DNA of 64,000 nucleotides. Origin: a virus. Every line of letters starts with the position of its first letter. Position 1 is the stretch's first letter. This document shows, piece after piece, positions 1 to 64,000 of this stretch. The stretch lies in the IMG/VR virus record IMGVR_UViG_3300005825_000057, positions 1 through 64,000 of that record; one strand, written 5' to 3'. The notes under the pieces were generated by a model, which did no database searches, had not been told where the DNA came from, and worked only from the letters and a program-made list of their open reading frames with translations. The translations under genes were made by a program, and so were the position numbers.

Positions 1-16
1 AACTCCATTTAAAGTC

Positions 17-328
17 ATGGCCTTTATACCAGTTGCCAACGTAGTTCAAAAAGCCTATCCAATTCAAGAAGAGCCTGCTATAGCCACTCCAAATATCGGT
101 GGCGGACAAAGATCAGGCAATACTTTACATTCGCCCACAATCACAAAAAGTGATGTAGAAATTGCGGCTGAAGAAGCTGAGGCAAATGGCACTGGTACAA
201 TTACAATTAAAAGTACCAATCCAAAGAATATTGAAAAGAAAATAAAAGAAATCAGAATGTTCGCTAGTCGCCGTGGCCTAAGAGTTACAGACAATAGAAA
301 TGGCACTGTAACTCTATCCCGTCAATGA
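17..328 (+). CDS. Hypothetical protein, 103 aa
   Basis: I do not recognise this protein. It starts at an ATG and has a Pro/Ile-rich N-terminus, an acidic Ala/Glu stretch near residues 48-58, and a basic C-terminal half (residues 65-103) whose alternating pattern could form a small alpha/beta domain. It is the only plus-strand gene at the left end and is convergent with the minus-strand operon that ends at 348. No signal peptide or membrane segment is visible. Confidence 0.6.
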   Translation: MAFIPVANVVQKAYPIQEEPAIATPNIGGGQRSGNTLHSPTITKSDVEIAAEEAEANGTGTITIKSTNPKNIEKKIKEIRMFASRRGLRVTDNRNGTVTLSRQ

Positions 329-347
329 AAGACGGATTTCTTAGGTG

Positions 348-728
348 TTAGTCTTCTTCATCAACTTCTTTGGGCGGAATCACCATTTCATCCCCCATCC
401 ACAATTCAGAATTAGGGAATTGTTGTTGGAGTTCTTTAAACTCCCCAGCAATAGTAAGTGCCGGTGCCCCTTTTGGACGATGTTTATCAAGTCTTTTTAA
501 AACTGACATCAAGTCAATTTTACAATCATCCTCTAAGTTCTCGGCCCAATTAGAAGCCCAAATTGTCAATATTCTCAATTCATGCCAATTGATTGGCAAC
601 ATAACATCTTGAGAAATTGCCATAGGAATTCCCGGCGTCCCGCAATGAGGACATTTATCGGGATTCAATTCATTTAATTCTTCATCAGAATATTCTGATG
701 CACAACGCAAACAACGTACAGTTTTCAT
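348..728 (-). CDS. Hypothetical zinc-ribbon protein, 126 aa
   Basis: The N-terminus carries two Cys pairs (CLRC at 6-9 and CPHC at 26-29), a classic zinc-ribbon knuckle pair. The rest is an acidic domain rich in Trp and Leu that I cannot place. Its ATG overlaps the TGA of the PolIII-like gene upstream by four bases (ATGA), so the two are probably translationally coupled. It may be a nucleic-acid or protein adaptor; the function is unknown. Confidence 0.7.
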   Translation of the reverse strand: MKTVRCLRCASEYSDEELNELNPDKCPHCGTPGIPMAISQDVMLPINWHELRILTIWASNWAENLEDDCKIDLMSVLKRLDKHRPKGAPALTIAGEFKELQQQFPNSELWMGDEMVIPPKEVDEED

Positions 729-2128
729 GCTGCGAATACCTCTTCGGGCGGAAGTGGGTCCATATTCTTTGGAAATTCCAAAACAATGGAACGTCCACCA
801 CGAGCCTCGCTCATAAAGCGACTAAACAACAATCCCTCAAAGATGGGATCAACATCAGTAATGCCTAAACAATAGCACGTCAAAGCCCCTACAGCACTTC
901 CACGACCGGGACCAACAGCTTGGGTGCCGTCGCCACCCAAAATCTCTTTGCACCAGCGACGAGCCTCATCTGTCATCATTTTTTGAATAAGGAAATAAGT
1001 GCTAAAACCCTTACGAGTAATTAAGCCCAACTCTTCTTTCAAACGATTTACATACTCACGATTTTGAGGAAGATTTCTAGCTTTAAACCCACGCATCACC
1101 TGTTCTTTTAATTTCTCATCAGCATCTGGAAATACTGGCAATTTCAAAGAACGATCAAGCTGTACGCCTTTTGCTCGCTCACAAATCCTAACGGTATTAC
1201 GTTTGGCTTCACAAAACAAATCATAAGGAATAATGTCCTTATAATCTTTGGCCCACTTTTCATTTAATTCTTCTTCTGACTTCATCCACAAGTTTGCATC
1301 TTGTAATTCAAAGAAATCACTGATGCCTTCTTCTTTCATTTTTCTTTCAATATCTTTAACTGTATTTTTGGTTTGCACCATCAACATAAGTCTTTGATAT
1401 TGGCTGTCTTCTTGTTTGCAATAATGACAATCATTTGTAAGAATCAATGGAAGTTTGTATTTGTCGTGAGCTTTGACAATAAAAGCGTCGTATGGTTTTT
1501 GTTTGTTGAAATCCAAGACCATCAATTCCAAGAAGTAATGGTCTTTACCAAACATTTCAACATAGCGTTCAATCATGGCGAAGCCCGCTTCTTCGCCGCC
1601 TTTATCAAATGCTTTTCCGACTTCACTATTGTAGCAACAAGAAGTAAAGAATAAGCCTTCTTTGTATTTGAGAAGTTGTTCGTAGTTGACTCTCGGTTTG
1701 CGATAAAACCCTTTTGTCCAACCCCATGAAGTGAGACGAACCAAATTCTTATATCCGGTTTCGTTATAAGCAATTGCCAGCAAATGTGCGCCTGATTGCT
1801 TGGCTTCAATTTGATCTATCTCGCCAAGTTCAGAGATATATTTTTGCATATCTTTGAGAGACGAGATTTCAGGCTGCAATCGGTTCACATAAAGTTCGCA
1901 AGCAAATATAGGAGAGAGAGCGTCTTTGCCATGTTTGTCACAGATTTTTTCACAGGCTTTAATCTGTCGAGGAACTGCCCCCAACATACCGTGGTCACTA
2001 ATGGTAAGAAATTTCTGATTGATCTGTGTGGCTCGTACAGCATATTCTTCGACCATGCCGTACCCGTCAAGTACGCTAAAATCTGTATGAAGGTGAAGAT
2101 GTTCAAATCCAGTAATTTCAAGCGGCAT
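725..2128 (-). CDS. dnaE: DNA polymerase III alpha N-terminal fragment (PHP domain)
   Basis: This matches the N-terminal part of bacterial replicative polymerase PolC/DnaE. Visible motifs in order: HLHLHTDFSVLDG (residues 10-22, PHP motif 1), ISDHG (about 43-47), CELY (about 76-79), TNDCHY (about 234-239), GFSTYFLI (about 374-381) and the glycine-rich palm entry GPGRGSAVGAL followed by LGITDVDPI. The protein then ends after LLFSRF plus about 25 residues. In full-length DnaE (about 1,160 aa) the next segment carries the catalytic PDFDxDF aspartates; here it reads VLEFPKN, so the active site and the thumb, fingers and C-terminal domains are missing. No intein motif is seen. It could be half of a split polymerase, a stand-alone PHP phosphoesterase, or a decaying gene. 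Confidence 0.85.
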   Translation of the reverse strand: MPLEITGFEHLHLHTDFSVLDGYGMVEEYAVRATQINQKFLTISDHGMLGAVPRQIKACEKICDKHGKDALSPIFACELYVNRLQPEISSLKDMQKYISELGEIDQIEAKQSGAHLLAIAYNETGYKNLVRLTSWGWTKGFYRKPRVNYEQLLKYKEGLFFTSCCYNSEVGKAFDKGGEEAGFAMIERYVEMFGKDHYFLELMVLDFNKQKPYDAFIVKAHDKYKLPLILTNDCHYCKQEDSQYQRLMLMVQTKNTVKDIERKMKEEGISDFFELQDANLWMKSEEELNEKWAKDYKDIIPYDLFCEAKRNTVRICERAKGVQLDRSLKLPVFPDADEKLKEQVMRGFKARNLPQNREYVNRLKEELGLITRKGFSTYFLIQKMMTDEARRWCKEILGGDGTQAVGPGRGSAVGALTCYCLGITDVDPIFEGLLFSRFMSEARGGRSIVLEFPKNMDPLPPEEVFAA

Positions 2129-2186
2129 GTATGGCTCCTTTTTGACCCATCATATAAAATTTACAATCTTGGTCAAGGCGCAATTC

Positions 2187-2468
2187 TTAACCGTCTACGC
2201 CATCATACATTGAACGATCTCCATTATGCCATCGCATGGATGAAATCACGCTACTCAAGATGTTTTGAACTTTTTTTAATTCAGAATAATTACGAATAAG
2301 GTCTTCATGGATTTCATCGCAAGGATTGTTCCTAGACTTATCAATTTGACTTCTAATCAAATTCAATGCGGATTCAATCTTTGCAACTTCGCCAATCACA
2401 ATAAATTGAAGTTCATTTTTATAATCATCAGGCATGTAGCAGGCAACCAATTCGTTATTCTCCTGCAT
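2187..2468 (-). CDS. Hypothetical protein, 93 aa
   Basis: Unrecognised. The ATG is preceded by GGAG seven bases upstream and overlaps the end of the preceding gene by 14 bases, so it belongs to the minus-strand operon leading to the PolIII fragment. The sequence is mostly helical and charged with no Cys clusters, signal peptide or membrane segment. Confidence 0.6.
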   Translation of the reverse strand: MQENNELVACYMPDDYKNELQFIVIGEVAKIESALNLIRSQIDKSRNNPCDEIHEDLIRNYSELKKVQNILSSVISSMRWHNGDRSMYDGVDG

Positions 2469-2691
2469 CAGTCTTCTCCACTACCACCTTCGTGGCCTCT
2501 TCCTCATGGGATGCCTTCCATTGCTCAAATTCATCGCTCAAAACACTTGCTTCTTTATCTAAAGACTTAATCTGAGATGAAATCCTATCGTAGTATTCTT
2601 TCAATTCAGACTTCAAAGCCTTCTTTTTTGCGTGGATTTCTGCAACCTTTTGTGAAAACGCAACAAATTCATCACTTAGTAGCCAATTCAT
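2455..2691 (-). CDS. Hypothetical coiled-coil protein, 78 aa
   Basis: After a short hydrophobic start, nearly the whole protein is Lys/Glu/Ala-rich with heptad-like spacing (about residues 10-65), suggesting a single long helix or coiled coil. It overlaps both neighbours by 14-20 bases. Function unknown; an adaptor or scaffold is possible. Confidence 0.6.
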   Translation of the reverse strand: MNWLLSDEFVAFSQKVAEIHAKKKALKSELKEYYDRISSQIKSLDKEASVLSDEFEQWKASHEEEATKVVVEKTDAGE

Positions 2692-3304
2692 TTTTTTGTT
2701 CCCTTATAAACTTATGATATTTAATCTCTTTATTCTCCTTCAACAAAGCAGGAGGAATAAAGCCTAACAACTTAGGACGGCCAGATTTTCTATCATAATG
2801 CAACCAAACTTCGCAATTTGAGTGCTTTTCTGAAGACAGAACCTTGACTGGCACTCCCTTATTATAGGGCGATTTCTTGATATTTATATCGCCAATAGTA
2901 TCTAATATTTCTTGAATCAAATCTAAAGAAATTTTGTGGATAACCTTGCCACTAGCAACCCTAATCAACTCTTCATCTTTAGACAGCGTAATGTATTGGA
3001 AATATTCATACAGCACATCACGTCCAACCTTGGTGTCTTCATGTTCAAAGCCATAAAAAGGATCACGCAGAGCTACCAATATATCATTCTTGCTTACTCT
3101 GACTTTGATTGCACTTCTTAATCGCTTATCTGCTTTTCCTTTTTGCCAACAATCCGTCTTTTCGTTGGTATCTTCATATTGAGAACTAGGAAGTAAATCA
3201 TATCCTAGATGCCCATAATGCGTATTCAGACATTCTCGTATTTGATCTTCTTTTTCAAGCCCATAAGCAACTCTAGCTGAGGCGTGCATTGCATCTAGTA
3301 ACAT
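2672..3304 (-). CDS. Hypothetical protein, 210 aa
   Basis: Unrecognised soluble protein with mixed alpha/beta composition and a basic C-terminus. The start codon has GGAAAT upstream and follows the ClpP-like gene by only two bases, so the two are probably co-transcribed. There are no clear catalytic motifs; it might be a partner of the peptidase, but only position suggests that. Confidence 0.65.
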   Translation of the reverse strand: MLLDAMHASARVAYGLEKEDQIRECLNTHYGHLGYDLLPSSQYEDTNEKTDCWQKGKADKRLRSAIKVRVSKNDILVALRDPFYGFEHEDTKVGRDVLYEYFQYITLSKDEELIRVASGKVIHKISLDLIQEILDTIGDINIKKSPYNKGVPVKVLSSEKHSNCEVWLHYDRKSGRPKLLGFIPPALLKENKEIKYHKFIREQKNELATK

Positions 3305-3306
3305 AT

Positions 3307-3996
3307 TTATTTCCTTATCTTATCGGCAGTTTCAAATCCTCGACTGCCAATGATTCCATCAGCTAGTCCAAAAAATACAGCCTCTTCAGCACTCAAATTC
3401 CAGTCGCCCAATTTACTCATTCTTTTGTCGATATACGACATAATTTGGACTTCATTCATTTTCTTTGCTTTGAAATACTTTCCGTTAACACAACGGGAGG
3501 CCAAAATCTGTAACATCCTTTTGTTTATTTTCAAATTCCATTTGGCATTTGATTGAACCGTAGATGTATTCCCTTCTAAAGTCACAAACCCCCTGTGAAC
3601 CATTACTTCACAATTGGGAGTCATAACTCTAGTCTTTGCGGCTTGTAAAACAATAACACCCATCGAAGCAACTTCGCCGTAGGCTAGGATGTTGATGGGT
3701 GATTTTGAAAGTTTAATGGCATCATAAATTGCCATCCCACATATCCAATCGCCTCCCGGCGTTTGAAAATGAATCAGGATGCCCTTCTGTTCGACTTTGT
3801 TGAGTATATGAAGATTCTTGATGAATTGAGTCGCCATGCGATATTCAATTCCAGCTTCCTCTTCATCGCTCCCAACTCCAAAATGACTGTGTAAATAAAT
3901 TTCTCTATCGACAATATTCAAATCATAATTATGGACTTGATTCATATAGTCGATCAAGTCCACTTCTGGTTCAGGCTGCTTTTTCTTCGTCGGCAT
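3307..3996 (-). CDS. clpP: ClpP-like serine peptidase
   Basis: A member of the ClpP/crotonase-fold protease family, 229 aa (bacterial ClpP is about 200). All three triad positions are recognisable: Ser in the VASMGV stretch (about residue 110), His in MVHRGF (about 134), and Asp in GDWNLSAEEA (about 198), followed by the family signature AEEAVFFGLADGI. The peptidase is therefore probably active. The N-terminus has a charged extension of about 20 residues before the domain. It overlaps the gene upstream by 26 bases and lies just downstream of SpoVR/YeaH/PrkA. No ClpX/ClpA unfoldase is seen in the window, so the partner may be host ClpX, a phage AAA+ protein, or none. A prohead-protease role is another possibility. 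Confidence 0.88.
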   Translation of the reverse strand: MPTKKKQPEPEVDLIDYMNQVHNYDLNIVDREIYLHSHFGVGSDEEEAGIEYRMATQFIKNLHILNKVEQKGILIHFQTPGGDWICGMAIYDAIKLSKSPINILAYGEVASMGVIVLQAAKTRVMTPNCEVMVHRGFVTLEGNTSTVQSNAKWNLKINKRMLQILASRCVNGKYFKAKKMNEVQIMSYIDKRMSKLGDWNLSAEEAVFFGLADGIIGSRGFETADKIRK

Positions 3997-4327
3997 TAAA
4001 TATATTCACTCTGGTGATTAGGTCATCAAATGCATGTTGTTGACTTTTTTGTTGCACAAAATCAAGTAAAGCCAAGCATTCTCTTAATTCCGATAAAGCG
4101 AAAACATCAACATTATATGAAATAATTACTGAATCGTTTTCGCAAATTTTGGCTAATGCCCGAAGCCTATCTGCAAGATTGTCAAACGAAGGAAAGTCAA
4201 CTTTGTAATTAAGATTCAAAGTATCTCCATCAGAAATAGTAGGAGATTTGCCATTCAAGATGACATCAAGTTCTTCTTGAAGCAATTTAGTTTCTTCGCC
4301 GGGTATTTGTAAATTTATCAACGACAT
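3971..4327 (-). CDS. Hypothetical protein, 118 aa
   Basis: Unrecognised acidic protein sitting between the SpoVR gene (three-base gap) and the ClpP-like gene (26-base overlap), so it is almost certainly part of that transcription unit. No motifs, Cys clusters or membrane segments are visible. Confidence 0.65.
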   Translation of the reverse strand: MSLINLQIPGEETKLLQEELDVILNGKSPTISDGDTLNLNYKVDFPSFDNLADRLRALAKICENDSVIISYNVDVFALSELRECLALLDFVQQKSQQHAFDDLITRVNIFNADEEKAA

Positions 4328-4330
4328 AAA

Positions 4331-5929
4331 TTACCACATATTTTCCATGTGTTGTTTTCTTGTAACACGTCTCACCTTAGATGAATCGTTGCTGAAACAT
4401 TCATAAATGATTTCAGTGCCATCTTCATCTTGAGTGGCCAAAAATACGTCGTTGCCCCAAATAAATCTAAGACCAGTAAGTACATCCTTTACATACGGAT
4501 CATAAAGCTCACGGCCATCTACGCTATGCTGCAAGAGGAAATAACCTTTGCCACGATAATTGGGTTCAACCAACTTAATGTCGGGCAAACCACCATTTAC
4601 ATGGCGTCTCATCAACAAGCCTTTAATTGTCTTGTAATCATGAGATTCAATTCTGGTTTCGCCATTTCCAAATTTCTTCCATTCAAAATATTCCTGTTCT
4701 CGACAGAAATCTTCTGTGAAATATTCATGGATTAACGTCAGGTCGTCATAATATTTTCTTACTTCAAATATCTTTTCTTTTCCTAAACCAGCTTTGGTAT
4801 CCCAATTTTCACGCTTCCGATAATCTCGACATTCTTCCCATTCTGTGCCAAATCGACCTTTATCCCAACGATCACGAATATCCATTAACAGATAAAAGCC
4901 CAGCTTATATGGGTTTGTCGAATACTTCCCGCCCAACACGCCCATTTTATGAGCAGCATATTCAATAATACCACAATCATGGGTTTTCTGGCCAAGTCCA
5001 ACATAACCCTGTTCTGCCATAATTACATGGTCGGTCAACGAGGCCCATCCTTCGTTCAACACCTTAGTTTGGCGTTGTGGGAAGAAATATAAAGACTCAT
5101 CATAAATCATGGAAAGAATATCTTGTTGCCACGGTTTCAGCGGAGCATTATCACGCAAAAACCCAAGAATATCTTTAGTCGGCTCAGCAAACAAATTCAA
5201 TTCATCAGCAAGTTCACGATTTTTAGCTCGTTCGTTTTCAGTCTTCTTGAAATCTCCGGTATTGATATAAGGTTCCATATAAAGACGTTCATTGGAAACC
5301 TTCAACCGACGAGGATGACGATACGTTCTAGCATCTGAAATAATTGGATTTTTAATTACTTTGTGATGCCATGCTTTTGCACCATCAATCAAAGTATCAA
5401 TTCTAAGCAAATAATCCATGAATTCTGTGACACGTTCTTTACCCCAACGATTCATATATTTACGAATACGGGAACCGTGGTTCGCCATATTGTTCAACAT
5501 ATTCGTGTCTGTTGCAGAAAAATGAATATTATTCTTGAAGAAGTCATTGTGGCCGGTTGCATGAGCAATAACGGTCAAATGGTCAAGAAGTGTATTGGAA
5601 CTTAGAAGCCACTGATAACATGGATTGGTATTGATAACCATCTCATATATTTTGTGCATTCCATATTCATAACCACGTTGGAGTTCTTCGTATTCCATAC
5701 CGAAGGACCAATGTGGGTATCTAACAGGAAAGCCACCATAAGCGGCTATTTCTGAAATTTCGTCATATGTTAGTAATTGAACAACTGTAGGATAAAAGTC
5801 GAGTCCCCATTCTTTGCAAGCATGGAGAATGGTTTGTGCCAAATCCCTAAGCTCTTTAGGCAACTGTACTCCGGGGATAGTGTTATCCCCTAGTAAAATT
5901 GAAGACCCATGAAAAAATTTACTCGCCAT
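4331..5929 (-). CDS. spoVR: SpoVR family protein
   Basis: At 532 aa it matches the SpoVR/YcgB family (about 500 aa) along its length, including the conserved block NPYKLGFYLLMDIRDRWDKG (about residues 331-350) and the N-terminal region with WSFGMEYEELQRGYEYG (about 73-89). The biochemical role of the family is unknown; in bacteria it is co-conserved with YeaH/YhbH and PrkA, and it is linked to spore cortex formation in Bacillus and to stationary phase or stress in enterobacteria. A GGAG Shine-Dalgarno lies seven bases before the ATG, and the YeaH gene ends two bases upstream. It is the third core member of the locus. Confidence 0.93.
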   Translation of the reverse strand: MASKFFHGSSILLGDNTIPGVQLPKELRDLAQTILHACKEWGLDFYPTVVQLLTYDEISEIAAYGGFPVRYPHWSFGMEYEELQRGYEYGMHKIYEMVINTNPCYQWLLSSNTLLDHLTVIAHATGHNDFFKNNIHFSATDTNMLNNMANHGSRIRKYMNRWGKERVTEFMDYLLRIDTLIDGAKAWHHKVIKNPIISDARTYRHPRRLKVSNERLYMEPYINTGDFKKTENERAKNRELADELNLFAEPTKDILGFLRDNAPLKPWQQDILSMIYDESLYFFPQRQTKVLNEGWASLTDHVIMAEQGYVGLGQKTHDCGIIEYAAHKMGVLGGKYSTNPYKLGFYLLMDIRDRWDKGRFGTEWEECRDYRKRENWDTKAGLGKEKIFEVRKYYDDLTLIHEYFTEDFCREQEYFEWKKFGNGETRIESHDYKTIKGLLMRRHVNGGLPDIKLVEPNYRGKGYFLLQHSVDGRELYDPYVKDVLTGLRFIWGNDVFLATQDEDGTEIIYECFSNDSSKVRRVTRKQHMENMW

Positions 5930-5931
5930 CT

Positions 5932-7122
5932 TTAAGCTCCACTAGGATCGGCTTTTTTATCGGCACCCATAAGTTTAGCAATTGCATCCAAAATTTGTCT
6001 GTCTCGGTCTTCTTCTGATAAAGCTCCTGAATCAGAAGAAATTTGTGTAGTGCGAATATTCTCGCCATTTATTTCGCCATTCTCAATGGCGGAATCAACA
6101 ACGTGTTTAACGCTTCCATTATACTGGTACGGCATAATCTGGGTAATGCCAACTAAATTTACAGTGTGTGGTTTAAACTCTTCTTTGAGAGTTTCCAAAA
6201 ACAAAGGATTATCGTCGTCCCAATTATCTCCATCAGTAAAATAAAAGACATAGATATTCCACTTTTGTGGAGTATAACGATTTTCAAATTGTTTTGCAAT
6301 AAACTTTAACGCTGAAGAACAGGTCGTTCCACCACCAAATCGGTATTTATAAAACTTTTCTTCATCGACTTCCATAGCCATTGAATCGTGCCATACAAAA
6401 AGTCGATCTACACGCTTATAAAATCTGCGAATCCAAACATCAATCCACCAAGCCATATCTGACACGACATCGCATTTAAACGCATCCATAGAGCCAGAAC
6501 CGTCTCTAGCGTAAATAATCAGGGCATTTGTCGATGGAAATTTAATCTCGTTATATTGACGATAACGCTTGTCTTTTTGAATTGGCTTAATTGTCCGCAT
6601 CGGAGTTGGGCAACCCGGTACAATTTCCAATTGGTCAATTGTCCCCTCGGCAGCTTGACGCTTGAGAGCCTGCAAGAACGTGCGTCGATTATGACGCAAA
6701 GACTCTGGCCCCACCAAAGAAATATTGTTGTATTTGATTTTTACTTCATCAAATGTATCGCTGGGTTTTGGCTTGAGATTTGGAAGTTCTAATTCATCAG
6801 CCAAAAACTTTAATACTACTTCCAAATCCAAATTGATGGTAATACCTTCGGATTCACCCTGACCAGCACGATCTCCCTTGCCCTTGTCGTCACGACCAAT
6901 TACATCGCCGTCTTTGCCGGGGCCACGACCAATACCTTTGTCATTATTCCCGAATGTAATGTGTGGAATATCAATTTTAGGGATTGATATTTGAATTTTG
7001 CCACGTTTGCCACGATTTCTAACAATCTTGCCGCTCTTGATAAACTTTTTCAAAGCCTTACGAAGACGACCAGACACAACATCAATGAAATCTTTGTGAT
7101 CTTCTTCTATGCGTCTTGGCAT
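5932..7122 (-). CDS. yeaH: YeaH/YhbH family protein (DUF444, vWA-like)
   Basis: At 396 aa it matches the DUF444 family (about 380-430 aa). The N-terminal 100 residues are basic and Gly-rich, as in the family. A von Willebrand A-like domain follows, with a MIDAS-type motif DGSGSM (about residues 207-212) and a downstream GGGTTCSSAL block (about 264-273). Bacterial YeaH is part of the YeaG(PrkA)-YeaH-YcgB signalling set. Its start overlaps the preceding small gene by 16 bases with a good AAGGAAGG site, so it is tightly coupled within the operon. Confidence 0.93.
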   Translation of the reverse strand: MPRRIEEDHKDFIDVVSGRLRKALKKFIKSGKIVRNRGKRGKIQISIPKIDIPHITFGNNDKGIGRGPGKDGDVIGRDDKGKGDRAGQGESEGITINLDLEVVLKFLADELELPNLKPKPSDTFDEVKIKYNNISLVGPESLRHNRRTFLQALKRQAAEGTIDQLEIVPGCPTPMRTIKPIQKDKRYRQYNEIKFPSTNALIIYARDGSGSMDAFKCDVVSDMAWWIDVWIRRFYKRVDRLFVWHDSMAMEVDEEKFYKYRFGGGTTCSSALKFIAKQFENRYTPQKWNIYVFYFTDGDNWDDDNPLFLETLKEEFKPHTVNLVGITQIMPYQYNGSVKHVVDSAIENGEINGENIRTTQISSDSGALSEEDRDRQILDAIAKLMGADKKADPSGA

Positions 7123-7358
7123 AAAGCACCTTCCTTTATGTTTTTAAGTTCTGTCTTTAACTTCATGTAATGTAAAAGACAACTTCCAATTGCTTCTTCT
7201 AAATTAAAATATCGTGCTGGGCCAACACTAACCACTGAAGATTCAATACCGGCTGGAAGTTCGACTTTGAAGTTTTCTCCGTCATATTTAATGTTAACAT
7301 AAATCGGCTCTTGGAGAAGAGAAAAACTTTCTTGAATTAAATGTTGAACTTGTGACAT
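7107..7358 (-). CDS. Hypothetical protein inside the prkA-yeaH set, 83 aa
   Basis: Unrecognised small protein, mostly beta-like in the middle (residues 18-45) with a helical C-terminus ending in Cys-Gln-Asp-Ala. The ATG shares bases with the stop of the gene upstream (TAATG) and its end overlaps the YeaH start, so it is embedded in the SpoVR/YeaH/PrkA operon. I know no counterpart in bacterial versions of this operon. Confidence 0.65.
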   Translation of the reverse strand: MSQVQHLIQESFSLLQEPIYVNIKYDGENFKVELPAGIESSVVSVGPARYFNLEEAIGSCLLHYMKLKTELKNIKEGALCQDA

Positions 7359-7579
7359 TATGGATCAATAACCTCAAATACAAAACTCAAATCTCCATCG
7401 TCACTTTCAAAAGTTTTAAGTTTCATATCAAAAAGAAGTTGAGTTTGTTCGTCGGTCAATAAAGCAAATAAATCGCCAAGAGTACCATCATCACTCCATA
7501 CGTCCATTGCCAAAGAATCTATTTCTTTGTGTAAGTCTTTTTTCATTTTAAGATTTAACCAAAAATTACCCGCTAACAT
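7358..7579 (-). CDS. Hypothetical protein downstream of PrkA, 73 aa
   Basis: Small acidic protein with no recognised family. It starts with an AGGGG site upstream and lies just beyond the terminator-like hairpin that follows PrkA (7591-7636), so it may be read from its own promoter or by read-through. It overlaps the next gene by one base (TAATG). Confidence 0.6.
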   Translation of the reverse strand: MLAGNFWLNLKMKKDLHKEIDSLAMDVWSDDGTLGDLFALLTDEQTQLLFDMKLKTFESDDGDLSFVFEVIDP

Positions 7580-7590
7580 TATGCACCCCT

Positions 7591-7636
7591 AAAAAACTGC
7601 CCTACCAGTCAAGCAATCCCCAACTGATAGGGCAGT
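7591..7636 (-). terminator. Intrinsic terminator after prkA
   Basis: On the minus strand the arms ACTGCCCTA and TAGGGCAGT (9 bp) plus an inner CAGT/ACTG pair form a hairpin immediately followed by six T. It lies between PrkA and the two small genes, so it would uncouple kinase expression from YeaH and SpoVR, or act as an attenuator. Confidence 0.85.
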
Positions 7637-7654
7637 GGCGGCTTACATTTTTAA

Positions 7655-9730
7655 TTATTCATCTTCGGCTAAATCGCCACGAGCAAAGATGCCGCCAACA
7701 AAGTCAAGTACGTCTGTAGCGGAACGCTCATTATAACCGTACTGCTTAATCAATCTGGTCTTGATAGCATCAATCTTTTCTTGAATGTCTTTATCAACAA
7801 CAGTTGCACCACTCACATGGAGAGCAGACAACTTAATTGTGTCTTTAACATCCTCGAATAGTTTTGCTTCCAAAGCCTTCTTCAACTTGGCGTTGCTGTC
7901 CCACTTAAACTCTTTGCCCTTGTGGGAAAGATCGCCAATAAAGGCCGCAATTGAACGTCGGAAGTCGTCGGCCCCTTGATCTGGGATGTCGATTTTCGAT
8001 TCAATCTGACGCATCAATCTTTCGTCAGGCTTACGATCTTGACCTGTAATTTGGTCTTTGATCTTCGACTTATTGATATAAGCCATGATGTTGTCGATGT
8101 AATTTCCACACAATCTGATGATTGCGTCTTCATCTCCAACCAAAGCCTTCTGAACTTCAGATTTGAGAATATCTGTCAATTTCTTGACAGCTAAATCAAC
8201 ACACCCGATGTATCGGCCAACTTCGTCCTTGTTATTCAACAAGGAAGAACCTTCCAAGCCTTCACGGATTTCATTCAAGACCATGAACATATTGACATAT
8301 TCATGATTGTTGGCAAGACAGTTAGAAATCTTATCCTGTACATATCGCACAGAAATACCAGTTGTCATGCCTTCGTTGTCATATCGGTCACGAAGCTCTT
8401 TGACTTGTTCCTCAGTCCAACCGGGCAATAGTCTACCATCGTATAGTTCGGCCTTGGCAACCAAGTCAATCTTGCCATCTTTGTCGTCATTAAGACGAGT
8501 CAAAATGGCCCACAAAGCTGCGATTTCCAAAGTATGCGGAGCAACGTGTTGACGAACTCTTTCAGGACCATAATCCTTTTCGAGAATCTTCAATTCCTCA
8601 GACCACTTGAGGGTATAAGGCACGTCAACCTTTACAGTACGGTCACGCAACGCTTCCATATACTGGTTGGAACGCAACTTTTCATATTCTGGATTGTTGG
8701 TGTGAGCGAAGATAGCCTCATCAATTGAAACTTGGCTAAACTTCTTGGGTTTGATGTTTTGTTCTTGAGATGCACCCAACAGGTCATACAAGAATGCCTG
8801 ATCGAGTTTAAGAGCCTCGATGAACTCAATCATTCCACGATTACCAACACAGAATTCGCCGTCGAAATTAAAGCTGCGTGGGTCAGAGTCGGAACCGAAG
8901 TGACTAATACTTCTGAAGTTAATATCACCAGTCAATTCAGTCGAATCTTGGTTCTTTTCATCTTTTGGCTGGAAGGTTGCAATACCGCAACGATCTGCTT
9001 CAGAATAAACTTTGCGAACGACACGGATGTGATTTTCCAAAACTTTTTCAAGATCACCATCGTTTCTCTTGAGAAGTTCATTCATGAAAAACTTGCAGCG
9101 TGGATCAAGTTCCCCATCACATTTAAGATTATACAAATCAATCCGTCGATCTTCGTCAGTCAACTCTCGATGAATATTATTCAATTCAACTAAAAGTGGC
9201 TCACGAATTTCAGGTGGAAGCAACTTCAAGGGTTGCTCATGCATCGGGCAATCGTCTTCAGGATGTGTATAAATACCGTCTACACCCGTTGGAAGATTAA
9301 CCCAGCGGAAAGAATACCAAGCCCCTTCTTCTGTCTTAGAGTAATTCTCTAATTCTCTCTTAAATAATCGGCAGAGAGTTGATTTGGAGCTACCTACAGG
9401 ACCATGCAATAGTAAAATACGCTTCTCAGTACCATAACCCCCCGCAGCACCCCTGATGAATTTCATCAGAGCGTCCTTCGTAGGCGTCAACCCAATAATG
9501 GGATTATGGGGATTATCAAAAAACTTGTAATAGGTATAAGTCTTGCGATACTCTTCCACTTGATAGGTGCCCTTTTCAAGCACCATATCCCAAATCATTT
9601 GCCAAGCATTGCGAATTAGCTTGGGGTTTTTGCAGCACTCATCAACATATTGACCAAAACTCATTTCCGTGTGCAAAACACGGAATTTACTCCGGTCAAA
9701 ATTTCCGAGCAATTTATTCAATGCAGTCAT
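7655..9730 (-). CDS. prkA: PrkA family serine protein kinase (AAA+)
   Basis: Matches PrkA/YeaG (about 630-640 aa in bacteria; 691 aa here). The N-terminal AAA+ domain has Walker A GPVGSSKST (about residues 110-118) preceded by ILLLH, as in the family, and the C-terminal third corresponds to the PrkA kinase-like domain. In bacteria it phosphorylates Ser/Thr targets in stress and stationary-phase signalling. I chose the ATG at 9730 because GGAG lies seven bases upstream and the protein then begins MTALNKLL; an upstream in-frame extension to 9784 lacks such support. It is first in the locus, so the kinase would be made before YeaH and SpoVR, with a terminator hairpin right behind it. Confidence 0.93.
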   Translation of the reverse strand: MTALNKLLGNFDRSKFRVLHTEMSFGQYVDECCKNPKLIRNAWQMIWDMVLEKGTYQVEEYRKTYTYYKFFDNPHNPIIGLTPTKDALMKFIRGAAGGYGTEKRILLLHGPVGSSKSTLCRLFKRELENYSKTEEGAWYSFRWVNLPTGVDGIYTHPEDDCPMHEQPLKLLPPEIREPLLVELNNIHRELTDEDRRIDLYNLKCDGELDPRCKFFMNELLKRNDGDLEKVLENHIRVVRKVYSEADRCGIATFQPKDEKNQDSTELTGDINFRSISHFGSDSDPRSFNFDGEFCVGNRGMIEFIEALKLDQAFLYDLLGASQEQNIKPKKFSQVSIDEAIFAHTNNPEYEKLRSNQYMEALRDRTVKVDVPYTLKWSEELKILEKDYGPERVRQHVAPHTLEIAALWAILTRLNDDKDGKIDLVAKAELYDGRLLPGWTEEQVKELRDRYDNEGMTTGISVRYVQDKISNCLANNHEYVNMFMVLNEIREGLEGSSLLNNKDEVGRYIGCVDLAVKKLTDILKSEVQKALVGDEDAIIRLCGNYIDNIMAYINKSKIKDQITGQDRKPDERLMRQIESKIDIPDQGADDFRRSIAAFIGDLSHKGKEFKWDSNAKLKKALEAKLFEDVKDTIKLSALHVSGATVVDKDIQEKIDAIKTRLIKQYGYNERSATDVLDFVGGIFARGDLAEDE

Positions 9731-9837
9731 TGTATTTCTCCGATTCCGTTTTCGTTCGCAAAGAAGGGATTCCGAATATCCCACGCTAGAATAAATATAG
9801 CGTTAAAAAAAAGATATTCAAGTCTTGGAATAAGAAA

Positions 9838-10182
9838 TTATTTAACTTCGCCCCAATTTTTATCTTTATTCAAATCGTTAATCTTTCTGTATGGAGTAGG
9901 ACCAACGTGCGACTGTTTTTCAGCCGCCGCACGTTGGTCACGAATTCCACCAGCTTTTTCATTTTCGTGTTTGAAACGATAATCATGGCTGTTATTCCAC
10001 CGATCACTGCCAACCGGATTGTCGCCAAAATTAAAATTGCAAAAACCTAATTGTTCGGTTTTTTTCTTTGACTTGCATTTAGGACATTTGCCCTTTTTTA
10101 CATTCTCTTCTTTTTCAGCCATCAAAGACCATATGTCATATACATGCTGGCACTTCTGACATTCAAATTCATATCTTGGCAT
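9838..10182 (-). CDS. FmdB-like zinc-ribbon protein
   Basis: The start at 10182 gives MPRYEFECQKCQHVYD, the typical opening of FmdB-type regulatory zinc ribbons, with CQKC (about 8-11) and CPKC (about 34-37). The remaining 75 residues are hydrophilic and disordered-looking. GAGGAAG precedes the ATG, which overlaps the stop of the gene upstream (TAATG). Likely a small nucleic-acid-binding or adaptor protein. Confidence 0.75.
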   Translation of the reverse strand: MPRYEFECQKCQHVYDIWSLMAEKEENVKKGKCPKCKSKKKTEQLGFCNFNFGDNPVGSDRWNNSHDYRFKHENEKAGGIRDQRAAAEKQSHVGPTPYRKINDLNKDKNWGEVK

Positions 10183-10475
10183 TATTCTTCCTCTAGTTTT
10201 CGTAACCTTTTGTAAGTTTCGGAAATTCTTTCTAATTGAGTTTCTAAGTTCAAGAATTTCCACCAAAAAGACTTTTCACACATGGATATAGCTCTGGCCA
10301 AAATCTTACGATTCAATTCTCGATGCACAATGTTAATTTGTGCATTTTGAATAGCCTGTTCTTCCTCTGCTATTTTTTTATATTCTTCCGGTGTCATAAG
10401 GGACTCCGAATCGTTGAAGAAATTGTCAATATCCTCATTATTGTGTTCATTATCATCGTAGTTAAATCTTCTCAT
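10182..10475 (-). CDS. Hypothetical protein, 97 aa
   Basis: The N-terminal 30 residues are very acidic and Asn-rich; the remainder is a charged helix (about 30-97). A GAGAGG Shine-Dalgarno precedes the ATG. It overlaps the FmdB-like gene by one base. No family recognised. Confidence 0.65.
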   Translation of the reverse strand: MRRFNYDDNEHNNEDIDNFFNDSESLMTPEEYKKIAEEEQAIQNAQINIVHRELNRKILARAISMCEKSFWWKFLNLETQLERISETYKRLRKLEEE

Positions 10476-10479
10476 GTTT

Positions 10480-11097
10480 TTATCCTCTCACTGCTAGAAA
10501 TAATGGTGTGAAATCTTTCCACAATTCAGCCAATCGTATCTCGTTTGCAGTCATCTCGGAATCTTCATGCTTCCATAGAGGCGTGATTGGATGAATCTCT
10601 TTATTTATCCACGAAGATGTAACAAACTTCCCCCATCCATTTTCATATGTGATAAAAGTTTCAAAATTATTGCCTTTTGCATCAAATATAAACTCTTTTG
10701 TGTCCGAAAAATTAGGCTCTTCCATTTCTTTAAGAAATAGAGCTTTTTTCGTGGCAACCGATTCTGTGTCAAAAAGAGAAATACTTTCCAATTGCCGAAC
10801 AGCAACTATATCTGGGTCTATGACCAAAAGCGGAAAAGATAAAATATTCTTTTCTATAAAATACTTCGCATGACCTAAACGAGAATCTTCCTTTCGTAAA
10901 ACAAAAGGAACATCACACCTTTTGGGCCAATCAAATATTTGATATTTCATCAATTGACGATTACAGGCAATTGCGACTTTAGCTTCTGGGATGTTTTTAT
11001 AAAACGAATACCACGCCAAACAAGACATCCAATGATGGCAAGGCGTGTAATCACAAGTAATTAGGATACTTAGACTTTTTCCGGTATGTGTAATCAT
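10480..11097 (-). CDS. Putative nucleotide-sugar glycosyltransferase, 205 aa
   Basis: Has the look of a small GT-A-fold transferase: an N-terminal beta strand SILITCDYTPCHHW, then PLLVIDPDIVAV (about residues 90-101), where DPD sits where the metal-binding DxD motif is expected. I cannot name donor or acceptor. It is followed four bases later by the acidic 97-aa gene. Other sugar-transfer genes in the window make this reading plausible; a non-catalytic relative is possible. Confidence 0.5.
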   Translation of the reverse strand: MITHTGKSLSILITCDYTPCHHWMSCLAWYSFYKNIPEAKVAIACNRQLMKYQIFDWPKRCDVPFVLRKEDSRLGHAKYFIEKNILSFPLLVIDPDIVAVRQLESISLFDTESVATKKALFLKEMEEPNFSDTKEFIFDAKGNNFETFITYENGWGKFVTSSWINKEIHPITPLWKHEDSEMTANEIRLAELWKDFTPLFLAVRG

Positions 11098-11112
11098 ACC
11101 ATTAAAGTAGTT

Positions 11113-11304
11113 TTACTTCGACAAGTCACGAGAATAAATTTTGCCGGGAATCGTTAAACCCTTATAAGCAGCACCCATAGACATTTTGGCAGGTTTAACT
11201 ACACGAGCTAAGAGCTTTCCGGGCGTATGACCACCCCTAGAGCCAAGACCATATAATTTAACGGTCTTCTCTTTTGCTTCAAGAAATTGCTGGAAAGTTC
11301 TCAT
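11113..11304 (-). CDS. Short basic protein with F-x-x-F-L-E-A-K N-terminus, 63 aa
   Basis: Starting at the ATG at 11304 the protein begins MRTFQQFLEAKEK, almost the same as the divergent neighbour at 11356. The rest is basic and Gly-rich. The N-terminus resembles the T4 internal-protein capsid-targeting sequence, so it could be a protein packaged in the head. It is divergent from the 11356 gene, with about 50 bases between them. Confidence 0.6.
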   Translation of the reverse strand: MRTFQQFLEAKEKTVKLYGLGSRGGHTPGKLLARVVKPAKMSMGAAYKGLTIPGKIYSRDLSK

Positions 11305-11355
11305 ACCTATATTTAGGACAGTCCGCAAAATAATCTCGAAGGGATATATAATATC

Positions 11356-11625
11356 ATGAAAACATTTAGTCAATTTTTAGAAGCAAAGAAGATGGTTGCC
11401 GAATCGGAAGATGCAGGCAACGATATTATGAAAGCTGCTACCAATATAGGCCAAAAGAATCCAAAAGCCATTATTGGTGCGACCGCTGTAAAAGAATTAC
11501 CGAATGTAATGAAAGATAAGCAAGCACAAGCTCTAGTCAAACAAGACCCAAAAAATGCTGGAAAGCTAGGCCAAGTTTTAACCGGAGTTGATGCTCAAGA
11601 AATCCAAGACAATCCAACAATGTAA
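11356..11625 (+). CDS. Short protein with F-x-x-F-L-E-A-K N-terminus, 89 aa
   Basis: Begins MKTFSQFLEAKKM, paired with the divergent gene at 11304. The remainder is Ala/Lys/Gln-rich and helical with an NPKAIIGATAVK-type segment. The N-terminus is similar in spacing to T4 capsid-targeting peptides. It is followed 10 bases later by the Cys-rich membrane protein. Confidence 0.65.
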   Translation: MKTFSQFLEAKKMVAESEDAGNDIMKAATNIGQKNPKAIIGATAVKELPNVMKDKQAQALVKQDPKNAGKLGQVLTGVDAQEIQDNPTM

Positions 11626-11635
11626 GGAGATTACA

Positions 11636-11983
11636 ATGGTAAAATGCTGTTGCTTTTTAGGTTCATTTTTAGGTGCCCTGCTAGGCGTAGTTGCCAGTTG
11701 GGTTCTCTGTTTCGCTATGTTCCACCCAAATTGCTGCAATGATAACTGCTGTCACGAAGGCTGTTGCAAGCCTTGTGCCTGCTGTGCTTGTTGCGGTTGC
11801 GACTGCTGCAAAGATAAAGTTTGCAAGTGTTGCGATGATTGCAAGTGTGGAACCGATTGCAAATGCACAGCAGAAAATAAATGCTGTGATGCTTGCAAAT
11901 GCCCGATGCACTGTAACAAGTGCTGTAAAGATGGTTGCTGTGAAAAAGGATGCTGCGAAAAAGGCTGCGAAAATCACAAGTAA
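11636..11983 (+). CDS. Membrane-anchored cysteine-rich protein, 115 aa
   Basis: Starts at the ATG at 11636, which has AAGGAG upstream. An N-terminal hydrophobic segment (about residues 7-28) looks like a membrane anchor or signal peptide. The remaining 85 residues contain most of the protein's 37 Cys, largely as CC pairs with Lys, Asp and Gly between them, plus His. This composition resembles metallothionein-like or disulfide-dense secreted peptides. I recognise no family; metal binding is an inference. It ends 10 bases past the stop of the convergent HldE gene. Confidence 0.75.
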   Translation: MVKCCCFLGSFLGALLGVVASWVLCFAMFHPNCCNDNCCHEGCCKPCACCACCGCDCCKDKVCKCCDDCKCGTDCKCTAENKCCDACKCPMHCNKCCKDGCCEKGCCEKGCENHK

Positions 11984-13353
11984 CTTGATATTTTTGTAGT
12001 TGATAATTCTGGAATCATCGGAGAAACGTAGACTTTATCAACTATATCTGCTCCAACAATTAAAGCCGGATCGTACTCGGAACCTTTCACCAGTACATTC
12101 GGCTTTAATTTTTTGATAAGTTCATAAGGCGTATCTTCATCAAACGCCACAACATAATCAACACATTCTAAATTAGCCAATACGGTCATTCTATTTTCTA
12201 AAGTGTTAATTGGACGACCGGGCTTTAACCTCGCAACAGACGCATCGGTATTCACAGCCACAACTAATTTTTCTGCTTTAGATTTAGCAAACTTCAAAGT
12301 CTCTATGTGACCACGATGTAAAATATCAAAACACCCATTAGTAAAACAAAGACTGAAATCTCTAGGCAGTTCTGGAATAATAAACTTGGCTGCTTCTGGG
12401 TCATATTTTTTCAATATTTTAAGTTTAGTAATGGGCGAATTATGTTTTTCTTGTACATATAAAGCTCCCATTTCAAAAGCTAATTCTGCAATCTCGTGTG
12501 GCATAAAATCATGAGCCAATCCCATTGCTGTAAAAGCCATAAAACAATCGCCTGCTCCGATCACACTACTTGGAGAAATTTTAGTTTTAGGTTCATAAGA
12601 AAATTCTCCATCGACCGCTCCACATACCTGACCCACGACTCCATTGCCACCCTTGGTAATCATTACGATTCGACAATCACAAACATCCTCAATATAATCA
12701 ATTTGATCTGCTGTGTTGCAAGTTCCAGTCAAGTCACATGCTTCAGAATAATTTGGTTTAATTAACGTACATCCCTTCCAAAAAGATAAATCTTTTTTAG
12801 GGTCTACAATTCTATAACGACAATTATGAAAATTATTGATTAAATCGTTGGCAACTTCGGGATTAAAAAACCCTTTGTTATAATCAGAAAAAATAAGTAC
12901 ATCAAAAAACTCATTTGAGTTTTTTAATTGTGAAAAAATGGTGGGCCAAACTTCAGATGTGTCTAATTTGTAATTAGTTTCAACATCCCACCTATAAGTA
13001 GGAAAATCTTCACTGTAAAATCGTTTTTTGCGTGGAATAGGCGTAGAAATATGTTTTGAAAAACGAGTGTTAATTCCATGAGAGGAAAACACTTGATGGG
13101 CTGCTGAATCAATGCAGCTTATCAAATGCACATCTGCGTTAAAATGTGCAAATTGATAAGCTACATTTGCGGCCCCGCCCGGAAGACTATAAGAAGGAGT
13201 AGAAGTATCTGAATGCATTACAGGAATAGGAAATTCCGGTGATATTTTTTTGACGTTGACGTAATAATACTCGTCAACCATCGCATCCCCAACCACTCCA
13301 ATTTTAATCTTTTTTTGACTATTTCTTTTTAAAAACTCGGTAAAAATATTCAT
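11974..13353 (-). CDS. hldE: Bifunctional heptose-7-P kinase / heptose-1-P adenylyltransferase
   Basis: At 459 aa (E. coli HldE is 477) it has both domains. The N-terminal PfkB/ribokinase domain runs to about residue 310 and contains SLPGGAANVAYQ and the anion-hole motif GAGDCFMA (about 267-274). The C-terminal cytidylyltransferase-type domain has FTNGCFDILHRGHI (about 336-349) with the HxGH-type signature, and a late STTKIS motif (about 451-456). In Gram-negative bacteria it makes ADP-heptose for LPS core, and its product and the intermediate HBP are also innate-immune ligands. Its start overlaps the stop of the split-barrel gene (ATGA). A full-length two-domain enzyme in a phage suggests remodelling of surface sugars or heptosylation. 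Confidence 0.93.
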   Translation of the reverse strand: MNIFTEFLKRNSQKKIKIGVVGDAMVDEYYYVNVKKISPEFPIPVMHSDTSTPSYSLPGGAANVAYQFAHFNADVHLISCIDSAAHQVFSSHGINTRFSKHISTPIPRKKRFYSEDFPTYRWDVETNYKLDTSEVWPTIFSQLKNSNEFFDVLIFSDYNKGFFNPEVANDLINNFHNCRYRIVDPKKDLSFWKGCTLIKPNYSEACDLTGTCNTADQIDYIEDVCDCRIVMITKGGNGVVGQVCGAVDGEFSYEPKTKISPSSVIGAGDCFMAFTAMGLAHDFMPHEIAELAFEMGALYVQEKHNSPITKLKILKKYDPEAAKFIIPELPRDFSLCFTNGCFDILHRGHIETLKFAKSKAEKLVVAVNTDASVARLKPGRPINTLENRMTVLANLECVDYVVAFDEDTPYELIKKLKPNVLVKGSEYDPALIVGADIVDKVYVSPMIPELSTTKISSYL

Positions 13354-13907
13354 TTGTTGGCAATTTTACGATATTCATCTACATCTACTTCTCCAATTTC
13401 TCCAAACCCGCCGATGAAATAAACACTTTCTATTTCAAGGACGTAAAAATTAAAGTCGCCAAAATCAATAAAGTCCTTGGCATCTGGATGAGTTGCAAGA
13501 TAATCCTTGCGTAGTTTTTCGACACTCTTTTCATCGGTAATTTTGACAAACTTACCAGAAAGTGTAACTCTAGCACCATTAAAGACGTTTCCGGCCTTAT
13601 CAGGCTGAAACACCATGACGCTTACATTTGGATTCTTTTTGATATTATGGGTGTGTACCGCCAAATCGGAGATAAACACATAAGGTGATCCAGCATAAGT
13701 TTTGCAGCATGAAGTCTTTACCAAAGCAAATGGCATCACAGACCCATACGGCTTGGGTTGACCCTTCTTAGAATCAGAAATAGTCGAAACCATTCCTGTG
13801 TTGTGCTTCTGCATCATCTTAAATGCTTGAGAAGCATAAGATTCATCAGCTTTTTCACCGCCTGCTGCAAGCATGGTGGCACCCAATAGAACAATCGTCG
13901 AAATCAT
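13350..13907 (-). CDS. Secreted HugZ/PNPOx-like split-barrel protein
   Basis: 185 aa with an N-terminal hydrophobic segment (about residues 2-15, MISTIVLLGATMLAAGG) that looks like a signal peptide. The remainder resembles the HugZ / pyridoxamine-phosphate-oxidase-like FMN split barrel: MVSTI near 39, a PYGSVMPFA strand, the YVFISDLAVHTHNI block and the GARVTLSGKF strand. Such proteins bind FMN or haem; oxidation of haem, or a detoxification role, is an inference. Its Shine-Dalgarno lies inside the hairpin that follows ThyX. It is coupled to HldE by an ATGA overlap. Confidence 0.78.
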   Translation of the reverse strand: MISTIVLLGATMLAAGGEKADESYASQAFKMMQKHNTGMVSTISDSKKGQPKPYGSVMPFALVKTSCCKTYAGSPYVFISDLAVHTHNIKKNPNVSVMVFQPDKAGNVFNGARVTLSGKFVKITDEKSVEKLRKDYLATHPDAKDFIDFGDFNFYVLEIESVYFIGGFGEIGEVDVDEYRKIANK

Positions 13908-13910
13908 AAA

Positions 13911-13954
13911 AAAACACTCCTTTAGGAAATTGTGGTTTTCACTAAAGGAGTGTT
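13911..13954 (-). terminator. Terminator hairpin overlapping the next gene's RBS
   Basis: The perfect 12-bp arms AACACTCCTTTA and TAAAGGAGTGTT, with a short inner GTG/CAC pairing, form a hairpin after ThyX on the minus strand. A run of seven T follows and then the ATG of the split-barrel gene. The 3' arm contains AAGGAG, the only good Shine-Dalgarno for that ATG, so the same hairpin could end ThyX transcripts and hide the ribosome site on read-through RNA. Confidence 0.85.
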
Positions 13955-13966
13955 ATTTTGGAAAAA

Positions 13967-14851
13967 TTATTCTAAAACATTCAAGCCGAAACGGGCCGCT
14001 TTCTCTTTCCACTCAGCTTGTTCACGCTTGTTATCAGATTCAAGTGGTGGAGCATGAGTTTCGACATTCCAGCCAACATAACGATTAAGAGCTTCAATCT
14101 CCAATCGACTCAACTTCATAGCGCCACGATGATCGTGATAATCATTCCAAGCCTCTACAGCCCACGGAACAATGGGAGTAATTAAACTCAACATGGCGTC
14201 GGCAAATACTCTAATTTCCCATTGAGCATGAGCATCACATCTAAGGCCAAGAAAGTGAAAAAGATTATGCAAATCAATCTTCCAATACCATTCAGTATAA
14301 AGATTGACCGGCAAGATCATGCGTGACTGCTCACGGGCCACACCATTGTTCAACCCTTGTTCATAAGCCTGATACGATTTTTCACAAATGTCATGCAAAT
14401 TTGACAAGAACCCTTGTGCGTCCATGTCTTCAATTTTGCCTTCACTTCCTTGTTTGTTGGTTTTAGATTGTTGTCGGACGTTATCCATATCAGGCTTATA
14501 AAATTCGTCCTTCATAACTGAATATCGTCCACTATATTCATTGACATTGGCTGTTCTGTGACGAATCCATTGTCGTGCCACAAAGATTGGCATCTTGCAA
14601 TGAAACTTAAATTCAATCATTTCAAATGGCGTAGTGTGAACGTGCCGCATAAGATAGCGAATAAGTCCACGATCTTCATTAACTGATTTGGTGCCATCTC
14701 CATAACTAACTCTGGCTGCTTGGACGATAGCATAATCGGCTGTCTTTTGTGATTCTGGCACAAGCCGAGGCATCACGTCCACCAAAGTAACATGACCATA
14801 ATCAAGACATTTAATTGTCTTTTCGGCAATGTTATTCATAACGTCGTACAT
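13967..14851 (-). CDS. thyX: Flavin-dependent thymidylate synthase
   Basis: ThyX converts dUMP to dTMP using methylene-tetrahydrofolate and FAD. The signature RHRTANVNEYSGRY (RHRxxSxNExSxRY class, with A in place of the usual S) lies at about residues 92-105, and the C-terminal half has the usual EWYWKIDLHNLFHFLGLRCDAHAQWEIR block. At 294 aa it is longer than typical ThyX (about 220-250), with an insert near 110-140. I chose the ATG at 14851, with GGAG eight bases upstream; its first bases overlap the TGA of the gene upstream (ATGA). Confidence 0.95.
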   Translation of the reverse strand: MYDVMNNIAEKTIKCLDYGHVTLVDVMPRLVPESQKTADYAIVQAARVSYGDGTKSVNEDRGLIRYLMRHVHTTPFEMIEFKFHCKMPIFVARQWIRHRTANVNEYSGRYSVMKDEFYKPDMDNVRQQSKTNKQGSEGKIEDMDAQGFLSNLHDICEKSYQAYEQGLNNGVAREQSRMILPVNLYTEWYWKIDLHNLFHFLGLRCDAHAQWEIRVFADAMLSLITPIVPWAVEAWNDYHDHRGAMKLSRLEIEALNRYVGWNVETHAPPLESDNKREQAEWKEKAARFGLNVLE

Positions 14852-15168
14852 CAAGAAATCTCCTTGCGGTATTTTTTCCAGAAAGAAACAACGGCTTTTA
14901 TAGAAATTTTAGCTTCTCTTTTGTCAAATCCGTCTTGTTCCATTTCTTCGACGGTATGAACAGATTTCAAATTAAATTTCTCGTGACGCCGATATTCATC
15001 TCCATCAAGATACCACATCTTTGGGACAGAGTAACAAACAAAACAAATTTGATCGTGTTTTTTCTTTGTGAAAAGAAAAGGCTCTGACATACGCACGCCA
15101 ACATCTATCGGCTGATGACAAATGGGACAGACATCTTCATGTACCTTTTCTTTAGCCATGAGAGGCAT
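14851..15168 (-). CDS. Hypothetical zinc-ribbon protein, 105 aa
   Basis: CPIC (about 17-20) and CFVC (about 42-45) indicate a zinc-binding knuckle pair; a basic helical C-terminus follows. It is coupled to ThyX by an ATGA overlap. A second in-frame ATG three codons in could be the real start. No family recognised. Confidence 0.65.
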   Translation of the reverse strand: MPLMAKEKVHEDVCPICHQPIDVGVRMSEPFLFTKKKHDQICFVCYSVPKMWYLDGDEYRRHEKFNLKSVHTVEEMEQDGFDKREAKISIKAVVSFWKKYRKEIS

Positions 15169-15197
15169 TATAGATGAAAAAATACAATGGGTAAAGA

Positions 15198-15401
15198 TCA
15201 GGATTTTTTACGTTTACGTTTCTTTGGCTTTTCGTCTTCTTCATCTGAATCAGCAACTAAAAGTGTTGGGGCCGAGCGAGTAATAAACCCTTGGCCGTCT
15301 CCAAATGGACGTGCAAAAATAGCTATAGAATTTGTACCAGTACCAACCTCTTGAAGTTGTAACCAGTCTTTAAACGAAAATTTACATTGGCGGTGCTGCA
15401 C
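15198..15401 (-). CDS. Short protein with FKDWL N-terminus, 67 aa
   Basis: Best start is a GTG at 15401 with GGAGG five bases upstream, overlapping the preceding stop by 20 bases. The N-terminal CKFSFKDWLQLQE fits the recurrent F-x-x-[FW]-[LI] peptide of this phage; the middle is hydrophobic and the tail is Lys/Arg-rich after an acidic patch. Possibly a small virion or internal protein. Confidence 0.6.
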   Translation of the reverse strand: MQHRQCKFSFKDWLQLQEVGTGTNSIAIFARPFGDGQGFITRSAPTLLVADSDEEDEKPKKRKRKKS

Positions 15402-15858
15402 CGGCCCCTCCTGCGGCTGCTCCCTGTACGGCGGGACTCCAACCTGTTGTTAGAAATTGGATAAGGTCTTTTCTATTTAGGCGATACCGCTGAGTGTCAG
15501 GCATACCTTTGTTAAGTTTATTACCTTTCAAATAGCTTCTATCATTCTTTTGTGGTTTAAGGCGAATATCCGCACCATCCGGGGTCAAAGTGCCCGGAAC
15601 TACCTCCCACGCAGACAATTTATAAAGTATTTCCTTGTCTGGCTTACCCACAGAAAAATGTGAGGATACCCACGGCTGTACCGAGATCATCTTGGCAACA
15701 TCTTTCCATTCGATGCCAAATTCGTCTCCCAAGGCAGAGAAATAGTCCTGAGATTGAGGATCGGTTTGGTCTTCACCTTCACCTTTCTCAATCTTCTTTT
15801 GAGGGTCTAAATCCATTTCCTCGAAAAAATGTTTAAAGCCAGCCAATAAATACTTCAT
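15382..15858 (-). CDS. Hypothetical protein, 158 aa
   Basis: Unrecognised. The N-terminus GFKHFFEEMDLDP is helical; residues 20-40 are Asp/Glu/Gln-rich; the C-terminus is an Ala/Gly/Pro-rich low-complexity tail. Divergent from the TnsA-like nuclease, with 29 bases between the two starts that probably hold promoters for both. Confidence 0.6.
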   Translation of the reverse strand: MKYLLAGFKHFFEEMDLDPQKKIEKGEGEDQTDPQSQDYFSALGDEFGIEWKDVAKMISVQPWVSSHFSVGKPDKEILYKLSAWEVVPGTLTPDGADIRLKPQKNDRSYLKGNKLNKGMPDTQRYRLNRKDLIQFLTTGWSPAVQGAAAGGAGAAPPM

Positions 15859-15887
15859 AACTTTATATAGAAGAAATAAGGCGAATT

Positions 15888-16556
15888 ATGTTACCATTCC
15901 AGAAGGACAATAATAAAAGAAAATGGATGTGTTTTGTTTGCGGAAGACAATTTGAAGAATATGATCCCTACAAATCACATATCATTGAAAACCACGAGGA
16001 AGGCAGGGAATATGTTATTTGCCCTCTAGTGCGTTGTGCCGCCCCCGTAAGGGACTTGCGATTACACTTCAAGGCCAAACACCCTTCTGAAAAAGAAGTG
16101 CCCAAATTAGGCCAAATGAAGGCTTTGGTGTGGAAAGATCACAGCACAAAAACTGGCAAACTAAAGCAACGAAAGCCAAAATTCAGAGAAGGATACTTAA
16201 TTTCTTCTAAAAATGGCGGCAAAGAAATGCATTATCGAAGCGGATATGAATGTGAAGTATATGAATGCTTAGAATGCTTGCCAGAAATCATACAATATGA
16301 CGTAGAACCCTTCAAAGTAAAATATACTTTTGAAGGAGAAGTACACGATTATAATCCTGATTTAAGTGTATTATTTGAAGATGGACGTGTAGAAATTTGG
16401 GAAATTAAACCTTCTAATCAAACCTCTTTACCAAGGAATACTGCAAAATGGTCAGCCTGCCAACAACACTGCGAAGCGAGAGGATGGGACTTCATAGTAA
16501 TGACGGAGAAGGGAATCGGGAAACTCAAAATGCAAGCCAAGGAAATGAAGAAATAG
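15888..16556 (+). CDS. Zinc-finger plus TnsA-like PD-(D/E)XK endonuclease
   Basis: The N-terminal half has CFVC (about 14-17), His-rich SHIIENH (about 27-33) and a second CPLVRC...HFKAKH unit (about 45-67), which look like two C2H2-type zinc fingers. The C-terminal half matches the TnsA N-terminal nuclease fold: YRSGYECEVYECL (glutamate near residue 118), a central NPDLSV aspartate (about 157) and EIWEIKP (about 168-174) with the E-x-K catalytic lysine. TnsA cuts the 5' ends of transposons, but TnsA-fold nucleases also occur in phages as repair or degradation enzymes. No transposon ends are seen nearby. Confidence 0.75.
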   Translation: MLPFQKDNNKRKWMCFVCGRQFEEYDPYKSHIIENHEEGREYVICPLVRCAAPVRDLRLHFKAKHPSEKEVPKLGQMKALVWKDHSTKTGKLKQRKPKFREGYLISSKNGGKEMHYRSGYECEVYECLECLPEIIQYDVEPFKVKYTFEGEVHDYNPDLSVLFEDGRVEIWEIKPSNQTSLPRNTAKWSACQQHCEARGWDFIVMTEKGIGKLKMQAKEMKK

Positions 16557-16732
16557 AAGTCCTTGATGAACAAATCCTCTACAAACAAGGCTGCTACGAA
16601 CGCATAAGAAGATGGCTAAAGGGATGTCACCCAAAATTAGGAGTTCTTGTGCAAGGCTGGACAGGTTGGGAAACGGTCCAAGATATAGACCGTATCCGAC
16701 CCATTCATACATTCACAGTAATTGAGCGATAA
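16484..16732 (+). CDS. Possible small protein overlapping the nuclease, 82 aa
   Basis: An open frame continues 176 bases beyond the nuclease stop. The nearest ATG (16484) lies inside the nuclease gene with GAGAGG directly before it. The last 55 residues, including a Trp/Cys/Arg-rich region and a C-terminal HTFTVIER, look protein-like; the first 25 are probably shadow translation. It could be real with an unusual start, or a shifted C-terminal remnant. Confidence 0.35.
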   Translation: MGLHSNDGEGNRETQNASQGNEEIEVLDEQILYKQGCYERIRRWLKGCHPKLGVLVQGWTGWETVQDIDRIRPIHTFTVIER

Positions 16733-16741
16733 GTACCCATT

Positions 16742-17113
16742 TTAATCTCCGGGGATAAGTCTAATACTATCACTATCTTCATGATGGGTAGAAAACTCAA
16801 ATATCTTAGTGTTTTCAGTAGCAAGCATTTGATGTCTTAAACCCGTGGGTATATGAAAAGACATGCCCTCCATCAATCGGAGGGAACTAGCTTTTTCTAA
16901 ATCATCAGACCAGCCATATTTTAAAAGAACTTGACCTTCTTGGACATATAACACTTCATCTTTAATTTTGTGATAATGCCAAGAACACTTTTTGTCTTTT
17001 TCAAAGGCTAAAATCTTGCCACAATAATTTGGAAAATTACAAATCCAAACTTCATGGCCCCAACCCTTTTTGACAAAATTACACGGTTGAATTAGTATAT
17101 TTGTGCTGGACAT
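16742..17113 (-). CDS. Cupin-domain protein
   Basis: 123 aa, single conserved cupin barrel: WHYHKIKDEVLYVQEGQVLL (about residues 45-64) matches the metal-binding motif 1 (H-x-H...E...G), and HIPTGLRHQMLA (about 87-98) motif 2. It resembles the C-terminal cupin of mannose-phosphate isomerase or ManC proteins, and so may be a sugar-phosphate isomerase or binding domain. It overlaps the dNMP kinase gene by 35 bases. Confidence 0.75.
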   Translation of the reverse strand: MSSTNILIQPCNFVKKGWGHEVWICNFPNYCGKILAFEKDKKCSWHYHKIKDEVLYVQEGQVLLKYGWSDDLEKASSLRLMEGMSFHIPTGLRHQMLATENTKIFEFSTHHEDSDSIRLIPGD

Positions 17114-17723
17114 AAGGAATCAATAACCTATCTATTTTAGAATACAAGTCTTCAAGCGATCCATCGTTAATTAAAAAATATTCGTAAAAGCTATAACCTT
17201 CGGGCGCAAAACTCATATTTTCTTCTGTAAGTACAATCGGTCCCTCTTTTTGCGTCTTTACACACCATTCAATAATCGGTCGAATTTGAGCTTCTGAAGG
17301 GTTAGGATCATCATTCAAGAAGCCCGGACGATATAAAACAACATTAAGCCCATTTTTACGATAGGCTTGCTTTGCCTCATTGATATATCTTGAATCTGAA
17401 ATTATCATTTGTTTCGATTCGTCTCTAAGAGCAATTTCAATCCAAATATCTCCTTTAATTTGGCGAAATCCATCTCCTATAAACTGAAGGCTTTTACGCA
17501 CATTCATTAACATACCGGGAGGCGGCTCAGGATTTCGCTTCCATTGCTCAATGAAGTCTCTATCAACGTCAAAAGCATCACAATAAACGTCTTTGACTGC
17601 GTTAGCGAATGCACTACGCACCCAAAGACCAGAATTTCCAATATCATTGAGTTTGGCACAAAGATAATCTGATGCAACATCTTTACCCATGCCTAATTGG
17701 GCAGAAAAAGAAACTATCTTCAT
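17079..17723 (-). CDS. Deoxynucleoside monophosphate kinase-like (T4 gp1 type)
   Basis: 214 aa. The N-terminal P-loop SAQLGMGKD (about residues 7-15) matches the GxxxxGK pattern, with D where T/S is usual, as in several phage dNMP kinases. A central RKSLQFIGDGFRQI helix and a Rossmann-like ISDSRY (about 109-114) match the T4 gene 1 family, which phosphorylates dGMP, dTMP and hydroxymethyl-dCMP. Works with ThyX and dCMP deaminase in the dNTP supply of the phage. Confidence 0.7.
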   Translation of the reverse strand: MKIVSFSAQLGMGKDVASDYLCAKLNDIGNSGLWVRSAFANAVKDVYCDAFDVDRDFIEQWKRNPEPPPGMLMNVRKSLQFIGDGFRQIKGDIWIEIALRDESKQMIISDSRYINEAKQAYRKNGLNVVLYRPGFLNDDPNPSEAQIRPIIEWCVKTQKEGPIVLTEENMSFAPEGYSFYEYFLINDGSLEDLYSKIDRLLIPYVQHKYTNSTV

Positions 17724-17824
17724 TTTATGACTCCCGTGGGCGAGAAACTATAATAACTCGGTTTATTTTATCTTAACGCCCAGAGATAATCAACATTAAA
17801 CTCAATTAGAAAAGGAGCAATAAA

Positions 17825-18085
17825 ATGAAAAAGAAGAAAGTCGAAGAAATATGCGGCAACTGTATGTTGTACAACCCAGAGAAAGAAGAGTGTAAAGTAG
17901 CCGTGCTAATTGAAGGTAAAGAGTATCATATGCCCGTTTTTCCAAAAGATAAATGTCATATTGAAGAATTAGGAATAGAAATTCAACAAGTACGTTGGTG
18001 GGTTGAAGATGAACACGGAGAACCGACAGCGGGAGATGGCACCGTTAAGATCGAATATCCAGAAGGGTTTTTCAAAGAGGAATAA
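17825..18085 (+). CDS. Hypothetical zinc-ribbon-like protein, 86 aa
   Basis: CGNCMLYNPEKEECK (about 10-24) gives C-x2-C and a further Cys, a likely metal site; a second half is acidic with WW. An AAAAGGAG site precedes the ATG. It is divergent from the dNMP kinase and followed by the Cys-rich protein three bases later. No family recognised. Confidence 0.65.
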   Translation: MKKKKVEEICGNCMLYNPEKEECKVAVLIEGKEYHMPVFPKDKCHIEELGIEIQQVRWWVEDEHGEPTAGDGTVKIEYPEGFFKEE

Positions 18086-18088
18086 TAA

Positions 18089-18796
18089 ATGCCTTGTACC
18101 CCGCCACTATGTAATGGCACAGGGAGTTGGTGTGGATGTAATTGTCAATGCTGTCCCCCCGCTGGATGTTGCACCGGAGTTAATCAAACTTGGGAATGCG
18201 GTACTAGCGATGCAGCATGGGAAGGTGGCACTCCGAATAACGGATGTGCCTGTATCAATTACACCGCATCATCCCTATTGTGGTCGGGATTAAACCTTGC
18301 AGAAGCAGAATTAGGAATTCCATTTCCCAATTTTAATTTCGGAATGCTAGATGAAGAAATAGAAAGTCTAGCCGAAGAAGATGGTTTTGTTTGGGCCTTA
18401 CAAGGATGTTCAATCCCGTGCGCCACTGTGTCCGTGAGTATATCTACAGATGGTTGCTGCCTCCAAGTATCAGGAGATAGCATTACCGTTGTTGGTAGCG
18501 GTACGGTCAGTGCCAGTGCAGGAAGTGGACCGGGTGATTGTGGAGCCATCACAGTTTATGTTAATGGCTCTCCGGGCAGTGCTTATTTAAATAATTGCGA
18601 TGGCGTAACCATCAGTTTGTCACCAGAAAATGGAACATGCTGTGGTTGCTGTCTTGTACAAACAACATGCAGTGGAACATTATTTGCACCAATCATTTTG
18701 AGACAAAACAATATTCAGACAGGCACAACCAAAATATATCTCAACAAGAAAAATCTTGTTGATCGAATCAACAAATTACGCCGTCGTAAGCGATAA
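18089..18796 (+). CDS. Cysteine-rich repeat protein, 235 aa
   Basis: The N-terminal 70 residues hold about 14 Cys in C-x-C and CC pairs among Gly, Asn and Thr; the middle is a Ser/Thr/Gly-rich beta region; a CCGCC cluster lies near 188-192; the last 12 residues are Arg/Lys-rich. The composition suggests a secreted or virion surface protein stabilised by disulfides. It ends 21 bases into the convergent helicase gene. No family recognised. Confidence 0.65.
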   Translation: MPCTPPLCNGTGSWCGCNCQCCPPAGCCTGVNQTWECGTSDAAWEGGTPNNGCACINYTASSLLWSGLNLAEAELGIPFPNFNFGMLDEEIESLAEEDGFVWALQGCSIPCATVSVSISTDGCCLQVSGDSITVVGSGTVSASAGSGPGDCGAITVYVNGSPGSAYLNNCDGVTISLSPENGTCCGCCLVQTTCSGTLFAPIILRQNNIQTGTTKIYLNKKNLVDRINKLRRRKR

Positions 18797-20818
18797 TTGA
18801 TTGGCCTCTTTCAACATTTCTTTGACAATATCTTCTTTCAAATTAAGCAACTTGCGAAGTTTCTCTTCTGACACGTCTGCAAATTCATTCACATTTTTAA
18901 TGCCATAGTCATAAAGTTTCTTAGCTCGCACCTTGCCAATATTAGGAAGCTGACAAAGATTAACCAAATGGGCTGGCACGCCGTTGCGAATGCGATCTTC
19001 TAAAGTTCTAAGGAATCCTGACTGTTCCCATTTACCTGCCATAGAGTCGAGGGCCAACAACACTTGTGACACTCTAGGATAATCAAATTGGTAATTCCTT
19101 TGAACTGCCGCAAAATTCGCACTATTGTTTCCACTCAATAAATTGAAATAACAATAACCCGCTTTGATAACGGAATCTGGATAAGTATATTCGGCACCTG
19201 TAAGAGTTCTTACCCTGTTGCTGAATAAGCTCATCTCTTCTTTTTCGGCCCTAGAAACAATGTTGCTTCTATTTGTATCTGTATTTGCCAAAGCCATTGC
19301 CAAATGATAATCATGATCTTGATTACCTTTGGTGAACAGACGCCAAAAATTATTTCTCAAATCAGCCACATCAAATGGCGAGAAATAAAACATGCTGGCA
19401 ATCATGCCTACTGATGTAACTTTCCAAATATCATCTTCAAATTTCAAAGCACCCTTGTCTTTCAATAAATCAAGAGTCTTTTCAACAACATATTCATGAA
19501 GATTTTTATCTTGGAAATATGCCAATGATCGTTCATACCATTTCTGAACATCGTCATTGGTTTGAATATATCCATGATGAATTTCGCTGACTAAATGGAA
19601 AGCCAAAATCTTATTGTGTTCTCCATCTTTCTCAAGAAGTTGAGATTCAATAAGTTGTGGCTTTTGCAATTTCTTCCGCCACGCTTCTTCTTGAGATTCT
19701 GGAATTAAAACGTAGGCATCCCCAGCAGGGTCAATACCAAGCCGTCCTGATCGGCCTACCATTTGAGTAACATTGTAGGTTTCGACTTCCTGAATGCCTC
19801 TGTGGACTCCTAGAACGATTACACGACGGGCCGGAAGATTAAGACCCCACGCCAAAGTTGGTGTGGCAATAATTACTCTGAATTTAGGGTCAGTACGAAA
19901 ATTGCGTTCCAGAGTAACCCGCTGATCTTTATCAAGATCGGCATTATGAAATTCTGCTTTAATGCCATTCGCTCGCAACGTACTTTTCATCAACTCGCCG
20001 GTACGTTTAGTGTGAGCAAACACTAAAAACTTATCATCTGGATACCAATCTTCAATAATCTCATGGGCCTTTTCAACCTTACTCGCTTCAACTTGGTCAT
20101 ATCGACGTGGCGAATCATCATAAATTTCATAATGAATATTCAAAGGAACGGGTCGATATTGAGAATTCAAAACATAAGTTTGCTTCTTGGTCAAAGAATA
20201 TGAAACCCATTCAGCAATTTGATCGACATTAGGCATCGTAGCAGAAAGCAAAACTATTCTGGACTTTGGATTGATCTCAGTAAACTTCATCAATCCAACT
20301 TCTAGGTGATCCCCACGACCCGGCACGGTTAAAAGATGGGACTCATCAATTACGAGAGTACCTACATCAAGCAACCAATTGTTTTGTTCTGATTTGAAGT
20401 TGCGAGAACGATGATTTAACATTTCAGAAGTCATGATAATCATATCAGCTTCTGCAAGTTCGGCGGCTCGATCTTTAGTTAGACGATAATCGCCTGTGCA
20501 TATAGAAATCTTCAAGTCTTTGAAGTGATATTTAAGATCGGTCCATTGGTCAATCTTTTCTTGGGCCAATGCTCGAAGTGGAGCAAGGAACATACCTTTG
20601 CCGCCACGTTTACGAATTTCTTGAGCCAAAAACATTTCGGCCACAACAGTTTTTCCAGCACTGGTACGGGCGGCAATGAGTGTATTTACATCTTCATTGT
20701 AATAGTCAAATACCCGACTCTGTACTGGATTGAAATTCTCGAAGGGCCATGAGGCGAAAGGATATTTCTTTGATGGAACTAATTCATTCTGATCTGAAAC
20801 TTTGGCAATAGGAGGCAT
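18776..20818 (-). CDS. Hel308/Ski2-like superfamily 2 helicase
   Basis: A DEAD/DEAH helicase with ARTSAGKT (Walker A, residues 31-38 of this start), PLRAL (Ia), DESH (II), LLSATMP (III) and, in the second RecA domain, the QMVGRSGRLG block (VI). The C-terminus has helix-hairpin-helix-type PNIGKVRAKKLYDYGI followed by a second FADVSEEKLRKLL unit, as in Hel308, a 3'-5' helicase of stalled forks. The start is uncertain: the ATG at 20818 has AAGGGA at a good distance and begins MPPIAKVSDQ, whereas an upstream ATG at 20857 overlaps the preceding gene by 23 bases. Confidence 0.88.
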   Translation of the reverse strand: MPPIAKVSDQNELVPSKKYPFASWPFENFNPVQSRVFDYYNEDVNTLIAARTSAGKTVVAEMFLAQEIRKRGGKGMFLAPLRALAQEKIDQWTDLKYHFKDLKISICTGDYRLTKDRAAELAEADMIIMTSEMLNHRSRNFKSEQNNWLLDVGTLVIDESHLLTVPGRGDHLEVGLMKFTEINPKSRIVLLSATMPNVDQIAEWVSYSLTKKQTYVLNSQYRPVPLNIHYEIYDDSPRRYDQVEASKVEKAHEIIEDWYPDDKFLVFAHTKRTGELMKSTLRANGIKAEFHNADLDKDQRVTLERNFRTDPKFRVIIATPTLAWGLNLPARRVIVLGVHRGIQEVETYNVTQMVGRSGRLGIDPAGDAYVLIPESQEEAWRKKLQKPQLIESQLLEKDGEHNKILAFHLVSEIHHGYIQTNDDVQKWYERSLAYFQDKNLHEYVVEKTLDLLKDKGALKFEDDIWKVTSVGMIASMFYFSPFDVADLRNNFWRLFTKGNQDHDYHLAMALANTDTNRSNIVSRAEKEEMSLFSNRVRTLTGAEYTYPDSVIKAGYCYFNLLSGNNSANFAAVQRNYQFDYPRVSQVLLALDSMAGKWEQSGFLRTLEDRIRNGVPAHLVNLCQLPNIGKVRAKKLYDYGIKNVNEFADVSEEKLRKLLNLKEDIVKEMLKEANQLSLTTA

Positions 20819-20834
20819 CTTCTTCCCTTTAGGT

Positions 20835-21215
20835 TTATTTTTTGTCTTCTGCGTCATCTGCCTCCAACATAACAATTTCCTCTGGAAATACAATAGAGAT
20901 TCGGTTTTGCTCAAAGTTATTTAGAAGTGCTGTTGCCAAATCTAAAGCAAAAGAAGCAAGCTCGCAATGTGCTTTTGGCTGACGTGGATAGTTTATAACA
21001 GCAATTTCCCAACCCGGCTCATCATAATCGGCCCACACATAAGCAGTGGGCGTAATCCGAACAGGATTCGCTTTTGACAAACCCTGTTCGGATTGATGCG
21101 CTCCAATAAAAGCTCGCAATTCAGCATACGAAAAGGCCGGGCCGTTATATTTACGGCGTGAACCTAAGTAAATGCGAGCCTCGTAGAAGTCCAATTTTTT
21201 AATGGACGCACTCAA
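20835..21215 (-). CDS. Hypothetical protein, 126 aa
   Basis: Unrecognised alpha/beta protein. The best start is a TTG at 21215, with GGAG seven bases upstream, in a TTGA overlap with the gene upstream. Ends with an acidic tail DDAEDKK. It lies just upstream of the Hel308-like helicase, so the two may be co-expressed. Confidence 0.6.
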   Translation of the reverse strand: MSASIKKLDFYEARIYLGSRRKYNGPAFSYAELRAFIGAHQSEQGLSKANPVRITPTAYVWADYDEPGWEIAVINYPRQPKAHCELASFALDLATALLNNFEQNRISIVFPEEIVMLEADDAEDKK

Positions 21216-21469
21216 GCGGCTGCTCCTTCGTACCGTCTTTTGTGTTCTTTAATGATGTGATCGGCAACTAGGTCAATCATGTCATAAAGTTCATTGGCGG
21301 ACGAAGCGGAAGAAAACCATTTGTCCATTTCTTTAACCATACCCATAAAAGTAAGGGCTTCGGCTAAATCACCGGACATTCTTTGGTTTAAGCACGCATG
21401 TAGTTTTTTGAGGTTATCTTCAGAAAGCCGAGTGCAATACTCTTTTAGATAAACTTCTGGCTTTTTCAT
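21212..21469 (-). CDS. Hypothetical protein, 85 aa
   Basis: The start at 21469 has AAGGAC upstream. A helical protein of the KEYCTRLSEDNLKKLHACLN type, with two Cys but no zinc pattern. First gene of a three-gene minus run leading to the helicase. No family recognised. Confidence 0.6.
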   Translation of the reverse strand: MKKPEVYLKEYCTRLSEDNLKKLHACLNQRMSGDLAEALTFMGMVKEMDKWFSSASSANELYDMIDLVADHIIKEHKRRYEGAAA

Positions 21470-21496
21470 TGCACTGTCCTTTTTAGGAACAAAGTT

Positions 21497-21850
21497 ATGG
21501 ATCAATTACAAGGACTTATAAACACAGATAAATTAGAGGAACTTTTAGTTTCAAAATGGTCACAATTCATTAACGTCTCCAAACTTTTTGAATTTATAGA
21601 AAGCAATATAAAAGTACGCAGGAATGCCTTTGGTATCTTACATGATACCTCTGTAAAAATGAAAGGCAAGCAAATCATGCTTTCTCGGTTTCAGTTAACG
21701 GCCCAAGGCTTTCTTGTATGGGTCGAATTTATGGTGCCGATAGATATAGGAATGGCTATCGGCACCACGGAATTACTCATTAGCACCAAGGGTATTGTAT
21801 CCCATGTTCAAACGCTGGGCAATATTTATTTAGATAATAATTTCAAATAA
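21497..21850 (+). CDS. Hypothetical protein, 117 aa
   Basis: Good AGGAAC site before the ATG. Mostly helical in the first 50 residues, with hydrophobic beta-like segments later. It is divergent from the 85-aa gene (28 bases) and ends eight bases inside the convergent neighbour. No family recognised. Confidence 0.6.
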   Translation: MDQLQGLINTDKLEELLVSKWSQFINVSKLFEFIESNIKVRRNAFGILHDTSVKMKGKQIMLSRFQLTAQGFLVWVEFMVPIDIGMAIGTTELLISTKGIVSHVQTLGNIYLDNNFK

Positions 21851-22142
21851 CGTCGAGTCTCCGAACGGATTCCCCATTTATGTCTGTAAATCTATCTTCG
21901 AGGACAATAATATTTTCCTCATCGCTAAATCTCAAGCCCAAATTATAAGAATCAATACTTGTTCCACGACCTTCTCTGGATGTAATTACCCAGCAATAAT
22001 CGTCTTTTTTTACAATTTCGCCATTTTTTCCTTCTTGGGTAATTCCGATTTCAAGAGTTACGCCGTCTGGTAAAAGTAGCTCTATTTGTCCATGTTTGAG
22101 CAGATGTGTGACTAGCAAAGATTGGATTTTATTCTTATTCAT
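21843..22142 (-). CDS. Hypothetical protein, 99 aa
   Basis: GAGG precedes the ATG. A beta-rich small protein with a helical start; no motifs. It is convergent with the 117-aa gene, with an eight-base overlap. Confidence 0.6.
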   Translation of the reverse strand: MNKNKIQSLLVTHLLKHGQIELLLPDGVTLEIGITQEGKNGEIVKKDDYCWVITSREGRGTSIDSYNLGLRFSDEENIIVLEDRFTDINGESVRRLDVI

Positions 22143-22230
22143 TTGGACCTCTTCTTTGTTAAAGAAATGCGATTAAAATCGCTACACCGTATATAGTGAT
22201 AAGGATTTTTGATTTGAAAGAAGAAACAAA

Positions 22231-23490
22231 ATGAAAGAGATTTCCTTCAAAATATTTATTGAAAACAGTTACGAAAGTATCCAAGCAGATATTCCACTGC
22301 CAAAGGCCGTATACACATTAAGTGATTTATTCACGCAAAATGGAGCTACGCTTTTCGCCGTAGGGGGCGCAATCCGTGATTATCTGTACCAACAACATCA
22401 TGATTCCCAAGGAAAATATTCTCCAAAGGACGTTGACTTGGCCACAGAAGCACCCCCAGATAAAGTCGTAGAAATTCTGAATTCTGATGCCGCAAAAAGA
22501 CATGGAATAAAAGTTTTTCCAAAAGGAGAAGCATTCGGTGTTATTTCTGCGATTCTCGATGGTGAAGAGTTTGAAATAGCCACATTCCGAGAAGAATGGT
22601 ATGACCCAGAGTCTGGGGATGGTCGTCGTCCAGATAAAGTGTCATATTCGACTCCTGCCAAGGATGCTCAAAGAAGAGACTTAACAATGAATGCGTTGTT
22701 CTATGACATTCACAGCAAAGAAATTCGTGATTACAACGTAAATCATCAAGGAAAAGGACAAGGACTAGAAGACATTAAAAATCTAGTAGCTCGTCCTGTG
22801 GGCAATGCTGCGGATAGATTCCGAGAAGATAAGTTGAGAATACCCAGACTTGTTCGATTTTTTAGTCGATTTAATCCGGGTGAAATTCGTCAACATTTAG
22901 ACCCTCAAACATTACAGGCTATTGAAGAATTTAAAGATTTAGTTGGCGTATCACCAGAAAGAATTGCCAATGAATTTAAATCTGGATTAGAAAAATCAAA
23001 AAATCCAGTTAATTACATTTTGAATTATCAAGCTGTAGGATTGATGCCAGCAGTATTTCCGAATTTACAGGTAGACTTGGAAGATGTTCCGCAAATTGGA
23101 CAAATCAAAAACATCAAGCCTGTTTTGGCGTGGCTCTTAAAAAGCAATCAATCTCCGCAACAAGTTAGAAGTAAATTGAATACTTTAAAATATCCAAATG
23201 ATGTATCTGACACAGTTGCATATCTCATTCAACTTTTGAAATTTGATCCCAAAAATATCATGAATTATTTGAGATATAGAGATGCACGGCCACATTTAGG
23301 AATTGAAAAAGATATTGCAGACCTTGCTAAAATAGCAAATCTTGAGGGAGAATTAGGACACTTTGCAAATTATAAGCAGCGAACAAATTCACAAGATTTC
23401 ATGCATTTAAAAGGCCCAGAAATTGGCAAAGCAATGTCATCGGCTGAAGCAGATGCTTACCAGAAATCTAAAATATATAAACCTGACTAG
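22231..23490 (+). CDS. cca: CCA-adding enzyme (tRNA nucleotidyltransferase)
   Basis: 419 aa, class II (PolB-type) nucleotidyltransferase. FAVGGAIRDYL (about residues 42-52) and KDVDLATEAP (about 65-74) hold the G-S/G and DxD catalytic motifs; RRDLTMNALFYD (about 149-160) and the RFREDKLRIPRLVRF block (about 199-213) match the family's later motifs. It adds or repairs 3' CCA on tRNAs. This fits the tRNA island of this phage, where almost no tRNA encodes CCA. The N-terminal SFKIFIENSY is an extension not usual for the family and resembles the F-x-x-F-[LI] peptide seen in other proteins here. Confidence 0.95.
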   Translation: MKEISFKIFIENSYESIQADIPLPKAVYTLSDLFTQNGATLFAVGGAIRDYLYQQHHDSQGKYSPKDVDLATEAPPDKVVEILNSDAAKRHGIKVFPKGEAFGVISAILDGEEFEIATFREEWYDPESGDGRRPDKVSYSTPAKDAQRRDLTMNALFYDIHSKEIRDYNVNHQGKGQGLEDIKNLVARPVGNAADRFREDKLRIPRLVRFFSRFNPGEIRQHLDPQTLQAIEEFKDLVGVSPERIANEFKSGLEKSKNPVNYILNYQAVGLMPAVFPNLQVDLEDVPQIGQIKNIKPVLAWLLKSNQSPQQVRSKLNTLKYPNDVSDTVAYLIQLLKFDPKNIMNYLRYRDARPHLGIEKDIADLAKIANLEGELGHFANYKQRTNSQDFMHLKGPEIGKAMSSAEADAYQKSKIYKPD

Positions 23491-23935
23491 GCTGCATGTA
23501 GTAGTAATTCATGCCTTCAAATACACAATTTTCGATTGGAATATCAAAAGGAAATTCCAATGGACGGCCCCTTCTATCAACATAAACTGTCCAGCAATAT
23601 ATCTTGCGGCCTTCTCTAAAAATTTCCACCAGTGAAAGATGATGGGCACCTAGAAATTTCCTAGCTAATTTTGCAACTAAATTGAACGGCATAAATGGAG
23701 CATAATGAGCATACACTTGTAATGTCTCAGTGTAGTATTCATCGAAATCACATTTCTGATAATGCAAATCTAAATTCCAACCATCAACAATTACACTTTT
23801 CTTTTTGAAAAGCAACAACTCATCTTCTTTGCCCGGCAAAGGTGGTTTGGATTTAGGATAATTATGCGGAATCAATGTCTCGCCAACGCTACGCATTGAT
23901 TCTACAATTTCGTCAATTGGTTTGTCTTCAAACAT
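23468..23935 (-). CDS. Hypothetical protein, 155 aa
   Basis: I chose the ATG at 23935 because GGAGAGG lies just upstream; a start at 23947 is possible. Contains several aromatic-rich segments and no catalytic motif. It follows the amidoligase-like gene by 27 bases, and such neighbours are often accessory to amidoligases. It overlaps the end of the convergent CCA enzyme by 23 bases. Confidence 0.6.
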   Translation of the reverse strand: MFEDKPIDEIVESMRSVGETLIPHNYPKSKPPLPGKEDELLLFKKKSVIVDGWNLDLHYQKCDFDEYYTETLQVYAHYAPFMPFNLVAKLARKFLGAHHLSLVEIFREGRKIYCWTVYVDRRGRPLEFPFDIPIENCVFEGMNYYYMQPSQVYIF

Positions 23936-23962
23936 AAGCCTCTCCATGTCATAATATATAGA

Positions 23963-24994
23963 TTAAATTCTGAAGTTATCTGAATATATCTGTTCTTCTG
24001 AAAGCTCTAATTCATGCTTAATTTGATTAGAAAGCATCACAGTTTCCTTCCAAGCATTAGATCGCCCCACATCGCTCATGACTCCTGTAAGTTGTGTATT
24101 TAAAGTATTCTGTAAGAGCTTCTGTAAAAACCACGATCTAGTTTGTTGAAGTCCTTCTGACAATTCATATTGATTTGGCATAAATCCTAAAAAGTCAAAT
24201 ACCTGTACGGGATCAAGCCATAAATATCCAGACCAAGGATTATTTTCTTCATAACTAATAGGCATTCCTTTTGTCACACATCTTTCAACAAAATGAAGCA
24301 TAAGTCTAACCCAATTTTTGACAACAAATGAATTTACACAGGCCGTGTGATCCATTATTCTGAACTCAAGAGAATGTCTTTTTTTTCTGTGAATGTGATA
24401 AGAGTTGGCAGAATAATATTTGGATTCTCCAAGATTCCTAATCAATGAGGCTGTTGATAAAAAGCCGTCTTCTACCGAGTCCAAGAAGTCGGCTTGACCT
24501 ATAAATTGACAATAACGGTTTCTTTTTCTTGAGGCGGGAACGCTATCCATGAAGACGGGTTCACATTTAATCCACCAAGTTAATATAGAAGCAATTTGAT
24601 CTAGGTTTAAATCTGCCACTTCTACATGCACATGAAGCGAACATCGTTCATCGGCCTGTATCTTGGGGTCTAAAGCGAAGCTGTCAATGACTTTACAAAT
24701 ATTTTTGAGATCATACCAACCTTTAGAAACTGGCGTACACACTTCAATTCCGCAGCTTGCATCAGGTTTTAATATCCATTGATTATTATTGTGGTCATTG
24801 CCCCATTTGTGTATTAAAACGCTTTCTTGACTGGTTTTTTGAACCACATTACCTATATAATGTATCCCATCGGGTAACTTTCCATTCTCATACCCAACTG
24901 GTCGATTTCGCAAATCAAAAGCATTAAGTTCGATTTCGATCCCATACCTACGAAAACAGTCCAAGTTTAATTTTTCTCTAAGAGGATTGTCCAT
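23963..24994 (-). CDS. Amidoligase-like enzyme (COOH-NH2 ligase)
   Basis: The N-terminal GIEIELNAF (about residues 17-25), WILKPDASCGIEVCTP (about 72-87) and SLHVHVEV (about 118-125) follow the order of motifs in the predicted amidoligase family (PF12224), a glutamine-synthetase/ATP-grasp-like group that forms amide bonds. Later segments RYCQFIGQADFLD and HSLEFRIMDH also fit. These enzymes are predicted to make peptide modifications of cell walls or proteins; no substrate can be inferred here. AAGGAG precedes the ATG. Confidence 0.65.
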   Translation of the reverse strand: MDNPLREKLNLDCFRRYGIEIELNAFDLRNRPVGYENGKLPDGIHYIGNVVQKTSQESVLIHKWGNDHNNNQWILKPDASCGIEVCTPVSKGWYDLKNICKVIDSFALDPKIQADERCSLHVHVEVADLNLDQIASILTWWIKCEPVFMDSVPASRKRNRYCQFIGQADFLDSVEDGFLSTASLIRNLGESKYYSANSYHIHRKKRHSLEFRIMDHTACVNSFVVKNWVRLMLHFVERCVTKGMPISYEENNPWSGYLWLDPVQVFDFLGFMPNQYELSEGLQQTRSWFLQKLLQNTLNTQLTGVMSDVGRSNAWKETVMLSNQIKHELELSEEQIYSDNFRI

Positions 24995-25072
24995 ATTGAT
25001 TTTTCTCCTTAGAATATTATAGGAATTTTTCTACACAATCCAATTGTCCTTGGCCCACGGAGCAAGAAAAAA

Positions 25073-25540
25073 ATGAAATGTTTATTGATAGAAACTAAAG
25101 ACAAACGAAAATTTATTACACAAGAAAAATATTTGCACCAATTAGTTGAATTTTCAAAAACTTTTGGAGCAACTATCTCAATTATAGAAGCCGAGGATGT
25201 AAAGCCTTTAAAAATCGAAGAATTAGCACCGGCTATATGTAATCAAAACTACAAAAACGAACGACTTAAATACGAAGTATTAGAAACCAAAATCAAAAAA
25301 GAGGTAAAAAATAGGCACAAAATGCTAAAGACAGCCTCTAAAATCCAAGAATATATTTACGGAAAATTCTTACAAAAAGAAACGGTTTCATTGAAAGAAC
25401 TGAAAAAGAGATTCAAGAGATATGAGCTAACTGATGCGGCATTGTGCAACCATGTCAGAAAGACGAAAGAAAGCCTCGAAAAACAAGGACATACCATCCA
25501 AAAAGTCGGCGGCGGAATGTACAGAATTCAATCGAATTAG
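25073..25540 (+). CDS. Probable DNA-binding protein, winged-helix-like C-terminus, 155 aa
   Basis: A basic coiled region (about 70-110) is followed by a C-terminal 50-residue segment, SLKELKKRFKRYELTDAALCNHVRKTKESLEKQGHTIQKVGGGMYRI, with the helix-turn-helix-wing pattern ending in a GGGMYRI beta hairpin. Likely a transcription or replication regulator. GGAG precedes the ATG. It is bounded downstream by a strong terminator. Confidence 0.6.
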   Translation: MKCLLIETKDKRKFITQEKYLHQLVEFSKTFGATISIIEAEDVKPLKIEELAPAICNQNYKNERLKYEVLETKIKKEVKNRHKMLKTASKIQEYIYGKFLQKETVSLKELKKRFKRYELTDAALCNHVRKTKESLEKQGHTIQKVGGGMYRIQSN

Positions 25541-25554
25541 AAATATCAGCAAAT

Positions 25555-25593
25555 AAAAAAACCCTGCCATGTGTTGTGGCAGGGTTTTTCTTT
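25555..25593. terminator. Bidirectional intrinsic terminator
   Basis: ACCCTGCCA and TGGCAGGGT form a 9-bp stem with a 7-base loop, flanked by six A on one side and a run of T on the other. It separates the convergent winged-helix gene and recombinase gene and can serve both. Confidence 0.9.
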
Positions 25594-25611
25594 TAACTAT
25601 TCAATTCAATT

Positions 25612-26865
25612 TCATTCATCATCTTCTTCATTGGCATCGTCACTTGTACGATCCAATTCATCATCAATCATTTCGTCATCTTCATATCCAGTAACATCGG
25701 TTTCAACAACGTCTCCACCGACTTGGAAATCAATAGCGGCCATATAAGGAGCAAGGTATTCTTTAACCTCTTCTTCGCTGGCAGCATCAATTAACGAAGG
25801 ACACTTATACAAGACTTCAATCGGAATGTCATTCCGCTCCAAGGAAGCCTTAAACTTAACTTCCGACCCACCAGCCCAAGGTTCCTTGACCGCAAAGTTC
25901 CCTGCACCTTTGATCTCAATACGCCCTGCGTCCAGCAAACAAGAAAGCAAGCCGCTGATTGGATCAATTCCATAGTCGAATAAAAGTCTAATATTCTCTG
26001 ATTCAACAAATGGATGATGGGTCTTGTTTTTAACATTCTTTACACGAATGTTAATTCCAAGAATTTTCTTTTTCTTGGCAGTAATCTTTCGTTCAATCTT
26101 TTTCATCGTCGAAGTTTCGAGACGACAAGAAGCATAGAACGGTAAAGCGTTACCACCACCAGCAGTCGTTTTAGGATTGCCGTACATTACGCCAATCTTA
26201 TCTCTGGTCTGGTTAAGAATGATAACTGTAGCACCATTCTTTTCCATCACAGTATTTAACTTACGAAACTCCTTAGAACAAATCTTGGCTCTTTCGCCCG
26301 GTTGTTCTTTACCACCCACAATTTTTTTGAATTGTTCTTGAGTGTATTTTTCTGGGAGTTTAATTTCATTCAATTCACGCTCACAAGGACTGACGCCAAT
26401 TGAATCATATACGATTGCAATCTGAACGTCTGGACCTTTCTTGGCACGAATGAATTCAATCGACTTATACATCTTCTTGAAAACCTGCTCTAACGATTGA
26501 GGCGTGTGTCTGACGACTCGCTTCAAATCGCAGTGAGAGGCTGTTTTGATAAACTCTTTGTTAGCAGCGTTTTCGCAATCCTCTAAAACAGGAACGCCAT
26601 TTTTACGCTGACAACCAAAAAGAATATTGGTGCCAATCAAAGATTTACATGAAGAGTTAGGTCCATATACCTCAGTTAGTTTGCCACCCGGCACACCACC
26701 TGTTATGAATTTTCCACTGCAAATATAATTGATGGCCAGACTTCCAGTATCTACAAAATACTTAACAGAATCTATTGCATCAAGAATATCGCCTTGTGTC
26801 TGCTCGGCAAATTCTTGGAAGAAATCCAAGTCATCATCGCCGCTACTTGCTTTTTTTCTGGCCAT
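25612..26865 (-). CDS. uvsX: RecA/UvsX family recombinase
   Basis: 417 aa strand-exchange recombinase. Walker A reads GPNSSCKS (about residues 68-75), with Cys where canonical RecA has Gly; T4 UvsX also departs from Gly here. HTPQSLEQV (about 120-128), an AIVYDSIG Walker B strand (about 149-156), loop GGGNALPFYAS (about 236-246) and GIDPISGLL (about 296-304) align with UvsX/RecA. The C-terminus is acidic (more than 15 Asp/Glu), as in UvsX. Works with the SSB encoded upstream in recombination-dependent replication and repair. ACGGAG precedes the ATG. Confidence 0.93.
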   Translation of the reverse strand: MARKKASSGDDDLDFFQEFAEQTQGDILDAIDSVKYFVDTGSLAINYICSGKFITGGVPGGKLTEVYGPNSSCKSLIGTNILFGCQRKNGVPVLEDCENAANKEFIKTASHCDLKRVVRHTPQSLEQVFKKMYKSIEFIRAKKGPDVQIAIVYDSIGVSPCERELNEIKLPEKYTQEQFKKIVGGKEQPGERAKICSKEFRKLNTVMEKNGATVIILNQTRDKIGVMYGNPKTTAGGGNALPFYASCRLETSTMKKIERKITAKKKKILGINIRVKNVKNKTHHPFVESENIRLLFDYGIDPISGLLSCLLDAGRIEIKGAGNFAVKEPWAGGSEVKFKASLERNDIPIEVLYKCPSLIDAASEEEVKEYLAPYMAAIDFQVGGDVVETDVTGYEDDEMIDDELDRTSDDANEEDDE

Positions 26866-26884
26866 TGTTTACTCCGTGATTTAT

Positions 26885-26932
26885 AAAAAAAGGGATGACT
26901 GTAACCTTATATTACAGTCATCCCTTTACGAG
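26885..26932 (-). terminator. Intrinsic terminator between ssb and uvsX
   Basis: A 16-bp stem (AAAGGGATGACTGTAA and TTACAGTCATCCCTTT) with a run of seven A/T on the uvsX side forms a strong intrinsic terminator for the SSB transcript, leaving the recombinase to its own promoter or to read-through. Confidence 0.9.
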
Positions 26933-26937
26933 ACAAC

Positions 26938-27951
26938 TTAAACTGCGTCCAATTCCTTCATAAAGTCATCGTCAGCAAGCAATTCTTGCTCTTCAGATGG
27001 CTTAGAAGTTTCAGCCGTTTGAGTTACCAACTCAGAGCGTACTGAATCATCGCCCGCTGTAGCTGCTGGTGTTGAAGTTTCTTCACCAACGCCTGTTGCA
27101 TTGCGGAATTCGTCAAGATCATCATCTTTTTCGGATTCGCCTTCTTGAACCATTCCAAGGTGAACACGCAAAGCGTGTCTCAATTCTTCTTCGGTCTTGA
27201 CCTTACGAAGAGCTTGAAGATCGTGGATGTTTTCGAGCCATGTATCCAACTCATCGGATTCACCGGCAGGAGATTCACCCTCGAACTTGGAAAAGTCGTA
27301 GTTGGGGAATTCACGAGGACCACTCTTGGTGATCTTCTTGACAACCTTGAAATCACGGCCCGAAACAGGATTCGTGATGTCGCCCAAAGGAGTTTCGCCA
27401 GCGTCTTTATCGCCAACAATGGCTCGCATGATTTTGGCATGAACTTGTTTGCCACAAGAATAAATCTTGGGACCAACATTTTTTTGGACTTCACCAGTCT
27501 TCGGGTCTTTTTCTTGGCGAACGATTACGTTGTAGTAATATCGTTCTACAGGCTTAATATCTCTGGCTCTGTTCTGCTGAGCTTCTTGCTCTTTACCACT
27601 CATGGATTCAGACTTTTGCCATAGATCGCTGTAATACTTGCAGATAATGCAGTCGCCCTTCCACGATGGCACGAGCTTGCCATTTCTTTCAATCTGCACC
27701 AATTCTTTTGGACAGTGATATGCCCGTTTTTGTTTGGTGGTAGGATTTGTAAGAGTGTGAGTGCGAGTAGCACAAAACAACTTGGTGCCCTTTTTACGGG
27801 GCAAGAATCTCATCAACACGAAGCCTTCACGCTCAGGCATTCGCACAAATTTGGCAAGATATTCTTCGTTGTTATTTCCGGGTTCGGCGTTCACACGCTC
27901 GGACTCCATCATAACTTCGTTCATATCCAGCGCTTCATAGGCCGTACTCAT
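26938..27951 (-). CDS. gp32: Single-stranded DNA-binding protein (T4 gp32-like)
   Basis: 337 aa. The central domain has the zinc ligands of the gp32 type: H near residue 95, then CPKE, then CIIC (about 117-120), and a KPVERYYYNVIV strand typical of the OB fold. The C-terminal 100 residues are very acidic (protein-interaction tail that contacts polymerase and recombination partners). AAGGAG lies six bases before the ATG. Placed directly upstream of UvsX, separated by a terminator. Confidence 0.85.
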   Translation of the reverse strand: MSTAYEALDMNEVMMESERVNAEPGNNNEEYLAKFVRMPEREGFVLMRFLPRKKGTKLFCATRTHTLTNPTTKQKRAYHCPKELVQIERNGKLVPSWKGDCIICKYYSDLWQKSESMSGKEQEAQQNRARDIKPVERYYYNVIVRQEKDPKTGEVQKNVGPKIYSCGKQVHAKIMRAIVGDKDAGETPLGDITNPVSGRDFKVVKKITKSGPREFPNYDFSKFEGESPAGESDELDTWLENIHDLQALRKVKTEEELRHALRVHLGMVQEGESEKDDDLDEFRNATGVGEETSTPAATAGDDSVRSELVTQTAETSKPSEEQELLADDDFMKELDAV

Positions 27952-28118
27952 TTCAGTCTTCTCCTTAGTCGTAAATAAAGTCAGAACAAGTCTTCGTTAA
28001 CGTCACATTTTTCGTCAGCGTCTTGTTCACATTTGCAGTTATAAAGTATATCGGCAGGTTGGTCAATTGACTTTAGTTTATTTTTGGAAAATACAGAAAG
28101 TTGTATGTACAACCTACT

Positions 28119-28322
28119 TTATCGACGGCTCTTATTTTCGACTGCCGCCTCGACCAATAAAGAAACAAGGTCGATAAGGAACTCTTCCCTATCGCCCTTG
28201 TGAAATTTGAGATAAGTTTTAACTCGCTCTTTTGCTTGGACAAAATCCGAATCGTCTGCAAAAAGAATATGAAGAAATTTTTTGTGTTCATCGAACTTTT
28301 TGTTCGTATTTATAAAACGCAT
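28119..28322 (-). CDS. Hypothetical protein, 67 aa
   Basis: Helical, charged; GGAGGG before the ATG. The frame stays open past its TAA stop for another 45 codons (to 27981), encoding a Cys- and Asp-rich segment, but I see no good start for that segment as a separate gene. No family recognised. Last of a five-gene run from the methyltransferase-like gene. Confidence 0.6.
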   Translation of the reverse strand: MRFINTNKKFDEHKKFLHILFADDSDFVQAKERVKTYLKFHKGDREEFLIDLVSLLVEAAVENKSRR

Positions 28323-28345
28323 ACACCCTCCTGATGCTAAATTAT

Positions 28346-28774
28346 TTAGGCATCAACAGGTGTTTCTTCCTCACTTTTTACTTCTTCAGGCTGTTCAGCC
28401 TGCATAGCAATTGCCTTCTTGTGTAGAGCATCAAGTTTATCTTTCATGGACATATGACCTTCGGATTCCAAGTCATCATTAACTTGCTTCCGCAATTCTT
28501 GCTCTTTATCATATTCTTCTTCCAAAGCCTGTAACAATTCCAAATTCTTGGCAATTTGCTCTTGGGCACGAGACGCACGAGATTTCTCTCGTTCCTCTTG
28601 AAGAAGAGGATCATTCAAAATAGGCATTGTCTTTGGAGACAATTCTTTCTCCAACTTGTTTTTCGCCTCTTCCTCTTTACGCATAGTTCGTATCATATTT
28701 CTACGATACAAAACACGCTTTTTGGCGATTTTTTCTCTTTCCTTCTTTTTCTTTTCTTTTCTTCTGTTGTTCAT
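28346..28774 (-). CDS. Hypothetical coiled-coil protein, 142 aa
   Basis: Nearly all Lys/Arg/Glu: a basic first 40 residues, then a long heptad-like helix (about 60-120), with an acidic tail. Possibly a scaffold, assembly or capsid-associated protein given its place directly downstream of capsid-like genes; this is inference. Confidence 0.6.
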   Translation of the reverse strand: MNNRRKEKKKKEREKIAKKRVLYRRNMIRTMRKEEEAKNKLEKELSPKTMPILNDPLLQEEREKSRASRAQEQIAKNLELLQALEEEYDKEQELRKQVNDDLESEGHMSMKDKLDALHKKAIAMQAEQPEEVKSEEETPVDA

Positions 28775-28776
28775 TT

Positions 28777-29481
28777 TTACCCTCTAATAATAGGCATATC
28801 GTTTGTTTCGACAGCACCAGCCCAATTAAGTTTGCCGCCGTCTCGTGCTTTCTGAGTTTCAGAAAATCCTAATTCACGATCAGCCAGTAATTTTATATTA
28901 CCGGGGACAAAATAAATGTCCGAAACATTTTGCTCCCTGCCTACATCATCGACAATTTTCAGAATTGTAGACATCCCCATTTGCTCACGGCCAAATACAG
29001 GATATTTTTTATCCGGGGTCAATCTCAAATTCTTCTTTTTGACTTCTGGCATTTGCGGTAATTCTGGCGAGAATATAACAAAATCAATGGGACGACCCAA
29101 AGAAGCACTTCCATTTGGATGGGGTGGTGCCAAATTCTGAGACGCTGTTTGAGCTACCTGCATTTGATTATTTTCAGGTGGCGATTCCACTTCTTGTATA
29201 ATAAGACTTGATGCTTGGTCAAACAAGAATTTTCTATTCTTAATTACAACGCCGCCATTAGCTTCTTTGAAGCTAATCGGCTTTTTAGAAAGCTCTACAA
29301 TTTCCACATCAACAACAAATATGTCTCTTCGAGCAAGCTGCGCCATTACAGCACCAGCTAACTTTTCAAGAGGCACATCTTCAAATGGATCGCCCACTTT
29401 CTTTTTAAGCGATTTCGTTTCTTCTTTATCGTAATCGCCATCTTTTTTCGTGTAATATTTGTAAGTTACTTCAAAACCCAT
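28777..29481 (-). CDS. Hypothetical protein, 234 aa
   Basis: Starts with GGAGG seven bases upstream. Beta-rich N-terminal half, a proline-rich linker with an Asn/Gln-rich stretch near 100-130, and a globular C-terminus. No family recognised. Lies between a capsid-like gene and a coiled-coil gene, so a structural role is possible. Confidence 0.6.
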   Translation of the reverse strand: MGFEVTYKYYTKKDGDYDKEETKSLKKKVGDPFEDVPLEKLAGAVMAQLARRDIFVVDVEIVELSKKPISFKEANGGVVIKNRKFLFDQASSLIIQEVESPPENNQMQVAQTASQNLAPPHPNGSASLGRPIDFVIFSPELPQMPEVKKKNLRLTPDKKYPVFGREQMGMSTILKIVDDVGREQNVSDIYFVPGNIKLLADRELGFSETQKARDGGKLNWAGAVETNDMPIIRG

Positions 29482-29483
29482 GA

Positions 29484-30395
29484 TTAAACCTCCGATCCAT
29501 TCTCTTCTTCATAACTTAGTGTTTCTTGCTCAAAGTTATTCAAAGTAATGGAGCCATAATACGAAGCATTGATAAGTTTTTTGTTGTATCGAACCAAAAT
29601 GCCGTTTTCCGAAAGTGAAAATGGCAAATATGGAGAATAAATGTAACCAGAAATATAATGATTTTTTGGATTCTTGTAACCCAACAAAATCTTTTCTACA
29701 GGAACATCAAATTCATACAAATTCCAACGATCATCAAGTTTTGGCCTTAAAACCTCACAAACCTTGGGATTTGCAACAATCCAAGTTGCCTCATAAGGAG
29801 TCTTGGTGCCAATATATGCACTCATGCCTTCTACAAGAGAAAACAAATGATCTTCACCCTGATAATCATATTGTTTATTGTCACATATGCTTAATAAATC
29901 GGTAATGATCTCTTTGGAAATTTCCTTGGCATATTCTTCTGAGAAAACAGCTACCAATTCAGCTTCTCGATCTAAGTTGTAACTAAATCCGTCCGATTCA
30001 CTCTTTTGCCACAAAAGTGGAAGAAATCTAGTCTTCACAGAAGAAAGAGAAGAACGAACTCGCATCTCTTCATTTGTGTAATAAACAAAGTCTTCGGGCT
30101 TGCGAGCAGCTTGAATAGAAACTAACTTGAACCCAAGAAAATCTTGATTAAAAACTCGTCTGACAACTGGAATGCTACAACGCTTCCATTGTTCGCTACC
30201 AGCATAGTTTTCATTCCATAACCGCTGGTTTTCAAGTAGCTCTGATACTTGACGTGCAATATACGGATCGGTGATACCCTTTAACAAGCCAGTCACCTTC
30301 CATTTATTGCAGTTTTCATAACAACCTTTTATGTAATCTTCTGCAAAATTCAAATTGCGAAGTAAACCTACTTCTTCTCTAATTAACTCATCCAT
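29484..30395 (-). CDS. T4 gp23-like capsid-fold protein, 303 aa
   Basis: Shows the motif order seen in T4-type major capsid proteins: KTRFLPLLW...LDREAEL followed by FSEEYAKEISKEIITDLL (about residues 120-175), then ATWIVANPKVCEVL (about 220-233), and a late LLGYKNPKNHYISGYIYSPYLPF block (about 252-274). It is shorter than T4 gp23 (521 aa) and gp24 (427 aa), so it may be a minor or vertex paralogue rather than the main capsid protein. I chose the ATG at 30395 because GAGG lies five bases upstream. Confidence 0.6.
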   Translation of the reverse strand: MDELIREEVGLLRNLNFAEDYIKGCYENCNKWKVTGLLKGITDPYIARQVSELLENQRLWNENYAGSEQWKRCSIPVVRRVFNQDFLGFKLVSIQAARKPEDFVYYTNEEMRVRSSLSSVKTRFLPLLWQKSESDGFSYNLDREAELVAVFSEEYAKEISKEIITDLLSICDNKQYDYQGEDHLFSLVEGMSAYIGTKTPYEATWIVANPKVCEVLRPKLDDRWNLYEFDVPVEKILLGYKNPKNHYISGYIYSPYLPFSLSENGILVRYNKKLINASYYGSITLNNFEQETLSYEEENGSEV

Positions 30396-30402
30396 ATTAA
30401 CC

Positions 30403-31032
30403 TCATTTTTGTAAAATGCCTGTACCATAACGAGTCTCAAAAGATATAGGCGGGCGATTTACACTTTCACTAAAAGCAAAAAACGCATCACTTGCGGATT
30501 CATTCCGCTTGACATACTCAGTAACAACTATGCCATTCTCGGCAACATAAGGCCAGATAAATTCCAAATAAGATAAGTGGTCATCATAGTTCATTTCTTC
30601 ATTGATAATGACCATATCCCACTTTATTGGTGAAATTTTCTCCACAAACTCGTCATCATACATATTATTTATGTAGACAGATATTACTCCTTTATAATTG
30701 AGCTTTATGTTGTTTACACCCATCCTAAAAGAAAAGAATTCTTCAGCCGGGCGTCGAAAAGCCATAAAGTGTTCTACACTCTTACAAGAAACCAAAAAAC
30801 TACTTTCTAGTAAGCCAAGTCCAAAATTAAGGGAAAGAATGTTTTTAGGAGAAATGAATTTGCCAAGATGATAATAAAATGGAGCATATCTAGGATCAGA
30901 ATAAGCAGGCGAACGCCGACAAGACTCGTTAATCATAGCCATTCTGTCCAACAATATTTTGCCGTTTACAAATTCTCTTTCCAATAAGATGGAAATATTT
31001 TTCTGAAGAAGTAACAAATCAATTTTTTCCAT
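30403..31032 (-). CDS. Possible Rossmann-fold methyltransferase, 209 aa
   Basis: The central ILSLNFGLGLLESSFLV segment looks like a degenerate SAM-binding loop, followed by WDMVIINEEMNYDDHLSYLEFIWPYVAENGIVVTEY, typical of class I methyltransferases (acidic post-II motif, then a helix). Motif I lacks the usual GxGxG. Function remains uncertain. Seven bases upstream of the capsid-like gene. Confidence 0.45.
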   Translation of the reverse strand: MEKIDLLLLQKNISILLEREFVNGKILLDRMAMINESCRRSPAYSDPRYAPFYYHLGKFISPKNILSLNFGLGLLESSFLVSCKSVEHFMAFRRPAEEFFSFRMGVNNIKLNYKGVISVYINNMYDDEFVEKISPIKWDMVIINEEMNYDDHLSYLEFIWPYVAENGIVVTEYVKRNESASDAFFAFSESVNRPPISFETRYGTGILQK

Positions 31033-31063
31033 AACGCTCTAATAGAGTGAGAGGATACAAAAC

Positions 31064-32209
31064 ATGCAGAAATTTGATTTTTTAATTGTGGGGTCTGGGT
31101 TCTTTGGAGCATCGTTCGCAAGAACTGTTGTAGACGCCGGAAAAACCTGTTTGGTCATCGAAAAAAAAGACCATGTTGCGGGGGCTGCTCATGACAGAAA
31201 AGTAAACAATTACTTTGTATCAAGCTATGGGGCACACATCTTCCATACAAAAAGCAAAGATATATGGGATTTTGTTCATCAATTTGGGGATTTTACACCT
31301 TTCGTAAATAGACCAAAAGTCGTGTCTGGGAACAACATTTATTCTTTCCCAATTAACTTGATGACGCTTCACCAATTATGGGGTGTCAAAACGCCAGAAG
31401 AAGCACGATTGAAACTACAAGAAGTAACCGCACCTTATAAAATCAATCACCCTGCCAATTTTGAAGAATGGGCACTCTCAATGGTTGGCGAAGAAATCTA
31501 CCGTACTTTCTTTTATGGATACACAAAAAAACAATGGATGAAAGAACCCAAGGAATTGCCCTCATCTATCATCCAAAGACTACCAATTAGACTGACTTAT
31601 GATGAAAACTATTTTACCACAGAGTATCAAGGAATGCCATCTGAAGGCTATACAAAACTTGTTCAAAATATGCTCGATGGCATAAAAGTCGAAACAAGCG
31701 TAGATTTTCTAAAGGATAAAGACAAATGGTCCAATCTTGCAAAAATGATAGTTTATACCGGCCCCGTGGACGCCTTGTTCAATTACGAACATGGGGAACT
31801 GGAATACAATACACTGAGGTTCGTTCAAGAAGAGAGATATGGCGACGTGCAGGGGAACGCCGTGCTAAACTATGTCTCAGAAGATGTCCCTTACATCAGA
31901 AGTATTGAATATAAGCACTTTTATAAACATGGCGATTTGGTCAAGCACTACAATCCAAATGCTGGACCCAATAAAGACCTAAGCATTATCGCCTATGACT
32001 ATCCTGTGCCCTATAAAGAACAACCCGATCCATTTTATCCAATCAGAGATGCACGAAACTCTGAGATTTATGAAAAATACGCTAACTTAAAAAAGAATTA
32101 TCCCAACATCATCTTCGGAGGAAGATTGGGAGAATACAAATATCTCGACATTGACCAATCTGTGGCTTCGGCCATAACGAAAGCTAAAAAGGTGTTGCCA
32201 AATGTATGA
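31064..32209 (+). CDS. glf: UDP-galactopyranose mutase
   Basis: 381 aa flavoenzyme matching Glf: GxGxxG at VGSGFFGASFA (about 8-18) binds FAD; GAHIFHT (about 57-63) with the catalytic-site His; KQWMKEPKELP (about 150-160); FGGRLGEYKYLDIDQ (about 352-366). It converts UDP-galactopyranose to UDP-galactofuranose. It overlaps the next gene, a putative sugar transferase, by eight bases, which suggests the two build a Galf-containing glycan. GAGAGG precedes the ATG; divergent from the methyltransferase-like gene. Confidence 0.95.
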   Translation: MQKFDFLIVGSGFFGASFARTVVDAGKTCLVIEKKDHVAGAAHDRKVNNYFVSSYGAHIFHTKSKDIWDFVHQFGDFTPFVNRPKVVSGNNIYSFPINLMTLHQLWGVKTPEEARLKLQEVTAPYKINHPANFEEWALSMVGEEIYRTFFYGYTKKQWMKEPKELPSSIIQRLPIRLTYDENYFTTEYQGMPSEGYTKLVQNMLDGIKVETSVDFLKDKDKWSNLAKMIVYTGPVDALFNYEHGELEYNTLRFVQEERYGDVQGNAVLNYVSEDVPYIRSIEYKHFYKHGDLVKHYNPNAGPNKDLSIIAYDYPVPYKEQPDPFYPIRDARNSEIYEKYANLKKNYPNIIFGGRLGEYKYLDIDQSVASAITKAKKVLPNV

Positions 32210-33233
32210 TGCAGAATTCCATGTAATGGCCTCAGAAAAAGATGAATTCAATTTCAGAATACACAATTTTCTGGAATATGGACTTTACAATTACAACAAA
32301 TACAAAATCAAAATATTACTGCTTCTCAAAGAGAATCCAGAAAGCACATTGGAAAAAGATTTAGAAAAATATCAAAAAGAAAATTGTGATATTCAAGTAA
32401 TTCGTTTTCCTCAAGACGAACCTTCACACAAAAAATTTACTTATATCACTGAAATATTGCCCAAACACATAGATGATGCTCGCTGGTTTATTGGCATTGA
32501 TGACGACACAATTAACGATATTGATAGGTTGATTGATAGACTTGACGAAGATTTTGATTGGGAAGACAAATACTACGTCTCAACAGAACCCATGAAAAAT
32601 GTTCAACCAATGGAATACGATTTAGCTCTTTTGTTTGGTAAAGAACATTGGTATTGTCCTATTGGTGGACCATATCACGAATGGGAAATATTTTGTTTAA
32701 GTCAAAAGGCTGCAAGAACAATAATAGAAAACGAAAATTCGATGAAACTTCTCAATATGAGAAAGAAAATCTCCAAAGGATGGGGAGATCATTGTATGGG
32801 GGTAGCTGCTAAATTCGCCAAAATTTACCCAATCGGAACAACCTATATCAGTGGTACTCACATGATAGCCGAACACACCATTTTAGATGGATGGATCGTT
32901 CATTGTCATCACATTTATAAATTACCGGGAACCAATCATATTTTGCCAATCTTAAAAGCAAGACAAAATAACAATTTTGGCGGCAAAAAAATCTTCTTAT
33001 CAGAAGTTTCCCAAGACAAAATTGAAGATAGAGGATTCTTTGCTTTAGATAAAAAAGGAGTAATGACTGGTCCTCCAAATTTCAGAGCAGTAGGAATTTG
33101 GAATACTCATTCTGAAAAAAGGCTCGACTTACATTTTTTTGAGGAAGACAAAGTAGTGGAATTCGATTTGACTAAAAGCGATATGTCAAAAGAGAAAAAA
33201 GACCAAAAAAGATTTAGAATCATAACTGCATAA
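32202..33233 (+). CDS. Putative glycosyltransferase coupled to Glf
   Basis: 343 aa. WFIGIDDDTINDIDRLIDRL (about residues 94-113) places a DDD motif after a hydrophobic strand, the usual metal/UDP-sugar site of GT-A enzymes, in a fringe-like setting. GWGDHCMGVAAK (about 188-199) matches the downstream WGxDD-type catalytic block. The eight-base overlap with glf makes it a good candidate galactofuranosyltransferase, although a different donor cannot be excluded. C-terminal 60 residues are charged. Confidence 0.6.
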   Translation: MYDAEFHVMASEKDEFNFRIHNFLEYGLYNYNKYKIKILLLLKENPESTLEKDLEKYQKENCDIQVIRFPQDEPSHKKFTYITEILPKHIDDARWFIGIDDDTINDIDRLIDRLDEDFDWEDKYYVSTEPMKNVQPMEYDLALLFGKEHWYCPIGGPYHEWEIFCLSQKAARTIIENENSMKLLNMRKKISKGWGDHCMGVAAKFAKIYPIGTTYISGTHMIAEHTILDGWIVHCHHIYKLPGTNHILPILKARQNNNFGGKKIFLSEVSQDKIEDRGFFALDKKGVMTGPPNFRAVGIWNTHSEKRLDLHFFEEDKVVEFDLTKSDMSKEKKDQKRFRIITA

Positions 33234-33239
33234 AAAGAC

Positions 33240-33265
33240 CCACCAGAGCTTGCACTCTGGTGGGC
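33240..33265 (-). terminator. Hairpin with T-run on the minus strand
   Basis: CCCACCAGAG and CTCTGGTGGG form a perfect 10-bp stem just after the Glf/transferase pair. A T-run lies only on the minus strand, so as an intrinsic terminator it would act on leftward transcription; rightward it may only stabilise the 3' end. Confidence 0.7.
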
Positions 33266-33313
33266 TATGAATACCCGGCTCGCACGGGGTTCGCTTCAAA
33301 ATTGCAACCCTTC

Positions 33314-33336
33314 GAGTGTAGATATTATATACACTC
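33314..33336. promoter_or_regulatory. Inverted repeat in the promoter region of the 71-aa gene
   Basis: GAGTGTA and TACACTC form a 7-bp inverted repeat around an AT-rich core that includes TATTAT, upstream of the gene at 33360. It could be an operator overlapping a promoter or an RNA hairpin in the leader. Confidence 0.4.
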
Positions 33337-33359
33337 AATCAGATAAAAATAGGGGTTAT

Positions 33360-33575
33360 ATGAATCTTCCAAGTTTTAACGAATGGCTTTTGGTAAAAGA
33401 AGGTAAAAAGAACAAATTATCACCAGAAGTACGAGCATTCATTGCTGGTAAAACAACTAGCGTAAAATTGCCTGCTGCTCCTGTTGCTCGTGGCCATCAA
33501 GCACATATTAGTGGTGGTGGGGCACACAAAAACAAAAAAGCATATGATCGCAAACAAAAGTGGAATCAAGAATAA
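33360..33575 (+). CDS. Short protein with FNEWL N-terminus, 71 aa
   Basis: Starts at the ATG at 33360 (AGGGG upstream), beginning MNLPSFNEWLLVKEGKK, an example of the recurrent F-x-x-[FW]-[LI] peptide. The rest is basic with Ala/Gly/His-rich segments. Flanked by terminators on both sides, so probably a single-gene unit. Possibly a small internal or virion protein. Confidence 0.6.
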   Translation: MNLPSFNEWLLVKEGKKNKLSPEVRAFIAGKTTSVKLPAAPVARGHQAHISGGGAHKNKKAYDRKQKWNQE

Positions 33576-33612
33576 AAAAAAGGGACTAAACAACAAGTTT
33601 AAGTCCCTTTAT
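33576..33612. terminator. Bidirectional intrinsic terminator
   Basis: AAAGGGACTxAAAC and its complement GTTTxAGTCCCTTT form a long hairpin with a 5-base loop, A-rich on one side and T-rich on the other. It separates the 71-aa gene from the convergent deaminase gene. The 164 bases beyond it (to 33776) hold only a short minus-strand frame rich in Cys pairs with no convincing start. Confidence 0.85.
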
Positions 33613-33776
33613 CTTTGGCTAAATTTGTTTGAAACAACCTGACAAATGGCTACAACCATCTTTGCCCTGCAATCGGAACATTTCACTTTTCGAGACACAA
33701 TCAAACATCCTTGCAGACAGTCGGAATGTGTTTTTTCTCAAAAATAGAGATTTTGGTCAATCCAAAGACACCTTAT

Positions 33777-34244
33777 TTATGCATCTGCGAATAAAGACAA
33801 AGGCATAATTTTTACTTCTATTCCCGCTTCTTCAAACATTTGGGAAGAAAGTGCCATATCTTCAGCCCAACGCTCTCGTAAATGCTCTGGAATCTCTGGG
33901 GCCACGCAACGAGTAATTCCAGACTGAATTACCATCGCAGCACATACACTACAACTCATAAAAGGCCAAGTGTATAATGTGCCACCCTCTATGGGGCCAC
34001 GGGCAAACAACAACGCATTTCGTTCACAATGAACAATCATCTTATATTTTAATTCACGATTTGCATACCGCTCTGGGTAATCGTGTACACCTACGGGAAA
34101 GCCATTATATCCCATTGAAACAACTCTTAAATTAGGATCAGTAATTACTGCCCCTGTTTGAGTTGATGGGTCTTTAGACCAACTAGCAACGTGTCGAGCA
34201 AGCTCTACAAATCGCTTATCCCACTTATCCATATCTTTTTTCAC
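33777..34244 (-). CDS. dCMP deaminase family protein
   Basis: 155 aa zinc-dependent deaminase fold: PSTQTGAVITD (about residues 26-36), VHCERNALLFARG (about 71-83) and FMSCSVCAAM (about 94-103). The canonical motifs are HAE and PCxxC; here they read HCE and SCSVC, so the zinc-ligand positions are kept but two neighbours differ. Converts dCMP to dUMP, feeding ThyX. Next gene upstream ends two bases before its start. Confidence 0.85.
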   Translation of the reverse strand: MKKDMDKWDKRFVELARHVASWSKDPSTQTGAVITDPNLRVVSMGYNGFPVGVHDYPERYANRELKYKMIVHCERNALLFARGPIEGGTLYTWPFMSCSVCAAMVIQSGITRCVAPEIPEHLRERWAEDMALSSQMFEEAGIEVKIMPLSLFADA

Positions 34245-34246
34245 GT

Positions 34247-34921
34247 TTAATTTCCTACAAGAGACTTCAAATCTTGAAGTATTTTAAGGTTGAGAATAAT
34301 CTTTTCATTGCCACCCAATGAATCAATTTTACTAAGCAAAACTTGAAGTTGACCTAATCCACCTACCTCGTTGGCTAAATGCCCTACTTCTTTCAAAAGA
34401 TCAACTTCCGATTTTGACTGAATAGTTGGATTGTTCACAAATGGAAACAAAGTTTCAGTAACTTTAGCAGATTCGGTTTTGCCACCTTCAAAATCTATTT
34501 CCTTCTGCTTTGAATTAACTTTAAGCATTCCAATGGATTCATATCTATCTAACGTCAATTTCAACCACTGTTTGGCTTCTTGCCTAGCAAGGTTCAAATT
34601 AAAAACTGGACCATTAGGCCACGTTCCATTACGCCTTCCCGTTGTGACAATCGAACCATAAACTGCTGTAAGAGAAATAACGGTAGTGAACCAGCTACTA
34701 GATTTATTCTTCCCAACAATTCCAGCTTCTTGCCTTAATCTAACAAAAGAAGCGACCTGCATTTCCTTTTCTTGGGCTATTTCTGCGTCTGCTTTTTCAC
34801 AAGCATTCTTACGAGAATTAAGACACCCAGAATAATAAATATAAAGTGTCAACCAAGACTCCCAAGTATCTTGGCTAGAATTTAATTTGGAAACCGTTGA
34901 CTTCAAAGAAAGTTTTTTCAT
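34247..34921 (-). CDS. Hypothetical protein with a possible membrane segment, 224 aa
   Basis: The ATG at 34921 has AAGGG upstream; a GTG at 34930 is the alternative start. A hydrophobic stretch (about residues 75-92) could be a weak membrane segment; the rest is charged and helical, with Ser/Lys-rich termini. It overlaps neither neighbour by more than three bases. No family recognised. Confidence 0.6.
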   Translation of the reverse strand: MKKLSLKSTVSKLNSSQDTWESWLTLYIYYSGCLNSRKNACEKADAEIAQEKEMQVASFVRLRQEAGIVGKNKSSSWFTTVISLTAVYGSIVTTGRRNGTWPNGPVFNLNLARQEAKQWLKLTLDRYESIGMLKVNSKQKEIDFEGGKTESAKVTETLFPFVNNPTIQSKSEVDLLKEVGHLANEVGGLGQLQVLLSKIDSLGGNEKIILNLKILQDLKSLVGN

Positions 34922-34922
34922 A

Positions 34923-35492
34923 CTAAACACCCTTTTTCCTATAAGATAACCAAATTTCTAAATCAAAATCAGCAACACTCTTTCCGGCTTCATCTGCAAG
35001 TCGCAAAAAATGTTGTTCAAGTTCCACATACTTTTTGCCAGAGGGGGTTGAAACCGGAGCGTCAACCCCCTTCTCCCGCAAAAACTTCAAAATATGCGTA
35101 TCAAGTCCAGCCAACCTTTGATTGCGACGACTATGGATTAAGAAACATCTAGCCGTCTTCGGCCCTATGCCCTTAATGGCTTCCAGATCGTCCACAGTGC
35201 ATTGGTTTAAATCAATTGCACTCTCGGCCAACTGAATAAAGGTAACCGCCTTATTGGTATAACAGCCAATTCCTGCTGCTTTCATTTCTTCAGAAAGATT
35301 CGGAACCTTCCTAATAATCGCAAAGGGTGTACGACCCAAATGCTTCCATTTACTAAGAAGTCTTTCTAAACATCGAGCAGCAGTATTTCCATTTTTACCT
35401 GCGGCACACACCCAAAACAAAATACGAAGTTGTAGCTCTGGGGTTGGACAATTATACAAAGTAATTTGGTCTGGATCGACAAAAAACTTCAT
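34923..35492 (-). CDS. HhH-GPD DNA glycosylase (endonuclease III-like)
   Basis: 189 aa; the core block LEAIKGIGPKTARCFLIHS (about residues 107-125) is the helix-hairpin-helix with the catalytic Lys of bifunctional glycosylases in GPKTA, followed by LDTHI (about 133-137) with the catalytic Asp. The four-Cys iron-sulfur cluster at the C-terminus of EndoIII is absent. Likely excises oxidised or mismatched bases. Start overlaps the methyltransferase stop (ATGA). Confidence 0.8.
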   Translation of the reverse strand: MKFFVDPDQITLYNCPTPELQLRILFWVCAAGKNGNTAARCLERLLSKWKHLGRTPFAIIRKVPNLSEEMKAAGIGCYTNKAVTFIQLAESAIDLNQCTVDDLEAIKGIGPKTARCFLIHSRRNQRLAGLDTHILKFLREKGVDAPVSTPSGKKYVELEQHFLRLADEAGKSVADFDLEIWLSYRKKGV

Positions 35493-35989
35493 TTTATAAC
35501 CCTCAAAACAAAATCTATCTTGCGAACCACGTTCCAATAATGCCTACGAGCATATTCTTTTTCAGCTTCTGACTTATCAACCCATTCTTCAAAATATGTA
35601 AAAGACACACTTTCGGTTTTCAATTCAGTCGAAACATTCTCGTTGGCACTACCCTTCAAATCACTACTGTCAAAAAATCTAAATGAATGCTCATTAAAAT
35701 GATTCACATGATAAGGATTGACAGCATTAAACAACGAAGAAGAAACATAAGGAACACCAATTTTTATAATCGCATTGGGTTTGCAAACACGCCACATTTC
35801 ATAAAGAACAAGAAGATATTCTTTACAATGCTCCAATACATGATAACAATAAATTTCATCTACTGAATTTTCAGGCCAAGGCCAAGGTTTATTTATATCT
35901 AAACAAACATCTGTCTTCAAGGCCGGATTAACATCTATGTTCACCCAGCCTTCTCTATATTGTTTGCCACAACCAACATTCAACTTCAT
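35489..35989 (-). CDS. SAM-dependent methyltransferase (type 11-like)
   Basis: 166 aa. KLNVGCGKQYREGWVNIDV (about residues 2-20) has the motif I and the acidic strand, followed by DEIYCYHVLEHCKEYLLVLYEMWRVCKP (motif II to III, with HVLEH). Small size and missing C-terminal region suggest it acts on a small molecule or a peptide; substrate not predictable. Confidence 0.8.
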   Translation of the reverse strand: MKLNVGCGKQYREGWVNIDVNPALKTDVCLDINKPWPWPENSVDEIYCYHVLEHCKEYLLVLYEMWRVCKPNAIIKIGVPYVSSSLFNAVNPYHVNHFNEHSFRFFDSSDLKGSANENVSTELKTESVSFTYFEEWVDKSEAEKEYARRHYWNVVRKIDFVLRVIK

Positions 35990-36486
35990 TCTTCAACACC
36001 CTGTTTTAAAAAGTCTTCAAAGCTGGTTGTTGATTCAGTTACTTTATCTGTGTAAATATCTTTGTTCAACTTGTCAAGTTCTTTACGCAAAGTATGACCA
36101 CGATTTTGAGCATTCTCGTGATTCTTATCCCATGCCTTTAAGTGAGCTTTAATCAAACCAACCACAGACTTTCTATCAACCTTGTATTCAAAAGCTCTCA
36201 CAACGTCAGGATCAGACGCCGCTTTAGATTTTGCGTAGTTATCTGACCCGCCTTCGTCTTTGGCTTCAACAAACTTTTGGTTGTATAAAGCCTCATATCG
36301 AACATCTGCAATCATGTATTCTTTGGTTGCATGTTCGAGTTGTTTTCCAAAATAATCAATCCATGCATATTCATGGTCCATGTAATCACTTAAAGTGATT
36401 TCATTAAATTTCATACGTTCTGGGTCTAGCACTAACACTTTGCCAGCCACAGTTATTTCGGTTTTTTCTACAGGTGCCGCTTCCAT
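35986..36486 (-). CDS. Hypothetical protein, 166 aa
   Basis: Helical, charged, with a C-terminus reading SFEDFLKQGVEE that resembles the F-x-x-F-L peptide seen at N-termini elsewhere. TAATG-type overlap with the helicase upstream suggests co-translation. It could be a helicase partner; no family recognised. Confidence 0.6.
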   Translation of the reverse strand: MEAAPVEKTEITVAGKVLVLDPERMKFNEITLSDYMDHEYAWIDYFGKQLEHATKEYMIADVRYEALYNQKFVEAKDEGGSDNYAKSKAASDPDVVRAFEYKVDRKSVVGLIKAHLKAWDKNHENAQNRGHTLRKELDKLNKDIYTDKVTESTTSFEDFLKQGVEE

Positions 36487-38018
36487 TATTCGCCTCCGGT
36501 TTCGTCATCAGACGGATCAATGATACTGTTTCTTTTTTGATTTCTTTTTTTGGCAGGTGGATTATATTTGTCCAATTTGAAATCTTCTGCCTTTTTCTCT
36601 TCGGCAGTATTCATCTGCTGTGAATATCTCTCTTTGGAAATTTCAAATATATCCAACGTACCCATTCTATAATCGAAACCAATCTTAAATGGGAAACGAG
36701 AAGAACCATCACGATGTTTGATGACAAACCCACGACCCACTTCTGCGTCCTTCTCTCGACCTTGCTGGTTTATAGACCAGAAAGCATCTAAAGGTTTAAA
36801 TTGGTCGAAAGACGTACCGATATTACTTTCATCAATATATTGATTCAATTCTAACTTTGCGGCACTTGCATTTGGCTGCACACACGTCATGGTGCAATGC
36901 TTCTTCTCAACACCAAAACCTCTTAAATCACGCAAAATTCTATAAGCCGATTCATATTTTTTAACTGATGGATCGTCTTTCATTTCGCCAACATAGTCAA
37001 TGATAACTAAGTTCGGAACCCAACCTCTTACGCCTAGTTGAGCGTGATAAGCTCGAATTCCATTTACATCCATCTGACCACCGGGGAATTGCTTAATTAC
37101 CAGTTGGTTTCGATCATCTTTATCTTTGCCAAATTCCTCAATGGTCTTAATGACCTCATCTTTATTTTGTCTAAGTAGATTGATGTCTAATTTTGCGAAC
37201 TGCGATGTGAACCGTTGGGCAATACCCAACTCATCCATTTCCATCGTGAGATAAAGAACTTTGTGCCCAAGCAAAACATTGGCCACAGCCGCTTTCACAA
37301 GTGCCAAGGATTTACCTGTACCGGGTAAACCAATCCATGCAGCAATTTGTCCGGGGAATAAACCACCACCCGTTAAAGCGTTATCAATGGTTTCAAATGA
37401 CGAAGTAAAACGATCAAGACCTTCATATCGTTTATCCATACGATTAAACATTTCTTGAATATTGATGAAATACTCAAGACCCGGCTCATAATGCCGGTCA
37501 ATCGTCATGGCCTGCCGCATTTCTTCGTAAACAAATCCCCAAGTCTTATCATCTTCGGGAGCTTCATTCATCTTCTCTAAGCAATTGTGGAAAGCCACTT
37601 TGATTGCTTGGACCTTGGCAAAATAAGTAATTTTATCAAGAAGATATTCTCTAGTTTCTAATCCGGGGACGTAATACTCGTAAAGAGTGTGAAGCTCGCC
37701 CGTAAAATAAATTTGAATTGCCTTTTCTCTTTCCTTGAGCTTATTTTGCAATTCATTGTGTAAAATCCATTTGTCGGGAATTACTCTGTGTTTGTCGAAA
37801 TATTCAAACAAAAGAGAACAAATTGTGACATGAGATTCTGTCGAAAAATACATTGGCTTGATCTTATCCACACTCTGAACGAGCATGAAATGATCGGTAA
37901 GCAACATTCCCAGCAATTTTTTCTGGAATGTTTCGTCCCAAGCAAACTTGGTTTGAGTAACATCAGGGTCAGTCAAACTTTCCAGCTTTGCTTGTTCTTC
38001 AGGAGATAATTCACGCAT
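36486..38018 (-). CDS. Replicative DNA helicase (DnaB/gp41 family)
   Basis: 510 aa. N-terminal helical domain (to about 170), linker, then the RecA-like core with AWIGLPGTGKSLALVKAA (Walker A, about residues 227-244), LYLTMEMDELGIAQRF (about 256-271), and VIIDYVGEMKD (Walker B, about 336-346). DnaB-type hexameric helicase that unwinds the fork 5'-3' and loads primase. No primase gene is seen in the window. C-terminal tail is Lys/Asp-rich. Confidence 0.92.
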   Translation of the reverse strand: MRELSPEEQAKLESLTDPDVTQTKFAWDETFQKKLLGMLLTDHFMLVQSVDKIKPMYFSTESHVTICSLLFEYFDKHRVIPDKWILHNELQNKLKEREKAIQIYFTGELHTLYEYYVPGLETREYLLDKITYFAKVQAIKVAFHNCLEKMNEAPEDDKTWGFVYEEMRQAMTIDRHYEPGLEYFINIQEMFNRMDKRYEGLDRFTSSFETIDNALTGGGLFPGQIAAWIGLPGTGKSLALVKAAVANVLLGHKVLYLTMEMDELGIAQRFTSQFAKLDINLLRQNKDEVIKTIEEFGKDKDDRNQLVIKQFPGGQMDVNGIRAYHAQLGVRGWVPNLVIIDYVGEMKDDPSVKKYESAYRILRDLRGFGVEKKHCTMTCVQPNASAAKLELNQYIDESNIGTSFDQFKPLDAFWSINQQGREKDAEVGRGFVIKHRDGSSRFPFKIGFDYRMGTLDIFEISKERYSQQMNTAEEKKAEDFKLDKYNPPAKKRNQKRNSIIDPSDDETGGE

Positions 38019-38023
38019 AAGTT

Positions 38024-38509
38024 TTACCCATTTATAAAGGGCGTCTCAATTGGCAATTCAATAGAAATCTTGTGATGATCTACACCAACACTCGACTCCT
38101 GATCTGTAATTCGCCAGCCCTTAACTTCCATCTTTAGTAATGGAATTATTATACGCAAATTAGGCATCAAACGGTAGTCATCTTTTATATCTTCCCAAGC
38201 ATACCAAGCAACTTTTTCAATTTCTTCTGCTCTAGGCTTTGGTTGCTTGTAATAATTCATTTCTGCGAGGAAGCAATGCACCACGCAATCGTTGCCAATA
38301 ATCTCTCCCATCAATGTCATTTTGTCGGCAGGCCATCCTGCCTCTTCTTGTAATTCACGCTCGGCAGCTTCTTGGGGAGATTCACCTTCTTCGACTTTTC
38401 CGCCTACAAGATTAAGTCTTCCTTTTTGCCATGCGGGTTTTTCTTTGAGAACCAATAGGGTTATGTTGGTTTTCCAAGGACGCACATGAATCAAAACGTA
38501 TTCTTTCAT
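38024..38509 (-). CDS. NUDIX hydrolase
   Basis: 161 aa with a full Nudix box GGKVEEGESPQEAAERELQE-EAGW (about residues 37-61; G-x5-E-x7-REUxEExGU pattern). Cleaves nucleoside diphosphates linked to another moiety (for example dNTPs, NADH, capped RNA). Coupled to the GT8 gene downstream by ATGA overlap; GAGG precedes the ATG. Confidence 0.93.
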   Translation of the reverse strand: MKEYVLIHVRPWKTNITLLVLKEKPAWQKGRLNLVGGKVEEGESPQEAAERELQEEAGWPADKMTLMGEIIGNDCVVHCFLAEMNYYKQPKPRAEEIEKVAWYAWEDIKDDYRLMPNLRIIIPLLKMEVKGWRITDQESSVGVDHHKISIELPIETPFING

Positions 38510-39363
38510 TTTTTCCTCAAAAGCAATTTTTTAGGCAAGAATGTCTTTCGTTCTTGTTGTACCGGAGTTGGCAACTCCATAGTTTTTGGCACATCTATCT
38601 TGGGATATTCTTTGTGAAAAAAATTCAACCAGTTATGAGAGAGAGTATGGAATATCTTGGTCGGCCCTCGATAAAATTCTTTCTCGACATGCGCAGAATC
38701 AAAATACACATAATCAAGCTCGTGATCCAGAGCAAATAATGTAAAAGCCAATTCTTCTCGTCCAGTTGCGTTTTGACTTACTTGATGTATCCATTCACCC
38801 ATAGGGTGAATTTTCTTTTTAAGACTCAAGCAGTAATCATAAACCTCTTCGCCATATTTTCGCAAAAGATGGTTGTTAAACAAAACTACCCCAGAATTGA
38901 AAGAACGAATTGATTTGTTCTTCCAATTGGTGGGGTAGTGATCGCCAAAAGTATTTGTGGTGGCGGCAAAATCAACGTCTTTGTAAATATCAAAAAGACA
39001 AGTTATGTCGCCAAAAATAAAAGTATCCGAGTCAATAAGAATAACTCGTTCGTGCGGACATTCTGCAAAAACAATCCGCTGAGCAGAAAAATAACCCTTC
39101 TCTTCTTTTAAATCCAAATCATGATAAATTTTCAATTCGATATTGAGACTTTTACAAAGTTCAAAAAATTCCTGCTTCTCAACAAGTCGAATGTGACGAT
39201 CAAGAGTGTCTTTATTTGTAATGCCACGACTATCTCGGCAATTATCTTCAACAAAATAAATCGTGACCGGCAGGGTTGGATTGTGCTGACGTAAGGTTCG
39301 TAAGCTGTAGGATGCCATTGTCAAATAAAATGGCTCTTCATTTAAAACATAAACTGCTTGCAT
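38506..39363 (-). CDS. Glycosyltransferase family 8-like protein
   Basis: 285 aa. RVILIDSDTFIFGDI (about residues 91-105) has the DSD metal motif of GT8 transferases, followed by RSFNSGVVLFNN (about 140-151) and the HTLSHNWLNF block near 255. Transfers a nucleotide-activated hexose; acceptor unknown. C-terminal 30 residues are basic. Follows the NUDIX gene in a coupled pair. Confidence 0.75.
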   Translation of the reverse strand: MQAVYVLNEEPFYLTMASYSLRTLRQHNPTLPVTIYFVEDNCRDSRGITNKDTLDRHIRLVEKQEFFELCKSLNIELKIYHDLDLKEEKGYFSAQRIVFAECPHERVILIDSDTFIFGDITCLFDIYKDVDFAATTNTFGDHYPTNWKNKSIRSFNSGVVLFNNHLLRKYGEEVYDYCLSLKKKIHPMGEWIHQVSQNATGREELAFTLFALDHELDYVYFDSAHVEKEFYRGPTKIFHTLSHNWLNFFHKEYPKIDVPKTMELPTPVQQERKTFLPKKLLLRKK

Positions 39364-39524
39364 ATTTTAATCCCAAAGTACAAGAGAATGTGAGACTGCA
39401 ACACTAGGGAGTTCTATAAAACAATAAATTCTAATTTTTAACTTTTTAAACTAACATCAACATATAAAATAAAGTATCCCTCGGCAATCCACTACCCCAT
39501 TCTCAAACAATTATAGGGGAAAAA

Positions 39525-40109
39525 TCACAAAGCACAAATTGCATTGTTATTTGTTTGACCCAAATAGTCGTACTCAGACAAAGAAACCTGACCGGCTCGA
39601 ATTACTTTTTCTTTAGTAATCTTTTTACCCATGTTTTTCTGTCCGTTCCAAACAATAGCTTTGCAATATGTAGCAAACTTAGAATCAATTCTAAGGGGTG
39701 CATCCCTCATCGGTCTTTGAGCCTTGGGAACAATTTTTTTGACAATTCGATCCAACATCAATTCTTGATGCGGACCAAACTTCTGTCGGTTTGCTCCATG
39801 TCGAGTTCTGTTGGCCCACAAGTCCATCAAATTAGCCACAATTCTTGAAAGGAATTTATCTTTGGCAGAATACTTCTTAGCCAAAGTCAAACAACTCTCA
39901 ATATAAGTTTGACGCTTATAGTAAGAGCCTGCTCGAATTATGGAAAGTTGTAGTTCTTGGTTTATGTCATCAAAGTCATCAGTGTAGTTGTTTCTGGAAT
40001 TCTTTTTTTGAAGTTGGTGGGCAGCGTAAAAACAAAGTTTACCAAAGCTGTCATTAAGGTCTGCAAATTCATTATTGGTTATCGGGAAATTAACGCATAT
40101 ATCCTTCAT
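39525..40109 (-). CDS. Hypothetical protein, possible sigma-like factor, 194 aa
   Basis: AAGGA six bases before the ATG at 40109 supports this start. Helical protein with an NDSFGKL / DDINQELQLSIIRAGSYYKRQTYIES region and a RTRHGANRQKFGPHQEL segment. The helical pattern recalls sigma-factor region 2, but I cannot confirm it. The gene overlaps nothing and lies directly downstream of the DNA polymerase gene (two-base gap). Treat as unknown. Confidence 0.4.
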   Translation of the reverse strand: MKDICVNFPITNNEFADLNDSFGKLCFYAAHQLQKKNSRNNYTDDFDDINQELQLSIIRAGSYYKRQTYIESCLTLAKKYSAKDKFLSRIVANLMDLWANRTRHGANRQKFGPHQELMLDRIVKKIVPKAQRPMRDAPLRIDSKFATYCKAIVWNGQKNMGKKITKEKVIRAGQVSLSEYDYLGQTNNNAICAL

Positions 40110-40111
40110 AT

Positions 40112-41422
40112 TCATTCCTTTTTGATTACATTTTTTAATTCATTGAGATTTCTGCCTGCTTTGCATGAAACTTTCAACTTTAAGCCGGGACATAACTCGC
40201 TTTCAGAAGAAAGTGCAAAGATCGCCTTTTGGTAAATTTCCTTCCAATTCTCCTTTGACGCATACACCATGTATCCATCGTGAACGTGGTAGGCCAATTT
40301 AGTCATAGGGACCAAGGCATAATAAAGTTGGATTAGTTTTTCTAAGCAAATAATTGAGGCGGGAGATTGAACGCAAAAATTGCGAACTCTGTATTCTTTA
40401 CCCTCGAAATAACGGCGTTTGCCAAATATGTCATCAGCATAGCCTCTTTCTTTGACCTGATCTTGATAAGCCTGTATCCAAGCTAGAGCAGTCGGGAAAA
40501 GTTCATGGATTCGATTAACAATCGCTTCGGCTGTCGCTTCGGCAATTTTAAGTCTATCAGCCAGTGTATGGGCTGACATCCCATATATAATCGGCAAGAA
40601 GAATTTTTTGCATTTATCTCTTGCTTCTTTTAAATTAGTCTGTTCACCAATTATTTTTTCATATAAAGCAAAATATACATCATTTGCTTTACAAAGTTCA
40701 TTTAATAGCGGGTCTTTAGTCAACCACGCCAACATAAAAACTTCCATGCTGTTAAAATCAAAATACATGAAAAAATTCTCATGCAAAGGTTTTAACGCAT
40801 TTTTCTTTTCCACGGTAAGGTTGTGGGGCACATACCCGTGGCTATAAGCCTTGTGACATAACAACCGCCCATTCTCTTGCCCATCAATTTCATAATAAGC
40901 ATAAGCCTTATTTTCAATATCCGAATCGAGAATGCCTACGGTTTCAAGATGTGGTAAAACCTGAGTCATCAAGGGCAGGTGAATATTTTTATATATCTTT
41001 GAAGATTCTTTGTAATTTGGCTCAGCAATAACTTTTTTCATTCGAGCTAGAGCTTCGCCCAAACTTTTTGGTGCTTGATTTTTAATTCCCAGATATGATT
41101 CGATTATTTTCAAATCAATAATTGCAGCATCACAAAAAATTGGCTTTCCGGTTTTCGCCAAAATATAACTTGCGAAATTTTTCCAATTCCAAGTTACAAT
41201 CCTAGCGCCCTTGGCCAAAAGGTTGAATCTCGTGATCTGACAGAAACGATTCAAATCCTCTTCCTCGTTAATTGCAAGCGAATAAGACTTTCCACCAGTT
41301 GCGTGAATATGCAAAAAATTCTCAGACTTTACACTAAAGTCCAAGATTTCTGGATCAAATATAAAAAGACAATTTTGTGTTTCCAAATCTCCAAGAAACT
41401 CGGAAAACTTCAAGTAGTCCAT
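40112..41422 (-). CDS. Family A DNA polymerase (short form)
   Basis: 436 aa (T7 polymerase 704, PolI Klenow about 605). The palm motifs are clear: motif A DFNSMEVFMLAWL (about residues 221-233), motif B RDKCKKFFLPIIYGMSAHTL (about 264-283) and motif C VHDGYMV (about 379-385; the usual HDE is HDG here). N-terminal 190 residues are where a 3'-5' exonuclease would be; NWKNF and IIDLKIIESYL echoes are present but the acidic catalytic residues are not evident, so proofreading is doubtful. Begins MDYLKFSEFLGDLE. No good Shine-Dalgarno is seen before the ATG at 41422 or the alternative TTG at 41431. Confidence 0.88.
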   Translation of the reverse strand: MDYLKFSEFLGDLETQNCLFIFDPEILDFSVKSENFLHIHATGGKSYSLAINEEEDLNRFCQITRFNLLAKGARIVTWNWKNFASYILAKTGKPIFCDAAIIDLKIIESYLGIKNQAPKSLGEALARMKKVIAEPNYKESSKIYKNIHLPLMTQVLPHLETVGILDSDIENKAYAYYEIDGQENGRLLCHKAYSHGYVPHNLTVEKKNALKPLHENFFMYFDFNSMEVFMLAWLTKDPLLNELCKANDVYFALYEKIIGEQTNLKEARDKCKKFFLPIIYGMSAHTLADRLKIAEATAEAIVNRIHELFPTALAWIQAYQDQVKERGYADDIFGKRRYFEGKEYRVRNFCVQSPASIICLEKLIQLYYALVPMTKLAYHVHDGYMVYASKENWKEIYQKAIFALSSESELCPGLKLKVSCKAGRNLNELKNVIKKE

Positions 41423-41654
41423 TTGGCGCAACCATTTTAATCTTCGTGATCTTAGAAAAACCTAAAGTTAAGTATATCTTCGAGAATGTATTTAAGCAAG
41501 TACAATTTGCCAATTTATTCTCTTCTCTACTATACTCTATTCTTCTCTATTATTTATCCATAGGTACTTCTCTATGATATGCGCACACCGAGTCGCCGGT
41601 TAAGTTATACTTATTTAAAAGAATAAATACTATAGAATAGATTTATTTCTTTTT

Positions 41655-41989
41655 GTTTTAGTAGAGGGAGAAAAACTTTCTACTAAAACACAAGCATAAC
41701 ATAACCCTAGTCCATAGATTTCTCTATGGAGAGTCAGTGTACCCAATAAAAAATGCAGCAACCAAACCCAAGACTAGATCGCTTTCTCGTCAAAAAGCGA
41801 ATGGCTTTTTTGTCTAATCTAGGCACACCTACACTGCTGAGCCGGATGATTCTCGTGGATCAATCCTGATACCTGTCAAGGCGCTCGGTTTTTTCACCCA
41901 AATTTCTTCAAAGGGGTACTCGTGAATACTTTTTGAATGGGAAGAAACGGTAACTAGCCGTTTATACCTTTCGGTAATTTAGAGCTTCC
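41655..41989. ncRNA. Structured non-coding region in the 41432-42106 gap
   Basis: This 675-bp gap has no convincing gene (a 38-codon frame at 41753-41869 has no Shine-Dalgarno). It holds several hairpins: an 11-bp stem GTTTTAGTAGA/TCTACTAAAAC (41655-41689); CCATAGA/TCTATGG (41712-41729); a CTAGAT/ATCTAG arm (41774-41822) enclosing two mutually exclusive stems, CGCTTT/AAAGCG and AAAAAGC/GCTTTTT; and a GGAAG/CTTCC stem (41940-41989) enclosing AAACGG/CCGTTT and TACC/GGTA. Such density suggests a structured RNA or origin-like region; its 5' part (41510-41570) is a pyrimidine-rich TTCTC/TATAC stretch. Confidence 0.45.
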
Positions 41990-42106
41990 ATCTCAGTTTA
42001 TTTTTAAGTAGAGTGACGAGGCTAGAGTCAATATAGCAAAATATTTGCGTTGTTCAACCCCTGAATCATAAATATTTGGATTGATCTTTTCTGCGCATGA
42101 GGTACA

Positions 42107-42835
42107 ATGGCCAAAAATAAGAATCCCAATTTTTCTGAGGACGAAGATATGCCCCTTCTTGATGCAATTGCGTATTATGGCATGGATTCTATGGAATCTG
42201 CTGCCTATAAATTGAGCATTATCTGGGTAGAAAAGAGCAGAAAGTTTTTTCCTGATTACGAGCATGGCCGAATCAAAAAAGGTGATCCTCGAAAATCTTT
42301 GATGTTTAAAGTATGTTACAAATTAGTCCGAGAAACACAAGGGATTTTAAAAGAAGAAGATTATCCCTTGTACGTCCGGGCACAATTGGATATATTGAGA
42401 AATATAAACATGGGCAGTGAGCATCCCCTTATTGACCCAAACTGTCTTGTTGGCGAAAAAGCGTGGAAACGCTGGAAATTGTGGAAGAAAAAATATGATT
42501 GCGTTGTTGAACAAAAAGGCTTCAATATCAAAATTACGATTTCATCCCAAAAAATCGTGGAAGCGCTTGAAAAAACAAAAGAGTTTATTTTCAAAACTCT
42601 CGGTGCCGAACCATCCATCGAACGCTACAAAGAAGCAATCATCAACAAAAATTTGTTCCGATGGATTAACTTTGGGAAAATCTCGCCGTATTATCTCGTT
42701 ATGTCGCCGTACATTAAACAACTTGTGTCTGAAGAAGATTTGAAAAAAATCAATTTCGACCTTGAAGTTTATAAACCCTGTGCTACCAATGAAATATTGG
42801 CCCTTTTCAAAGAAAAGTTCAAATATGAGTTCTGA
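42107..42835 (+). CDS. Hypothetical protein, 242 aa
   Basis: GAGG precedes the ATG. An acidic start then a mostly helical protein with many Tyr/Lys/Trp residues. No family recognised. First gene after the structured non-coding region, followed 12 bases later by the zinc-ribbon gene. Confidence 0.65.
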   Translation: MAKNKNPNFSEDEDMPLLDAIAYYGMDSMESAAYKLSIIWVEKSRKFFPDYEHGRIKKGDPRKSLMFKVCYKLVRETQGILKEEDYPLYVRAQLDILRNINMGSEHPLIDPNCLVGEKAWKRWKLWKKKYDCVVEQKGFNIKITISSQKIVEALEKTKEFIFKTLGAEPSIERYKEAIINKNLFRWINFGKISPYYLVMSPYIKQLVSEEDLKKINFDLEVYKPCATNEILALFKEKFKYEF

Positions 42836-42847
42836 AAGAGTGTCAAA

Positions 42848-43195
42848 ATGGCAGTCAAAAACCGATCTGTCGAATGTGATTGTGGAGAATTATTCCACGA
42901 AAACAATAAAGGCGAATTAACTGGCAATTTGATCTACTCGCCTTGGCGACTTAAACACAATAAAGTTCGTCAGACAAAATCTGCAAATCAATGCGATATT
43001 ATGCTTTGTATATTTGAGCGTGCTGTAGGATGCGCCAAATGCAAGCAAGAAATATTTCGTGACAAGAAACAGTATGAGATTACCCCGCCAATAGGCAAAG
43101 AAGATTTGCCCATCACTTCGTATTCATCTAAAGAATACGTTTACTCGGATAAAACAGAATTCGTAGAGCCAACAGAAGATTCTACAAAAGCATAA
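42848..43195 (+). CDS. Hypothetical zinc-binding protein, 115 aa
   Basis: C-x-C (CDCG, about 10-13), Cys near 50 and CAKC (about 60-63), a possible zinc-binding arrangement. Followed by a glycosyltransferase-like gene seven bases later. No family recognised. Confidence 0.6.
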   Translation: MAVKNRSVECDCGELFHENNKGELTGNLIYSPWRLKHNKVRQTKSANQCDIMLCIFERAVGCAKCKQEIFRDKKQYEITPPIGKEDLPITSYSSKEYVYSDKTEFVEPTEDSTKA

Positions 43196-43202
43196 ATATT
43201 TT

Positions 43203-43982
43203 ATGCTAAAGCTCCCACAAACAAAAATATGGGTCAGAAGAACAGAAGATTGGTCAATTATGACCAATGATAAACTTATCAATCAAATTGAAAGCAAATC
43301 TCTGAATCGTCCATATGCTAATCCAAATAAATATATTCAAAATGTTGTATTGTGGAATAATACAATGAATATTAGTTATTTTGCATATAGACAAGAAATT
43401 AAAGACATAGCATTTAAGAGTTTTTCAGCCACTAAATTAAAAACAATAGTTGGAAATTTTACCTTCATTGATGCAATTAAAAATTCTATAACCCTTCCTA
43501 CTGACGACGATGATTGGTATCATCCAAATATAGCAGATTACACAGAAGAATGTTTTCAAAATCCAAAAATCAAAATGGTATTCTGGCAGGCATGGATTTA
43601 TCATTTGAGTAAAAATTCAACTTATGATAAGAAGAATTTTTTTACATTCACAGAAAGACATGGTAAGTGGATGGCAAGTAATGGATATGCTATAAGAACA
43701 AATGAATTTAGCAAATTACATTGCCACATAAGAAATAGATTAGACGATTATGCTCCCAATGAGGTTATTTATATTGATAAGCCGCTTAGTATTTGGGTGC
43801 AAAATCCAGCATCTATTTGGGAATTGCAAAGTTTCGATCTTGATATTAAATTGACTGAATGGGAGCCTATACCAAAAGAATTGATGTGGGCCGAAGAATA
43901 TATTGAAAAATCTTACCAAAGCACACAACAAATAAAAAAGGCACCTTTCGGTGCCCTTAATCAGCTTATGCAGCCAATTTGA
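43203..43982 (+). CDS. Putative glycosyltransferase with DDDDW motif
   Basis: 259 aa. IPNxIxLPTDDDDWYHPN: a hydrophobic strand followed by DDDDW (about residues 100-104), the DxD type UDP-sugar site seen in many phage GT-A transferases. N-terminal part contains an IKNS-type strand before it. The C-terminal 16 codons overlap the convergent small gene and its terminator hairpin. Substrate not predictable. Confidence 0.6.
   Translation: MLKLPQTKIWVRRTEDWSIMTNDKLINQIESKSLNRPYANPNKYIQNVVLWNNTMNISYFAYRQEIKDIAFKSFSATKLKTIVGNFTFIDAIKNSITLPTDDDDWYHPNIADYTEECFQNPKIKMVFWQAWIYHLSKNSTYDKKNFFTFTERHGKWMASNGYAIRTNEFSKLHCHIRNRLDDYAPNEVIYIDKPLSIWVQNPASIWELQSFDLDIKLTEWEPIPKELMWAEEYIEKSYQSTQQIKKAPFGALNQLMQPI
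43935..43962 (-). terminator. Intrinsic terminator inside the end of a convergent CDS
   Basis: GGCACC/GGTGCC with a TTTC loop and a run of six T on the minus strand forms a terminator for the 80-aa gene. The same bases encode the KKAPFGALN segment of the transferase on the other strand. Confidence 0.75.
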
Positions 43983-44208
43983 TTCCAAAGAGTTGACCAC
44001 TCTCAATTAGCTTCTTGAGATAGGCCGCTTCCGAACCCATGCGGGTAAATTGATCGCCGTGTTTGCCGGTTACAAATGGTGTTCCACCATGTTTGCCGAC
44101 TGGCAAATAAATTGTTTTTTGTTCGTTGGTGACTTCCAGCTTTTCCGAAGCTGTTTGGAACGCATTACCTGCGTGCAATAGGTCGATTTCAAAAGTTACT
44201 GTGTACAT
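43966..44208 (-). CDS. Hypothetical protein, 80 aa
   Basis: Beta-rich with VGKHGGTPF and TGKHGDQF repeats (GKHG-x repeated near residues 38-52), which may be a small ligand-binding or DNA-binding unit. GGAGG precedes the ATG. Ends 16 bases inside the convergent transferase. Confidence 0.6.
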   Translation of the reverse strand: MYTVTFEIDLLHAGNAFQTASEKLEVTNEQKTIYLPVGKHGGTPFVTGKHGDQFTRMGSEAAYLKKLIESGQLFGIKLAA

Positions 44209-44242
44209 ATTCCCTCCTTAATGGCTTACATTATATATGCAT

Positions 44243-44722
44243 TTAAGATTCAAGTTGTTTTAGGCAAACCAAGACTTCGGTTAAATATTCCTTAACTGCC
44301 TTGTAAGTGCCCGGAGCCGTCTGTTCTGAATTCCCTGCTATATTAAGTGTTTCTATATTGTTTTCTATTACCCATTTTGCCACTTCTTTTGGTGTAATGG
44401 GTGTAGCTAAATTTACATCAATATGTGGTTTGTCATACTTGACAATTGCTTTTAAAGTGCATTTTTCACCAGCCGACCCAAAATTAAATGCTAAACGAAT
44501 TGTGCCGTCAGCATCTTGCACATTTTTGTGGGTTCGGGGGACATAGCTTTCAGACGCATGTTCTTCGATTCCAAAAAGTTTGGCATAATCTGGTTTTGGT
44601 CCTTCAAGGGTTTTGAATCCTTTTGGCATACTTCCACCTGTAGCCAAACCAGATTTCTTTGCTACGACCAACCCAGCTATATCGGCACCAGTTTGACCGC
44701 CAGAAATCATTTTTTTGAGCAT
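44243..44722 (-). CDS. MoCo-carrier-like / YpsA-like Rossmann protein
   Basis: The N-terminus KMISGGQTGADIAGLVVAKKSG (first 25 residues) is the signature of the putative molybdenum-cofactor carrier family (PF12694), related to the LOG/DprA-type Rossmann fold. A second glycine-rich loop IAGNSEQTAPGTY lies near 130-142. In phages this fold is often a nucleotide-binding protein rather than a MoCo carrier, so function is open. GGAAG precedes the ATG at 44722. Confidence 0.7.
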   Translation of the reverse strand: MLKKMISGGQTGADIAGLVVAKKSGLATGGSMPKGFKTLEGPKPDYAKLFGIEEHASESYVPRTHKNVQDADGTIRLAFNFGSAGEKCTLKAIVKYDKPHIDVNLATPITPKEVAKWVIENNIETLNIAGNSEQTAPGTYKAVKEYLTEVLVCLKQLES

Positions 44723-44723
44723 G

Positions 44724-45278
44724 TTATCTTCCAAAAAGCCATGACAAGAATCCTTGGCTCTTACCCCAACGACCCATCACCCAATTGATAAAATCTTCTG
44801 GGTCTTTATATCCTGACCCATCACGCAATGTGTTTTCGTCTTTGTCAATCAAAACATAAGCTGGAATGCCACGAACAGAATACTTGCGAGCAATGTCTTT
44901 TCTGTTGTCTGTATCCACATAAATTTCAATGATACCTGCTTCGGCAACAGTTTTGATTACTTTATCGTTGCTCAAGGTCTGGCTTTTTAGTTTTGTACAC
45001 CAGCCACACCACTTGGCACCAAACACAACAAGAACCTTTTTATCAGTTCTTTTGGCTTCTGCCAAGGCTTGTTCATAACTTGTGATTTGAATGGGTATAT
45101 TCTCAATCGGCGGCTGTACAATTGGAGGTTGAACAGGATTGGGATTGTTGTTTTGTACATTTTCCCAAATGTTATTCTGTGGCCCAGAATGATTGAAACT
45201 TTCTTTGCTAAAGTAAATTGCGGCGACCAGTAACAATAAACCGGCAATGACAAAATTTAGGATATTCTTCTTAAACAT
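44724..45278 (-). CDS. Membrane-anchored thioredoxin-fold protein
   Basis: 184 aa with an N-terminal signal-anchor (residues 5-23, very hydrophobic), a Pro/Asn/Gln-rich linker and a thioredoxin domain with VVFGAKWCGWCTKL (about residues 85-98), C-x-x-C active site, and GIPAYVLID (about 138-146) with the cis-Pro. Likely a periplasmic disulfide reductase, similar to the DsbD C-terminal or SoxW type. Directly downstream of PyrB (8-base overlap) and upstream of the MoCo-like gene. Confidence 0.8.
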   Translation of the reverse strand: MFKKNILNFVIAGLLLLVAAIYFSKESFNHSGPQNNIWENVQNNNPNPVQPPIVQPPIENIPIQITSYEQALAEAKRTDKKVLVVFGAKWCGWCTKLKSQTLSNDKVIKTVAEAGIIEIYVDTDNRKDIARKYSVRGIPAYVLIDKDENTLRDGSGYKDPEDFINWVMGRWGKSQGFLSWLFGR

Positions 45279-46161
45279 GGTTTAGTAACTCCATTAGTAT
45301 CGCTATTCGTATATATAGACCGTTTCTAATTTGTTTGTCCTTAAAGACAGCACGGCTATCCTCATCCACATCCGTATCTATTTCACTTCGCCTCGGAAGA
45401 GGATGCAAAATTCTTGCGTTATTACTCAATTTTTTAACCAAGTTTTTTGTTAAAATGGGGTATTTGATTTCTCCGACATCCCCAAATCTTTCATCTTGAA
45501 TTCTGGTCATGTAAATAACGTCTACATCTAATCTATCTTCAATATTTTCTATATAATTTCCAAATTCTTCTTGATATTTGAAGTCATAATTTTCACATTT
45601 GGCAGGGCAGAAAACAATTTCGTTGTTTTCGTAAAGTTCAAGAAGTTGAACAAGGGAACGAATAGTGCGGCTATTTTTTAGGTCGCCACAAAAAAGAACT
45701 TTGAGATTATCTGTTCTGCCAAATTCTTTGTGAATAGTTAACATATCCAACATCGCTTGGGTTGGATGTTCATCGCTGCCATTCCCAGCATTTATGATTG
45801 GAACGGTAGCGGCATTTACTTCGTGAATCCAATTTTGATCTGGATGTCTAAAGACTATCACATCTGAATATTGAGATAGAGTATAAAAAGTGTCACGGAT
45901 AGTTTCGCCTTTTCTTAAAGAAGAAGAGGCTGATGCGTCAGCAGCAGTGATGACTTTGCCGCCGAGCCATAACATGGCTGATTCAAAAGAAAGCCTCGTT
46001 CTTGTAGATGCTTCTCCAAAGAACGAGGCCATAGTTTTATTTGAAAAGAATTTAGGGTATCTCCAAGGATGGTAAAATATCTTTTCTACTTCCTTGGCCG
46101 TCTCGATCAGATTATCAATCTTCTCACGGTCCAGTTGCTTCACCGACAAGAAGTTTTTCAT
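45271..46161 (-). CDS. pyrB: Aspartate carbamoyltransferase catalytic chain
   Basis: 296 aa (E. coli PyrB 311). FGEASTRTRLSFESA (about residues 44-58) binds carbamoyl phosphate; DEHPTQAMLDM (about 129-139) and HPLPRRSEID (about 252-261) are the aspartate and transition-state sites. All catalytic residues of the family are visible. Makes carbamoyl aspartate, the committed step of pyrimidine synthesis, feeding the phage's own thymidylate and dCMP enzymes. GGAG lies five bases before the ATG at 46161. No regulatory chain (PyrI) is seen, which would leave the enzyme unregulated by CTP. Confidence 0.93.
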   Translation of the reverse strand: MKNFLSVKQLDREKIDNLIETAKEVEKIFYHPWRYPKFFSNKTMASFFGEASTRTRLSFESAMLWLGGKVITAADASASSSLRKGETIRDTFYTLSQYSDVIVFRHPDQNWIHEVNAATVPIINAGNGSDEHPTQAMLDMLTIHKEFGRTDNLKVLFCGDLKNSRTIRSLVQLLELYENNEIVFCPAKCENYDFKYQEEFGNYIENIEDRLDVDVIYMTRIQDERFGDVGEIKYPILTKNLVKKLSNNARILHPLPRRSEIDTDVDEDSRAVFKDKQIRNGLYIRIAILMELLNHV

Positions 46162-46211
46162 TTCATGGGTTCTCCAAGATGAGTCCAAAACTGTTTATTT
46201 ATAACATTTTT

Positions 46212-47030
46212 TTAGTACGTCATCAAGATAATTTTTATGCACTCAACAATTTTTTTGATGTCTTGAGTTGGTGCGAACCATTCTTCAAAATCAGATGGTT
46301 GAATTGTCCATGTGTGTTGTCTCATTTTGGAGTCGATGTTATAACCCCAACATTTCATAAGTCCCTTATTTTTATCCCAAAATAAATCAATGTTAAATTG
46401 TTCAGCACGACTTGCGGTAGGAGCTTCAACTCCATGTCCTCGAAATTCATAAATGATTTTAAAATATCCTTCATCCATTTTCTTCATGCCAATAGGAAAC
46501 ATGCAATAGGCCGGATAATGTCTTTTGACTTCGTTGAAAAGTTTATAAGCCAAAGTGTCAAACTCTGGATATTCCATTTTGGGTGAATCATATTCATTTT
46601 TGTTTATTTCTATCAAACAATCATAAATTTCATGAGCCAAAGGGATTTCGTTTTTATTGTGTTCATTTTCACTAAAATCAACAACATCTTTGCAAATCCA
46701 TGTGGCTTCGCCTTGCAAATCTCTCGTCTTTCTACGAATGATCGTTTTATACGAACCAAGTGGACTGATATAAACTTGCAAAGCCCCAACATCATACCCC
46801 CATTCAAGTATGTTTGACATTTTGGCACGAGGCGAGAAATAACCCAATGCTGGCAATCTAATCAATTCATTCATAATCATTTCGGAATCCACTGGATCAA
46901 TTGGGTTTGCTCCTTCTGCTGGTACAGTACCACCCAAGCTGTCCGACTTCATATCGGCCAGTTTTTTCTCAAATCCAAAATCAGCCCACTCCTTGAGAGT
47001 TTGCCATCGTTTAAAACTTAATTTATTCAT
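46212..47030 (-). CDS. Hypothetical protein, 272 aa
   Basis: Begins MNKLSFKRWQTLKEWADF, a variant of the recurrent F-x-x-W peptide. Charged with several Trp/Tyr residues and no recognised family. It is divergent from the small membrane protein gene at 47074. A packaged or virion role is suggested only by the N-terminus. Confidence 0.6.
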   Translation of the reverse strand: MNKLSFKRWQTLKEWADFGFEKKLADMKSDSLGGTVPAEGANPIDPVDSEMIMNELIRLPALGYFSPRAKMSNILEWGYDVGALQVYISPLGSYKTIIRRKTRDLQGEATWICKDVVDFSENEHNKNEIPLAHEIYDCLIEINKNEYDSPKMEYPEFDTLAYKLFNEVKRHYPAYCMFPIGMKKMDEGYFKIIYEFRGHGVEAPTASRAEQFNIDLFWDKNKGLMKCWGYNIDSKMRQHTWTIQPSDFEEWFAPTQDIKKIVECIKIILMTY

Positions 47031-47073
47031 GTTAACCTATATATCAGCAGAACCTACTTGTTTATGAGGACAT

Positions 47074-47205
47074 ATGAAAAACGAAGGAATTATAGCAATG
47101 ATTATTGGCATAATTATTGGGTTTGCAGCCGGTTATTACGTTGGTCATGAGCGAGCAATTCAAGATAATAATACTTTTAGATTTGAACTAAGGTCTGACA
47201 GATAA
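47074..47205 (+). CDS. Small membrane protein, 43 aa
   Basis: ATG at 47074, with GAGG upstream; a single hydrophobic segment (about residues 6-24, very Ile-rich with a GFAAGYYVG end) is followed by a short charged tail. Its TAA overlaps the next ATG (TAATG). Translated tail ends FELRSDR. Typical of phage or bacterial one-pass membrane peptides; function unknown. Confidence 0.6.
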   Translation: MKNEGIIAMIIGIIIGFAAGYYVGHERAIQDNNTFRFELRSDR

Positions 47206-47486
47206 TGCAATTCCGCACATGGTTATTTGAGAACGAACAAAAAAACTTTGACTTTTACAAAGATGTCATGTTAAATTATCTAGGCTTGGACCCGACTAAA
47301 GGTCTATCTCAAAGCCTTGATACTTTTAATAAAGACAATTTGAAACAAAAGTTACAAGGTTTGGGGGAGTTTTCTGCATTGCCTGACCATGTGCAGGCCG
47401 ATATTCTGTCGAGGCTTGATAGCTCTCAGAGTGGTACAATGGGCGACATTATTAGATTGATGGCATCCAGAAGAGGAAATGTATGA
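47205..47486 (+). CDS. Short protein with FRTWLFE N-terminus, 93 aa
   Basis: Begins MQFRTWLFENEQ, an F-x-x-W-L peptide like others here, then a helical region with SQSLDTFNKDNLKQKLQGLG. Coupled at both ends (TAATG upstream, ATGA downstream). No family recognised. Confidence 0.6.
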   Translation: MQFRTWLFENEQKNFDFYKDVMLNYLGLDPTKGLSQSLDTFNKDNLKQKLQGLGEFSALPDHVQADILSRLDSSQSGTMGDIIRLMASRRGNV

Positions 47487-48286
47487 AGTTCTTGATGTGC
47501 GATCCTAAGTTTTATGACATCCAATATGAAATCAATCCTTGGATGAAAATAGAAAATAAGCCATCAAATCATTTAGCCGTCGAACAATGGACAAAATTAG
47601 TAGAATTACTTAGAAAATTAGGTGCGACTGTAGAAATTATGGTCGGCAAAGCCAGCGTCCCAGATATTGTTTTTACTGCTAATGCGGCATTGATGGTTGG
47701 CGAAACAGCATATTTATCTAATTTTTCACATCCAGAAAGACGTGCTGAAACTCAACTTTATAAAGTTTGGTTTGAACAAAATTACTACCAAATAGTCGAA
47801 GTAAAAGATTTTTTTGAAGGGGCGGGAGACGCCCTTTTTGATTATAATAGACGATTATTTTGTGGTCACGGATTCAGATCGTCAGATGGAGCATTACTTA
47901 GAGATAACAACTTTCTTTCCCAAATTGGCGGTGTTCCTGTTCATTATTTGAAACTTGTTAATTCTTACTTCTATCATCTCGATACTTGTTTTTGCCCTCT
48001 GAAAGATGGATTTGCTTTGGCTTTTCCTCCTGCTTTTGATACAGAATCATATGAAATAATTCAATACCACATGGATGTCATTGAAGTTTGCGAAGAAGAC
48101 GCCAAGAAATTCGCTTGCAATGCTGTCTGTATGGGAAATCAAGTGGTCATTCCGAGTGGTTGTGATTCAACTTATAGACAGCTTGAAAGTGCAGGCTTTG
48201 AAGTGTATCATACGGATGTATCAGAATTTATCAAAGCAGGCGGTGCCTGTAAATGTCTTACTTTACGATTGGATGATTTTGCATGA
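47483..48286 (+). CDS. Amidinotransferase / dimethylargininase-like enzyme
   Basis: 267 aa of the guanidine-modifying superfamily. DIVFTANAALM (about residues 59-69), FEGAGDALF (about 111-119), a YHLDTCFCPL block with the catalytic His (about 165-174), and C-terminal GGACKCLTL (about 252-260) with the catalytic Cys all fit. It hydrolyses or transfers guanidino groups (arginine, dimethylarginine, or related). In a phage the substrate is unclear. It overlaps the histidine phosphatase gene by four bases (ATGA). Confidence 0.85.
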   Translation: MKFLMCDPKFYDIQYEINPWMKIENKPSNHLAVEQWTKLVELLRKLGATVEIMVGKASVPDIVFTANAALMVGETAYLSNFSHPERRAETQLYKVWFEQNYYQIVEVKDFFEGAGDALFDYNRRLFCGHGFRSSDGALLRDNNFLSQIGGVPVHYLKLVNSYFYHLDTCFCPLKDGFALAFPPAFDTESYEIIQYHMDVIEVCEEDAKKFACNAVCMGNQVVIPSGCDSTYRQLESAGFEVYHTDVSEFIKAGGACKCLTLRLDDFA

Positions 48287-48858
48287 CAGAGCGTATTCTT
48301 GTTCGACATGGACAAAGTGAACACAATATTGGACTCACCAGAAATTTGGATAGTAATCTTACGCCATTCGGTATCGAGCAAGCTACAAAAACTGGACTTT
48401 ATCTGCGAGACAACTTTTCAGATATAAAGGAATTTGTCGGTATAACTTCTCCATATCATCGTTGCTTGCAAACTTCAAATATTATCCACTCTTTGACTGG
48501 CATTTCTTTTCAAGTTAAGCCCGGCCCTAGAGAAATAATGATGAGTTACGACGAATGTAAAGTTGTTAATCGAAAAGATAAATTCAATCATTTTCATTGG
48601 CACCATGAAGAAGATTTTCATTTTATTCAGGAAGATGAAGGCGAATTTGTTTTCCGAATGCGTGAATATATTCACAGTGAAGATCATCCAAAATTATTGA
48701 TTGTTTCGCATGGATCGCCCATTAAAGCGATGTTTGATGCTCTGTTGGGTTCAGAAGTTTTGCCAAATTTACATGACTATCCAGATAATTGCAGCGTTAA
48801 TTATGTTAGAAATAAAGAGCCTGTTTGCTTCAATCTCAAGCCTTGGGATGCATCGTAA
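48283..48858 (+). CDS. Histidine phosphatase family protein
   Basis: 191 aa with the RHG motif LVRHGQSEHN (about residues 6-15), a second GITSPYHRCLQTS (about 51-63) and VSHGSPIKAM (about 142-151) with the second catalytic His. Phosphoglycerate mutase-like or sugar-phosphate phosphatase. Directly downstream of the amidinotransferase-like gene. Confidence 0.88.
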   Translation: MTERILVRHGQSEHNIGLTRNLDSNLTPFGIEQATKTGLYLRDNFSDIKEFVGITSPYHRCLQTSNIIHSLTGISFQVKPGPREIMMSYDECKVVNRKDKFNHFHWHHEEDFHFIQEDEGEFVFRMREYIHSEDHPKLLIVSHGSPIKAMFDALLGSEVLPNLHDYPDNCSVNYVRNKEPVCFNLKPWDAS

Positions 48859-48864
48859 TCTTGC

Positions 48865-48893
48865 TTTACAACCATTCTTTTCTGTGGTAAGAT
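48865..48893 (+). promoter_or_regulatory. Sigma70-like promoter of RNA ligase
   Basis: TTTACA (48865-48870), 17-bp spacer, TAAGAT (48888-48893). Start is expected about seven bases downstream, at or beside the RNA ligase ATG (48901), giving a leaderless or near-leaderless message. An inverted repeat TGTGGTA/TACCACA (48883-48901) overlaps the -10 and the start point and could be an operator. No Shine-Dalgarno precedes the ATG. Confidence 0.6.
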
Positions 48894-48900
48894 ATACCAC

Positions 48901-49614
48901 ATGAAACCTTTTACGTCCCAAAAACGAATTATTCCTGAATTTCCGAGGACTCGCCATCTTCCGTGGAAGCCGAATACGGTACGGGGTGATTTAGTCGTTT
49001 CCGAGGATGACGCCAAGGTAATTTTTGAAAATCCTTTTACCTACGTTCAAGAAAAGGTTGACGGGGCGAATTCTGGCATGGCCCTTGTGAATGATGAACC
49101 GATTGTCCGCAATCGGGAACACATTCTCCGCAAAGGCTTTATGAAGGATACCCCGGCCAAGAAACAATTCGCTTCAATCTGGGGCTGGTTTTACGACCAC
49201 AAAGAGAATTTTCAAAAACTCAATGATCTTCTCGGCCCGGTTTCCGTTTATGGCGAGTGGATGGTGCAAATTCATGGTATGGTTTATGAAAATTTGCCCG
49301 ATTGGTTCCTCGCCTACGACGTTTATGATTATGAAGTTGAGAAATTCCATGATCCCAAAGTTTCTATGGAAGCCTTGGTAGAATGTGGCTTTTCTGTCGT
49401 GCCTACTCTTAAATCCGGGCCTACTTCCTACGAAGAATTAGAGAAGTTTGCTAACGAACCTTCGGCTTTTGCTCCCACTCCAAGAGAAGGGGTTTATGTA
49501 AAAACCTCAGACGGACAATGGCAGACTGATCGCTTCAAGATGGTTCGCCAAGGCTTTGTTCAAGGTGGACTTTTTGATAATAAGGTACTTCGCAAAAATC
49601 GTTTGGCGAAGTGA
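48901..49614 (+). CDS. RNA ligase (T4 Rnl2-like nucleotidyltransferase)
   Basis: 237 aa. Motif I reads QEKVDGAN (about residues 50-57; K-x-DG with the lysine that forms AMP-lysine); VYGEWM (about 118-123, motif IIIa-like), REGVYVK (about 196-202, motif IV) and RFKMVR (about 212-217, motif V). Nucleotidyltransferase domain only, as in Rnl2-type enzymes. May repair tRNAs cut by host anticodon nucleases, which fits the tRNA island and the kinase gene downstream. Its codons are more G+C-rich than the neighbours', hinting at separate origin. Confidence 0.85.
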   Translation: MKPFTSQKRIIPEFPRTRHLPWKPNTVRGDLVVSEDDAKVIFENPFTYVQEKVDGANSGMALVNDEPIVRNREHILRKGFMKDTPAKKQFASIWGWFYDHKENFQKLNDLLGPVSVYGEWMVQIHGMVYENLPDWFLAYDVYDYEVEKFHDPKVSMEALVECGFSVVPTLKSGPTSYEELEKFANEPSAFAPTPREGVYVKTSDGQWQTDRFKMVRQGFVQGGLFDNKVLRKNRLAK

Positions 49615-49654
49615 TACTTGAATTCGACGTACCGTATTGTCATTGGAGGAAAAT

Positions 49655-49861
49655 ATGCTGTCGAAACTAATTGAAGCACTTCAAATTTTTCTGAAATATG
49701 GTGACGTGAGTTATCCAACTCATTGTGAGCATGACGTGCTTACAGTCTGTGTTGACCCAAGTGTAGTTTCAGAGGAAGATAAATCTGCTTTGAATTCACT
49801 TGGATTCATTGTTGATGAATCCGAGGATTGTTTTAAATCTTACCGATATGGTTCAGCTTGA
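49655..49861 (+). CDS. Hypothetical protein, 68 aa
   Basis: GGAGG at good spacing before the ATG at 49655. Acidic small protein with no motifs. It is followed, almost without gap, by the prepilin-like gene. Confidence 0.55.
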   Translation: MLSKLIEALQIFLKYGDVSYPTHCEHDVLTVCVDPSVVSEEDKSALNSLGFIVDESEDCFKSYRYGSA

Positions 49862-49872
49862 GGGAAAATTCC

Positions 49873-50211
49873 ATGCTTCGCAGCGGTCTTACTGTAATTG
49901 AATTGTTGATTATCTTAGTCATCATTCTGATTGTTGGTTCTCTTATTTTTGCAGGCGTCGGCGGCGGCGGTTTTCTGTCAGAGACTTTTGATGGCAAGGT
50001 TGTCGAAAAGTGGACTGATGTAGATTGGGAAGGTGGAAAGATTTATCGGGTTCAAGTAATGAAGCCCGATGGCGAAGTTGATACATGGGACTCATGGTGG
50101 GTTCACAATAAAGTACAAAAAGGCACTTGGTATAAATTCAAGACCCTTAGTGGTCAAATCAGTGGAGTTGAGAATACACCACAACGAGTCGAGGTTGAAA
50201 ATGGACATTAG
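49873..50211 (+). CDS. Membrane protein with prepilin-like N-terminus, 112 aa
   Basis: Starts MLRSGLTVIELLIILVIILIVGSLIFAG: after a four-residue basic leader comes G|LTVIE, the type IV prepilin pattern with Gly at -1 and Glu at +5, followed by a 20-residue hydrophobic helix. The remaining 80 residues are soluble and Trp-rich. Whether it is a processed pseudopilin or only a signal-anchor cannot be told. GAGGG precedes the ATG. It overlaps the next gene by 11 bases. Confidence 0.55.
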   Translation: MLRSGLTVIELLIILVIILIVGSLIFAGVGGGGFLSETFDGKVVEKWTDVDWEGGKIYRVQVMKPDGEVDTWDSWWVHNKVQKGTWYKFKTLSGQISGVENTPQRVEVENGH

Positions 50212-50752
50212 TTGGCTGAAAAGCCCGGAAAACAACAAAGTTTTGATTTTGATGCGGGGAGTTCCCGCAGCAGGAAAGAGCTATCGTGCCAAGGAATTGG
50301 CTGGCGATACTCCTGAAATCATCTTCTCGGCAGACCATTTCTTTGGTGCTACTTCTGAAGAGTATGTCAAGAATTGGTGTATCGAGCAACTTGGCAATGC
50401 TCATAAGCAGTGTCAAAAGAATACTCGTATGGTTATGCAGCGGCAGGGGCCGTTGGTAATCGTGGACAACACGAATACGCAAATTCGTGAAATGATGCCA
50501 TATTTCGATATGGCGGTTCAGTATGGGTATCGTTTGGATATTCATGAGCCGACTTCTCCGTGGTGGGTCGAGCAGATTGCTCCGTATCTAACCGACAAGG
50601 AAGGTAATCGTAAGCACTTGGAGAAGATGGCTGAACTTCTCTGGAAGAAGAATCAGGAAACTCACTGTGTTCCTTTGGAAAGCATTAAGAAAATGCTTTT
50701 CCGATTCCAGCCGAACGTCACGGTTGACGATCTTGCAAGGTGTTCAAAATGA
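50201..50752 (+). CDS. P-loop kinase-like protein (AAA / polynucleotide kinase type)
   Basis: 183 aa. Walker A LMRGVPAAGKSYRAKEL (about residues 17-33) and VDNTNTQ (about 88-94) with RLDIHEP (about 110-116) match the polynucleotide/zeta-toxin-like kinase family, in which the T4 Pnk 5' kinase domain falls. Possibly works with the RNA ligase to mend RNA ends; a sugar or antibiotic kinase is the alternative. GAGG precedes the ATG. Confidence 0.7.
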   Translation: MDISWLKSPENNKVLILMRGVPAAGKSYRAKELAGDTPEIIFSADHFFGATSEEYVKNWCIEQLGNAHKQCQKNTRMVMQRQGPLVIVDNTNTQIREMMPYFDMAVQYGYRLDIHEPTSPWWVEQIAPYLTDKEGNRKHLEKMAELLWKKNQETHCVPLESIKKMLFRFQPNVTVDDLARCSK

Positions 50753-50925
50753 TTCGCCAAGCATTGATTTTTGGAGCCGTGACTGGCACTCTATTTTGGG
50801 TACTTGGTTTTCCAAGCACTTCTTGGGGACACACCATGTTCGATTGGGCATGGTGTGTCGGTGCCATGTTCACTGGATGTGTGCTTGTGGATATTTTAAA
50901 AAATGGGAAAAAGGTGGGATGGTAA
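50749..50925 (+). CDS. Small membrane protein, 58 aa
   Basis: Two hydrophobic segments (about residues 5-22 and 32-50) separated by a short polar loop, with a Lys tail (KNGKKVGW). Start overlaps the upstream TGA (ATGA). Possible two-pass inner membrane protein; function unknown. Confidence 0.6.
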   Translation: MIRQALIFGAVTGTLFWVLGFPSTSWGHTMFDWAWCVGAMFTGCVLVDILKNGKKVGW

Positions 50926-51309
50926 ATGCTCGCCATGCTCAAGCACTTAGACAAGGAATATCCCTTTAAGGATGCTCTTAAAAGGGAAGGGGTTTGTCGT
51001 ATTCAAATATTTCAAAAAGCATCAGTGTCATTTTACATGGTGTTTTTTACCGAATTGAAAAAAAACACAGGACCAAGTGTTACCAATTCAATTGAATATT
51101 TGATTAAATCTATTTTTGATGGAAGAAATGGCCCTCTTGGTTTTATAGACCCGGATGATGCCATTTTTTTGTTTGCTGAGCGATACGAAGAGCATCCCGA
51201 ATACTTTGATTGGGTACAATTAGGAAGTAATGGCTCGCCTGTGTGGACACGGGCAACTTCCGAAGAAATCAAAACTATTTTGCCACATTTGGATTTTCCA
51301 CATGCTTAG
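50926..51309 (+). CDS. Hypothetical protein, 127 aa
   Basis: ATG directly follows the preceding stop (TAAATG). Alpha/beta protein with no motif. Ends eight bases inside the start of the S2P-like protease gene. Confidence 0.6.
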   Translation: MLAMLKHLDKEYPFKDALKREGVCRIQIFQKASVSFYMVFFTELKKNTGPSVTNSIEYLIKSIFDGRNGPLGFIDPDDAIFLFAERYEEHPEYFDWVQLGSNGSPVWTRATSEEIKTILPHLDFPHA

Positions 51310-52366
51310 AACATTTACTTTGTTTACATTTAAGGGTATCGACCTCAAGATTAGTTGGTCGTTTCAAGTATTTTTAACCCTTATTTTTGTTATGGGTTTC
51401 ATTGCTGGCTTGAGCAAAGGCGTCCCGGTTGCTTTGGCATCTGGATGCACTATTCTTTTTATGCTTGTTTTTGCTTATGGATTTGTGACGATCCATGAAT
51501 ATGGACACGCATTAGCTGCGAAACATTTAGGATATAAAACTAGAGACATTGCTTTGTATCCTATGGCGGGCTTGGCTTCTATTTCTGGGGATTGGCACAA
51601 AAATCCTTGGCATGAATTTATCATTACTGTTTTCGGGCCGCTAACAAATGTTGTTATGGGCGGTGTTGCATTTATTGTTTTACAATTTTGTCCTCCTGAA
51701 ACTTTGCAACATGCTCTCGTTAATTTTGCATTTAAAGTTAATTTTACTTTACTTATTTTCAATTTGATTCCTGTATACCCAATGGATGGCGGTAGAATCT
51801 TTCGCTCTATTGTAGGTGGGATCACTAATGATTGGTGGCTTGGCACAATTTGGGCAACACGAGTTTCTTTCATTTGTGGGCTAATAGCTGTTCCTCTTGG
51901 GTTTTATTTTGATTACGCAATTGCAGGCTTAATGATTGGTTTTATGGGCTTATTGGCTTCCCAAGCTGAATTGAGCCATTTAAAAAACATTCGAGAAATT
52001 GAACAGATTGAAGAAGAGCGACTTTTGTTATTTGAAATGCTTTTGCGGGGCGAATCAGAGAAGTTGTGGTCGAATGATAAAGAAAAACAAAATGAATTTA
52101 TTTCAACAATGTTGGGATTTCATAAGTTTTTAATGAGATTTGTGAATTGGGCCGTTAAAGAAAAAATTCCTGTTGAGAAGTTTGAACGAGCCATAGCTCA
52201 TCTTTTTTCTACCATTTATAATGATGAAGAACAAAGGTTGGCGTTGAACAAAAAGGCAACTTATGATGAGGTTGCCGTATTTGAAGAAATTTGTGAGGCG
52301 TCCGATGAAGATCAGTCAGTTGATGGTGACCCACAACCACTTGAGGCACAAAGAGAATCTGCATGA
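51302..52366 (+). CDS. Site-2 protease family (M50) membrane metalloprotease
   Basis: 354 aa. The N-terminal half has several hydrophobic segments; FVTIHEYGHALAAKHLG (about residues 60-76) carries HExxH and NLIPVYPMDGGRIF (about 155-168) the second zinc-site NxxPxxxxDGG motif. A long cytoplasmic-looking C-terminal region (about 230-354) is charged. S2P enzymes cleave transmembrane signals (sporulation, envelope stress). No substrate gene is obvious nearby, though two small membrane proteins precede it. Confidence 0.88.
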   Translation: MLRTFTLFTFKGIDLKISWSFQVFLTLIFVMGFIAGLSKGVPVALASGCTILFMLVFAYGFVTIHEYGHALAAKHLGYKTRDIALYPMAGLASISGDWHKNPWHEFIITVFGPLTNVVMGGVAFIVLQFCPPETLQHALVNFAFKVNFTLLIFNLIPVYPMDGGRIFRSIVGGITNDWWLGTIWATRVSFICGLIAVPLGFYFDYAIAGLMIGFMGLLASQAELSHLKNIREIEQIEEERLLLFEMLLRGESEKLWSNDKEKQNEFISTMLGFHKFLMRFVNWAVKEKIPVEKFERAIAHLFSTIYNDEEQRLALNKKATYDEVAVFEEICEASDEDQSVDGDPQPLEAQRESA

Positions 52367-52898
52367 AATGATTCGCTTTGTGTCTGAGGGTGGTATTTGG
52401 ACTAAAGGTCATCTTGAACAATATAGCCGAGAAAAAGGCTTAGACCGTGTTTCGCCTTTAATTCAGCTTTCTCAATTTGATGATGGCAAGTTATTTTTAC
52501 ATGACGGCCATCATCGAGTTGTTTCAACTTTCTTGGCCGGGCGTGATGTTCTTGAGTCAACTGAATATGAAATTTCTAACTGGAAATATCCAGATTATTT
52601 AGAAATCAATCATGGCAATGGTTGGTACACTCCATTTGATCCGAGGATTCATACTCGCACACCAGACTTTGGAAAATTTAAAAAGATTGCTAGAGAGCGA
52701 TTTGCCGATGATCCAATTGGGGCCGAGAAGTGGATTCTTGAAAATCAAAATCTTTATCGAGAGGATCGTCGGTTTTGGTTTGCCCCGGAGTTAGCTGAAG
52801 AAGTTCTTTGGTTAATTCAGAAAGGTGTAGACCCCGTTACTGGCAAAATGTGGCTTACTACTCGAATGAAGCGTGAAGCCAATGAGGTCAATTTATGA
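52305..52898 (+). CDS. ParB-like fold protein, 197 aa
   Basis: LFLHDGHHRVVSTFLAGR (about residues 49-66) is the ParB/sulfiredoxin DGHHR motif, in a small protein without the other ParB domains. Start at 52305 has GAGG upstream, inside the end of the S2P gene (62-base overlap). Possibly a nuclease, CTPase or DNA-binding regulator; function open. Confidence 0.55.
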   Translation: MKISQLMVTHNHLRHKENLHEMIRFVSEGGIWTKGHLEQYSREKGLDRVSPLIQLSQFDDGKLFLHDGHHRVVSTFLAGRDVLESTEYEISNWKYPDYLEINHGNGWYTPFDPRIHTRTPDFGKFKKIARERFADDPIGAEKWILENQNLYREDRRFWFAPELAEEVLWLIQKGVDPVTGKMWLTTRMKREANEVNL

Positions 52899-53154
52899 TT
52901 CTTGGGAAGTCACAAAGGTAAAGCCAACGCCTTTTGAACCTATTCGATTTGTTCAAGAGAATTTAGCTCCTTGTTTTACTTCCGAAGAATATGTTGAATA
53001 TATCAACAAATACAAGGTTCAAGCAATTCACGAATACGATGAAGATCATCGTATGCCGGGGCATTACATTCACGCAGAAATTGTAGATGGGGAAGTTTGG
53101 GTGATCTTTCAACCAGAAAAAGTTGGAAAATATTGGATTAGTTTAGCAAAATAA
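52882..53154 (+). CDS. Hypothetical protein, 90 aa
   Basis: Start chosen at the ATG at 52882 (a GTG at 52873 is possible). Aromatic-rich alpha/beta, no motif. Last gene of the plus-strand run; a strong bidirectional terminator follows. Confidence 0.55.
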   Translation: MRSIYDSWEVTKVKPTPFEPIRFVQENLAPCFTSEEYVEYINKYKVQAIHEYDEDHRMPGHYIHAEIVDGEVWVIFQPEKVGKYWISLAK

Positions 53155-53186
53155 AAAGCCCCTGATTTCTCAGGGGCTTTTTTTAT
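53153..53186. terminator. Bidirectional intrinsic terminator
   Basis: AAAAAGCCCCTGA/TCAGGGGCTTTTT with a TTTC loop; T-runs on both strands. Separates convergent genes at 52882-53154 and 53183-53416. Confidence 0.9.
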
Positions 53187-53416
53187 AAACGTCCACCCAG
53201 CATCCAAACTCTAATTGATTCTAACAATTCTAATTGAACACCAAATATACGTTCCGCTGACCACGCACACATATGTCTGTAGCCGATTCCGTCGCCCGGC
53301 AAAACATATAGGTCTTCTTCGTTGGTCCGCCCGACATTCTTTTTAATTGGTTTATGTTGCGTAAGCATGTATAAACCATTGCGTTGTCTGGATAGCCAAC
53401 AGGGAATTCTTCTCAT
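53183..53416 (-). CDS. Hypothetical protein, 77 aa
   Basis: ATG at 53416 overlaps the stop of the gene upstream (ATGA). Beta-strand-rich with CAW near residue 50. No family recognised. Confidence 0.55.
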   Translation of the reverse strand: MRRIPCWLSRQRNGLYMLTQHKPIKKNVGRTNEEDLYVLPGDGIGYRHMCAWSAERIFGVQLELLESIRVWMLGGRL

Positions 53417-53670
53417 TTCTTTAGGCACTCGACCTTTTCGGTCAAGCCCAACGCCGAGAGTTTTTCCCCCAAGCCATTCTCCACGGCTTGCATGACCCCT
53501 ACATCGTTTAAATGGCCGAGCCATTCGATTAAAGAGGCTTCAATGGCTACGACTCCATCCAATCCAATGTCATGATAAGTCAAGACATTATCAAAAAAGT
53601 TAGTCGCAACGCCGTCTTTGACTTCTTTTACGTTAAAGTCAATTCGGATTTCAAATCTTTTATCTTTCAC
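53413..53670 (-). CDS. Hypothetical protein, 85 aa
   Basis: Small alpha/beta protein with MKDKRFEIRIDFN start; no motifs. Coupled to the 77-aa gene. The region upstream (53671-54005) is non-coding and hairpin-rich. Confidence 0.55.
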   Translation of the reverse strand: MKDKRFEIRIDFNVKEVKDGVATNFFDNVLTYHDIGLDGVVAIEASLIEWLGHLNDVGVMQAVENGLGEKLSALGLTEKVECLKK

Positions 53671-54005
53671 CGCTCATTTCTCCTTAGAGAGACATAGAAA
53701 GTTTTACGACGTTTACACCAACGTCGTTTCAATGATGTTAGAAAGATAATCGAAATCCACAAGAACTAGATTGATGCATTAAAGAACTAGAAAATATAGA
53801 CCTACCCTCCCATTCGTGGTAGTTCCTCATGCCAAAAACATTGAGAAATCATCTAGTTCCCCCTACCATTCGTGGTAGTTCTTTATTTTTTTCAAATTCT
53901 GCAAAAATATTATTGCAAGGGTAGACTTGACAACTCAATCTAATTTGGTAAGTTGTTGCAACCATCAATGGTGATGGGATTTTTTGTTTCAAGGAGGCTT
54001 GTGGA
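53671..54005. other. Non-coding hairpin-rich spacer
   Basis: 335 bp without a gene. It holds an 8-bp stem ACGACGTT/AACGTCGT (53706-53727); AGAACTAGA twice (53762 and 53783) and its inverse TCTAGTTC (53852); a 15-bp direct repeat CATTCGTGGTAGTTC at 53811 and 53867, each part of a TTCG-tetraloop hairpin (CTACCA-TTCG-TGGTAG at 53863-53878; one mismatch in the first copy); and a CCATCA/TGATGG hairpin just before the 54006 gene. TTGACA (53929-53934) with TAAGTT 16 bp later could be a promoter. Confidence 0.55.
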
Positions 54006-54227
54006 ATGAAGACTTTTGCCGCTATCGCTTGTTTGTTTGTAGTATTGGCTTTTTCTGGCACGGCTGAGGCCGGTGTTAGAGGGCATCGTTGTTGCAGACA
54101 AAAAGTGGTTGTTTGCAACTCTTGTTGTTGCAAAACGCACACTCCTGTTAGAACTGCAATTAAGGCGGTCGGGAAGACGGTTCGTGCCGCACTTCCGCCT
54201 TATCGTTGTGGGAAGTGTTGCAAATAG
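54006..54227 (+). CDS. Secreted cysteine-rich peptide, 73 aa
   Basis: A Sec-type signal peptide (about residues 1-22, ending GTAEA) is followed by a 50-residue mature part with CC, CNSCCC and CGKCC clusters and several Arg/Lys. GGAGG precedes the ATG. The density of Cys is like defensin-like or metal-binding peptides. It ends one base before the convergent HNH gene. Confidence 0.65.
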   Translation: MKTFAAIACLFVVLAFSGTAEAGVRGHRCCRQKVVVCNSCCCKTHTPVRTAIKAVGKTVRAALPPYRCGKCCK

Positions 54228-54506
54228 TTAATCCCACTTTTCTACATCATCAATCCAATAATGTAGAATCCATCGACCGGAAGTTGAAAAATACTTCCGG
54301 TCGATTTTTATTTGCCCACTATGAATTTTGCGATGGCAATTAGAGCAAGCCACGACAGTATTATGGTCGGTATATTTTCCGCCATCTTCGCCGGGTATTA
54401 TGCGGTGACAATCGAGAACTGAATAATCATTTTCACCACAGAAGTAACATTTCTTTTCAGATTTTTTCTTTGTTACTTTGTTTATCAGTGTTTTGCGGCG
54501 TCCCAT
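54228..54506 (-). CDS. HNH endonuclease
   Basis: 92 aa. CYFC...DCHRIIPGE (Cys pair, then DxH-type), DHNTVVACSNCHRKIH (about residues 47-62) with CSNC and the second zinc/HNH histidines. A small free-standing HNH nuclease, typical of phage homing or packaging enzymes. Overlaps the PD-(D/E)XK gene by 50 bases. Confidence 0.8.
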   Translation of the reverse strand: MGRRKTLINKVTKKKSEKKCYFCGENDYSVLDCHRIIPGEDGGKYTDHNTVVACSNCHRKIHSGQIKIDRKYFSTSGRWILHYWIDDVEKWD

Positions 54507-54993
54507 TATTCTCGCAGCTATTTAATTCAGATATTCTAACATTATAACAACTGGCCTTTACCCTCCAAGGCGTGCCGGGTTCGATCTGCCCCTTTTTGAG
54601 ATAGAAGGCTTTGTTATAGAAATCTTCTTTGGGCAACCAACCTAAGACAAATGCTTTAGTTGGATTTTCAAGAGGATATAAACTTACAAAAATATAATTG
54701 TCACATTTTTGTTTTGTATTATATTCAGCTACAGAGCAGTTGTATTTTTCGAGCGGCACAACATTGCGTGCTTTTGTTTTTACTTCCCAACTTTTTTCTT
54801 CTTTTAAGATGTCGTAGTCATAAGATTTGCCACTTACGATTTTTCCTTTTATAACTTTATTTGCAGCCATTTCTCCAAGAAAGCCGGTGATATTGCCTTC
54901 ACCTTTGCGAATTGAATTTTTCAGCTTGCCAAGTTCTTCGGCCTTTCTCTTTGCTACTTTCAACATTGCTGGTGTAATTGGTATTTCTATCAT
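54457..54993 (-). CDS. PD-(D/E)XK nuclease-like protein
   Basis: 178 aa. GFLGEMAANKVI (about residues 37-48, first acidic helix), KSYDYDIL (about 56-63) and KSWEVKTKAR (about 68-77, E-x-K) match the restriction-endonuclease-like fold. Coupled to the neighbours by a 4-base overlap and a 50-base overlap. Target unknown. Confidence 0.65.
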   Translation of the reverse strand: MIEIPITPAMLKVAKRKAEELGKLKNSIRKGEGNITGFLGEMAANKVIKGKIVSGKSYDYDILKEEKSWEVKTKARNVVPLEKYNCSVAEYNTKQKCDNYIFVSLYPLENPTKAFVLGWLPKEDFYNKAFYLKKGQIEPGTPWRVKASCYNVRISELNSCENNGTPQNTDKQSNKEKI

Positions 54994-55307
54994 AAATTCC
55001 TCAAAAGATTTTGTAGATCGTCGTCTTTACCTCGAATCTTGAATGCTCTCTTTTTAGATTGCTTTTCAATATATTCTTTGACGAGCTTTTTATCATAGAT
55101 GCCCCACTCTACAGCTTCTTTGAGGGTTTCTTCCAACCCAGCTAAAAATGCCCAAATTTTATATTCGTCATCTTTAAAGAAGTCTTTGGTTCGTTGATAG
55201 AACTTATCCCAATTCAAACGACACTTCATTTTAGCGAATGTCTTTGAATATCGCAGAGCCATCATTTCATTTTGCTTATCGTAGAATTCTTTTGGTAAGT
55301 CTTTCAT
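54990..55307 (-). CDS. Hypothetical protein, 105 aa
   Basis: Highly charged helical protein with basic C-terminal half (KKRAFKIRGKDDD). Overlaps the nuclease gene by four bases and follows the UvsW-like helicase by eight. No family recognised. Confidence 0.6.
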   Translation of the reverse strand: MKDLPKEFYDKQNEMMALRYSKTFAKMKCRLNWDKFYQRTKDFFKDDEYKIWAFLAGLEETLKEAVEWGIYDKKLVKEYIEKQSKKRAFKIRGKDDDLQNLLRNL

Positions 55308-55315
55308 AAGTTACC

Positions 55316-56755
55316 TTAAAAGTCGAAGTTGTCTTTAATTATAACTTTGTGGCCTTGTGCTTTCAAGATTTTGATGCGCTTTTGGCTATGCTCTAAAAGG
55401 TAGGGATTTATATTGAATAAGAAATCATAGTAGTTAAGTTCTTCTTTATCATCGGCGGTTCTTAGACCACGACCCATTCTCTGAATGATTTGGTGATCTG
55501 CCTGACCACCAGCCGCATTGATAAGATTATGAATAAATACGTTAATGCCTGTGTTGAAAATCTGTTGCGTGGCAATTGCAATTATATTTTCTTTTGATTT
55601 CTGTAATGTTTGAATAACGCTTTTTCTTGTCTTTGAATCATCTTTACCTTGTACCCACAAAGACCCCGGCAATAAATTGTGTAAAGCATCACCGTGAGCA
55701 ATACGGTCCACTAAAATAAGGGTTCTACCGGATTGTTTTTTGGCTAGTTTTTTAACTATCTTGTGAAAGTGAAAACTTTCTGCGATGCCACGGGTGACCG
55801 CATCAATATAAATATCGTGTGGAATTGAAGGTTCATCAATTGGAAAGAAGGTACAATTAGATGAAGACAAGATTCCACGATCTTGAAGTTCTTTTGTTGT
55901 AAGAACGCCAGCTTCCGCAGATTTAATTTTCAATACTGGTCCAAAGAATCCTTTTACATAATGTTTTTGTACTTTATCTTTCTCTCCAAATTTGAATGGC
56001 GTTGCACTAAGGGCTACTCGTATATCGCAACCTTTGAGTCTTCGATATACAGCTTTAGGCAAAGCACTCATCATATCGTGAATTTCGTCCACGATTAACA
56101 CTTTGATTTTTGGCAATACTTTTTCCATTTTGGAAATAGATTGTACACTGGCAACTGTAATCATATTTGGTTTAACATTGCCGCCCCATAAGGTTCCTAC
56201 ATTTGGAATGCCCCATTTTGTAATTTCAGAATAATTTTGTTCAGCTAAACCAACTCTATTTTGCAGAACCAATGTGGGTGTATTGGGAGGCAGAGCTTTA
56301 AGAACGCCAAGCATCATAAAGGTTTTGCCAGCACTTGTCGGAGCGAATATAACCCCTCTACGATATTTAAGAACTTGATTTACCAAGTCTACTTGATAAT
56401 CGTGTAGCTTGATTGGATCAAAACCTTCGGGAAGGCATGTGTTAAAAAAGTCATCTTGTATTTCAGAAAGCAAGAGAGGGGTTTTGTTTCTTTCATCTAA
56501 GACTTCATATGGAATATTGAAGTGCTTTAATGCATGGACAACTTCTGGAAGCAGGCCAGTTAGAAACTTTCCATTTTCTTGTTTGAAAAATTCTGTATAG
56601 CCATCCCACATGCCCATTTTATATCGCCGGTTATGAAAGTAGTTTCTTTCACGGAAGCGAAGGCAATCCCAAATTTTATGTTTAATCGTAGTCTGATCCG
56701 TCATCAAATACGAATAATCATTGTTGATTTTGAGTATTGCTTTGTTGTTGGTCAT
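55316..56755 (-). CDS. uvsW: UvsW-like superfamily 2 helicase
   Basis: 479 aa. The N-terminal domain (about 1-110, RRYKMGMWDGYTEFF) matches the T4 UvsW N-terminal fold; APTSAGKT (Walker A, about residues 138-145), DEIHD (II, about 204-208), SATPF (III), and QRMGRGLRTADD (VI, about 428-439) give the SF2 helicase core. Reverses forks and dissolves recombination intermediates in recombination-dependent replication. AAGGAT precedes the ATG. It begins within the end of the 49-aa basic gene. Confidence 0.85.
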   Translation of the reverse strand: MTNNKAILKINNDYSYLMTDQTTIKHKIWDCLRFRERNYFHNRRYKMGMWDGYTEFFKQENGKFLTGLLPEVVHALKHFNIPYEVLDERNKTPLLLSEIQDDFFNTCLPEGFDPIKLHDYQVDLVNQVLKYRRGVIFAPTSAGKTFMMLGVLKALPPNTPTLVLQNRVGLAEQNYSEITKWGIPNVGTLWGGNVKPNMITVASVQSISKMEKVLPKIKVLIVDEIHDMMSALPKAVYRRLKGCDIRVALSATPFKFGEKDKVQKHYVKGFFGPVLKIKSAEAGVLTTKELQDRGILSSSNCTFFPIDEPSIPHDIYIDAVTRGIAESFHFHKIVKKLAKKQSGRTLILVDRIAHGDALHNLLPGSLWVQGKDDSKTRKSVIQTLQKSKENIIAIATQQIFNTGINVFIHNLINAAGGQADHQIIQRMGRGLRTADDKEELNYYDFLFNINPYLLEHSQKRIKILKAQGHKVIIKDNFDF

Positions 56756-56867
56756 TTGTTATCCTTTTCTGTCGCTTGTTTTTTTCAAGCGAATTACGAA
56801 CTATCTTACCAGATACCGAGGGCTTCCGTCTAGGCTTTTTTCTTTTTCCACAACTAGAACATGCCAT
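56718..56867 (-). CDS. Small basic zinc-knuckle protein, 49 aa
   Basis: ATG at 56867 with a perfect AGGAGG four bases upstream. Begins MACSSCGKRKKPRRK, with a C-x2-C near the N-terminus, and is strongly basic; the tail is Gln/Asn-rich. Overlaps the start of the UvsW-like gene by 38 bases, so it is probably expressed with it. Likely nucleic-acid binding; no family recognised. Confidence 0.55.
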   Translation of the reverse strand: MACSSCGKRKKPRRKPSVSGKIVRNSLEKNKRQKRITNDQQQSNTQNQQ

Positions 56868-56887
56868 AATTCCTCCTATATTTATGT

Positions 56888-57202
56888 ATGGAACCAGAGT
56901 TACAGATAGATAGTCAAGTTATTGTGCCAAAAGCACGAAAATTAAAGGCGATTTGGTCATATGAAGCTCAGCAAGATTTGCGCCAATTTCACAATATTGA
57001 TGCGGAGAAAGAGTTATCAAAAATATTAGCAGAAGAAATAAGTAAGGAAATTGACCAAGAAATTCTCAATGATCTACGAAGTGCATCTGAAAAAGGCCAA
57101 GAAACAGAAAGAAAGATAATAAGCGGTAAAATTAAGAAGAAGAAAATTAAAGTAAGTTGGAGTTCTGTATTTGACGATTTTGAACCAACTAAAAAGGATT
57201 AA
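56888..57202 (+). CDS. Fragment of T4-type capsid protein domain, 104 aa
   Basis: The block KARKLKAIWSYEAQQDL (about residues 15-31) followed by DAEKELSKILAEEISKEIDQEILNDL (about 38-63) is the same motif as in the 303-aa capsid-like gene at 29484 and in T4-type major capsid proteins. After that a Lys-rich linker and an acidic tail replace the rest of the capsid fold. It is the remains of a capsid gene or a small protein that reuses the motif. It is divergent from the UvsW side and followed two bases later by a zinc-ribbon gene. Confidence 0.55.
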   Translation: MEPELQIDSQVIVPKARKLKAIWSYEAQQDLRQFHNIDAEKELSKILAEEISKEIDQEILNDLRSASEKGQETERKIISGKIKKKKIKVSWSSVFDDFEPTKKD

Positions 57203-57204
57203 AT

Positions 57205-57582
57205 ATGGCTATTCTTAGAGGTTTTCCTCCATCAAACTCGATTTTTCCAACCACTTATATTCCAGATATAGTTGAAACCTCAATAAAAATTGGCAATTTA
57301 GAAGTAGAAGAAAAATTTCGTACTGAAGATGGTTCAGAATACTTGAAATTGAAAAATGCTTCTTGGGAATGTAGAGCAATTTGTTATAAAAGCAAAACAA
57401 ACGAAGCAGGAGCTATTTATGGTTTTGATATTAACAGAGAAGTTATTTGGCTTAGAAAGAGTTACAAGCATGTGCCTTTGACAGACGTAAGTTGTTGCCA
57501 AAAATGCGGTGAAAAATTGATTATTGATGAATTTTCAAACCAATATGGAGATTGGTGCCCAAATCCATCTTGTTCAAACTAA
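57205..57582 (+). CDS. Hypothetical zinc-ribbon protein, 125 aa
   Basis: C-terminal 35 residues contain CCQKCGEKL (about 94-102) and CPNPSC (about 118-123), a zinc ribbon. The N-terminal part is beta-rich. Opens MAILRGFPPSN. Ends four bases inside the convergent gene. Confidence 0.6.
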   Translation: MAILRGFPPSNSIFPTTYIPDIVETSIKIGNLEVEEKFRTEDGSEYLKLKNASWECRAICYKSKTNEAGAIYGFDINREVIWLRKSYKHVPLTDVSCCQKCGEKLIIDEFSNQYGDWCPNPSCSN

Positions 57583-57914
57583 CAATTTCTTAGTGCGGCC
57601 AAGGCAGCAACTTTTAAGTCTTCAAAATATATTGTTGCCAAATCCACAGCTTCTTGGTGCGTACAAAGTTCTTCTTCGTTGTAATAAGCGTTAAATGTAT
57701 CTTGGTAGAGAGGAATAACTTGTCCGCCAGTTCTGTAACCCTGTTTTAGAATTACTTTTTTGATTGCGATTTTTTCTAAAACTCCACGAACTGCTTTGTA
57801 CCGTAAAAATACGATGGAATTTTCACCGTATTTATAGGTGTAATAATTCGATTGTTTTATTCGGGCACAACCGAAAATATTGATGCCGCCTGAGCCTGTG
57901 TATTGCATTGCCAT
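57579..57914 (-). CDS. Hypothetical protein, 111 aa
   Basis: Start placed at the ATG at 57914 (57908 is also possible). GSGGINIFGCARIKQ start, then alpha/beta; no motif. Convergent with the zinc-ribbon gene. Confidence 0.5.
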   Translation of the reverse strand: MAMQYTGSGGINIFGCARIKQSNYYTYKYGENSIVFLRYKAVRGVLEKIAIKKVILKQGYRTGGQVIPLYQDTFNAYYNEEELCTHQEAVDLATIYFEDLKVAALAALRNC

Positions 57915-57952
57915 GATTTTATTTAGTTTAGCTGATCTCAAACTTTTACTTC

Positions 57953-57981
57953 TTTACAAGTCTTTTGATTTGTGCTAGAAT
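57953..57981 (+). promoter_or_regulatory. Sigma70-like promoter
   Basis: TTTACA (57953-57958), 17-bp spacer, TAGAAT (57976-57981), with AGGAGG about 30 bases downstream, in front of the 58020 gene. Close to the consensus and of the same TTTACA type as two other promoters here. Confidence 0.7.
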
Positions 57982-58019
57982 ATTGCGAAATCCACTTCTC
58001 TTTTCTCAGGAGGCTTTCC

Positions 58020-58844
58020 TTGAATACCTATCTCACCCTAGACAATGTGACTGTTTCGTTTCGTGATGAAAGCGGCACGCTTTGTGCCTTGCGAAAGGCC
58101 AAACATTATAAAAGAGAACGGCCCCGGTCATGGCAAGATGATGACTTTTATCTTGTCGTCCATACTGATGGCGAAATTTATGCAAATGTCGAAGGCAATG
58201 GAGCGGTTCTTCTGAATGAAGAATCGGTTGGCGATCTGCCAGTAAAAGATTTGCCTTTACATAAGGCTACAAATAAATTCTTGGTGACTTCAAAAGGCAA
58301 AGTTTATACTTTTACCGTTCACTTGGTTCTTTGTAAAGAAAACACAAGTGTGTCGCCTGAAATTAGATCGAAGGGAATATCCTACAATCAAGAAGATGAT
58401 TGTTGGTTTTTTGATAATGTCGGATTTTTCTACAGTTTGTTTTGGTTATTCTCTGATGCATATCAAGATGACTATCAAGACGATTTCTCTATTGAAGGTA
58501 TTCGAGAGGATCAATTTGAACAGCCCCCTTTTGAGGAAGAGGGGCAGGTCAATGTTCCTGTCGAACATGATTTGAGTTTGGCGGGAGAATCAGAAAAATC
58601 TGACGAATCCAGCGAACCTTCTGTTACGGAAAGCGTCCAACATAGTGAACCTGAGCCGACTCGCAGCGAGCCGGAACCAACGCATCATTCGGAGCCAGAG
58701 CCAACCCATTACAGCCCATCAAGTTACGACGATTCACATCGTAGCTACGATCCCGGTCCCAGCCATGATTACGATCATGGGTCGAGTTACGATAGCGGAT
58801 CAAGTTACGATAGCGGTGGGGATTCTGGTGGAAGTTTTGATTGA
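58020..58844 (+). CDS. Protein with repeat-rich acidic C-terminus, 274 aa
   Basis: The best start is a TTG at 58020, with AGGAGG six bases upstream. Residues 1-150 form an alpha/beta domain I do not recognise. The C-terminal third is low complexity: an acidic Ser/Glu/Pro region with repeated SEPEPT units (about residues 205-225), then Ser-Tyr-Asp-Gly repeats ending DSGGSFD. Possibly surface-exposed. The 383-base non-coding region follows. Confidence 0.6.
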   Translation: MNTYLTLDNVTVSFRDESGTLCALRKAKHYKRERPRSWQDDDFYLVVHTDGEIYANVEGNGAVLLNEESVGDLPVKDLPLHKATNKFLVTSKGKVYTFTVHLVLCKENTSVSPEIRSKGISYNQEDDCWFFDNVGFFYSLFWLFSDAYQDDYQDDFSIEGIREDQFEQPPFEEEGQVNVPVEHDLSLAGESEKSDESSEPSVTESVQHSEPEPTRSEPEPTHHSEPEPTHYSPSSYDDSHRSYDPGPSHDYDHGSSYDSGSSYDSGGDSGGSFD

Positions 58845-58915
58845 TCGTTGCAAGAAATTCGTCTTTCATTGACGAACGGATGTGATACGAGATTGTGGTT
58901 GACCGTATTGGTTGT

Positions 58916-58947
58916 GTTCCCGGCGAAAAAAAAGATTCGCCGGGAAC
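58916..58947. terminator. Strong hairpin between two units
   Basis: GTTCCCGGCGAA/TTCGCCGGGAAC, a perfect 12-bp stem with an A-rich 8-base loop. It lies between the 274-aa gene and the promoter at 58948. There is no clear T-run after it, so it is perhaps a transcript-end stabiliser. Confidence 0.7.
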
Positions 58948-58975
58948 TTTACAACGCCGAAAATTGTGGTACAAT
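58948..58975 (+). promoter_or_regulatory. Sigma70-like promoter of the tRNA region
   Basis: TTTACA (58948-58953), 16-bp spacer, TACAAT (58970-58975), with start expected near 58982. It sits directly after the hairpin ending the upstream gene and reads towards a structured leader and then the tRNA island. Confidence 0.75.
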
Positions 58976-58981
58976 AACGGC

Positions 58982-59216
58982 AGACGAGAAAAAAATTCTG
59001 AATCTCTTGAAAAAACGAATTAGTGACACTACTATAGTGTTACACAAGACAAAAGGTGCAATCGTGAACAAGTTCTCTTATCAGCTTAGCAGTTTATCAT
59101 CCTCGTTGCTATTTAGCAACGACAGGGGAGGCTGTGTCCGCTGAGTAAGAGGACATAACGGGTTTAACCCCGGTAGCCCCCCAAGATGTTTGGGACTAGG
59201 CTACCGGGGTTTTTTT
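58982..59216 (+). ncRNA. Possible structured RNA between promoter and terminator
   Basis: A 235-base stretch with no gene that starts at a good promoter and ends with the intrinsic terminator at 59166-59216. Inside are GTGACACTA/TAGTGTTAC (59020s-59040s), a TCGTTGCT-ATTT-AGCAACGA stem (near 59105-59126) and TGTCC/GGACA. It could be a small regulatory RNA or an attenuating leader of the gene at 59228. Confidence 0.5.
59166..59216 (+). terminator. Intrinsic terminator
   Basis: AACCCCGGTAGCC/GGCTACCGGGGTT, a 13-bp stem with an inner CCCAA/TTGGG, followed by seven T. One of the strongest terminators in the window; it lies 12 bases before the S24-like gene, so read-through may be controlled. Confidence 0.9.
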
Positions 59217-59227
59217 GTGGGATAATT

Positions 59228-59527
59228 ATGAGTTGGGCCACACATTACATCGAAAAACTTCGCAAGGGTGAAACGGTTAGTTTCAGGCCAAGGGGAGGTT
59301 CGATGAAAGGCAAAATTGAATCCGGGCAATTATGCACGGTGGAACCTGTAAAGGGTGAACTTGAAGTTGGTGATATAGTTTTATGTAAAGTTGGCGGAAG
59401 TCAATATTTACATTTGATTAAGGCAATCCAAGGTCAAAGGTATCAAATCGGAAATAACCGAGGCGGTATCAATGGGTGGATTGGGATGAATTCGATCTTT
59501 GGCAAATTGGTAGAAATCAATGAGTAA
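59228..59527 (+). CDS. S24/S26-like peptidase-type protein, 99 aa
   Basis: RPRGGSMKGKIESGQLCTVEP (about residues 18-38) matches the GxSM nucleophile region of signal-peptidase/LexA-type serine peptidases; the GDIVLCKV strand (about 45-52), HLIKAI with a lysine (about 58-63) and YQIGNNRG (about 68-75) resemble the family's later motifs. Lacks a membrane segment and a DNA-binding domain. Could be a processing peptidase or an inactive relative. Confidence 0.6.
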   Translation: MSWATHYIEKLRKGETVSFRPRGGSMKGKIESGQLCTVEPVKGELEVGDIVLCKVGGSQYLHLIKAIQGQRYQIGNNRGGINGWIGMNSIFGKLVEINE

Positions 59528-59915
59528 TACGGACGAAAGTGCCAGTATGACTAGCGATTGGGCTGTGGGTGCATTCAAACCCAAGTCTATTCCAAGTCAA
59601 TCAGAGGAATTTTTAACTCAATTGGCCAAAGATATAGCGATGAACTTGGTCTTTACATCAGACCATGTTAATCGTGAACAGTGGGACAACCTTCTCGGTA
59701 TGATATTCATGCCGGTGGTTTTGGGAGCCTTTTCGGATTATACCGAGGAAGCCCGCAAAGACATTGGAATGATTTATGAATATTGGGATAAAGCTGGACC
59801 ACGATCAATCAACGGGTATCCAATTTTCTTTTCTTTCGCAATTGTGAATGTAAAAGACAGATTGTTTGTCTGGGAGAAAGTAGAAAAAATTCGGAAGGTT
59901 CTGGAAGCCGTATAA
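59520..59915 (+). CDS. Hypothetical protein, 131 aa
   Basis: Overlaps the S24-like gene by eight bases. Helical, charged, no motifs. Last protein-coding gene before the tRNA island. Confidence 0.6.
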   Translation: MSNTDESASMTSDWAVGAFKPKSIPSQSEEFLTQLAKDIAMNLVFTSDHVNREQWDNLLGMIFMPVVLGAFSDYTEEARKDIGMIYEYWDKAGPRSINGYPIFFSFAIVNVKDRLFVWEKVEKIRKVLEAV

Positions 59916-59916
59916 C

Positions 59917-59999
59917 GGGAGTGCTAATGCTGTGGGAAGCTACGCTGGCTGTAACCCAGCCGCCTTAATGGATAAGGGGTTCGATTCCTCACACTCCCA
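59917..59999 (+). tRNA. tRNA-Tyr (GTA)
   Basis: Type II tRNA. Acceptor GGGAGTG/CACTCCC, discriminator A, no encoded CCA. Anticodon arm GCTGG-CTGTAAC-CCAGC gives anticodon GTA. Long variable arm; T-loop TTCGATT. Confidence 0.9.
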
Positions 60000-60012
60000 C
60001 TTGAGAAAAGAA

Positions 60013-60231
60013 ATGAAAGCATACTTGCTGGATAAACGTGGAATAAGCAAAGTATATCTTGTCTTCGGAGAAGATTGTGTCTCTGCTGCCAAGGTACTAG
60101 CTGAAAAGCTAGGTTGTGATTACGAAGATTTTTCAGTAGGTGGTTCATGGGATGTTGACCCGAATGAGCCTATAAATTTAAGTCAACTATGGCCTTATTT
60201 TACAAATGCCCCCGGAAGGCATAGTACATAA
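60013..60231 (+). CDS. Small protein between tRNAs, 72 aa
   Basis: ATG with GAGAAAAG upstream. Alpha/beta-like; SWDVDPNEPINLSQLWPYF in the C-terminal half. No family recognised. Sits between tRNA-Tyr and tRNA-Leu, as do several tiny genes of this island. Confidence 0.55.
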   Translation: MKAYLLDKRGISKVYLVFGEDCVSAAKVLAEKLGCDYEDFSVGGSWDVDPNEPINLSQLWPYFTNAPGRHST

Positions 60232-60239
60232 GGAAAAAT

Positions 60240-60321
60240 GGCCTCGTGGTGGAATTGGCAGACACGCCAGACTCAAAATCTGGTGCCGCAAGGCGTGTGG
60301 GTTCGAGTCCCACCGAGGCCA
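60240..60321 (+). tRNA. tRNA-Leu (CAA)
   Basis: Type II. Acceptor GGCCTCG/CGAGGCC, discriminator A, no CCA. Anticodon arm CCAGA-CTCAAAA-TCTGG, anticodon CAA. Variable arm TGCCGCAAGGCG. Confidence 0.92.
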
Positions 60322-60322
60322 C

Positions 60323-60413
60323 TGGTAGATGGTGGAAGTTAGACACGGCCCCGTGTAGGGGTTGGTAGGCCGATCACCTACCGTGCAGGTATCGAATCCT
60401 GCTCTACCAACCA
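60323..60413 (+). tRNA. Aberrant type II tRNA-like element
   Basis: Acceptor TGGTAGA/TCTACCA followed by discriminator A and an encoded CCA, the only one here with it. Leu-like D-arm (GGTGGAAGTTAGACA), a GGTAGG/CCTACC variable arm, and a T-loop of 8 (TATCGAAT) instead of 7. Anticodon stem GGCCC/GGGTT with a loop CGTGTAG lacking T33; isotype not assigned. Confidence 0.5.
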
Positions 60414-60415
60414 CG

Positions 60416-60488
60416 GGACAGGGAGCTAGTGTGGTCATAGCACTGGACTGAAAATCCAGCAAAATCAGTTCGATTCTGATCCTGTCCA
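60416..60488 (+). tRNA. tRNA-Phe (GAA)
   Basis: Acceptor GGACAGG/CCTGTCC, discriminator A, no CCA. Anticodon arm CTGGA-CTGAAAA-TCCAG, anticodon GAA; T-loop TTCGATT. Confidence 0.92.
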
Positions 60489-60505
60489 CTGTGAAAGGAA
60501 AATTT

Positions 60506-60670
60506 ATGGCTAGATCATTGTGTAAAGACCCAAGTATATCTCAAAAAAACGATGCGAGTTGCATCGGAAATAAACGGGGTATGGCTCGCAGAGCTAAGAG
60601 AAATAGCAACAAAAGGGATCGACAAAAACTAGACAAAGATTTGAAAGAAAGAATTGCACTTGTTCGGTAA
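60506..60670 (+). CDS. Small basic protein, 54 aa
   Basis: ATG with AAGGA upstream. Begins MARSLCKDPSISQ; strongly basic (Lys/Arg) in the second half, with KRGMARRAKRNSNKRDRQK. Likely nucleic-acid binding. A GATGC/GCATC hairpin lies inside the gene. No family recognised. Confidence 0.5.
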   Translation: MARSLCKDPSISQKNDASCIGNKRGMARRAKRNSNKRDRQKLDKDLKERIALVR

Positions 60671-60704
60671 TCCGTTGCATATATACTTCTTAAAAGGAGT
60701 CTAT

Positions 60705-61112
60705 ATGTTTCAAGATACGAACAACACTTTGAATCAAGGCGGCGTTGGGTTAGCGAGGGCGATATATGAGTATCAAAGATTGGGGTACACAGTTTGTTTA
60801 CCTTTAGTTGATGCTCAAGATTACGACCTTGTAATTGAAAAGGATAAAAAGTGGGAGTCTGTTCAATGCAGAACAACTTCTACCAAAGCAAGAAGTAGAA
60901 AAGGCGGATTTATTGATGGTAGGTATGAAGTTAGTTTGAGGACCATAAAAACTAATACAAAAGAGACTACCATTAAAAAGAAAGGTAATTTTGATTTGCT
61001 TTTTGTGATGTGTGATAATGGCGATTGTTATTCGGTGCCGAATAAAGAATTGCCTGAATCTGGCACCACGGTCGGCGGTCCAAAATACGAAAAATACAAA
61101 ATTGGAAGCTAG
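60705..61112 (+). CDS. PD-(D/E)XK-like nuclease ending in a tRNA
   Basis: 135 aa, GVGLARAIYEYQRLGY then DYDLVIEKDKKWESVQCRTT (catalytic D, then E-x-V-Q-C-R in place of the usual Q-x-K), with FDLLFVMC later. Small tRNA-island nucleases are often homing-type. The last nine bases, including the TAG stop (residues ...GS), are the 5' acceptor strand of tRNA-Ser(GCT). AAAAGGAG precedes the ATG at 60705. Confidence 0.6.
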   Translation: MFQDTNNTLNQGGVGLARAIYEYQRLGYTVCLPLVDAQDYDLVIEKDKKWESVQCRTTSTKARSRKGGFIDGRYEVSLRTIKTNTKETTIKKKGNFDLLFVMCDNGDCYSVPNKELPESGTTVGGPKYEKYKIGS

Positions 61113-61192
61113 GCAACTGCTGGTTTGTTGCACCGCTTTGCTAAAGCGGCCCGGTCTAAACCCCGGCGAGGGTTCGATTCCCTTGGCTTCCG
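61104..61192 (+). tRNA. tRNA-Ser (GCT)
   Basis: Type II. Acceptor GGAAGCT/GGCTTCC, discriminator G. Anticodon arm CCGCT-TTGCTAA-AGCGG, anticodon GCT. Variable arm CCCGGTCTAAACCCCGG. Its first bases overlap the nuclease stop codon. Confidence 0.9.
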
Positions 61193-61193
61193 C

Positions 61194-61274
61194 TTGCTCA
61201 AATGCCCGAAGGGATTACATTCTTGAAAAGTGTGTACCGAAAGGTAAACTATCTCTTTATTATTCGTTGAGCAA
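61194..61274 (+). tRNA. tRNA-Ser(TGA)-like element without a T-arm
   Basis: Ends TTGCTCAA/TTGAGCAA pair perfectly. ACATT-CTTGAAA-AGTGT is a canonical anticodon arm with anticodon TGA, and TACC-GAAA-GGTA a small variable arm, but I find no T-arm. Probably a decayed tRNA or a new small RNA. It follows tRNA-Ser(GCT) by one base. Confidence 0.4.
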
Positions 61275-61278
61275 ATAT

Positions 61279-61350
61279 GGATCAGTAGCTTAGATGGCAA
61301 AGCGTCTGTCTGAACAACAGAAGAGTGGAATTCGAGCGTCCATTGATCCA
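61279..61350 (+). tRNA. tRNA-Phe(GAA)-like
   Basis: Acceptor GGATCAG/TTGATCC with a G-T end, discriminator A. Anticodon arm TCTGT-CTGAACA-ACAGA gives GAA, with C at 37, which is unusual for Phe. T-arm TGGAA-TTCGAGC-GTCCA has one mismatch. Isotype moderately sure. Confidence 0.65.
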
Positions 61351-61355
61351 CTTAT

Positions 61356-61434
61356 GGCCTTGTACGCAAACTTATGGCAAAGCGGCTTCTTTCAAAAAGA
61401 AGTGATTTTGTGGGTTCGACTCCCACCAAGGCTA
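61356..61434 (+). tRNA. Leu-type tRNA (CAA), short variable arm
   Basis: Acceptor GGCCTTG/CAAGGCT (G1-T72), discriminator A. Anticodon arm CTTCT-TTCAAAA-AGAAG, anticodon CAA. The variable loop is TGATTTT, seven bases, not the long arm expected of tRNA-Leu; T-arm GTGGG-TTCGACT-CCCAC. Confidence 0.7.
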
Positions 61435-61436
61435 CT

Positions 61437-61637
61437 ATGATGAAATTTTGTGGTGTATGTGGATTTCAATTACAAGGAAAAGGTGTTAAAAGATATAAGA
61501 CCTGTCCTGAATGCGAAGAAAATGCCCGTGTACGCAAATTGGCACAGCGGACTACCTCAGAAGTAGTTGTCTCCCCTTCAACAAGGGATACTGTCGGTTC
61601 GAGTCCGACCACGGGTACTTATGGGAAAGAAAAATAA
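61437..61637 (+). CDS. Zinc-ribbon protein running through a tRNA, 66 aa
   Basis: Starts three bases after the preceding tRNA. First 35 residues MMKFCGVCGFQLQ...CPECEEN carry two C-x2-C pairs, a credible zinc ribbon. The remaining 30 residues are the translation of the whole tRNA-Leu(CAG) gene (61524-61617), and the stop lies beyond it. Either the real stop was lost when the tRNA arrived, or the RNA is both. No family recognised. Confidence 0.5.
   Translation: MMKFCGVCGFQLQGKGVKRYKTCPECEENARVRKLAQRTTSEVVVSPSTRDTVGSSPTTGTYGKEK
61524..61617 (+). tRNA. tRNA-Leu (CAG)
   Basis: Type II. Acceptor GCCCGTG/CACGGGT, discriminator A. Anticodon arm ACTAC-CTCAGAA-GTAGT, anticodon CAG. Long variable arm with CCCTT/AAGGG. 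D-arm TACGCAAATTGGCACAGCGG is shared with the short-arm Leu set. Confidence 0.88.
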
Positions 61638-61785
61638 AAGATATTGTATCCGGGCTAATCCGCCAAAAGGTTGGCAGATATGGGATCGGAAATTGGCAAG
61701 ATGGTGGGGAAATCCTACAAAGGAATTTCCTTATACAGTCTTGCAGAAATTGAATGAAGGAAAGCAGAGTGAATTGAAGTATTAA
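61621..61785 (+). CDS. Small basic Trp-rich protein, 54 aa
   Basis: ATG four bases after tRNA-Leu(CAG). Basic with WQIWDRKLARWWGNP; no family recognised. Ends two bases before tRNA-Leu(CAG) short form. Translation signals are poor (no Shine-Dalgarno). Confidence 0.45.
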   Translation: MGKKNKRYCIRANPPKGWQIWDRKLARWWGNPTKEFPYTVLQKLNEGKQSELKY

Positions 61786-61787
61786 AT

Positions 61788-61867
61788 GGCCGGGTACGCA
61801 AACCTAATGGCAAAGCGGCGAAGCTCAGAACTTCGTGATTTTATGGGTTCGACTCCCATCCCGGCTA
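61788..61867 (+). tRNA. Leu-type tRNA (CAG), short variable arm
   Basis: Acceptor GGCCGGG/CCCGGCT (G1-T72), discriminator A. Anticodon arm CGAAG-CTCAGAA-CTTCG, anticodon CAG. Variable loop TGATTTT; T-arm ATGGG-TTCGACT-CCCAT. Second of the short-arm Leu set. Confidence 0.7.
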
Positions 61868-61869
61868 CT

Positions 61870-61984
61870 GTTTAATTTGGTGTAACGGTAGCATTCCCCC
61901 GGAAGGGGCAAGAACGGTTCGACTCCGTATATTAGTGTAACGGCAGCACAGAAATGAGGATCGGTTCGACTCCGAAAATTAAAC
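61870..61984 (+). tRNA. Tandem-duplicated tRNA-like element
   Basis: Ends GTTTAATTT and AAATTAAAC pair perfectly, but between them are two tRNA bodies in tandem: D-arm GTGTAACGGTAGCA and T-arm CGGTTCGACTCCG, then D-arm GTGTAACGGCAGCA and the same T-arm again. The first has a possible anticodon arm TCCCC-CGGAA-GGGG (loop short; CGG?). It looks like an internal duplication of a tRNA. Isotype not assigned. Confidence 0.4.
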
Positions 61985-61991
61985 AATTTAT

Positions 61992-62067
61992 GGCCTTATA
62001 CGCAAAATGGCAAAGCGGCTTGTTTTAAAAATAAGTGATTTTGTGGGTTCGATTCCCACTGAGGCTA
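61992..62067 (+). tRNA. Leu-type tRNA (TAA), short variable arm
   Basis: Acceptor GGCCTTA/TGAGGCT, discriminator A. Anticodon arm CTTGT-TTTAAAA-ATAAG, anticodon TAA. Variable loop TGATTTT; T-arm GTGGG-TTCGATT-CCCAC. Third of the short-arm Leu set. Confidence 0.7.
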
Positions 62068-62080
62068 CTATCCACCCAAT

Positions 62081-62162
62081 GGCCCCGTGGTGGAACCGGC
62101 AGACACGCTGGACTTAAAATCCGGTGCCTTCGGGCGTGAGGGTTCAAATCCCTCCGGGGCCA
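62081..62162 (+). tRNA. tRNA-Leu (TAA)
   Basis: Type II. Acceptor GGCCCCG/CGGGGCC, discriminator A, no CCA. Anticodon arm CTGGA-CTTAAAA-TCCGG, anticodon TAA. Variable arm TGCCTTCGGGCG. Confidence 0.92.
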
Positions 62163-62168
62163 CTTTTT

Positions 62169-62256
62169 GGAAGCTAGGTCAGATGTTGGTTCGCTGCACC
62201 TGTCTTGAAAACAGGACCGGGTAAAACCGGCGAGGGTTCGATTCCCTTGGCTTCCG
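62169..62256 (+). tRNA. tRNA-Ser (TGA)
   Basis: Type II. Acceptor GGAAGCT/GGCTTCC, discriminator G. Anticodon arm CCTGT-CTTGAAA-ACAGG, anticodon TGA. Variable arm ACCGGGTAAAACCGGC. Confidence 0.92.
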
Positions 62257-62258
62257 CT

Positions 62259-62370
62259 TGCTACAAATGCAAATTAGGAGTACATTGACAAAAGTAAAGT
62301 CGTCGGGCAAAACCCGATATATGTGGGTATCGAATCCCACTGTAACCTCTTGGTTAAATTCGTTGTAGCA
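62259..62370 (+). tRNA. Aberrant tRNA-like element with extra 3' hairpin
   Basis: Ends TGCTACAA/TTGTAGCA pair perfectly. Inside: an AATG/CATT D-like arm, a variable arm TCGGG-CAAAA-CCCGA, and T-arm GTGGG-TATCGAAT-CCCAC (8-base loop). Between the T-arm and the 3' end is an additional TAACC-TCTT-GGTTA hairpin, which no standard tRNA has. Isotype not assignable. Confidence 0.45.
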
Positions 62371-62376
62371 TTTTTT

Positions 62377-62458
62377 GGAAGATAAGCGAATGGTTAGCGG
62401 TCACACTGGAAATGTGATGCCCCGCAAGGGGTTGCGGGTTCGAGTCCCGTGTCTTCCG
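62377..62458 (+). tRNA. tRNA-Ser (GGA)
   Basis: Type II. Acceptor GGAAGAT/GTCTTCC, discriminator G. Anticodon arm TCACA-CTGGAAA-TGTGA, anticodon GGA. Variable arm TGCCCCGCAAGGGGT. Confidence 0.92.
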
Positions 62459-62472
62459 CTGGGAGAAAATAA

Positions 62473-62700
62473 ATGGTCACTGTAAAAATTGTTGGTCCCG
62501 GTTTGGTTGTGAATAAACCGGCTGCGATAATTTACAAAGCATTGACTGAGGCTGGTTACAAAGTTGATCTTGAAGAATTTGCTGGACAACATCAGTATGT
62601 TCCAAAAGACGAATGGCCAGAGAAAGAATTAGTTGATACAGAACGCCAAAAGGGTATGGAAGTCAAAGTGGATGTTGATCCACTCCCTTGGGGCGGATAA
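62473..62700 (+). CDS. Hypothetical protein, 75 aa
   Basis: GGGAG precedes the ATG. VTVKIVGPGLVVNKPA start, acidic middle, no motif. Ends one base before tRNA-Ser(GGA). Confidence 0.5.
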   Translation: MVTVKIVGPGLVVNKPAAIIYKALTEAGYKVDLEEFAGQHQYVPKDEWPEKELVDTERQKGMEVKVDVDPLPWGG

Positions 62701-62701
62701 T

Positions 62702-62790
62702 GGAGAGTAGGCAAATACTGGTTTGTTGCATCTGATTGGAAATCAGACCCGGTTTAAAACCCGGTGAGGGTTCGATTCCCTTGCTCTCCG
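62702..62790 (+). tRNA. tRNA-Ser (GGA), second copy
   Basis: Type II. Acceptor GGAGAGT/GCTCTCC, discriminator G. Anticodon arm TCTGA-TTGGAAA-TCAGA,  anticodon GGA. Variable arm CCCGGTTTAAAACCCGG. Confidence 0.9.
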
Positions 62791-62794
62791 CTCG

Positions 62795-62905
62795 CACAGA
62801 TGAAGGGCGTTCCCCTTAAATGAGAAATTGGCATCGAGGGCCAGTGAGCCGTAAGGCGAAGGGCCGGGGCTATGTGGGTTCGAGTCCCATCGCCTTTCAT
62901 CTGTG
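62795..62905 (+). tRNA. Aberrant tRNA-like element with long terminal stem
   Basis: CACAGATGAAGGGCG and CGCCTTTCATCTGTG pair over 15 bases with one G-T, twice the normal acceptor. A T-arm GTGGG-TTCGAGT-CCCAT is canonical, an ATG/CAT D-like arm is present, and a GGGCC...GGGCC arm with GCC-GTAA-GGC stands where the anticodon or variable arm would be. No anticodon found. Confidence 0.4.
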
Positions 62906-62926
62906 TTTTTATAAGTAGGGAAGCTA

Positions 62927-63127
62927 ATGCACGCCAAAGTTTTTTATACTTTAGGGCAAAGAGATACGATTGCCGGTCTTTTTGCTATGATAAGATCAAA
63001 AGGAATAAATTCGACTTTGGCAGAACTTGCGGCTGAATATACTAAAGCATTTGATGAACCAAATCCCCATGTGGAATGGTGGATAAAACAAAATGAAAAG
63101 AAAGAAGATGTAGTTGAAAATGGATAG
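62927..63127 (+). CDS. Hypothetical protein ending in tRNA-Tyr, 66 aa
   Basis: AGGGAAG precedes the ATG. Alpha/beta-like: GQRDTIAGLFAMIRSKGIN, then an acidic tail NEKKEDVVENG. Its TAG stop lies inside the 5' acceptor strand of the next tRNA (63122). No family recognised. Confidence 0.5.
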   Translation: MHAKVFYTLGQRDTIAGLFAMIRSKGINSTLAELAAEYTKAFDEPNPHVEWWIKQNEKKEDVVENG

Positions 63128-63204
63128 GTTGAGCAATTGGCTGGCTCGCCAGACTGTAAATCTGGTCCCTTCGGGGCATGTGGGTTCGAGTCCCACCCTA
63201 TCCA
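63122..63204 (+). tRNA. tRNA-Tyr (GTA), second copy
   Basis: Type II. Acceptor GGATAGG/CCTATCC, discriminator A. Anticodon arm CCAGA-CTGTAAA-TCTGG, anticodon GTA. Variable arm CCCTTCGGGG. Confidence 0.92.
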
Positions 63205-63213
63205 CTGGTTTTT

Positions 63214-63291
63214 GGCTGGGTACGCAAACTTCGGCAAAGCGGCCACTTCGAGAGAGTGGTGATTTTGTGGGTTCGACTCCCATCCCAGCTA
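63214..63291 (+). tRNA. Leu-type tRNA (GAG), short variable arm
   Basis: Acceptor GGCTGGG/CCCAGCT (G1-T72), discriminator A. Anticodon arm CCACT-TCGAGAG-AGTGG, anticodon GAG, with C instead of T at 33. Variable loop TGATTTT. Fourth of the short-arm Leu set. Confidence 0.6.
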
Positions 63292-63293
63292 CT

Positions 63294-63521
63294 ATGCATA
63301 AGAATTATTACAACCACGATGAATCTGAGAAACATTATCGAAGACATATATCAAACCTTGCGTACCGATATAAATTTAAGGTAATTTACGAAGACGAAAG
63401 AATTTTGAAGAAAGAGAATGGCGAAACAACAGTAATTGTGGATATAACAGAAACACCCCGCAATACTTTATGTTGGAAGGCTTGGCTCAAACTTCAAAAT
63501 GAATACGAAAATGGATTCTGA
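63294..63521 (+). CDS. Small basic protein, 75 aa
   Basis: ATG directly after the tRNA. Begins MHKNYYNHDESEKHYRRHI, aromatic and basic. No family recognised, no Shine-Dalgarno. Overlaps the next gene by about 11 bases. Confidence 0.45.
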   Translation: MHKNYYNHDESEKHYRRHISNLAYRYKFKVIYEDERILKKENGETTVIVDITETPRNTLCWKAWLKLQNEYENGF

Positions 63522-63696
63522 AAAGATCGTGATTGATACACAAGAAAAACTTTTGGAACACTTTGGGAAACCAGAGAAAGATTTTTTTGGTATATCTGGT
63601 CTTTATATGGATTCATTAGAGAATGGACGAAGAATGCAATCGAGGATGGTGGATAACTATTTAAGATTGATATTTAAATTACAAAATGGAAGCTAG
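63511..63696 (+). CDS. Hypothetical protein ending in tRNA-Ser, 61 aa
   Basis: ATG at 63511 (63499 also possible). Helical, charged, no motif. The stop (AGC-TAG) lies inside the acceptor stem of tRNA-Ser(CGA), the same arrangement as the nuclease at 61112. Confidence 0.45.
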   Translation: MDSEKIVIDTQEKLLEHFGKPEKDFFGISGLYMDSLENGRRMQSRMVDNYLRLIFKLQNGS

Positions 63697-63774
63697 GCAG
63701 ATGTTGGCTTGCTGCACTTGTCTCGAAAACAAGACCGGGTAAAACCGGCGAGGGTTCAATTCCCTTGGCTTCCG
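63688..63774 (+). tRNA. tRNA-Ser (CGA)
   Basis: Type II. Acceptor GGAAGCT/GGCTTCC, discriminator G. Anticodon arm CTTGT-CTCGAAA-ACAAG, anticodon CGA. Variable arm ACCGGGTAAAACCGGC. Confidence 0.92.
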
Positions 63775-63966
63775 CTGGGCACTAAAAGTGTCGTTCAAAA
63801 AAGTAAACTATTTCATGTAGAAATAAACTTGCTCCGACACAAAAACAAGAAAGGGCAATTAGAGGGTAGAAATTAAAGTGTAAAAATCCCCAACCCAAAA
63901 ATAAAAAAATCCATGCTATAATTTGTATTTTTCTCATACACTATTGTAGTATATAATGAAGAAAAT

Positions 63967-64000
63967 GGGGTCGCACGGCGAATTAGTTTGGTAAGGCACA
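63967..64000 (+). tRNA. Probable truncated tRNA at window edge
   Basis: GGGGTCG followed by a D-arm-like GGCGAATTAGTTTGGTAAGGC runs to the window end, so the anticodon is not visible. Upstream (63780-63960) is AT-rich with TATAAT at 63920s and again at 63950s, probably promoters, and no gene. Confidence 0.4.

Follow-up and report, generated by a model that had tools for sequence, protein, structure and literature searches.

PrkA, YeaH and SpoVR are widespread in bacteria but have no agreed biochemical function, and their genes stand together in a stretch of viral DNA beside several small genes and a gene for a ClpP-like peptidase. The stretch analysed here (the window, 64,000 bases) comprises bases 1-64000 of a 101,533-base IMG/VR virus record that is probably a fragment; since the window is only part of that record, little can be concluded when a gene is missing from it. 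The locus raises the question of which genes form the working unit, and what that unit does for the phage. The original prediction was of a five-gene stress kinase module with ClpP next door. What the phage carries is a true copy of a bacterial operon that is known but poorly understood, and the reading that we favour, with a probability of about 0.5, is that of a bacterial stress operon in a huge-phage lineage, in which PrkA, YeaH and SpoVR would remodel proteins and ClpP is separate, probably working with ClpX.

Genes of the locus

PrkA, YeaH, SpoVR, ClpP and the small genes all lie on the minus strand, at the positions and in the families originally predicted:

9838..10182, minus strand: zinc-ribbon protein directly upstream of PrkA, a conserved neighbour (PF09723)
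7655..9730, minus strand: PrkA, 691 aa; AAA+ domain with Walker A GPVGSSKS (K116) and PrkA C-terminal domain (PF08298, PF06798, PHROG 22605)
7596..7636, minus strand: terminator-like hairpin 3' of PrkA, 18-pair stem plus T-run
7358..7579, minus strand: small gene, 73 aa, in 28 of 80 IMG/VR loci
7107..7358, minus strand: small gene, 83 aa, nearest relatives only
5932..7122, minus strand: YeaH / DUF444 / YhbH-like protein, 396 aa; vWA domain, complete MIDAS (PF04285)
4331..5929, minus strand: SpoVR, 532 aa; invariant H123, H127, E278 and E293 (PF04293)
3971..4327, minus strand: small gene between SpoVR and ClpP, 118 aa, nearest relatives only
3307..3996, minus strand: ClpP-family serine peptidase, 229 aa, S111-H134-D190; accessory to the three-gene unit (PF00574)
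725..2128, minus strand: split DnaE, N-terminal half (PHP plus the start of DNA_pol3_alpha), a conserved neighbour downstream

The genes around the operon serve replication and nucleotide metabolism (DnaE, RecA-like, single-strand-binding-like, DnaB-like and ThyX), several of these names being taken from reading the translations. The zinc-ribbon neighbour of PrkA was seen in 73 of the 90 sequences searched, and nearly all DnaE proteins of this clade stop short of the PDxDxDF motif.

The two small genes between PrkA and YeaH are present as predicted. They have no confident family match in Pfam, PHROG or NCBIfam, but look coding since the nearest relative (L010) has both, with 78% identity for the 73-aa and 63% for the 83-aa product, and since the 83-aa gene has a dN/dS of 0.36 in that comparison. 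The terminator placed directly after PrkA was likewise confirmed as a strong hairpin (MFE -35.3 kcal/mol, z -5.3, 18 pairs, with the T-run, at 7636-7596). It also occurs in L010 and is not conserved in most relatives, in which the gap between PrkA and YeaH is often 7-40 nt.

PrkA carries both Pfam domains of its family in order, AAA_PrkA (3.7e-73) and the PrkA C-terminal domain (2.3e-71), and an intact Walker A motif with invariant G110, P111, G113, K116 and S117; the Walker A lysine is invariant in 87/87 PrkA sequences. The protein is related to a recently solved "serine protein kinase" structure (9xip/9xiq/9xir; E 1.9e-203). Against L010 the dN/dS values of PrkA, YeaH, SpoVR and ClpP are all about 0.04, which are rough figures as synonymous sites are near saturation. 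Whether PrkA is a kinase or a protease is a matter of dispute in the literature (PMC13001217). Kinase activity in vitro has been reported for E. coli YeaG, the K426A mutant of which fails to complement (PMC4664914), and this would agree with PrkA acting on host proteins as a serine protein kinase in the course of infection; purified B. anthracis PrkA, however, showed neither detectable kinase nor detectable protease activity (PMC13001217), which makes the "kinase" label of the original prediction doubtful. Furthermore, 81 of 87 phage PrkA proteins have Asp where YeaG has K426, and although a conserved Lys comes next, a catalytic lysine is not assignable in the phage protein, the mapping being ambiguous by one residue. 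We consider a kinase role improbable.

YeaH belongs to the DUF444 family (PF04285; 3.2e-60, over the cut-off), its MIDAS residues D207, S209, S211, T266 and D297 do not vary across 42 sequences from phages and bacteria, and its structure model matches vWA folds (E 3e-7). SpoVR matches its family across the protein (PF04293; 5.5e-109, 365 bits against a cut-off of 27), with a C-terminal domain (PF24755) scoring 25.4 bits, slightly below the cut-off of 27.6. H123, H127, E278 and E293 are invariant in 45 phage and bacterial SpoVR sequences and lie on helices in the model (mean pLDDT 81.5), and the protein is a putative metalloenzyme in which these residues may form the metal site. Comparison of the model with the PDB gave no significant fold match; the best hit (E 0.63, probability 0.06) does not place SpoVR among the zincin metallopeptidases. 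The sole significant match in a BFVD search was a 617-aa protein, which is the length of the phiLo SpoVR ORF.

Inteins mostly occupy conserved active-site motifs. In many relatives SpoVR is interrupted by inteins, after N100 (15 loci; 9/50 distinct full-length sequences) and after A296 of the NEGWA motif (16 loci; 7/50). These counts are of sites recognised by motif and length, Pfam intein domains having been checked in L018 and L027. One PrkA (L200) is interrupted immediately ahead of the FNFDGEF motif by an insertion whose ends are intein-like (C...HN|S), a second (L203) has a frame of similar extra length, and two DnaE genes in relatives contain intein-like insertions as well. Given the usual location of inteins, those in SpoVR and PrkA point to their insertion sites as functionally important; the SpoVR inteins, of which no report was found in the literature searched, would indicate the active site independently.

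The three-gene unit in phages and bacteria

Relatives of PrkA were found in at least 129 IMG/VR stretches. PrkA, YeaH and SpoVR occur together in 76 of the 80 IMG/VR loci examined, the other four ending too early to tell, and the 80 closest bacterial PrkA loci include 54 with all three genes, so that the original description of a co-conserved set was right. The typical phage order is a 205-aa gene, a 97-aa gene, the zinc-ribbon gene, PrkA, (the 73-aa gene), YeaH, SpoVR, (ClpP), a 78-aa gene and DnaE. The five-gene module, by comparison, did not hold up: a search for this neighbourhood across phages showed that in many homologous loci the small genes or ClpP are missing. Only the nearest relatives have the 83-aa and 118-aa genes, and the 73-aa gene occurs in 18 of 48 distinct loci and ClpP in 19 of 35.

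The nearest bacterial PrkA proteins are 49-54% identical to that of the window and come mostly from Planctomycetota, Myxococcota, Bdellovibrionota and Chloroflexota. On the PrkA tree a supported branch separates the main group of phage proteins from the bacterial ones sampled. This split, together with the three shared genes, fits the acquisition of the whole operon from bacteria long ago, although its direction and donor are inferred.

The occurrence of these genes in other large phages, mentioned in the original prediction, was also confirmed. Annotated phage records with PrkA include Thermus phages and four uncultured phages of about 600 kb (LR756511, LR745206, LR756502 and LR756504), and SpoVR and PrkA have been reported in Ralstonia phage RsoM2USA (PMC8504454). 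Enterobacter phage LAU1 is annotated with PrkA as well; its yeaG/yeaH genes are at the end of the record and look like host flank, and were excluded as phage cargo.

ClpP and its partners

The predicted ClpP-like peptidase with a complete triad is real. It matches CLP_protease (PF00574; 8.1e-27, 94.7 bits) and belongs to peptidase family S14, and Ser111, His134 and Asp190 do not vary among 21 members of the family; we assign Asp190 to the catalytic triad from the alignment. Against the TIGR00493 equivalog it scores 65 bits, the cut-off being 308.6, which places it outside the ClpP orthologues. Its dN/dS of 0.039 against L010 indicates strong purifying selection, and its docking cleft appears to differ from the canonical one in that a usual cleft Tyr is replaced by an invariant His76.

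The original prediction held that PrkA, as an AAA+ protein, might cooperate with ClpP. PrkA would then feed ClpP and form a new AAA+ protease, with the small genes perhaps encoding adaptors. Strong purifying selection and the non-canonical cleft, as judged from alignments, could be taken to favour this, as could the frequency with which ClpP adjoins SpoVR: 25 of 60 IMG/VR loci (19 of 35 distinct) among those whose sequence continues for 2 kb or more past SpoVR, and 45 of the 80 loci retrieved by a ClpP search. Yet the PrkA tree calls for seven or more changes in the presence of ClpP, with a few loci truncated by contig ends scored as lacking it, while the three-gene unit is constant. One relative (L202) has kept ClpP and lacks the three-gene unit between the zinc-ribbon gene and ClpP, with no PrkA elsewhere in its 73-kb record; across ClpP it is 85% identical to L200. 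In another phage group the same ClpP family stands directly before TerL and the three-gene unit is not nearby. PrkA has no IGF-type loop, nor any motif or insertion linked to ClpP, and no ClpP lies within 7 kb of PrkA in the 80 bacterial loci.

A more conventional partner is encoded by relatives. The ClpX of seven related phages passes both NCBIfam ClpX cut-offs and has IGF or MGF at the ClpP-docking position; ClpX, ClpP and PrkA co-occur in four records (G004, G005, G023 and G024), the docking loop having been read in the first two of these. The statement that no Clp ATPase is present stands for the window's own 101.5-kb record, in which no ClpX was found, but does not extend to the lineage, as longer relatives encode ClpX and that record is probably incomplete. 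Several long records with ClpP, among them G009 (320 kb), G025 (343 kb) and G007 (259 kb), showed no ClpX. That PrkA-YeaH drives ClpP in lineages without ClpX, as a new AAA+ protease whose substrates are selected by SpoVR, strikes us as far-fetched. Given the changes on the tree, L202, the TerL context, the ClpX of relatives and the lack of a docking loop, ClpP is independent of the three-gene unit; its cooperation with PrkA is unsupported, and we consider it very improbable. ClpP is an optional gene, most likely for a ClpXP-type protease that would be served by phage or host ClpX. Other genes of 210-335 aa that occupy the ClpP slot in relatives had no match to the ClpP profile, those inspected did not resemble ClpP, and they were rejected as diverged ClpP.

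An independent role offered as an example in the original prediction was that of prohead (head maturation) protease, the adjacency to SpoVR then being incidental. Head maturation proteases are indeed the best PHROG matches of this ClpP, and the related gene directly before TerL agrees with such a role. However, in two ClpP-bearing phages, G008 (L062) and G009 (L075), there is an S77 prohead protease of the T4 type as well, many relatives have no ClpP at all, and the gene lies here outside the structural clusters. The separate S77 enzyme in particular makes this assignment unlikely, and with the gene context it led us to leave ClpP out of the head maturation proteases.

Function of the three-gene unit and comparison with known systems

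The favoured reading is that a bacterial PrkA-YeaH-SpoVR stress operon was acquired long ago by a huge-phage lineage and has been kept intact in a region of replication and nucleotide metabolism. It is based upon the constancy of the three genes in the 76 loci long enough to be judged, as against the variable small genes and ClpP, and upon the invariant Walker A lysine, the MIDAS and vWA fold of YeaH, and the invariant His and Glu residues of SpoVR. PrkA would act as an ATP-driven AAA+ ring, with YeaH as its vWA/MIDAS cochaperone recruiting clients, and SpoVR as a metal-dependent enzyme or adaptor which acts on the remodelled client or is activated with it. The output would most likely be to keep a slow-growing or starved host, or a phage process, working through a long infection.

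The main rival to a stress operon is a role in virion assembly, in which PrkA-YeaH would remodel structural proteins and SpoVR would help in their processing. Thermus phages Lalka8 and Lalka27a carry the three genes between the portal/minor head genes and TerL, a location which points to virion assembly and against host physiology, and a link to virion assembly has been drawn for the MoxR-vWA pairs of jumbo phages and ATV (PMC7824862). On the other hand, the unit of the window and its clade lies among replication and nucleotide genes and not structural ones, the operon is widespread in bacteria and there tied to stress responses, and L202 has lost the three genes from this place. We regard a virion chaperone as possible but somewhat doubtful.

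For a stress operon of this kind the phage lineage offers a natural minimal system, in which three genes are kept, their neighbours are dropped freely and inteins in PrkA and SpoVR are tolerated. The phage loci delimit the unit as three genes, show its key residues and set ClpP apart. This delimitation is the most useful outcome of the analysis, and the conserved sites and inteins make the biochemistry of the unit testable.

Five known systems may be compared with the locus. The bacterial operon (yeaG/yeaH/ycgB; prkA/yhbH/spoVR) has the same three families, Walker A and MIDAS residues, and in most of the nearest bacterial relatives the same gene order; unlike it, the phage copy adjoins DnaE and the zinc-ribbon gene, has accessory genes and, in some relatives, contains inteins.

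The jumbo-phage MoxR-vWA pairs, which have been proposed as chaperone-cochaperone systems (PMC7824862), share an AAA+ ATPase beside a vWA protein, plus a possible hydrolase, and PrkA beside YeaH is by analogy the same layout. They differ in that the proteins here are PrkA and DUF444, and SpoVR is a separate protein; PrkA falls in AAA_PrkA, no MoxR-type (AAA_3) family being listed for it, and the locus was not classed as a MoxR-vWA system.

ClpXP resembles the locus in having a ClpP-family peptidase with a full catalytic triad and, in relatives, a ClpX with IGF or MGF, but the ClpP of the window is far under the equivalog cut-offs and its docking cleft is apparently altered.

In the Thermus phages (phiYS40, TMA, phiLo, Lalka and MN1) PrkA, YeaH and SpoVR occur together as in the window, but in the order YeaH-SpoVR-PrkA, with a PrkA only 27-32% identical and no adjacent ClpP annotated, and the Lalka triads are located in the head/packaging cluster. 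The huge phage LR756511 (595 kb) has PrkA, YeaH and SpoVR proteins 67%, 53% and 57% identical to those of the window and shares their order and upstream genes; it differs in having other small genes between PrkA and YeaH, a ClpP slot without ClpP and an unsplit DnaE, and it encodes ClpX and another ClpP-like protein elsewhere in its genome.

Inteins and other insertions in related loci

The SpoVR genes of several relatives are interrupted by one or two inteins each, among them those of the IMG/VR loci L018 (13295-17401), L016, L027 and L062. The insertion sites are N100/T101 and A296/S297, the latter following the A of the NEGWA motif, and LAGLIDADG and intein-splicing domains were found in those SpoVR inteins that were checked. 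Insertions, or in one case a lengthened frame, were also seen in two further genes of the related loci:

L200, 2-3076: PrkA, with an intein-like insertion immediately N-terminal of the FNFDGEF motif
L203, 2-3073: PrkA, its frame extended to a similar degree
L034, 17355-19949: DnaE N-terminal half with an intein insertion
L068, 16692-18503: DnaE N-terminal half with an intein insertion

ClpP loci in other phages, and features of the window

At locus L202 (5223-7113) exactly three genes, the PrkA-YeaH-SpoVR unit, are absent, while ClpP and the flanks are retained. ClpP also occurs in a distinct phage group, represented by L241 (2547-12639) and some 20 similar loci, where the gene order is fixed: HNH and ERCC4 nucleases, ClpP, TerL and head-like genes.

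Two features of the window itself were also recorded:

11588-11983: ORF for a putative, very cysteine-rich product of 131 aa, only possibly coding because ORFs in other frames overlap it
59917-63775: 15 tRNA genes, with duplicated anticodons, the main specificities being Leu, Ser, Tyr and Phe

The divided DnaE

725-2128, minus strand: DnaE N-terminal half

In most of the window's phage clade DnaE is encoded by two separate genes, the break falling just before the catalytic PDxDxDF motif. Besides the window, L046, L186-L189 and the longer related phage records G001-G012 were examined. The N-terminal half ends approximately at SEARGGRS, and the C-terminal half is a gene of its own, located further along and specifying some 830-920 aa. 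DnaE is unsplit in G010, as judged by frame length, and in the 595-kb uncultured huge phage LR756511.
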